A stretch of 32,113 nucleotides of DNA, taken from assembly GCA_949285105.1 (NCBI GenBank), contig CASDXH010000011.1, forward strand, positions 1 to 32,113, written 5' to 3'. Made by a program: the position numbers and the translations under genes. Position 1 is the stretch's first letter. Each line of letters starts with the position of its first letter. Positions 1 through 32,113 of the stretch are shown one piece after another. The DNA is from an uncultured Mycoplasma sp. GTDB lineage: Bacteria > Bacillota_I > Bacilli_A > Mycoplasmatales > Mycoplasmoidaceae. The notes under the pieces are model-generated. The model made no database searches. It saw only the letters and a program-made list of their open reading frames with translations, and had not been told where the DNA came from.

Positions 1-14
1 CAAGAAAATATTTA

Positions 15-56
15 AAATAAAAAAACTCTCAACTTATATTTTAAAGCCGAGAGTTT
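15..56 (-). terminator. Rho-independent terminator read on the minus strand
   Basis: An 8-bp perfect stem (23-30 with 49-56) is followed, on the minus strand, by a run of T (complement of 19-25). There is no T-run on the plus side. It would stop a leftward transcript, although no minus-strand protein gene is seen to its right, so the source transcript is unknown. Confidence 0.5.
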
Positions 57-62
57 AATGTA

Positions 63-88
63 ACATTGAAGTGTTGCACTTCACATGT
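63..88. other. Perfect small hairpin between two terminators
   Basis: Positions 63-73 pair with 77-88 through a TTG loop, leaving one bulged base (84). The 7-bp core GAAGTG/CACTTC is perfect. Its place between two terminator-like stems suggests a structured RNA or the end of a mobile element. Neither can be settled here. Confidence 0.4.
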
Positions 89-98
89 CAGTTAGGGA

Positions 99-150
99 AC
101 AATCACACAAAGATATATTACATATTACTAGTGTGATTGTTTTTTATTTT
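99..150 (+). terminator. Rho-independent terminator upstream of pyrG
   Basis: A 10-bp perfect stem (99-108 with 131-140, ACAATCACAC / GTGTGATTGT) is followed at once by a T-rich run (141-150). It most likely ends a rightward transcript that begins left of the window. The 150 bases from here to pyrG are AT-rich and presumably hold its promoter. No clear -35/-10 pair stands out there; TAAAAT at 241-246 is the best -10 candidate. Confidence 0.7.
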
Positions 151-300
151 TGTAATATGATATATTTTTAATGAAAATTGTTTAATGATTTTATTAATTA
201 TTTTTAATTATTATCTTGGTAATATATAAATCTTTTTTGATAAAATATTTAGGTTTAATGTGGACATATACATTTAAATTAATTGAAATGGGGGAATTAT

Positions 301-1926
301 ATGGAGCTATTGAATAGCAAGACAAAAATTCTTGTTGTTACTGGAGGTGTTTTTTCATCACTTGGTAAAGGGATTGCTTGTAGTAGTATTGGTGCACTTT
401 TAAAACATATTGGTTTTAATGTACTAAATATGAAATTTGATCCCTATTTAAATATCGATGCTGGTACTATGTCACCATATCAACATGGTGAGGTTTTTGT
501 AACTTGAGATGGTAAAGAAACAGATCTTGATATTGGTAATTATGAAAGATTTTTAAACACTAATTTACCAAGTGGATCAAACATTACTTCAGGGAAAATT
601 TATTCTGATGTATTAATGAGTGAAAGAGATGGAAAATACCTTGGTAAAACTATCCAAGTAATTCCACACATTACAAATGAAATTAATGCATCAATTATTG
701 CAATGGCTAATAATTATAAACCAGACTTTTTAGTTGTTGAAGTTGGTGGTACTGTTGGAGATATTGAATCTATTCCTTTCTTAGAAGCTTGTAGACAACT
801 TAGAGCAAAATATGAAAACCAAGTTTTAATGTTACATACAGTTCCAATCATTGAAATGCTAACTTCAAAAGAAGAAAAAACAAAACCACTACAACATTCA
901 GTTAAAGAATTAATGAGTCTAGGTATTACACCAAACTTATTATTAATTAGAAGCAAGAACCAAGTAAGTGAACACAATAAAGAGAAAATAAGTTTAATTT
1001 GTGGAATTAATGTTAACAATATCTTTACCCTACCAAATCAAGATAACATCTATTTTTTACCAGAATACTTATTAGAACAAAACCTACATAATGTTATTTT
1101 AAGTAAGCTTGGAATGGATCAAATAAATGTTGGCGATCTTGGAGAATGAACAAGTTTCACTATGAAAATCAAAAGTAGAAAAAACTATAAATGTAGAGTT
1201 GCTGTAATTGGTAAGTATACAGATGTAAGTGATGCTTATTCTTCAATTGTTAGTAGTTTAGAAATTGCTGCATATTATGCTAATAGCGAAATTAAAATTG
1301 ATTTAATTAATTCTGAAAACATTAATAGTAATAATGTTGACTCATTAAGCAATTATGATGGGATTTTAATTCCTGGTGGTTTTGGTAATAGAGGAATTGA
1401 AGGTAAAGTTTTATCAATTAAATATGCTAGAGAAAACAATATTCCTTTATTTGGAATTTGTTTAGGAATGCAACTTGCTTGTATTGAGTTTGCAAGAAAT
1501 GTATTAAACCTACATGATGCTAATAGTTATGAAATGGATGAAAATACAGAACACCCAATATTTTTAATTCTTGAAGGAAAATACAAAGACAAAAATCTTG
1601 GTGGAACTTTAAGACTTGGTAATTATGATTGTCACATAGTAGAAAACACTAAAGCTTATGAAAGTTATCAAAAAGAAAATGTCATTGAAAGACATAGACA
1701 TAGATATGAATTTAACAATGATTACAGAGCTATGTTTGAAGAAAAAGGTATAATCTTTAGTGGAATTAATTTAGAAAATAACTTAGTTGAAATAATCGAG
1801 TTAGCAAATCATAAATTCTTTATTGGAACACAATTTCATCCTGAATTTACAACTAAAACATTATCACCAAATCCATTATTTTTAAGTTTTATAGATGCTA
1901 GTAAATATTCTAAAATAAATGATTAA
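301..1926 (+). CDS. pyrG: CTP synthase
   Basis: Converts UTP to CTP with ATP and glutamine, the last step of de novo pyrimidine nucleotide synthesis. The 541-aa product has the usual family length. The N-terminal synthetase domain carries the P-loop-like [11 protein letters not shown] (about residues 14-24) and the [14 protein letters not shown] block. The C-terminal class I glutamine amidotransferase domain has the nucleophile in GICLGMQ (Cys387) and His513/Glu515 in FHPEF. ATG 301 was chosen because GGGGGA (290-295) lies at the right distance; the upstream in-frame TTG at 283 has no such site. Several in-frame TGA codons read as Trp. It heads a tight cluster with rbgA, 5 bp downstream. Confidence 0.97.
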
Positions 1927-1931
1927 AAACT

Positions 1932-2762
1932 ATGGAAAATAAAAATAATGTAATCAATTGGTTTCCGGGACACATGCAAAAATCTATGAGATTGTTTTCA
2001 GAAGAAATCAAGAACATAGATTTTTTTATTGAGGTTATTGATGCAAGAGCAATTAAACAATCTTCAAACTATGAGTTAAACCAATTATTTAATAACAAAA
2101 TTAAAATAACAGTTGCTGTTAAAAGTGATTTGGTTGATGTTAAAAAATATAGTAAGTTATATCCAGATATAATCTTTATCTCAATTCATAATAAAAGTTA
2201 TCGCAGTAAAATTATTAATGAAATTAAAAACAAGTGTTCTCAGAAGATAAATTCATTAATAAAAAAAGGTTATGTAAATTATCAATTATTTGGTATGGTT
2301 ATAGGACTACCAAATGTTGGTAAATCTTCTTTAATTAATTTCATCTTAAATAAAAAACATTTAGTTGTACAAAATAAACCTGGGGTTACAAGAAAAAAAC
2401 AATGAACTAAAGTTACAGATAATATTATGTTATTAGATACACCAGGTGTTTTTTTTAAAAAGGTTGAAAGCTTTGATGTTGGTTGTATTTTAACTATGAT
2501 TAAAACAGTTAACTTTGAAGTAGTTGATCAATATGAAGTTCTTAAAAATTTCTATTTTTATATAAACAATAAATATGACAATTTGTTAAACAAACATTTT
2601 GATATTTTAGAGAATGTTGATGACTTTGATTTTTTCATCAACAAGCTTTGTGAAAAAAAGAAGTTTTTTAATGAAAAAAATATTTATGACATGCACAGAT
2701 GTTTTTTGTACTTATACAATTTTTTGGATGATAATAAAGATATGGGGATTGATTTTAATTAG
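1932..2762 (+). CDS. rbgA: Ribosome biogenesis GTPase A (RbgA/YlqF)
   Basis: A circularly permuted GTPase that acts in late assembly of the 50S ribosomal subunit. The 276-aa product begins with the family hallmark NWFPGHM, which includes the catalytic His. The G motifs follow in permuted order: a G4-like AVKSD (about 63-67), the P-loop GLPNVGKSS, PGVTRKKQW, then DTPG. The stretch after DTPG is short of family signatures and Phe/Asn/Asp-rich. The Asn of the usual NKxD G4 motif is replaced by Val (VKSD), which is odd because that Asn reads the guanine base. One TGA (2403) encodes the conserved Trp. It starts 5 bp after pyrG with no Shine-Dalgarno site, so translation probably depends on coupling or leaderless-like initiation. 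Confidence 0.92.
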
Positions 2763-2779
2763 GGAAGGAATAAGAAAGT

Positions 2780-3973
2780 ATGAAAGAAAAAATTCAAAGA
2801 TTGGTTTCTAAATATCTGCCTGATGTAATAAAACATAGAAGATATATTCACCAAAACCCAGAACTTGGTTTTCAAGAACATAATACTACAAAATACATTA
2901 AAGAAGTATTAGAGAGTTATGGTTTTAGTAATCTAAAATATGCTGTAGAAAAATCTAAGACAGGAATCTATTTTGACATTGATTCAAACAAACCCGGAAA
3001 GACTGTAATGTTTAGAGCAGACATTGATGCTTTATCATTAACAGAATTATCAGATTTAGAATACAAATCTAAAAATCCTAATGTTGCTCACATGTGTGGT
3101 CATGATGGACATACTGCTAATTTATTAGGTGTTGCTGCAATTCTTAATGAAATGAAAGATGATTTTAAAGGAAAGGTTAGAATCTTATTTCAACCAGCAG
3201 AAGAAGGACCAGATCCTGGTGGTGCATATGAAATTATGCAGGAAGGAAAAGTGCTTGATGGTGTTGATAATGCTTTTGGTTTACACACTTATGGTGCTGG
3301 AGATTTTGGAAAAGTTTATTTTAAAAAAGGTGATTTGTATTCATCATTCATTGATTTTAAAATAACTATTAAATCAGTTGGAGGACACTGTTCTGAACCT
3401 CATAAATGTGCTGATCCTGTATTTATTGCATCTAAATTAGTAGTTGATTTTCAACCACTAATCTCAAGATTAAAAGAACCAAATAAAGGTGCTGTTTTAG
3501 CTGTTGGTACACTACACGCTGGTTCTAGTGAAAATGTTATTCCAGTATCAGCTGAAATGAGTGGAACTATTAGGGTGTTTGATATTGAATTTGGAAGAAA
3601 GGTTGTTGAATCAATTAAACAACTAGTTAGATCAACATGTTCTATTTATGGTGCTGAATTCGATTGACACTTCTATGAGGGATATCCGCCATTAAATAAT
3701 GACAAAGCTTTAACTGAATTTGCTATGAGCGAAACTAAAAAACTTATAGGAAGTGAAAACGTTAAAGAAGTTGATACTCCAAAGTATGGTGTTGAAGACT
3801 TTTCATACTATGCCCAAAAAGTACCATCATGTTATTTCCAAGTTGGGATTCATAAAGCTAATGAACCAGAACCATTACACCATTCAGGAAAATTTAAATG
3901 AGATGATTCTGTTTTAGCTGTAAGTATGGGTGTTTCAGTTAATTTATTAATAAAATATTTAAACTCAAACTAG
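2780..3973 (+). CDS. M20 family amidohydrolase (N-acyl amino acid / hippurate hydrolase type)
   Basis: A cytosolic metallopeptidase-fold amidohydrolase of 397 aa, the usual size. It would cleave an acyl group or a terminal residue from an N-acylated amino acid or dipeptide. Seen: HRRYIHQNPELGFQE near the N terminus, FRADIDAL, the metal-binding HMCGHDGH (His104, Cys106, His108, His111), the acidic AEEGPDPGGA, and the dimerisation-domain GGHCSEPH. Two in-frame TGA codons read as Trp. ATG 2780 follows AAGGAA. It lies 17 bp after rbgA, so it is probably the last gene of the pyrG cluster. The substrate cannot be read from sequence. Related enzymes include hippurate hydrolase and N-acetyldiaminopimelate deacetylase; the latter is unlikely in a wall-less organism. 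Confidence 0.9.
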
Positions 3974-3984
3974 TTATAGATTTT

Positions 3985-4014
3985 ATAAGTATGTTTTGCA
4001 TACTTATTTTTATT
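3985..4014 (+). terminator. Terminator after the M20 amidohydrolase
   Basis: A 9-bp perfect stem (3985-3993 with 3999-4007, ATAAGTATG / CATACTTAT) with a 5-nt loop runs straight into TTTTATTT. It closes the pyrG-rbgA-amidohydrolase cluster. Confidence 0.8.
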
Positions 4015-4133
4015 TCTCCTTATTTTTAGTTTTATGAATCAATATTTGTGTTATAAGATAAACCAAATTTTTATATTAAATATCTTAGGAAAGGTTATAA
4101 AATTTATATTGTTTTATTTTTTAAATAAGTTTA

Positions 4134-4161
4134 TTGAAATAAAACAACTTTATAATATAAT
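4134..4161 (+). promoter_or_regulatory. Sigma-70-type promoter for topA
   Basis: TTGAAA (4134-4139), a 16-bp spacer and TATAAT (4156-4161) lie 41 bp before the topA start. A second TATAAT overlaps at 4151-4156, but its spacing to the -35 is too short. Confidence 0.65.
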
Positions 4162-4202
4162 ACTTTCTAGATTGTTTTTTTCTAGTTAGGTAAGGAGAAT
4201 AA

Positions 4203-6341
4203 ATGGACAAATTATTAATTATTGAGTCACCAAATAAAATTAAAACTCTAACTAAATATTTAGACAACCAGTATAAAATCATTGCGACTATTGGGCATAT
4301 CAGAGATTTGTCTTCTTTTGGCATGGGTTTTGATAAAGATACTTTTGAACCAAAATGAATTGTACCAAAACCAAAAGGATTAATTAAAAATGAAACTCCT
4401 AAAGAGGAAATTATAAAGGAAATAAAAAAGCTTGCTTCTAAAGCAAAAGAAATATATCTAGCAACCGACCCTGATAGGGAAGGAGAAGCTATTGCTTGAC
4501 ATGTTTTTGAAGTTCTTGATGATAAAGATAAACAAAAATGTAAAAGAATTACTTTCAACGAAATTACAAAGAATGCAATTATTGATTCTTTTAACTATAA
4601 AAGAGATATTGATCTAAACTGAGTTCAATCTCAATTTGCAAGAAGAATTACTGATAGACTTATTGGATTTAGATTATCTAAACTAATGCAAATTAAATTA
4701 AAAGCAGAATCAGCTGGTAGAGTGCAATCTGTTGCTTTAAAATTCATTGAAGATAGAGAAAAAGAAATTGCAGCTTTTTCTCCAGATTACTGATGAACTA
4801 TTGATGTTGTATTACAAGATAAAAATGAATTAATCTTAAAAGAAGTTAATAAAGATATTAAAGATGTTAATGTATATGAAAAACCTTTTAGTACTGGAAT
4901 TAATTTTAAAGATGAACAAAGCGCTAATTCAATTTTTAATAACTTGTCAAAAGAATATAAGATTATAGAAATAGAAGATCCATCATACAGTAGTTTATCT
5001 TCAAAACCAGTTTATAAAACTTCTACTTTACAACAAGATGCTATTAATAAATTAAATTGAAACTCTAAAAAAACTACATTAGTAGCACAAAGACTTTATG
5101 AAGGTGTTGATATTGATGGTAACCCAATGGCTTTAATATCATATCCAAGAACAGATAGTACAAGACTTAGTGAGAGTTTTGTAAAAAGTGCAAGGGAATT
5201 TATTGCTAAACAATATGGTGAAAATTATTTAGGTAAAGAACCAAGTGCTGAACAACCTAAAGTTAAGCAAGGTGCTAATGTACAAGATGCCCATGAAGGG
5301 ATAAGACCAATTGATCCATTCATCACTCCAGATTCTTTAAAAGGAAAACTTGAAAAAGATGATCTTGCTTTATATAAACTAATTTGAAGCAGAACTATTG
5401 CTTCTTTAATGGCAAATGCTAAATTCAAAAAGATTACTATTTGATTAGAAAATAATAATAACAAATTTTACACTTTCTCAAGAGAATGTGAATTTGATGG
5501 GTTTAGAAAAGTATATGTAGATTATGAAGATAAAGATGATGATAAATTAATTGATTTATCAAGTTATAAAGTTGGAACAATCTTAAAAGAAGAAACTAAA
5601 AAAGTAAGTGATCACCAAACAACTCCACCACCAAGATATACTCAAGCCACTTTAATTGCTGATCTTGAAAAAGCAGGTGTTGGAAGACCTTCAACATATA
5701 GTAGTATGGCTAACGTTGCTTTAGATAGGGGTTATGCTGAACTTGATAAGCGTTCATTTGTGATGACTAAGGATGGAAAGATTGTTATTGAACAATTAGA
5801 AAAATTCTTCCCTAATGTAATTAATAAAGACTTTACAAAAACTATGGAAGAACACTTAGATAAGATTGCAAATGGTGAAGAAGAATGAAAGAAATGACTT
5901 CAAGAATTTGCTCCATCATTTAATAGTGAAGTTGATAATGCTTATGAAGCGATGGAAAAAGTTGAGGATGAAAAAGTTGGTAGAAACTGTCCTGAATGTG
6001 ACAAACCTTTAGTTATTAAAAAAGCTAGAAAAGGCGGAAATAAATTTATTGGATGTTCTGGATGACCTGATTGTAAACATGTTGAACCTTTAGAAAAACC
6101 AGAAGTTGTACCATACAAATGTCCTGAATGTAATTCTGATCTATTAATGAGAAAAGCAAGAAAAGGAAATTCTAAATTTGTTGGTTGTTTATCATGACCA
6201 AAATGTAACTACATTATTGGTGATAAACAATATGAAAAATGAATTAAAGAAAACCCAGATCAACCTTTACCAAATAAAGCTAAACTTGAAGAAATGAAAA
6301 AGGGTGGAACAATTGCTAAACTAATAACTAGAAAAGCATAG
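4203..6341 (+). CDS. topA: DNA topoisomerase I (type IA)
   Basis: Relaxes negatively supercoiled DNA by single-strand passage. The 712-aa product opens with the Toprim motif LLIIESPNK and has the metal-binding block DPDREGEAIAW. The catalytic tyrosine is Tyr314 in ISYPRTDSTRLS, close to Tyr319 of E. coli. The C terminus carries two Cys4 zinc-ribbon repeats (CPECDKP...CSGWPDC and CPECNSD...CLSWPKC). About ten TGA codons encode Trp. The start ATG follows AAGGAG (4192-4197). It is a single-gene unit with its own promoter and terminator. Confidence 0.97.
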
Positions 6342-6346
6342 TTTTT

Positions 6347-6381
6347 AAACTTATAGCAAAATGCTATAAGTTTTTTATTTT
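6347..6381 (+). terminator. Terminator after topA
   Basis: A 12-bp perfect stem (6347-6358 with 6362-6373, AAACTTATAGCA / TGCTATAAGTTT) with a 3-nt loop leads into a T-rich tract. Confidence 0.88.
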
Positions 6382-6446
6382 TAAAATATTTTTTATTTAC
6401 ATAATAAAATTAATGTGTATTGTATTAAATGGAGGCTAATAAAATT

Positions 6447-7703
6447 ATGAGTTTTATTAACAAGTCAAAAAAGGAAATAGTTTATACTGATAATGTTTTT
6501 CCGTCTTTTAATTTAGCAAATCAAGCTAGAGAAAAATATGGAGCTAAAAAAGTTATAGATGCAACTGTTGGTACTTTATATGATGAAAATAAAAAGATTG
6601 TTTCATTTAATACTGTTTTCAATTGCTTCAATAAAGATGTAGCAGATGAAGTTAAATCATCATATACCCCACAACTTGATGGTGGTAATGATTTTGCAGA
6701 AATCACTAAAAAGATTTTATTTTTAAATTATGATTTTTTATATGAATCTAAAGTTGTTGGAACTTCTGGGGGAACAGGTGCTTTATTTTTAGGCTTAAAT
6801 ACATTACTTGATAGTGATGATTGTATTATTATGCCAACTCTTAAATGAGAGCCAATTAAATTAATGGCGCAAGAAAATAATTTAAAAGTTTATGAATTTG
6901 AGTTATTTAATAATAAAAATGAATTTGATGTTACTAATTTAATTAATGCTGTAAACTATGCTGTAAACAAGCATAAAAAAATTTGTATTTATTTAAATGA
7001 TCCACTTCACAATCCAACTTCTCATTCAATGACTTATTATGAATGAAAAAAGCTTATAGATTGTTTAAATGAATTGTCTAGAAATAAAAAGATTGTAGTT
7101 ATTAATGATGTTGCCTATATTGAATATGCTAAAGATGTACAACAAGCAAAACAATATATGAACCTATTAAAAAACATTGATAAAAACATTGTTTGACTAT
7201 TCTGTGTGAGTTATTCTAAAACTTTAAGTTTTTATGGAATGAGACTTGGTGCTGTTGTTATTTATAATAAAAATCAGACTCTTGTAGATGATATCTACAA
7301 TAGTTTTAAAACTAGATGTAGAAGTTTATGGGGTAGTGTTAACCATGGTGCAATTGAATCGTTGGTTAAACTATACAATAAAAATTTTGACTCCTACTTA
7401 CAAGAAAAACAAAAATATATAGATCTTTTAGAAAAGAGATTTAAAACATTTAATTACCATGCTAATAGAGTTGGTTTAGAAGTATTTCCAAATGATAACC
7501 AAGGATTTTTTCTAACAATTCCAGGATATATAAAAAATAATAAGTTATTACATCAGAAGCTAATGGATAACAATATTTTCACTGTCTTATATAAACAAGG
7601 AATAAGAATTGCTATCTGTAGTTTAAATATTAATGAATGTGAGAATTTACCAGTAAAAATTAAAGCAATTATTGATGAGGTTAAAAGAGATGAAAACAAA
7701 TAA
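6447..7703 (+). CDS. Class I PLP-dependent aminotransferase (aspartate/aromatic type)
   Basis: A fold-type I aminotransferase of 418 aa. Seen: the cofactor-phosphate loop GTSGGTGALFLG (about 105-116), NDPLHNPTS (matching the family's C-x-HNPTG), NDVAYIEYA (Asp that binds the pyridine nitrogen), the Schiff-base lysine Lys258 in SYSKTLSFYGMRLG, and a C-terminal GIRIAICSLN whose Arg would bind the substrate alpha-carboxylate. These fit the AspC/TyrB subfamily, in which aspartate gives oxaloacetate. ATG 6447 was chosen because GGAGG (6431-6435) precedes it; an in-frame ATG at 6429 would place that site inside the gene. The 3' end overlaps the next gene by 14 bp, so the two are probably translated together. 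The substrate preference is inferred. Confidence 0.88.
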
Positions 7704-9402
7704 GTTTTATAAGTATGAAGATATTATACTAATTAACTATTCAAGATTATTTCCTAAAAATGAAATTGATATTTTAAAAAGCGAAGCTTTTACTACTATT
7801 CTTAATGATTATTATTCTTATTTAAAAAAATACAAACCTGTACTTTTTAATTACCTTGTACAAAATAAAAAGTTATCAAAAAAAACTGTAATTAAAAACT
7901 ATAGTTCTTTTTTGTTAAGTTGTCTTATTAATGATTTCAAACAAGTTAATTCTTGTTATACAAAAAATGAATCTTTATGTTTAGAACTATTTGAAAACCT
8001 TTATAACTTCTATAGGAAAAAACTTAGAATTGGATTTATTTATCAACCATCATATTCTGTAAATGGTGGAATGAACTTTATTGATGTTGATAATAACTTT
8101 AATAAACTAATGCTTTCTTTTTATAGAAATATTGAAGAAAAGATCCAAGGTAAATCAAATGTTATTTACCGTCAATTAAATGCTGGTACAAACGGTTGTG
8201 CTATTATCTCTTTTGTTAAATGAGATAATAGTGAATTTGAATTTTTACAAAAGATTAATTTTATTACTTCTTTAATGTTAAGAACACCATTATTTTTAAA
8301 AACAAATTCAAATAAAAGAATTGGTAATTTTAAAGAAACACAAGTTAATATTTACCAATCTTTTAAAGCTAATGAAAACATTGATAACTGATTATGTTAT
8401 CCAATCAAAATAAACTCTAATTTGGGATTTATTTATTTTCATAGAGATTTTGTTTTTAATGCAATTGGTTTATCTAATTTATTTGAAATAGCTAAAGTTG
8501 AAGAATATGAAAATAAAAAACCAGACCTAATTTTATTTTTTGGAATGAATGATACTAGCTTAAACAATAGTTATTATTATGATGAAGATTCACAAATATA
8601 TTTTGGATGTATTGCTCATCAAAAACATAATGATTATTTTGGTTATATGAAAAAAATGGTTTTAACTTTACATAACCTTTCAAATATTCAAAAGAATGTT
8701 TTACCAGTTCATGGTTCAATGATTACAATTAAACTTAAAAATAAAAAACCTAAAAACATTGTCTTTATGGGAGATTCTGGTACTGGTAAAAGTGAAACAA
8801 TCGAAATGTTAAATATCATTGGCAAAAACAAAATTCAAAAAATGGATGTTATCTTTGATGACATGGGAAGCTTTGAAGAAAGTAAAAATACAATAATTGC
8901 TTCTGGTACAGAAACTGGAGCGTTTTTAAGACTTGATGATCTTGAAAAAGAAACACAATTTAAAAATATTGATAGAAGTATTTTCTATAATGCTGATAAA
9001 AACCTTAATGCAAGAGTTATCATCCCTGTAAACACTTTTGAAAACATTTCAAAAAAATATGAAGTTGATATGTTTTTATATGCTAATAATTATGATGACA
9101 AAACTGGAATTGAAAAGTTTAATTCAATACAAGCAGCTAAACAAGTATTTTGTGAAGGAAAAAGATTTGCAATTGGAACAACAAACGAGATTGGAATAAC
9201 AAAAAGTTTTTTTGCTAATCCGTTTGGTTGTGTTCAAAAACAAAGTGAAACTGAAACTATTATTGATAATGTTTTTGAAAAACTTTTTGACAACAATATT
9301 TATGTTGGGCAAATCTTTACAAAACTTGGAATTAAAAATGACAACAACAAGGGTCTTAAAGAGTCAGCTAAACTATTATTAAAATTAATTGAAAAGCTTT
9401 AA
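7690..9402 (+). CDS. PEP carboxykinase (ATP)-like protein, divergent
   Basis: The 570-aa product has a recognisable PEPCK core in the second half. GYMKKM (318-323) matches the metal-site lysine block EMKKG, and LPVHGSM (338-344) matches the metal-site MHCSAN. The P-loop is GDSGTGKSE (361-369). IFDDMG (388-393) is the kinase-2 aspartate motif. GTETGAFLRLDDL matches EGGCYAK. NARVIIP (Arg442) matches NTRV.YP, and GTTNEIGIT (496-504) matches GTERGVT. Residues 1-270 are weakly related; YRQLNAGTNG may be the oxaloacetate-binding arginine block. PEPCK turns oxaloacetate plus ATP into PEP, CO2 and ADP. Real activity is uncertain because the P-loop has Ser-Glu where PEPCK has Thr-Thr. GAGG at 7677-7680 supports ATG 7690, inside the end of the aminotransferase gene; ATG 7675 is the alternative. 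Confidence 0.75.
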
Positions 9403-9439
9403 TTTAAGCTGTTTACAAAACTACTAAAACTTATCTAAG

Positions 9440-9500
9440 AAGTTATTATTTATTGGGATGATGAATCAATTGTTTCAATAAATAATTACTTTTATTTCAA
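9440..9500 (+). terminator. Terminator after the PEPCK-like gene
   Basis: A 16-bp stem with one mismatch (9440-9455 with 9476-9491) is followed by TTTATTTC. The loop is long (20 nt). The rest of this 172-bp gap is AT-rich, with no clear promoter for nfo. Confidence 0.65.
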
Positions 9501-9574
9501 AGACATTTTAAAATTTGTATTCTTATTAAAAGTTTATCAAGTATCATTTAATAGTTATCGAGTTGGAGAAGGAT

Positions 9575-10441
9575 ATGAAAAAAATATTATTAGGAAGTCA
9601 TGTTGGTTTTAAAGCAAAAGATTATTTAGTTGGAAGTGTGAATGAAACAATAGAATACAACGCTAATTGTTTAATGGTTTTCACTGGACCGCCACAAAAC
9701 TTTAATAGAAAAGAAATAGATCAAGATGTTGTAAAAAAAGCTCATGATTTAATGAAGAGTAATGCTATTGAAAAATCTAATTTAATTGTTCATGCTCCAT
9801 ATCTTATAAATCTTTGTTCTCCAAAACCTGAAACTAGAAAACTTGGTTTAGATAAACTTATTATGGAAGTAAACAGAACTTATGAAATAGGTTCTGACAA
9901 AATTGTTTTACACCCAGGAAGTTGTCTAACGCTTGATAGAAAAGAAGCAATTAAATTAATTGCTGAAGGAATTAATAAAACTTTTGAAAAAACTAAAAAT
10001 GATGTCATTATTTGTGTTGAAACAATGGCTGGTAAAGGAACAGAAATTGGAATTACATTTCAAGAACTTAAAGACATTATTGATCTGGTTGAAAACAAAA
10101 AAAGGATTGCTGTTTGTTTAGATACTTGCCACATTCATGAAGCTGGATATGATATTTCAAATCCAGATAAGATTCTAGATGAGTTTGATCAAATTATTGG
10201 GCTAGAATATTTAAAAGTAATTCATTTAAATGATTCTAAAAATGAGCGTGGTGCTAGAAAAGACAGACACGAAAATATTGGATATGGAAAAATTGGGTTT
10301 GACGTCTTAGCAAGTTGAGTACATAATGAAAGAATTGCTGATGTTCCAAAAATTTTAGAAACTCCATATCGTAATGACAAACCAATATATAAAACTGAAA
10401 TCCAAAATTTAATAAATAAAAAATTTACTTCAGTGGATTAG
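9575..10441 (+). CDS. nfo: Endonuclease IV (AP endonuclease)
   Basis: A base-excision-repair enzyme that nicks DNA 5' of abasic sites and clears oxidised 3' ends. The 288-aa TIM-barrel protein keeps all nine zinc ligands in order: His73 (HAPY), His113 (LHPGS), Glu149 (ETMAGKG), Asp183 and His186 (CLDTCHIHEAGYD), His217 (HLND), Asp230 and His232 (RKDRHENIG), and Glu262 (LETP). ATG 9575 sits after GGAGAAGG (9565-9572); the in-frame TTG 9563 lies upstream of that site. The next gene, a Fur-family regulator, begins 3 bp after the stop, so the two are probably one transcript. Confidence 0.96.
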
Positions 10442-10444
10442 TTT

Positions 10445-10867
10445 ATGTCACATAATGATAAATATATTAAAAAACTAAATGATCAACAATACAGAATGAC
10501 AAAAAGCCGTGTGGAGATTTTAAATTGTTTAAATGATGATTTTCACAGTCATTCAATTCAAGATATTGTAAATCATATTAAATCAAGAAACAAAACAATT
10601 AATACAGCAAGTGTTTACAACACAATTGATCTTTTAATAAAAGAAGGATTAGTAGACATATATGCAAACTATGAATCTAAAAATCAACTTTACGAAATTG
10701 TAGACAAAAATAATTTGCACATTCATATTAATTGTCTTGAACAAAAAAAGAGTATTAAAGAAAAATTACCAGAATCTGTTAAGAAAGAATTAATTCAAAT
10801 TTTGGATAAACATAATTTAGATTTTAATAATATTAAAATTGAAATATTGGCTAAACCTAAAGGTTAA
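10445..10867 (+). CDS. Fur/PerR-family metal-dependent repressor
   Basis: A 140-aa DNA-binding regulator. The N-terminal winged helix shows RMTKSRVEIL (about 17-26) and the recognition-helix block INTASVYNTIDLL (52-64), then GLV. The C-terminal half keeps an HxH metal motif (His92, His94) followed by Cys97. The two CxxC zinc pairs typical of Fur are absent, so the structural zinc site is missing or different. It is co-transcribed with nfo (3-bp gap), which would fit a peroxide- or metal-stress role of the PerR kind. That role is inferred; no Fur or Per box was found near it. Confidence 0.8.
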   Translation: MSHNDKYIKKLNDQQYRMTKSRVEILNCLNDDFHSHSIQDIVNHIKSRNKTINTASVYNTIDLLIKEGLVDIYANYESKNQLYEIVDKNNLHIHINCLEQKKSIKEKLPESVKKELIQILDKHNLDFNNIKIEILAKPKG

Positions 10868-10873
10868 TAATTG

Positions 10874-10914
10874 TAATATTGGTGCATTTATATGTATCAA
10901 TATTATTTTATTAT
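10874..10914 (+). terminator. Terminator after the Fur-family gene
   Basis: A 14-bp stem with two G-U pairs (10874-10887 with 10892-10905) closes on a TTAT loop and is followed by TTTTATTATT. Confidence 0.75.
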
Positions 10915-10951
10915 TAGATTAAGTTGTTCAACAAATTATTTTATTTAAATC

Positions 10952-10957
10952 TATAAT
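10952..10957 (+). promoter_or_regulatory. -10 element for the dnaX cluster
   Basis: A consensus TATAAT lies 27 bp before the dnaX start. A weak -35 (TTCAAC, 10927-10932) stands 19 bp upstream of it. Confidence 0.45.
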
Positions 10958-10984
10958 TAAAAGGATTGCTTTAAGGAGAAAATT

Positions 10985-13441
10985 ATGTCAATGAGTGTTG
11001 CTTTTTACCGTAAATATCGTCCTAAATCTTTTAGTGATGTAGAAGGACAATCTTTTGTTATTCAAACATTAAAAAATACTGTAATGACTAACAAGGTAGG
11101 ACACGCTTATATATTATCTGGTCCTAGAGGGATAGGTAAAACTTCTATTGCAAAAATTTTTGCCAAAGCAATAAACTGTACTAATTCTCAAGCTGGGGAT
11201 TGTTGTAACAATTGTCCTAGCTGCAAACTAATTGATATGAATCAAACAATGGATGTTGTTGAAATGGATGCTGCAAGTAATAATGGGGTAAATGAAGTTA
11301 GATCAATAATTGAAAATATCTCATATTTACCAGCTGATTTGTTTAAAAAGATTTATATAATTGATGAAGCTCATATGTTAACTACAGGTGCTTGAAATGC
11401 ATTTTTAAAAACATTAGAAGAACCACCAAAACATTCTGTATTTATATTTGCGACTACAGAACCTCACAAGTTTCCTTTAACAATTATGTCTAGATGTCAA
11501 AGATTTAATTTATCAAAATTAAATAATTTTGAAATAATTACTACAATTAAAAAAACTTGTGAAAATGAAGGTATTAAAATTGATGATGAGTCTTTAAAAA
11601 AACTTACAATTTTAGCTGATGGTTCTGCAAGAGATGCTTTAACTTTTTTAAACCAGTTAGATATCTATACTAATTCAAATATTACATCAAAGGATGTGAA
11701 TGAAGTTTTTGGACTTGTAGATTTAGAAGAAAGAATCGAATTAATAAAAAACATTGTTAATTCTCAATATGAAAAAATATTAAACAGCATAGATAATTAT
11801 GAAGCAAAAGGTGTTAACTTTTTTCAATTAGCAAAAGATGTTATTGAAATTCTTTTTGACAAACTGATATATGAAAAAACAAAGAATGAAAAGCTTTTAA
11901 AAGTACTATCAAAAGTAAATGTAGACTTTATTAACATTCAGCCTAAGTTTCTAATTAAATTTATAGAACTTTGACAAGATGCTTTATATAAGATGAAATA
12001 TGATTCAGATCAAAAGTTTTATTTTGAGCTAACTTCTCTTTCAGCATCTAAGATATTTGATTTTGACAACTTCATTAATGTTAACGATGTTAAATCAAAC
12101 TTAAGTGAAAATAAAAATAATATTGATCAAATTAGAAAACAAGTTGATAACAAAAGCACTGTTGTTGAAACTCAAACAATAAATAATAAAGAAGTTCAAT
12201 TTAAACAAGTAGCTTTAGAAGATGTGTTTAGCAAAAAAGTCATTGGAAATAAAAACAATCAAGAAACTCAATCTAACACTAAACTACAAGAAGAACATAA
12301 AAAAGAAAAACAAGAAGTAATAGAGATAAAACCAAAAGTAGAAATTGAACAAGAAACTAAACTCGAATCTGAAACTAAATCTAAAAACAAAGCAAAAGAA
12401 GAAGAACAAAAAGCAAAAGCTGAAGCTAAAACAAAAGACAAAAAATGAAAACAACAAGAAATTCTAGTTGATGAAAAGTTAGATGAATTAAATAACTTTG
12501 AAAACAACAAGGATAATAAAAAGGTTTCAATTCTTGATGCATTACTTAATAAATCATTTAAAACCAATAACTATAAACTATCACAAGTAAAACATAACTT
12601 CAATGCTCAAACTAAAGTTAAACCTGAAACAATAGTTGATGCAAATGAAATTAGTGAACATGAACTTAAACATAATTTCAAAGATGAAAAAAATGATAAT
12701 AAAGCAAGCAAAAAAAATAAAAATAATAATATTTCACAAGCAAGTTCAGAGCCAAATTTATTCACTTTAGATTTTGGTGATAATAGTGATAATGATTATC
12801 TTGTTCAACCCAAAGTTGAATTAAAACAAGAAGAAATTAAATCACCAACTAAAAAAGAAGACAAGCAACAAATATCAAAACAAAAAGAAGAAAAACAGCA
12901 AAATAATTCTGATGATAAAAAAACTGAAATCAAAGATGAATTAGATTTAGAATTAGAAAAAAAGTTAAAGATATTAAGTAGCGGTGTGGATAGAGAAAAG
13001 TTATTCTTCCAAATTGCTGATAATAAAAACAATGATAACAAAACAAAAGCATCACAAGTTTTAGATAAAATAAAAAAATCTGTAACAATCAATGCTGATG
13101 ATATTTATTTTAAAGAAGCCAAAAATATTTTATTAACTTCAAACAATGGAATGATTCTATTATTTGAAAATGAAGTGAGTGCTAAGAACTTAAATGTTGT
13201 TTCAATGAACCCTAAATTTTTAGTTTATTTAAAAAACACATTCGGTAAAATTTATAGGGTTATTGGTATGACAATAGAAACTGCTTCTGATTTAACAGAA
13301 AAATATAAACAACATTTAAAAACAAAAAAGAAATTAAATGATGTAGAAATAAATGATCTAATAGATAAAGCAAATAAATCTAATACTACTATGAAAGATT
13401 TAGCTATTAGTATATTAGGCGATGAGATAGAAGAGGAGTAG
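10985..13441 (+). CDS. dnaX: DNA polymerase III subunit gamma/tau
   Basis: The clamp-loader ATPase that loads the sliding clamp and joins the replisome. The 818-aa product has the typical start VAFYRKYRPKSFSDVEGQ, Walker A GPRGIGKTS (46-54), a zinc module with Cys65, Cys74, Cys77 and Cys80, Walker B IYIIDEAHML, and the sensor/arginine-finger block MSRCQRF. After domain III (to about residue 360) comes some 310 residues of Lys/Glu/Gln/Asn-rich low-complexity linker, then a folded-looking tail from about 665. The protein is longer than is usual for the family. AAGGAG (10973-10978) sets the start. An A8 run in the linker (12710-12717) is a possible slippage site. It leads the conserved dnaX-ybaB-recR cluster. 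Confidence 0.95.
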
Positions 13442-13446
13442 AAGTT

Positions 13447-13740
13447 ATGAATATTCAAAAAATGATGGCTGAAGCAAAAAAGCTTCAAGCAAATATGGAA
13501 AAGAAACTTAAAGAGTTTGATGAAAAAGAATTTGAATTCAACTACAAAAAATATATAAATGTAAAACTTAAAGGAAGTTTACAAATAATTTCAATAGACA
13601 TCGATAAACAACTAGTTGATCCAGAAGACAAAAACATTTTAGAAGAAATGGTTTGTGAAGCAATTAATGAGGCTATTGAAAATGTTAGTAAGGAAAAAGA
13701 TAAAATAACAAACATATCAATCCCTGGACTTCCATTCTAA
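13447..13740 (+). CDS. ybaB: YbaB/EbfC-family nucleoid-associated protein
   Basis: A small 97-aa DNA-binding protein. It starts with NIQKMMAEAKKLQANMEKKL, the coiled N-terminal helix typical of the family, and ends with ISIPGLPF, like the G(M/L)PxF tail of YbaB. The position between dnaX and recR is conserved across many bacteria and strongly supports the call. GAGGAG (13433-13438) overlaps the end of dnaX and serves as its ribosome binding site. The exact cellular role of the family is unsettled; it binds DNA as a dimer. Confidence 0.9.
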   Translation: MNIQKMMAEAKKLQANMEKKLKEFDEKEFEFNYKKYINVKLKGSLQIISIDIDKQLVDPEDKNILEEMVCEAINEAIENVSKEKDKITNISIPGLPF

Positions 13741-13743
13741 AAT

Positions 13744-14349
13744 ATGAAAGTTAAAGAGTATGAATATTTAATTGATGCACTAAAATCTTTACCAACAGTT
13801 TCAACTAAAAGTGCAAACCGTATTGCTAATCATTTAATTAATAGTGATAAAGAATATTTTAATGAATTAGTTAACCGTATGATTGAAGCTAAGACAAGAA
13901 TAAGATTTTGTCAGTACTGTAACAATATGGTGGTAAATAGTTTTAGTTGTGACATATGTAAAAATACTGAAAGACATAACCGTAAGCTGTGTATTGTAAG
14001 TTCGATTGATGATTTATATAAAATAGAATCTTCAGAATCTTTTTATGGAACTTATTTTATTTTAAAAAGTGAGCTTGATTATAAAAATAAAGAGTCTGTA
14101 AAAAATATGAACTTAGAACAATTAGAACAAACTATTAATAACTTTAATATTAATGAAATACTAATTGCAACAAATATGACAACTAATGGAGAACTTACAG
14201 CTAAATACATTAAGAACTATTTAACTCAAAAAAACTTTAACATTGAGTTCTTTAGATTAGCGTTAGGTATTCCACTTAATGCATCAATAGATTATATTGA
14301 TTGAGAGTCTTTAAAATTCTCAATTAAAAACAAAACTAAAATGGAGTAA
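13744..14349 (+). CDS. recR: Recombination mediator RecR
   Basis: A recombinational-repair protein that helps load RecA on gapped DNA. The 201-aa product shows the helix-hairpin-helix region LPTVSTKSANRIANH (about 16-30), the Cys4 zinc finger (Cys56, Cys59, Cys69, Cys72), and a Toprim domain starting at LCIVSSIDDLYKIE with NEILIATNMTTNGELTA. One TGA (14302) encodes Trp near the C terminus. It begins 3 bp after ybaB with no Shine-Dalgarno site of its own, so it is probably translated by coupling. Confidence 0.95.
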
Positions 14350-14353
14350 CTAA

Positions 14354-14380
14354 AAAGGGATGCATCAATTGCATCCCTTT
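14354..14380. terminator. Shared convergent terminator of recR and ffs
   Basis: An 11-bp perfect stem (14354-14364 with 14370-14380, AAAGGGATGCA / TGCATCCCTTT) has a 5-nt loop. On the minus strand it runs into five T, which suits termination of the SRP RNA transcript. On the plus strand the T-run is only three, so recR termination may be weaker. Confidence 0.75.
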
Positions 14381-14398
14381 GTTGAATAAATAAAAATA

Positions 14399-14476
14399 GA
14401 CACCACACACAAAAGTTAAAACTTAGTGCTGCTCCATTTCTGGCCTGACACGATTCGCCACTAATGTTGTGATGTC
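14399..14476 (-). ncRNA. ffs: Signal recognition particle RNA (4.5S-like)
   Basis: Read on the minus strand, positions 14449-14426 carry the SRP domain IV signature: GTCAGG, a CCA-GAAA-TGG hairpin with a GNRA tetraloop, then AGCAGCAC. The ends pair over 9 bp with one G-U (14468-14476 with 14399-14407), which defines a rod of about 78 nt, the size expected in Mollicutes. A promoter lies 7 bp before the inferred 5' end and a terminator lies downstream. The RNA works with Ffh in membrane targeting of nascent proteins. The ends are estimated from the pairing and may be off by a few bases. Confidence 0.93.
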
Positions 14477-14482
14477 TTTATT

Positions 14483-14511
14483 ATTATATATAAAAATGAA
14501 AAATATTTGAA
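14483..14511 (-). promoter_or_regulatory. Promoter of ffs
   Basis: On the minus strand TTCAAA (complement of 14506-14511), a 17-bp spacer and TATAAT (complement of 14483-14488) sit about 7 bp before the inferred 5' end of the SRP RNA. The geometry is ideal for a housekeeping sigma factor. Confidence 0.7.
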
Positions 14512-14563
14512 TATAAAAAATTGAATCTTAAAAAATTTGTTTTTAAAAAAACTTGATTTTGTT

Positions 14564-14592
14564 TTGATATATGTATATTAATAAACTATAAT
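14564..14592 (+). promoter_or_regulatory. Promoter of the HIT gene
   Basis: TTGATA (14564-14569), 17 bp, TATAAT (14587-14592), 27 bp before the start codon. It is divergent from the ffs promoter, with about 50 bp between them. Confidence 0.7.
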
Positions 14593-14619
14593 AAATTAAA
14601 ATAAAAATAAGGTATAGTA

Positions 14620-15063
14620 ATGATTCACAACAAAGATTGCATATTTTGTAAGATTATTAGAGGAGAAATTTCTTCTAAATTAATCGCTGAGAATCAAAAA
14701 GCTTTAGCTTTTATGGACATAGATCCAGTAAGTGATGGTCATATTTTAGTTATTCCAAAAGAACACTATCAAGATTTTAGTTCTTGTGATGATGAGTACT
14801 TAGTATCTGTAATGTTATTAGCAAAACAAATAGTTAAAAAACTTAATAATAGTAAATTAAATCCATGAGGAATTAATTATTTAAGTAATGAAAAAGATAT
14901 TGCAGGTCAAATAGTAAAGCACTTTCATCTTCACATTATTCCAAAGTATGCAAAAAACGAAGGTTTCATATTAGAAAATGCGATTGATAAATCAAAAAGA
15001 TATCTTGATGATATCAATTTAGTTTTTGAAAAAATTGCTAAATCTAAATATACAATTAAATAG
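14620..15063 (+). CDS. HIT-family nucleotide hydrolase/transferase
   Basis: A 147-aa histidine-triad protein that would hydrolyse AMP-linked or dinucleoside polyphosphate substrates. Seen: CIFCKIIRGEI at the N terminus (Cys7, Cys10), AFMDIDPVSDGHILVIPKEHY, and the catalytic triad His101, His103, His105 in HFHLHIIP. A TGA encodes the Trp at residue 83. The start follows AAGG (14609-14612). The first lipoprotein gene starts 26 bp after its stop, so read-through into the array is possible, but a separate promoter may lie inside its 3' end. Confidence 0.93.
15026..15054 (+). promoter_or_regulatory. Possible promoter of the lipoprotein array
   Basis: TTGAAA (15026-15031), 17 bp, TATACA (15049-15054) lie within the last codons of the HIT gene, 35 bp before the first lipoprotein. 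The match is good, but AT-rich DNA gives chance hits. Confidence 0.4.
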
Positions 15064-15089
15064 TATTTTGAGTTTGTTGAGGTGTAACA

Positions 15090-18000
15090 ATGAAGATAAA
15101 AAATTTTAATAAATCTAAGTTATTTTCACTATTAGGTGCTGGAATATTAGCTACAAGTTCTACACTTATTTTAGCCTCTTGTAGTTCTGAAAGACAGAAT
15201 CTAATCAACCAATCTATTTTAACTAATGGTTTAGGAAAATTTACTGATGACATTGATTTAAAAACAATGTCAGCTTCATTGCTAAAAAACAATGCAACAG
15301 CTCAAACAAACTTTGCAGATGCAGCTGCTGGTACTTTTGCATATAAATGAGTTCAAAATATAGCAGTAAATGATGTGAGAGTTAAAACTGCATTAAATAC
15401 TAAAATTGATCTTGTTAATAAAACATATGATGATACATTAAATGATTACAAAGACAAGTATGGGAAAAATTTTGACATTTATTTCCAACAAGAATTTTTG
15501 GATAAAAATGGTGGAACTGAAGAATCATATAAACAATTTGAATTACATAAATGAGCTAAACAATATTTAATTGATAATGTTTTTGCAACAGATGTTTATG
15601 TTAAGTTAATGAAAAATAGTATGCCAGTTACTGGTGGTAGTTTAAACACTAGTGAACTTAAAAAGATTTTTAATGAATCTAATGGAATGAATTACAGTTT
15701 TGCTTTCCAAGCAGATACTGATAGTGATTATGCTCAAAAAGAATATGCTTTTTTTCAACAATATATTTATGATCAATGAGTACAATATGCTAATCCATTT
15801 TTAATCAATAACATTCTTTGAAAATATGGGCAACCATCATCTGGTTCTACTTTATCTGATTACTATTTAATGTCTACAGCTCCAGGTGATGATAATGGTT
15901 CTGGAGGAGAAGATGGTTCTGGTGGTGGAGATAATGGATCTTCTGGTGGTACAACTAAACAATCTTCTGCAACAACTTATAACTCTAATATCTCAACTTA
16001 TGAAGAAGGAACTGAAGGTGGAGATGGAGGAACAACTACTCCATCAACTTCAACAGGTAGTTATATCTACCCATACTTTTCAAGTACTATTCCTACAGGT
16101 AACAACACTACTTCAACAGTTAAGAAATATCAAGACTTTGTTACTTTAGCTACAAAAACAAGTAATAGTCAACAAACTCAAAAAACTATTAATAATAATC
16201 TTGAAGACACTAATGGTTTAAAGAAAAATTTATCTCAATATTCAGATGATCATGCTTCTTCTCTTATGTTAGTTAAAAATGGAACTTCTTATAGTGATTT
16301 AAGTAGTATACAATTAGCTGCTGCTTCTTCATTTATGTTATATAAGGATGCAATGATTAATGGCAACAGAGGTGTTACAAAAGCTAGTGAGACTAATCCT
16401 ATAACAAAGAAAAATAATATTAGTAAAGCTATTGCTACAACTTGAGACTCGGTTAATATTGATCCAATAACTGATGAGTTTATTTGAAGTAATGGAACAT
16501 CAACGAGCACTCCAGGTTCTTCTATGGCAACTGCTTCTAATAATGCTGCTTTTACAAATGCTAATGCTAAAGTTGTTTTATCTTCTAAACTAGTTAATGA
16601 AATTATTTCTTCTAAAAACCTATCTTCTTATATAGGAAATTCATTAACATCTGTTGATGGGTTTTTGCCATCAAATTTAAATGATTTTATTTTTATAAGA
16701 GATAATGATGGAGTGAGGGCTGTTTCAATTGAAGGTGGAGCTTATATAAACAAAGGTAAAACACTTCAAGATGTTAAAAAAAGAGCTAGTAATGTTGTCT
16801 TATTCCATTATATGAATAATCTAAATGGAAATGATGATGCTTCTATTGGTTCAGTTTCTATAGATTTAAAAGGTGAACTATCAGGATTTTTGAGCCACAA
16901 CTTTAATTACTTAATTTTTGAATATGCAAAAAGTATGAATACTTTTGGAACAAATAAATTGGCAAACAATGCTGTTGTTGAAAGTATTCCAAAAATTGAA
17001 ACTGTATTTACAGATAATAGTGAAAAAACTTTAATTGAAAACTTGGTTAAATATAATTTTGAATCTTCTATTTCTAATAGAAGACAAGACTATAGACAAA
17101 AAATGTATGAGAGCAAATCTACATATAATGCTAATTATGATATTGATGCTAAAAAGAATGGTTTAGCTGCTACTTGAATTTATGGTCTTAAGTCAAATTC
17201 AGGAATTTATGATTATGAATTAATTGACACTGTACCAACAGCTTATCCATACAATACAAGTAGTGGAAGTAAAAAAACTTTTGAATCAAGTGTTGATAGT
17301 TTTACTAATTCTTTAATGAATCAAACTTCACCATTCAGTGGGTATAAATATAGTCAATACGTTTATTCTAATAATAGTGAAATGAACTTTGTTCTTATGA
17401 ATGCTGATGACTCATCGCTTTCAACGGTTACTAGAAACAGTATTTTCAAAAATAATTGAAAAAGTCTTTATGATCAAACAACATATGGTTATAAAGGATT
17501 TAATGAAGGAACTAAAACTACCACTGATGCAAATACATTAAATGGATATGTTGATAATGCTGTAAATAACTATTTCTTCTCAACGGTGTTTGATAACTTA
17601 ACTGCAGGTAAATGATTAAGATATAATGAACTTTCAAAATCAGATACTTCAAAGAATGGTAAGCAAACTAGTGAACAAACTTTTAGTGCTGATTCACTTA
17701 GAACATATAGAAAGAATTTATGATTAGAAAATATTAAAAACAAAAATGATTTAGGTTCATTTAACTCATTATTAACTCTTTATGCAACAATTAGTTATTT
17801 AGCTCAAGATAACTTTAAAGAATTTATAAATTATCTTCAAACAAAAGTTTCTTTTGGTAAAGATGCTTATATTACTTGAACTAATTCAATTAATGAATCT
17901 ATATACCTTGAAAATAATCAATCAGCTCAAACTAAAGTTGGTAATACAAATGGAAATTTATTAGAGCAAAAAAATCTTTTAAGTTCAATGCATATTTATC

Positions 18001-18944
18001 AAAATGTTGAGAATGGATATTTCTCAGGATATATAGGTAATAGTTTAATAAATGGAAATGGTGGAAGTACATCTCCTGTTTCTCCAAGTGTTAAAATAGG
18101 TGATAAAACTACATCAACAAATAATGAAATTAAAGATAACACTAAAGATTCGTTATTTAATATAGGTTCTAATTATTACAAAATTTCTAATGGAATGTTA
18201 GGTTTTGATGGAATTCAAACTTCTGATTCAAATACTCTTCCTACAACAATTCAACAAATTTTATTTACTAAACCAACAAACTATAACCCAGATAAAAAAG
18301 GTTTATTCTATTCATTCAAAGATAGAAATGGTTTAAAAACTTATATTAATAATATTGTAAGTAAAACGCAGTTAGATGATTTAGTAGATTTAATTGATGC
18401 AAGAACAGGTCAAGATATATCAGAAATTAAAGATGACATTTATGATCTAAATGAAAAGAAACAGGCTTTATTAAACCTGGTAGATAACACTACTAGAACA
18501 TCGATAATAACTGATGAAATGTTCAACCCAAGAGATGGAATACAAACAAAAGAAAAACAAGCTAATGTGTTTCCAACATCTAAAGCTGAAGCAACTACTA
18601 ATACAAACAACTTAATTGAAAATGCAGAAGTAGCAAGTGCAAAAGTAAAATATGCAGCAAATGTTATTCAATTAAATTACAATGATGTTTCTTCGTATGA
18701 AACACTTTCAACAAGAATTATGAATAGTAAAGCAACAGGTGATACTACTAACCAAACTAAAGTTACTCAAAATAATGGAGCAGATGAAGTAATTATGAAT
18801 TTACTTGTATATGCTGCAGTTAATGAAACGTCTCTACAAAATTATGTAGTTTCAAAATTAAGTGAACAAAACAAAGTTAATGTATATGATGTAAAACTTC
18901 ATAATGGATTAGGAGTAGATTGAGTCAAAAATTGAAAAGAATAA
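15090..18944 (+). CDS. Large surface lipoprotein, paralog 1 of 3
   Basis: A 1284-aa predicted lipoprotein, with no function recognised. The N terminus is a lysine-rich head, a hydrophobic stretch and the lipobox LILASC, so Cys31 should be lipidated and the rest exposed outside the cell. Blocks shared with the two downstream genes include FQQEFLDKNGGTEESYK (from 132), a YDQW..Y.NPF.IN..LWKYG block (about 230-253), LAAASS, a D-DGVRAVSIEGG block, KKNGLAATW, SGYKYSQYVYS, INYL...DAYITW, and the C-terminal VNVYDVKLHNGLGVDW. A Gly/Ser/Asp linker follows at 266-289. There are many Asn, Ser and Thr residues and about 20 TGA Trp codons. GAGGTG (15079-15084) is the ribosome binding site. Confidence 0.88.
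15885..15956 (+). repeat. Gly/Ser/Asp low-complexity linker in lipoprotein 1
   Basis: Imperfect repeats of GGTTCTGGNGG-type units encode a run of Gly, Ser, Asp, Asn and Glu (residues 266-289), just after the conserved LWKYG block. A second GGDGG patch and a Thr/Ser-rich stretch follow before the YPYF motif. Confidence 0.7.
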
Positions 18945-18981
18945 TTTTGTTGTTAATATAGAACTAAAGAAAGGCTAATAT

Positions 18982-21900
18982 ATGAAAAAGGTAAGAAACT
19001 TAAAGAAAAGATTATTTTTAATAGGTGGAACTGTTGCCAGTTTAATAATTCCATTAGTTTTAACATCATGTTCTGATAATTTAAATAATGTATTAAATAA
19101 TAGTATCATATCAAACAATGGTACAAACTTTTCAAATAGCCTTTCATTAAAAGACATTACAATTAAGGCTTTACACAACAATCCAACACAAACTGAAATC
19201 ATGGATAAAGCTGCTAGTAAAATGGCGCTTGATTGATTTAAGAGATTATCAACAACAGGTAATGCTACTTTTAGAAATTTATATAATGACCAAGTTAAAA
19301 AAGTTAACGACGATTACAATTCTAAATTAGATCAATATAAAAAAGATTATCCTAAATCTTGAAGCGCAAGATTTCAGCAAGATGTTTTAGATCCAAAAGG
19401 TGGAACTGAATCATCTTATAAAGAATCACAAATGCTTGATTGAGCAAAAACGGAAATTCAGTCTAAACTTTTTGATAAGAGTTATTTAACTCTTATTGAT
19501 AATAAAACCGGAAACGCTGTTCAAGATGTTACTCCACAACAACTATTAGATATTTTATTAAATGATAATAATGGTACTTCTTCAAGAAACAACATGACTG
19601 GTTATAGTTTTGGATTTGCTTCTAAAATTTCACAATCTATAGTTGATACTGTTGCAGATAAAGAATATTCTAAATTTCAAAAATTTGTTTTTGATCAATG
19701 AGCACAATATTCTAATCCATATGTTATCAACATGTCACTATGAAAATATACAACACCAGAAGGTGGTATTAGTACTGTTTATAGCGCTGCTCCACAATCA
19801 AGTTCAGGTGGAGATAATAATGGTTCTAATGATGGAACAAACACTATGCAAGCTTCTACTCGTGAGGGAGAAGATAATGGAAGTGGTGATGGATCAAATG
19901 ATGGTGGTGGCTCTACAACTACTACTTCTGGAACTTATGCTTTCCCTTATTTTAAAAGTCAAAATGATGCAGACAATGAACCAAGTACTACTATTGGAAA
20001 ATTTAATGCTTTTATAAATGCAAGTAAAACAGACACTAACTTTAAAGAAAAAACTACTGGTTCTATGAATGGTGGTACTGGTAATGGAATGAATAATGCA
20101 TCTTCATTAGGACTTAAAAAGATTCCTAAAATATATACAGATGATAGTTCAACTTTTATATTAGCTAAAAACTCATCTATCTTTAATGATTTATATATTG
20201 AGTTTGCAGCTGCAAGTTCATACCTTTACTCAATGGTTGGAGATGGTACAACTAATGTTACATCGATTCAAACTTCTGCAAGTGGTTCTAGTGGATCATC
20301 AACAAATACAATAAGTACTACTATTGGTAAAATGCTTGATTTACCAAGTAATGGTGGCAGCACTGGTAGTAATGGATCTAATAAAGATAACCCACTTGAT
20401 TTAATAACTAGACAATTTGTTTCTAAAACAAGTTTTAATACTGTAACTTCTGGTAGTATGGGTTCAAAAGTTGCAACAACATCCACAAATAAATTTAATG
20501 AATCACATTTATCAAAAGATTTTGTTAATGAATTAATCAATTCTAGTGGAGAACTTTCTTCTTTAAGAAATAATGACTTATATTCAATTGATTCATTTAT
20601 GATTTCTGATAGTCATCTTAATGAATACATGTTATTAAGAAACCAAGCAGGAGTTCATGCTATATCAATTGATGGTTGAGACTATATTAAAAAAGCAACT
20701 GATAAATTAACTGCTAATAAGAGAGCAGCTAATGTTGTTTTATATAGATACTTCCAAAATAAATTGGGAATTGATAGTGACGTTGATATAACTGATATAA
20801 ATAATGAGTTATCAACTTTCTTTAAAGATAACTTTAGTTATTTAGTTTATACATATGCAAATAAAACTTTTAGTGAGATTAATACACAAACAAATTCAAC
20901 TTCTTTAAAAATAACTACTTCATCTAAAGCTTCTTCAAATGCTGATGAGAAGAATAATAATTTTGATACAGATGAAAATAAGCAAAGTTTATTCAATATG
21001 AATAGTGTAACAACAGACCAAAATTTAAAAGATCTATTATCATCATTAAACAGTTATTTATTTGATTTATCAAAATATACTTTTGTAGATGACTATAATA
21101 AGAAAATGGTTGATGCAAAAAGAGCATATTCTAAAAACTATGGTGCTAATGCAAAAACAAATGGTTTAGCTTCACCTTGAGTTTACGCAACAAGTGCAAA
21201 TGACAAATCAAACTACTATTTTGATATTACAAAACAATCTGAATTAGTTGCAAATCCTTTTGATAGACCACAGCAATCAACTTCAAAAGCAGATCAAGAT
21301 AATAATAAAAGTGCTTATCAAAAATTAGAAGAAAGTATAACAAAATATGTTAATGCAGCTAACTTGACGACAGGACTAAATAGTGATTTTGAAGGATTTA
21401 GATATAGTCAATATGTTTACTCTGATAATTGATTAATTAATTACGGATTAATTAAATTTGGTACAGATGGTGATTCTTTATCATTTACTCAAAAAGAAAA
21501 GATCTTAAAAGAATACACTAGTGACATTTACAATTATGATCAATTAACTTTTAAAGTTTATGATTCAACTGGTAATACAAAATTAATGTTAAATGATGCT
21601 AGTGCAGATTTAAACAGTGGATTAAGCAATTACTTCTTTAGTAATACGTTTACAGCTGATTCATTAAATTGATATGAGTGAGACAAATTCACAAATCAAA
21701 ATACAATTTCTTCAAAAGCTACTAGTAATACAACTTTTGATAAAGATAATCTTAGAAAGTATTGAAAATATTTATGGATAGAAAAAACTAGAGTACAAAA
21801 TAGTTCAAGTGGTTTAGAATACAATAATCTTTATACAATTGTAGCAACAGCAAAATATCTTTTAGAAGATAATGGCAGAAACTTTATTAATTATATAAAC

Positions 21901-22968
21901 ACTATTATTCCATACGGTGCAGATGCTTATATAACATGACAAAATTCTCAAAATACATTATTACAACAAACAAACCAAGCAACTGTAAAAGATCTTGTTG
22001 GTGCTAGCAAAATTTCTCAAAACATCAATAATAGTTATTTCTCAGACTATGTTGGAAATTCATCATCAACAACTGCTGGTCAATCTAGGTTAGCAGATGC
22101 TGCTACAACTAATGATGGTATTTTATTAAATAATAAAGGTTCATTATTTAATGATGAATCAAACTATTATAAAGTTGTTGGTGATAGTTTAGGATTCATG
22201 GGAATTCAAACAAGTACTTCAAATAGTTTATCTCCAGTTATCTCTTCTAGATTATTTATTAATCAAAAAGAAAATAATGCTAGTGGTAATGGAATCTTAT
22301 ATGGATATGAAAGTAAAGAAAAACTTTCAGCATATATAAATACACTTGGTTCTACATCACAAGTTGTATCTATAGCAAATAATCTAAAAGCTAAAATACC
22401 TTCACTTAATGTTTCTAAGATAATAAGTGATGAAACAAATTTAAATGAGAAAAAAGATTTATTATCAAAACTTGTTACAACAAATGGTAATATACCAGAA
22501 ACCTACTTCCAAGAAAGAAATGGTTATATTGGAAATGGTGGTAATGGTACAGGAACTGGAACAGGTACAATCAATACAACTATGAATGTAACTCCAATTC
22601 CAGATGTTGCAAATGGAAACAATGCAATAGAGTATGGAGCAAAAGTTATCCAACTTAATTCAAAAGACATAAATGGTATGAATGGTAGCAATGGTATATC
22701 AAACCTTGTGACTACTATAAGTTCAAAAATTCAAAAAATAAATGGAACAATAACTCAAGATCAAACAACTAATAATATGGAAGATCAAGCAAAAGATATT
22801 GTCTATAACTTATTAATAAATGCTGCAACAAACCCTAATGTTCAACAAATGGCAATGAACTCAATTCTTGCTACTAGAAAAGTAAATGTTAATGATATAA
22901 GATTAAATAATCAATTAGGAGCAGATTGAGTAAATAACTGAATTTACAAACCTAATTCAACTAATTAA
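18982..22968 (+). CDS. Large surface lipoprotein, paralog 2 of 3
   Basis: A 1328-aa paralog of its neighbours, with no function recognised. The signal peptide ends in the lipobox LVLTSC (Cys30). The shared blocks appear in the same order: FQQDVLDPKGGTESSYK (from 131), FDQWAQYSNPYVINMSLWKY, YAFPYF, ILAKNSS...IEFAAASS, IDSF...LRNQAGVHAISIDG, TNGLASPW, GFRYSQYVYSDN, AYITWQNS, LGFMGIQTSTSNSL, and the C-terminal VNVNDIRLNNQLGADW. It has two low-complexity linkers, one after the LWKY block and one near residue 1184. It begins 37 bp after paralog 1, with AAAGG upstream, and has no intervening terminator. Surface exposure and an antigenic role are inferred. Confidence 0.88.
19798..19932 (+). repeat. 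Gly/Asn/Asp/Ser linker in lipoprotein 2
   Basis: A degenerate low-complexity stretch encodes residues about 273-317 (two Gly-Asn-Asp-Ser patches, then Thr-rich). It sits at the same place, between LWKY and YPYF-like blocks, as the linker of lipoprotein 1, but differs in length and composition. Confidence 0.65.
22531..22569 (+). repeat. Gly-Thr repeat in lipoprotein 2 C-terminal region
   Basis: Codons from residue 1184 read Gly-Asn-Gly-Gly-Asn-Gly followed by alternating Thr-Gly units. They lie directly after the ERNGYIG block. The codons vary (GGT/GGA, ACA/ACT), so this is not an exact slippage repeat. Confidence 0.65.
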
Positions 22969-22996
22969 AAAATAAATAATATACAGGAGACATAAT

Positions 22997-25900
22997 ATGA
23001 AAAAACAAGTTAACAATAAAAAACTAAGATTAATGAAGGTTTTATCTAGTGCTTTCTTTTTATCTGCTCCTGCTATATTATTAGCATCTTGTGCTTCTGT
23101 TAATAAAGAATTAGTTGAAAACTCAATTTCAAAAAGCGATGGTTCATTGTTTGCTACTGGATACAATATTAAAAAAGTAGCAACTGAAGCTTTAAAATCA
23201 GATGCTGGTCAAAAAGCATATCAAGAATATGTAACTTCAAATCTTGCATTACAGTGATTTAAAGAACTAGCTAAAACAGATCCTCAAACAAAAAGAGATC
23301 TTGATAACGAAATTAAAAATATAGATGATACATATAATAGTAATGTTGATTCTTATAAAAAAAGTAATGGTGCTGACTGAGAATTAAAATTCCAACAAGA
23401 ATTTTTAGATGTTAATGGTGGTACAGAACAAGCTTATAAAGAAAAACAATTATTATCATGAGCTAAAACTAGACTAGCTAGTGAATTATTTACTTCAGAT
23501 TATTCTGCTTTATTAAACTCTAACAATCAAGTTGTTAGAAGCAACGCTGAATCTGATTTACTTAAAGGATTAACAGGAGAATATCATTTTGGATTTAGTT
23601 CAGATACTAAATTAATTGCTCAAAATAAAAATTCAGACCCAGCATATGCTGATTTTCAACAATTCATTTATGACAAGTGAATTGAAGTTGAAAACCCATT
23701 TGTTGTAAATATGTCATTATGAAAATATGGTTCACCAGGTACTGATGGACTAAAATCTTTATATAACTTAGATGCTGGTTCTACACTTACTACTGGTACA
23801 TATGAATACCCTTACTTTAATAACTCTGGAGAAACTTCTACAAATTATGGAACTATAAGTAAATTCACAAATTTTGTTAATGCAGCTAAAACTAGTGGAA
23901 TGTCAACTAATAGTTCAAGTGGTAATTTCTTATCAAAGGATGCAACTAAAAATAAACTAGGAATTAGAGAAATTGGTAAGAACTTTACAGATGATTCAGC
24001 TACTTTAATTCTTGCTAAAAATGGATCTATATATAATGATTTATATATTGAATTTGCTGCTGCAAGTTCTTATCTGTTTGGTGAACTAGCAAATAGTACA
24101 ACTGCTTCTAGTCAAAACACAACAACAAATAAAATGGATAAAGATATTGTTGTTAAAAGAGAAAATGGATTAGATTCAATTACAAGTAATTTTGTTTATA
24201 AAGTAAATAACACTTCATCTATGGGAAAAGATAGAACATCTACTACTAAGATGACTAACCCAACAAATATTAATGGAATCATAAAATATTCAAATAACTT
24301 AGTATCTGAAATAGTTAATAAGAATGGTACTTTGAAAAATCTTGTAATGAATAATGGTACAGTTTATTCAATTGATTCATTTAGAGGAACAAGTACTGAC
24401 AAATTAAATGATTTCATGTTCATTAGAGATCAAGCTGGTGTTCACGCTGTTGGTATTGAAGCATCAAAATATATTAAAGATGGATATGCTAATGGACAAC
24501 CTGCTGGAAAAGCTGATAATACAGCTAATAATACAAAAACATATAAACAACGTGCTGGTGATGTAGTATTTTATTATTCAAAATTAAAAAACTCAGATGA
24601 AGATTTAACTTATGGTATGTCAATTGATCTTAAATCTGAATTAAGTACTTTCTATTCTAATAATACAGATTGATTAATTTATGAATATGCTAAGCACTTA
24701 ATGGGTAATGATCAAAGTGGTGTAGGAAGTATACAGAATTTACCTTCAGTTAAAATGTTTGATTTAAATGATCAAGAGATGAAAAACCTATTAGGTAATA
24801 ATTATGTTACACTTGCTGATAAATTAATAGAATATCAGTTCTTAATTGGTAAAGTTGATAGAGTAAAAGATTACCAAGCCAAAATGTATGATGCTAAATC
24901 TAAGTTCTCTATAAACAATGGTTCTAATACAAGAAAAAATGGATTTGCTTCTGGTTGAGTATATGAAAAAGTAAAAAGTGATTCATCTACTTTAAATAGC
25001 AATTTAGCAACAACTCCACAACAAAATAAAAATCTTGTAAAAAACCCTAATTTCTTTGATGTAACTTATGCTTCTTATGTCGATGGGACTTATGGACTAT
25101 TTGATAATAATGGTGCTAAAAAAACATTGATGACAGCAGTTGATAGCTATATGAGTAGTTTAAATGTAACAAGTCAATCAAGTTCATTTTCTGGATATAA
25201 GTATAGTCAATATATTTATAGTGATAATAATGCATTAAACTCTGTTTTATTGGCTTTTGGTTCAGATAGTAACTCACTATCAAACACAATTAAAAATGAT
25301 ATATTAAAAAATTATATTGGTGAAAATGATTTTGATTTTGACAAACTTGAATTTAAATCAACTAGTAAGTTAATAACTGATTTAGAAAATGGTACTAATA
25401 ATGATGTTATGAAAACTGGTAATAACGGAGTTAAAGGAATAAATAGCGCTTTAAGTAATATGTATTACAATACTTCATTTGATGGATTAACTGATAAATG
25501 AGGTCAATACATTTCTTCAACAAATAATGGACAAACTCCAGCTACTAATACAGAACAAACTGCTTTCCCAATCAATCAAGCACAATTAGATACTTATAGA
25601 AATCAATTATTTAAAAATTCTTTAAGTGTTGATAATGCTACTACAAGTAGTAGTTACCTATCTTTATATACGATGTTAGCAACTGCTAAATATTTATTAC
25701 AAGATAATGCTAAAGAATTTATTAACTACTTAATGACTAAAGTAACTGTTGGAGAGAATGCATATATCACATGATATGGATCACAAAATAAAAACCTACA
25801 AATTAATGGTTTAAACAAAACAACTGTTAAAGATTTATTATCTGCTACATCTAACCTAATGATGAATGTTAGTAACTCTAAAGAATCAGCTTACTATGGG

Positions 25901-26803
25901 TTGACTTATTCTACAAGTGCAACTGCATCTAAACCTAGTAAAACTTCTAATAGTGAAGGAACAGGAAGTAATGGAGATACAATTTCATTAGATAAAAACA
26001 ACTCTAATTCATTATTTGGAGTATCATCTACTTACTATACAGTCGTTCAAGGAATGACTGGGTTTATGGGATTAATCAATCAAAACGATAGTTCATCATT
26101 AGATGATTCTATTAGTGAAAGGTTATTCACTAATCCTACATTAGATAATGCAAACAGTGTTGGTTTATTACATAGCTTTGGTGATTCTAAAGAAGATTTA
26201 TTAAATACTATAGATTCATATACTTTATCAAGTGAGGTTAACAATCTTGCTAACCAACTAAAGAAATATCTACCTATGATTCAATTTGAAAGTGTCATTA
26301 ATATTTCTGATAATAGTTTAATGTCTAAAAAAGATGCTCTTAAAAACTTGATAAACAATAATTACCAAGAAGAAAATGCTATGCCCGGTTCAAAAGAAAC
26401 AAAACCAATTACTAAAGCAATGTTTGAACAAAGAAAAGGTTATGTTGGTAAAACTCCAACTACAAGTGGTGGTGGAGGAGCTGGAGGTTTTAAAACACAA
26501 TTAGCTGATACACAGCAAAATACAAATGATAATTTTCAAGTTACTGATTCACCAGTTTCATCAACTCAATCTGGTGCATATGTTTATCAAATAAATACTA
26601 ATGACTTAAAAGATTGATCTAGTTTGAAAATGGCTGTAGGTAACAATACTGAAGTGTTGTACAACTTATTAATTGTTGCAGCAAAAGATACAGGACAACA
26701 AGATAGAGCATTAAGCTCAATCTTGACTACAAATAAAGTTCAAGTGTTTGATACAAGATTAAATACACAACTTGGTCCTAAATGAGCAAGTAACTGAAAA
26801 TAG
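22997..26803 (+). CDS. Large surface lipoprotein, paralog 3 of 3
   Basis: A 1268-aa paralog, with no function recognised. The signal peptide ends in the lipobox ILLASC (Cys32). Shared blocks: FQQEFLDVNGGTEQAYK (from 132), a YDKW..V.NPF..NMSLWKYG block, YEYPYF, ILAKNGS...IEFAAASS, IDSFR...IRDQAGVHAVGIEAS, KNGFASGW, SGYKYSQYIYSDN, LLQDNAKEFINYL, AYITW, RKGYVGK, and the C-terminal VQVFDTRLNTQLGPKW. It lacks the Gly-rich linker after LWKYG but has a poly-Gly patch near residue 1157. AGGAGA (22984-22989) is its ribosome binding site. It starts 28 bp after paralog 2, and a terminator follows its stop. Confidence 0.88.
26465..26488 (+). repeat. Poly-Gly patch in lipoprotein 3 C-terminal region
   Basis: Mixed GGT/GGA codons with one GCT encode Ser-Gly4-Ala-Gly2 (residues 1157-1164), shortly after the RKGYVGK block. 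This is the same place as the Gly-Thr repeat of lipoprotein 2. Confidence 0.6.
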
Positions 26804-26804
26804 T

Positions 26805-26839
26805 AGATTAACAAAGTTAATTTATTATTTTTTTTATTT
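26805..26839 (+). terminator. Terminator of the lipoprotein array
   Basis: An 8-bp stem with one G-U pair (26805-26812 with 26816-26823) and an AAA loop is followed by ATTATTTTTTTTATTTA. The stem is short and AT-rich, but the T-tract is long. Confidence 0.6.
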
Positions 26840-26874
26840 ACCTTTATTTCTAAAAGATGAAAAAATATTTATAT

Positions 26875-26880
26875 TATAAT
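26875..26880 (+). promoter_or_regulatory. -10 element for deoC
   Basis: A consensus TATAAT lies 32 bp before the deoC start. No good -35 is seen at 16-18 bp upstream. Confidence 0.35.
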
Positions 26881-26912
26881 AATTTTATTCATAGGAGTAA
26901 TTTTATAGAAGT

Positions 26913-27581
26913 ATGAACAAATATGCTAAATATATAGATCACACATGTTTATCTCCAGATGCGTCTGAGGACAAAATTATTAAATTATGTGATGAAGCTA
27001 AACAATATGGATTTTTTTCTGTTTGTGTAAATCCAGCGTACATAAGCTTAGCTAAAAAAGAATTATCAAATAGCGATGTTAAAGTGTGTGGAGTTATTGG
27101 GTTTCCACTAGGACAAAATACAACCTCATCAAAAGTATTTGAAACAAAAGATGCTATTAGTTTAGGTGCTAATGAAATTGATATGGTAATTAATATTTCT
27201 AAATTAAAAAATAAAGATGTTGATTATTGTGTATCTGAAATTAATGAAATAAAAAAAGCATGTGGTAACAACATATTAAAAGTTATTGTTGAAACATGTT
27301 TGTTAACAGAACAAGAAAAAGAATTAGCTTGCCAAATAATTTTAAAAAGTAATGCCGACTTTATTAAAACATCAACAGGTTTTTCTACAGGTGGTGCCAC
27401 TATAGAAGATGTTAGTTTATTTAAAAAAATTATAAGTGATAAGAAATTAATTAAGGCAGCAGGTGGTATTAAAAATAGTGATGATCTAATTAAAATGATA
27501 AATGCTGGTGCTGATAGAATTGGAACATCTCGTGGTGTTTTGTTAATGACAAATAAAGAAGATAATTCAAATAAGTATTAA
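26913..27581 (+). CDS. deoC: Deoxyribose-phosphate aldolase
   Basis: Splits 2-deoxyribose 5-phosphate into glyceraldehyde 3-phosphate and acetaldehyde, which lets salvaged deoxynucleosides feed glycolysis. The 222-aa class I aldolase shows YIDHTCLSPDA at the start, VCVNPAYI, VCGVIGFPLG, ANEIDMVINI, the Schiff-base Lys152 in DFIKTSTGFS, and the second catalytic Lys181 in IKAAGGIK, ending with GADRIGTSRG. ATG 26913 is the only possible start, since a stop codon lies five codons upstream in frame. AGGAG (26893-26897) is rather far away (15 nt), with AGAAG closer. It is a single gene with its own terminator. Confidence 0.96.
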   Translation: MNKYAKYIDHTCLSPDASEDKIIKLCDEAKQYGFFSVCVNPAYISLAKKELSNSDVKVCGVIGFPLGQNTTSSKVFETKDAISLGANEIDMVINISKLKNKDVDYCVSEINEIKKACGNNILKVIVETCLLTEQEKELACQIILKSNADFIKTSTGFSTGGATIEDVSLFKKIISDKKLIKAAGGIKNSDDLIKMINAGADRIGTSRGVLLMTNKEDNSNKY

Positions 27582-27585
27582 AATC

Positions 27586-27617
27586 AAGATTCTTATATAA
27601 GAATCTTTTTTATTTTG
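27586..27617 (+). terminator. Terminator after deoC
   Basis: A 9-bp perfect stem (27586-27594 with 27599-27607, AAGATTCTT / AAGAATCTT) with a 4-nt loop is followed by TTTTATTTT. Confidence 0.85.
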
Positions 27618-27665
27618 TAGGAGAATTTATCAATTAAAATATAGATATTGTAAAAAAGGAAATTT

Positions 27666-29303
27666 ATGCAGACACTTGGATTAGTAATAATACCTTTGTT
27701 ATTTATTTTTAATTCTATAGGGATTGGTAAATTGATATCAAAACATAAAATATCAATTAATAATCCAACAATGTTCTGTGCTGGTTTTTTTGTTTTTATT
27801 TCAATAATTAGTTTAGTTTCAATTCCTTTTTTAATTGTTGGCGAAATTATATACGCTTATCCTTATATAATTCTTACTGTTCAAGTTTTATTACTATTAC
27901 TCTATATCTATAATTGGAAGTTATTTGTATTTTCTATATTTGTTAATTGAAATAAGGTTCTAAGTTTTCTTTTGGTATTGGTTTTATCGCTTGGATATTA
28001 TTTAATCTTTGTGGTGTTTAACTTAAGTCCTTTATCAAGTTATTTTTCTAATGATTATTCTTATTTGTTAAGTGGCAATGCTAATGTTTTTTCTATTTTT
28101 AGAAATATGTTTTTAGATTATATTTTTAAATTATTTAATTTAACAACAGTTGATAACATCGAAGGTTTTTATAAATACTCTTTTGGTGTTGTAATTGTTT
28201 TATTAAATACTTGTGCTATTTTATCAATAGTTAAAATTAGAAATTACTTTTATCCTTTTAGATTCATAGGAACTTTATTTTTAAGTTTTGTAGTAAGTTT
28301 TTTTGTTTTTAATAATTTAGACTCAATTAAAAGTTTTGTATCAATATTATTAATTGTTTTAATATTAGCAATAGATTTACTAGTTTCAAACAGTACTAAT
28401 AAAAGTTTTGAACGTAAATATTTATTACTGAATACTGGAATTTTTACCATTGTGTTTTTAAATACAAATTTTGCTTTTTATGCTGGAATTATTTTTGTTT
28501 TCTTTTTCTTAACTTCTTATTGTAAAAATATTTCGTTTGCAGCAGATAACATCATTAGAATATTTTTATATCTTATTTTTATAAGTGGAATATTTTTTAT
28601 AAATATTGAACTTATAGTTACCTTAATTTTATTTGGGGTGTTTATAGTACTGTTTTCCTTCTATTTTGTATTTAGAAAAAATAGCGAAAAATATTATGAA
28701 CTTATTTGAAAGTTTGAGGTATTTTTTAAAGATAAGATAAGATACTTTTTATTTTTTATTCTTTTTGTTTTTGTTTTAGTTTATGTAATCTTAATATTGC
28801 AATCTAAAGTTGTTATAAATATTTCAAATGTTGCTATTGTTACAGTTGATAAAGATAAACCTTTAGCTAAAAGTATAAATATTTCTTTCTGAATATTTTA
28901 TACATTGGTTTTAGTTTATGGGATCTTGTATTCATTTATTAAAATTAAAAAGATAGATAGAAGCCAATCTTCTTTATTGATCGTTTCATATATTGCTTTG
29001 TTTTTTTATAATCCTTTATTTATAAATCTATTAGAACAAATAATGTCATTATCAAATTATCTTGTATTTGACTTTAAAGTTTATTACCTAATTTTAATCT
29101 TAATTGTATACTTAAGTTTTTATAAAAACGTAGTTAAAATAGATTACAATAATTCAAGATATTTGGTTAAAAACGACTTTAAATATTTAGACATTAAAAA
29201 GAAATTGAAATTATGCTTTATGTCAAATTACGCTATTCTTACTTATTTTAGCTTAATGACATTTGTAATTTTTGCAATTTCAGTTGCTTCTATATCAATT
29301 TAA
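27666..29303 (+). CDS. Polytopic membrane protein of unknown function
   Basis: A 545-aa, highly hydrophobic protein that I do not recognise. By eye it has about 14-16 membrane-spanning segments spread over its whole length. A soluble loop of about 50 residues follows the fourth segment (around 120-170), another lies near residues 345-357, and a charged cytosolic-type stretch near 490-520 precedes the last helix. No transporter, glycosyltransferase or protease motif was seen. AAAGGA lies just before ATG 27666. Three internal TGA codons encode Trp. The gap to ligA is only 13 bp, so the two are probably one transcript. It might be a transporter or a lipid- or glycan-handling enzyme, but nothing in the sequence decides this. 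Confidence 0.8.
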
Positions 29304-29316
29304 TTTAGGAGTTGCA

Positions 29317-31323
29317 ATGAACAAAGAAGATATCAAAAAAGAAATTGACCTTTTAAAACAAAATTTAAAACAATGAGAATATGAATACTATGGACTTGAA
29401 AGTCCTACAGTAAGTGATTATGAATATGATCAAGCATTAAAAAAACTTATTGCACTTGAAACATCTTTTCCAGAATTTAAAACTGATGATTCACCTTCTA
29501 ATCGTGTCGGGGGATATATATCTGAAAAGTTTAGTAAGCTTAAACATAAATATCCAATGCTATCATTATCAAATGCTTTTGACGAAAATGATCTTATAAA
29601 ATTTGATGCTGATATTAAAAAAGAGCTTAATGTAAAAGAAGTTGAATATGTTGTTGAACCAAAGATTGATGGATTAAGTATTTCATTAATTTATAAAGAT
29701 GGAAAACTTCAACAAGCAATTACTAGAGGTGATGGGGTAATTGGTGAAGATGTAACAGCTAATGTCAAAACTATTAAAACTATTCCTTTAACAATTGATT
29801 ACCAACAAGAAATTGAAGTAAGAGGAGAAATCTTTTTAACTAAAGCAGATTTTTTAAAAATCAACAATGACAAAAACATTACTAAAAAATTTGCTAATGC
29901 AAGAAATGCTGCAAGTGGTTCTTTAAGAAATCTTGATACTTCAGTTACAGCCTCTAGAAATTTAACTGGTTATTTTTACTATGTACCAAATTCTAGACAG
30001 CTTAATATTAGTAAACAATATGATGTTTTGAGTTGATTATCAAATCATAAAATTTTAACTTCTAAAGATATTGTGAAAGTTAAAAATATCCACGAAGTGC
30101 TTGAACGTGTAAAAGAACTTACAAAGTTAAGAGAAACTTTTAAATATGATATTGATGGAATTGTAATTAAAGTCAATAACATTGATTGATATGAAGAAAT
30201 TGGTTACACTTCAAAATTTCCTAAGTGAGCTATAGCTTATAAATTCCCAGCAAACATTAAAACATCAACACTTAACTCAATTGATGTAACAGTTGGTAGA
30301 ACAGGAAGAATTAATTTCATAGCCAATATTACACCTATTGAACTTGATGGTTCGATTATTTCAAAAGCAACTTTACATAATGCAGAATATATTTTAGAAA
30401 AAGATATAAGAATTAATGATGTTGTAGAAATTTATAAAGCTGGGGATATTATCCCAAAAATTATTAGACCAATTCAAGAAGAAAGAAAAGCAAATAGTGT
30501 TGAATGAAAACCACCATTACATTGTCCTTGTTGTAGAAGTGCTCTAGTTAAATTTGAGAATGAAATTGATCAATATTGTATCAACATTAACTGTGAAGAC
30601 AAAATCATTCAGCAAATATCTCACTTCTGTAGTCGTGATGCAATGAATGTTGATGGTTTATCAGAAGCTATTATAGAAAAGTTTTATAAGAATAATTTGA
30701 TAAAGGATATAGCAGATTTATATGAAATAAAAAATAAGAAAGAATCTATATTAAATCTTGATCTTTTGATTAAAGAAAAAGCATTTAACAATATTGTAAA
30801 TGCTATTGAAAAAACTAAAGAGAATTCTTTAGAAAAGTTAATATTTGGATTAGGGATAAGACACGTTGGTTTTAATGTGGCAAAACTTATTTCAAAACGT
30901 TTCAAAAGTATTAATGGAATAATTAATGCTTCAGTTGAAGATATATTAGCAATTGGTGAAGTTGGAGAAAAAATAGCTATTTCAATTACTAATTGATTTA
31001 ATGATGTTGATAACATTAAAACAATCAAAAGACTTAAAGATTATGGTGTTAACTTTGAGTACATAAATGAATATGCTGATATTATTGTATCCAAAGAAAA
31101 TGAGAAGTATAAAAACAAATCTTTTGTTATCACTGGTTCATTTGAAAAAAATAGAAATGAAATTAAAAATATTTTAGAAAGTGTATACCATGCAAAAGTT
31201 ACTTCTTCAGTTACTAAAAATACAGATTATCTAATTATAGGTAATTCACCAACTTTAAACAAAATTGAAAAAGCTAAAAGTTTAAATATTCCTATAATTG
31301 AAAAACCTTTCTGAAATGACTAG
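29317..31323 (+). CDS. ligA: NAD-dependent DNA ligase
   Basis: Seals nicks in replication and repair. The 668-aa product has all domains in order: Ia (YYGLESPTVSDYEYD), the adenylation domain with active-site Lys116 in EPKIDGLS and TRGDGVIGEDVT, RNAASGSLR, DGIVIKVN, the OB fold (DVTVGRTGRI), the Cys4 zinc finger (Cys403, Cys406, Cys421, Cys426), helix-hairpin-helix repeats (FGLGIRHVG; AIGEVGEK), and a C-terminal BRCT domain starting at KNKSFVITGSF. AGGAG (29307-29311) fixes the start at ATG 29317. Six or more TGA codons encode Trp. Confidence 0.97.
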
Positions 31324-31324
31324 T

Positions 31325-31350
31325 AAATTAATAAAAATTAATTTATATTC
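31325..31350 (+). terminator. Possible weak terminator after ligA
   Basis: An 8-bp all-AT stem (31325-31332 with 31337-31344) is followed by ATATTCTTT. A stem made only of A-T pairs is weak. Confidence 0.3.
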
Positions 31351-31379
31351 TTTAAATAAGTATTTTCACTTTTTATAAT
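31351..31379 (+). promoter_or_regulatory. Promoter of hpt
   Basis: TTTAAA (31351-31356), a 17-bp spacer and a consensus TATAAT (31374-31379), 32 bp before the start codon. The -35 is only a partial match. Confidence 0.5.
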
Positions 31380-31411
31380 AACCATATCTAATAAAAACAT
31401 AAGGAATTAAT

Positions 31412-31951
31412 ATGAGAGTAGATAAGCATATAGAAAGAGTTTTAGTTACACATAACAAAATAATAAAAAGTATTAATAAATGTGCTAACTGATTAAATGA
31501 AAAGTTCAAAGATGAAAGTGTAGTACTTGTTGGAATATTAAAAGGTTGTACGCCCTTTGTTGGTCATTTATTACCAAAACTTAATATTGATGTTGTATTA
31601 GATTTTATTTCTGTTTCTTCATACTCAAGTGGTACAAAACAAGATGAAGATATAAAAGTTAAAAATTTAATGGTTGATGTTAAAGGTAAAAATATTATTG
31701 TTGCAGATGATGTTATTGATAGTGGTAGAACTTTAAAAGCTGTTAAAGATATCTTTGTTTCTTGTGGTGCAAAAAGTGTTACATTAATAACACTTGTAGA
31801 TAAAAAAGAAGGAAGAAAAATAGAGTTTGATGCTGACTATTCTTGTCTATCTCTTCCAAATGAATGAATTGTTGGATGAGGATTTGACATGAAAGAATCA
31901 TTCAGAAACCTTCCCTATATTGGAGTTCTAAAAAAAGAATACCAAGAATAA
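31412..31951 (+). CDS. hpt: Hypoxanthine(-guanine) phosphoribosyltransferase
   Basis: A purine-salvage enzyme that joins hypoxanthine or guanine to PRPP, giving IMP or GMP. The 179-aa product has the typical size. Seen: VVLVGILKGCTPFVGHLL (the loop with the non-proline cis peptide), DFISVSSYSSGT (flexible loop), and the PRPP-binding motif ADDVIDSGRTL with Asp99, Asp100 and Asp103. Near the end come WIVGWGFDM (base-binding region) and RNLPYIGVL. Three TGA codons encode Trp. AAGGA (31401-31405) precedes ATG 31412. As Mollicutes lack purine synthesis, this enzyme is expected to be essential. Confidence 0.96.
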
Positions 31952-31958
31952 AATAAAA

Positions 31959-31993
31959 GTATGTGTCACTAAAAAAGTGGTACATATTTTTTA
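31959..31993 (+). terminator. Terminator after hpt
   Basis: A 12-bp stem with three G-U pairs (31959-31970 with 31976-31987) around an AAAAA loop is followed by a T-run. It could also be part of the end of an insertion sequence that starts here. Confidence 0.6.
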
Positions 31994-32037
31994 TGCCCAC
32001 TAAAGTATTAAAACAGATAATGTATAAATAATTGTGG

Positions 32038-32072
32038 AAACTCCTTACAGGTAAAATATAAGTAAGGAGTTT
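32038..32072 (+). promoter_or_regulatory. Hairpin masking the ribosome binding site of the last gene
   Basis: An 11-bp perfect stem (32038-32048 with 32062-32072) has a 13-nt loop. Its right arm contains the Shine-Dalgarno sequence AAGGAG (32064-32069) that serves ATG 32078. Any transcript that includes the left arm would hide the site. It also resembles a terminator, but only four T follow before the start codon region. Confidence 0.65.
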
Positions 32073-32077
32073 TTATT

Positions 32078-32113
32078 ATGTCTAAAAAAAATAATGTTGA
32101 TCCTAAAATAGCA
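32078..32113 (+). CDS. 5' end of a gene, possibly an insertion-sequence transposase (partial)
   Basis: Only 12 codons lie in the window: MSKKNNVDPKIA. The start is well supported by AAGGAG eight bases upstream. The lysine-rich start followed by Asp-Pro-Lys-Ile-Ala resembles, from memory, IS256-type transposases of Mollicutes, and the masked ribosome binding site fits a transposase. Twelve residues cannot prove this, and any other cytosolic protein is possible. Confidence 0.4.
   Translation, partial: MSKKNNVDPKIA

Follow-up and report, generated by a model that had tools for sequence, protein, structure and literature searches.

The closest described relatives of the proteins studied here form lipoprotein family 3 of Mycoplasma pneumoniae, which comprises MPN436, MPN444 and MPN489 (PMC2515320). 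Structures of Mpn444 have been deposited in the PDB (9qgq, 9gn0 and 9gnh), and its description as a PPIase, as a homotrimer and as essential comes from the entry titles alone ('Homotrimer of the extracellular PPIase Mpn444' for 9qgq and 'essential ... lipoprotein Mpn444' for 9gn0); our literature search found no paper on these structures covering PPIase activity or trimerisation. The corresponding Pfam family, DUF3713 (PF12506), also includes MG307, MG309 and MG338 of M. genitalium, and MG309 was taken as the Mpn444 counterpart because the PDB name reads 'MG309 homolog'. A second point of comparison is the HinT operon of other Mollicutes. In M. hominis, HinT binds the surface protein P80 (PMC1173108, PMC539234), the only P80 for which this binding has been shown (PMC539234).

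The window, meaning the whole stretch of DNA analyzed (32,113 nucleotides), belongs to a mycoplasma genome of 1.06 Mb in 67 contigs that uses genetic code 4. Its features are collected in Table 1. The initial annotation had described three consecutive giant lipoprotein genes, each with a lipobox, separated by 28–37 bp and sharing motifs in the same order. The open reading frames and lipobox cysteines agree with this description (ILASC, VLTSC and LLASC in copies 1, 2 and 3, respectively), the motifs keep one order in all three proteins, and the gaps measure 37 bp between copies 1 and 2 and 28 bp between copies 2 and 3. Full-length BLASTP connects the copies pairwise far beyond chance (E 2e-150, 2e-133 and 3e-169; 31–34% identity). 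In-frame TGA is read as Trp at 13, 14 and 12 codons of copies 1, 2 and 3. A single terminator had also been placed at the end of the array; an A/T-rich hairpin (TTAAC-AAA-GTTAA) followed by a T tract is indeed present past copy 3, while a G+C-based scan found no G+C-rich terminator after position 26803. The promoter-like site 5' of the HinT gene could serve HinT and all three lipoprotein genes as their one promoter.

Table 1. Features of the lipoprotein array and its upstream gene (positions in the window).
Feature	Position	Strand	Evidence and remarks
Best promoter-like site in the region, TTGATA-17-TATAAT, 5' of the HinT gene	14564..14592	+	Consensus scan, 11/12 matches
HIT-family protein, HinT-like, 147 aa	14620..15063	+	Pfam HIT E 3e-23; 26 bp upstream of copy 1
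DUF3713 lipoprotein copy 1	15090..18944	+	1284 aa; PF12506 E 4e-193, residues 37-1251; lipobox Cys31
Parvulin-like hairpin of copy 1, LNDFIFIRDNDGVRAVSIEGGAYI, with Arg in place of His (GVR, degenerate)	16677..16748	+	Family alignment
DUF3713 lipoprotein copy 2	18982..22968	+	1328 aa; PF12506 E 5e-210, residues 36-1291; lipobox Cys30
Copy 2 parvulin-like hairpin LNEYMLLRNQAGVHAISIDGWDYI, His kept (GVH)	20617..20688	+	Family alignment
DUF3713 lipoprotein copy 3	22997..26803	+	1268 aa; PF12506 E 3e-219, residues 38-1238; lipobox Cys32; AlphaFold2-modelled copy
Mostly helical N-terminal domain of copy 3 (residues 33-243), predicted to be a chaperone domain of the PrsA/SurA kind	23093..23725	+	pLDDT, VIA-align
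Copy 3 parvulin-like hairpin LNDFMFIRDQAGVHAVGIEASKYI, His kept (GVH)	24404..24475	+	Two-strand hairpin in model, pLDDT low to middling
Weak A/T-rich hairpin and T tract, possible terminator	26808..26836	+	Seen in sequence

The array is flanked by the HIT-family gene on one side and deoC on the other, and its surroundings consist of housekeeping genes. Additionally, a small bacterial SRP RNA (Rfam RF00169, 51 bits) was observed on the opposite strand at 14386-14483, between recR and the HinT gene. A 576 aa protein at 7672-9402 (+) matches phosphoenolpyruvate carboxykinase weakly and in its middle part only, and a 545 aa protein at 27666-29303 (+), between deoC and ligA, gave no Pfam or NCBIfam match.

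The three proteins had been taken for an unrecognised family, a view that did not hold. The HMM search suggested in the initial annotation matched a described Pfam family with solved members, DUF3713, for which Pfam itself gives no function. PF12506 covers all three proteins end to end (645, 701 and 731 bits against a curated cut-off of 27.2 bits; model positions 2 to 1143/1144). A profile of the three window proteins detected Mpn444 in the PDB (9qgq, E 8.8e-19, with 9gn0 also found), and a 34-member profile of the N-terminal domain (N-domain) raised these matches to E 4.5e-50 for 9qgq and 6.6e-50 for 9gn0. Such profiles were needed, as single-sequence phmmer searches of the PDB with window proteins P0002 and P0003 returned nothing. 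The window proteins are thus new members of a known Pfam family that has a solved relative annotated as essential and as a PPIase.

Structure prediction was carried out on copy 3. An AlphaFold2 model of residues 64-1263, built from six sequences, reached a mean pLDDT of 41 and was usable at the N-domain only; a second model, of residues 33-580, reached a mean of 57 with good confidence for the N-domain only, where block means were mostly 70-97 from residue 63 and 83-97 over most of the domain. In VIA-align comparisons of both models the top match was Mpn444 (9gn0; Z 10.2 and 9.2, the latter spanning 365 residues), and Foldseek found Mpn444 with E 9.1e-7 from a copy 3 model of middling confidence. 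Below it in the VIA-align ranking stood, almost without exception, PrsA foldases of several species, with Z between 5.8 and 3.9; SurA ranked much lower. The N-domain of copy 3 aligned with PrsA structures at Z 4.3-5.8, and Z-scores of 4-6 can come from common helical arrangements. The model runs from the helical N-domain through a strand, an insertion and a two-strand hairpin to returning helices, which we take to be the order of PrsA. In Pfam searches, the whole window proteins gave no PrsA, SurA_N or Rotamase match at E <= 1, none of these appeared among the families listed for the N-domains at E <= 10, and a profile alignment of DUF3713 with four PrsA-type sequences was not significant. Since sequence profiles miss PrsA, the window proteins are said here to work like PrsA and are not filed as PrsA members. 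An example of an enlarged PrsA was seen in a relative of the same class (G331), whose PrsA-type protein carries two tandem N-domains.

Of 20 single-copy genomes, 15 retain the G-[VI]-H motif of the hairpin and five lack its His; the usual first parvulin His was not evident. In genomes with three or six recovered copies, at least one copy has the His in 18 of 18, and at least one copy has lost it in 17 of 18. The genome that we take to be M. genitalium (G079) has the His in MG309 only, of its three copies. This identification is supported by published repeat coordinates of MG307, MG309 and MG338 (PMC2515158), which fall within the three DUF3713 genes of that genome. The lack of an evident first His and the loss of the hairpin His in some copies and in five single-copy genomes, together with a size about four times that of PrsA, would suit a structural or transport scaffold of PrsA-like descent whose trimer now has another surface task, for example as an export exit or envelope support, and lacks isomerase activity. 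We regard such a scaffold as very improbable, as the depositors call Mpn444 a PPIase and distant genera have otherwise conserved the motif of the hairpin.

DUF3713 was detected in 90 of 95 genomes of this mycoplasma family, including all 46 of good quality. About 202 good genomes from the rest of the order contained none. Such a distribution is what a core housekeeping protein should show. In the 46 good DUF3713 genomes neither canonical parvulin model (PF00639, PF13616) scored above its cut-off, so the role of PrsA looks vacant in them; the same models matched in 8 of 14 control genomes. A single copy of DUF3713 is the rule in most genera, two copies are common in genus g10, and three tandem copies occur in nearly every genome of g1, the genus of the window. 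In the phylogenetic tree, the g1 copies and the single-copy g2 proteins group together with support, and the g3/g4/g9 lineage falls outside this clade with three orthologous groups of its own; at least two separate triplications therefore took place. A genome that we take to be M. penetrans (G024) contains six copies, and in the tree these fall out as the same triplet present twice. There the triplet was duplicated as a block (contig C1, 894500-920000), with an in-frame TAA in one copy in the first search. In g3 and g4, the proteins are without the lipobox Cys and have a hydrophobic N-terminus, which makes a transmembrane helix their probable anchor.

These distributions bear on whether the array encodes surface antigens, as the initial annotation proposed, or adhesins: duplicated lipoproteins that diversify while exposed to host immunity. 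The proteins are surface lipoproteins, copy 1 contains a Gly/Ser-rich 21-nt repeat (15891-15949), and strain typing of M. genitalium makes use of variable in-frame triplet repeats in its homologues (PMC2515158). However, the family is universal in the lineage, present in every good genome and with one copy in most genera; the orthologue dN/dS is about 0.20-0.24 by a Nei-Gojobori estimate, and Mpn444 is titled 'essential'. Furthermore, no sign of phase variation was found in the window genes: they contain no homopolymer or short-repeat switch, and the longest shared tracts are 73-76% identical. We therefore do not favour the antigen proposal and consider it quite improbable. The low dN/dS does support another part of the original proposal, a common fold under selection in the three copies. 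A co-expressed surface complex is plausible as well, given the tandem genes, the block duplication in G024 and the trimeric relative. Because the relative is trimeric and the His is lost in some copies and kept in at least one, the pattern suggests that the three window paralogues assemble as a heterotrimer with a division of labour. Two-copy genomes would fit such a heterotrimer as a 2:1 assembly only.

The HinT-like protein matches the NCBIfam model M_plasma_HinT with E 8e-23, below its curated cut-off. HinT adjoins DUF3713 in eight genomes of four genera (G000, the window genome, with G022 and G023 in g1; G011-G013 in g4; G020 in g6; G073 in g9); no such neighbourhood turned up in g2, g3, g7, g8, g10, g11 or M. 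penetrans. Elsewhere in the Mollicutes the HinT gene comes after genes for two large surface proteins, as seen in 12 loci of family f7 and in 23 of 25 loci of family f8; in f7 these two are named P80 and P60. No window protein matches the P80 (NF045833) or P60 (NF045835) model, and neither model scores above cut-off in any of the 95 family genomes; the P60 model found no match in the controls either, yet it matches its own f7 proteins. Profile comparisons used mature sequences, as signal peptides inflate the score, and the E-values are those of single pairwise comparisons. The N-domain of DUF3713 aligned with the P80-position lipoproteins of f8 over 113 columns (hhalign 92.6%, E 4.5e-7) and the hairpin did so separately at 82% (E 1.1e-5; IIAFIDTDGLHFMKIDGY against FMLLRNSAGVHAITIDGY), in the same order in both families, with reversed and 40 column-shuffled control profiles at 0.3% or less. 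Judged by these profiles, the first HinT-operon lipoprotein of Spiroplasma/Mycoides-type genomes is a remote homologue of DUF3713 in two regions, a link for which we found no paper in the literature. We also considered DUF3713 as a fusion of P80 and P60, whose combined length (730 + 580 aa) approximates its own, and rejected it on the comparison of the C-terminal half with P60 (0.7% or less). In the PDB, the P80-position profile also hit 'Virulence protein vsdE' (E 0.003), which was taken as spurious.

The position of the HinT gene, its place after two surface proteins in f7 and f8, the P80 binding in M. hominis and the absence of P80/P60 matches in the family could together indicate a HinT-linked surface complex of the P60/P80 type, in which DUF3713 mainly forms the outer part of a membrane complex that either passes signals to cytoplasmic HinT or comes under its control, with folding secondary or lost. 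This seems unlikely to us, as HinT does not adjoin DUF3713 in g2, g3, g7, g8, g10, g11 or M. penetrans, and homology to the NF045833 P80 of f7 is weak (4.7%), only the P80-position proteins of f8 giving a match. Such a complex is nevertheless compatible with a foldase.

Taken together, we consider it likely that these three paralogues are foldases of the DUF3713/Mpn444 family, anchored by lipid and acting outside the cytoplasm as the PrsA counterpart in this mycoplasma branch. Observed here are family membership, the structural match to Mpn444, the distribution, the HinT linkage and the His pattern; the foldase action, the role of the C-terminal half and the assembly of the three paralogues with one another are inferred. 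The lipid would hold each protein on the outer face of the single membrane, and the helical PrsA/SurA-like N-domain would grip unfolded segments of proteins emerging from the Sec channel. The parvulin-like domain, predicted to sit between the N-domain and its returning helices, would isomerise prolyl bonds where the His is kept, in copies 2 and 3 and not in copy 1, and the long C-terminal half would complete the trimeric assembly. The triplication and the HinT linkage suggest one multi-part folding machine rather than three antigens. A broader and more tentative proposal is that a HinT-linked extracellular foldase of the parvulin type may be an ancient Mollicute system, represented by the P80-position lipoprotein of the HinT operon in Spiroplasma/Mycoides-type genomes and by DUF3713/Mpn444 here. 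As part of this proposal, triplication may have turned an ancestral homotrimer into a heterotrimer on at least two occasions, so that one or two subunits stay catalytic, at least one is degenerate, and gene number equals subunit number.

DUF3713 occurs in every good genome of a lineage that contains human and animal pathogens, as a family without a Pfam function. If the foldase reading is true, DUF3713 would be the PrsA of this lineage and would account for the folding of exported proteins where a canonical parvulin is lacking, and it would be joined to the HinT operon of Mollicutes. A trimeric protein whose gene has been triplicated more than once, with the active-site His lost selectively, would offer a clean natural test of the transition from homomer to heteromer. 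The Pfam family and its solved relative belong to the known part; less ordinary are the connection with HinT, the N-domain and hairpin common to the HinT-operon lipoprotein, and the parallel triplication with selective His loss.

In comparison with known systems, the window proteins share with Mpn444, the other members of lipoprotein family 3 and MG307, MG309 and MG338 a Pfam family over the whole length, a lipoprotein signal and three paralogues per genome, and copy 3 matches the Mpn444 structure over module 1. They differ from these M. pneumoniae and M. genitalium relatives in forming one tandem array adjoining HinT, in a triplication that is separate on the tree, and in keeping the His in two copies, whereas G079 keeps it in one of three. 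With the P80/P60 complex of the HinT operon they share the HinT linkage, and the family shares the N-domain and hairpin with the f8 P80-position lipoprotein. P80 and P60 are, however, two proteins (about 730 and 580 aa) and DUF3713 is one (about 1050-1500 aa), with no detectable relation between P60 and its C-terminal half. The window proteins depart from PrsA and SurA in having no sequence-profile match, a length about four times greater, large insertions, a long extra C-terminal half and a trimeric relative. Like PrsA they are exported lipoproteins, and with PrsA/SurA they may share a similar N-domain fold, helices that return after an inserted domain and, where the His is kept, a G-[VI]-H-[AI] hairpin resembling the last parvulin strand.
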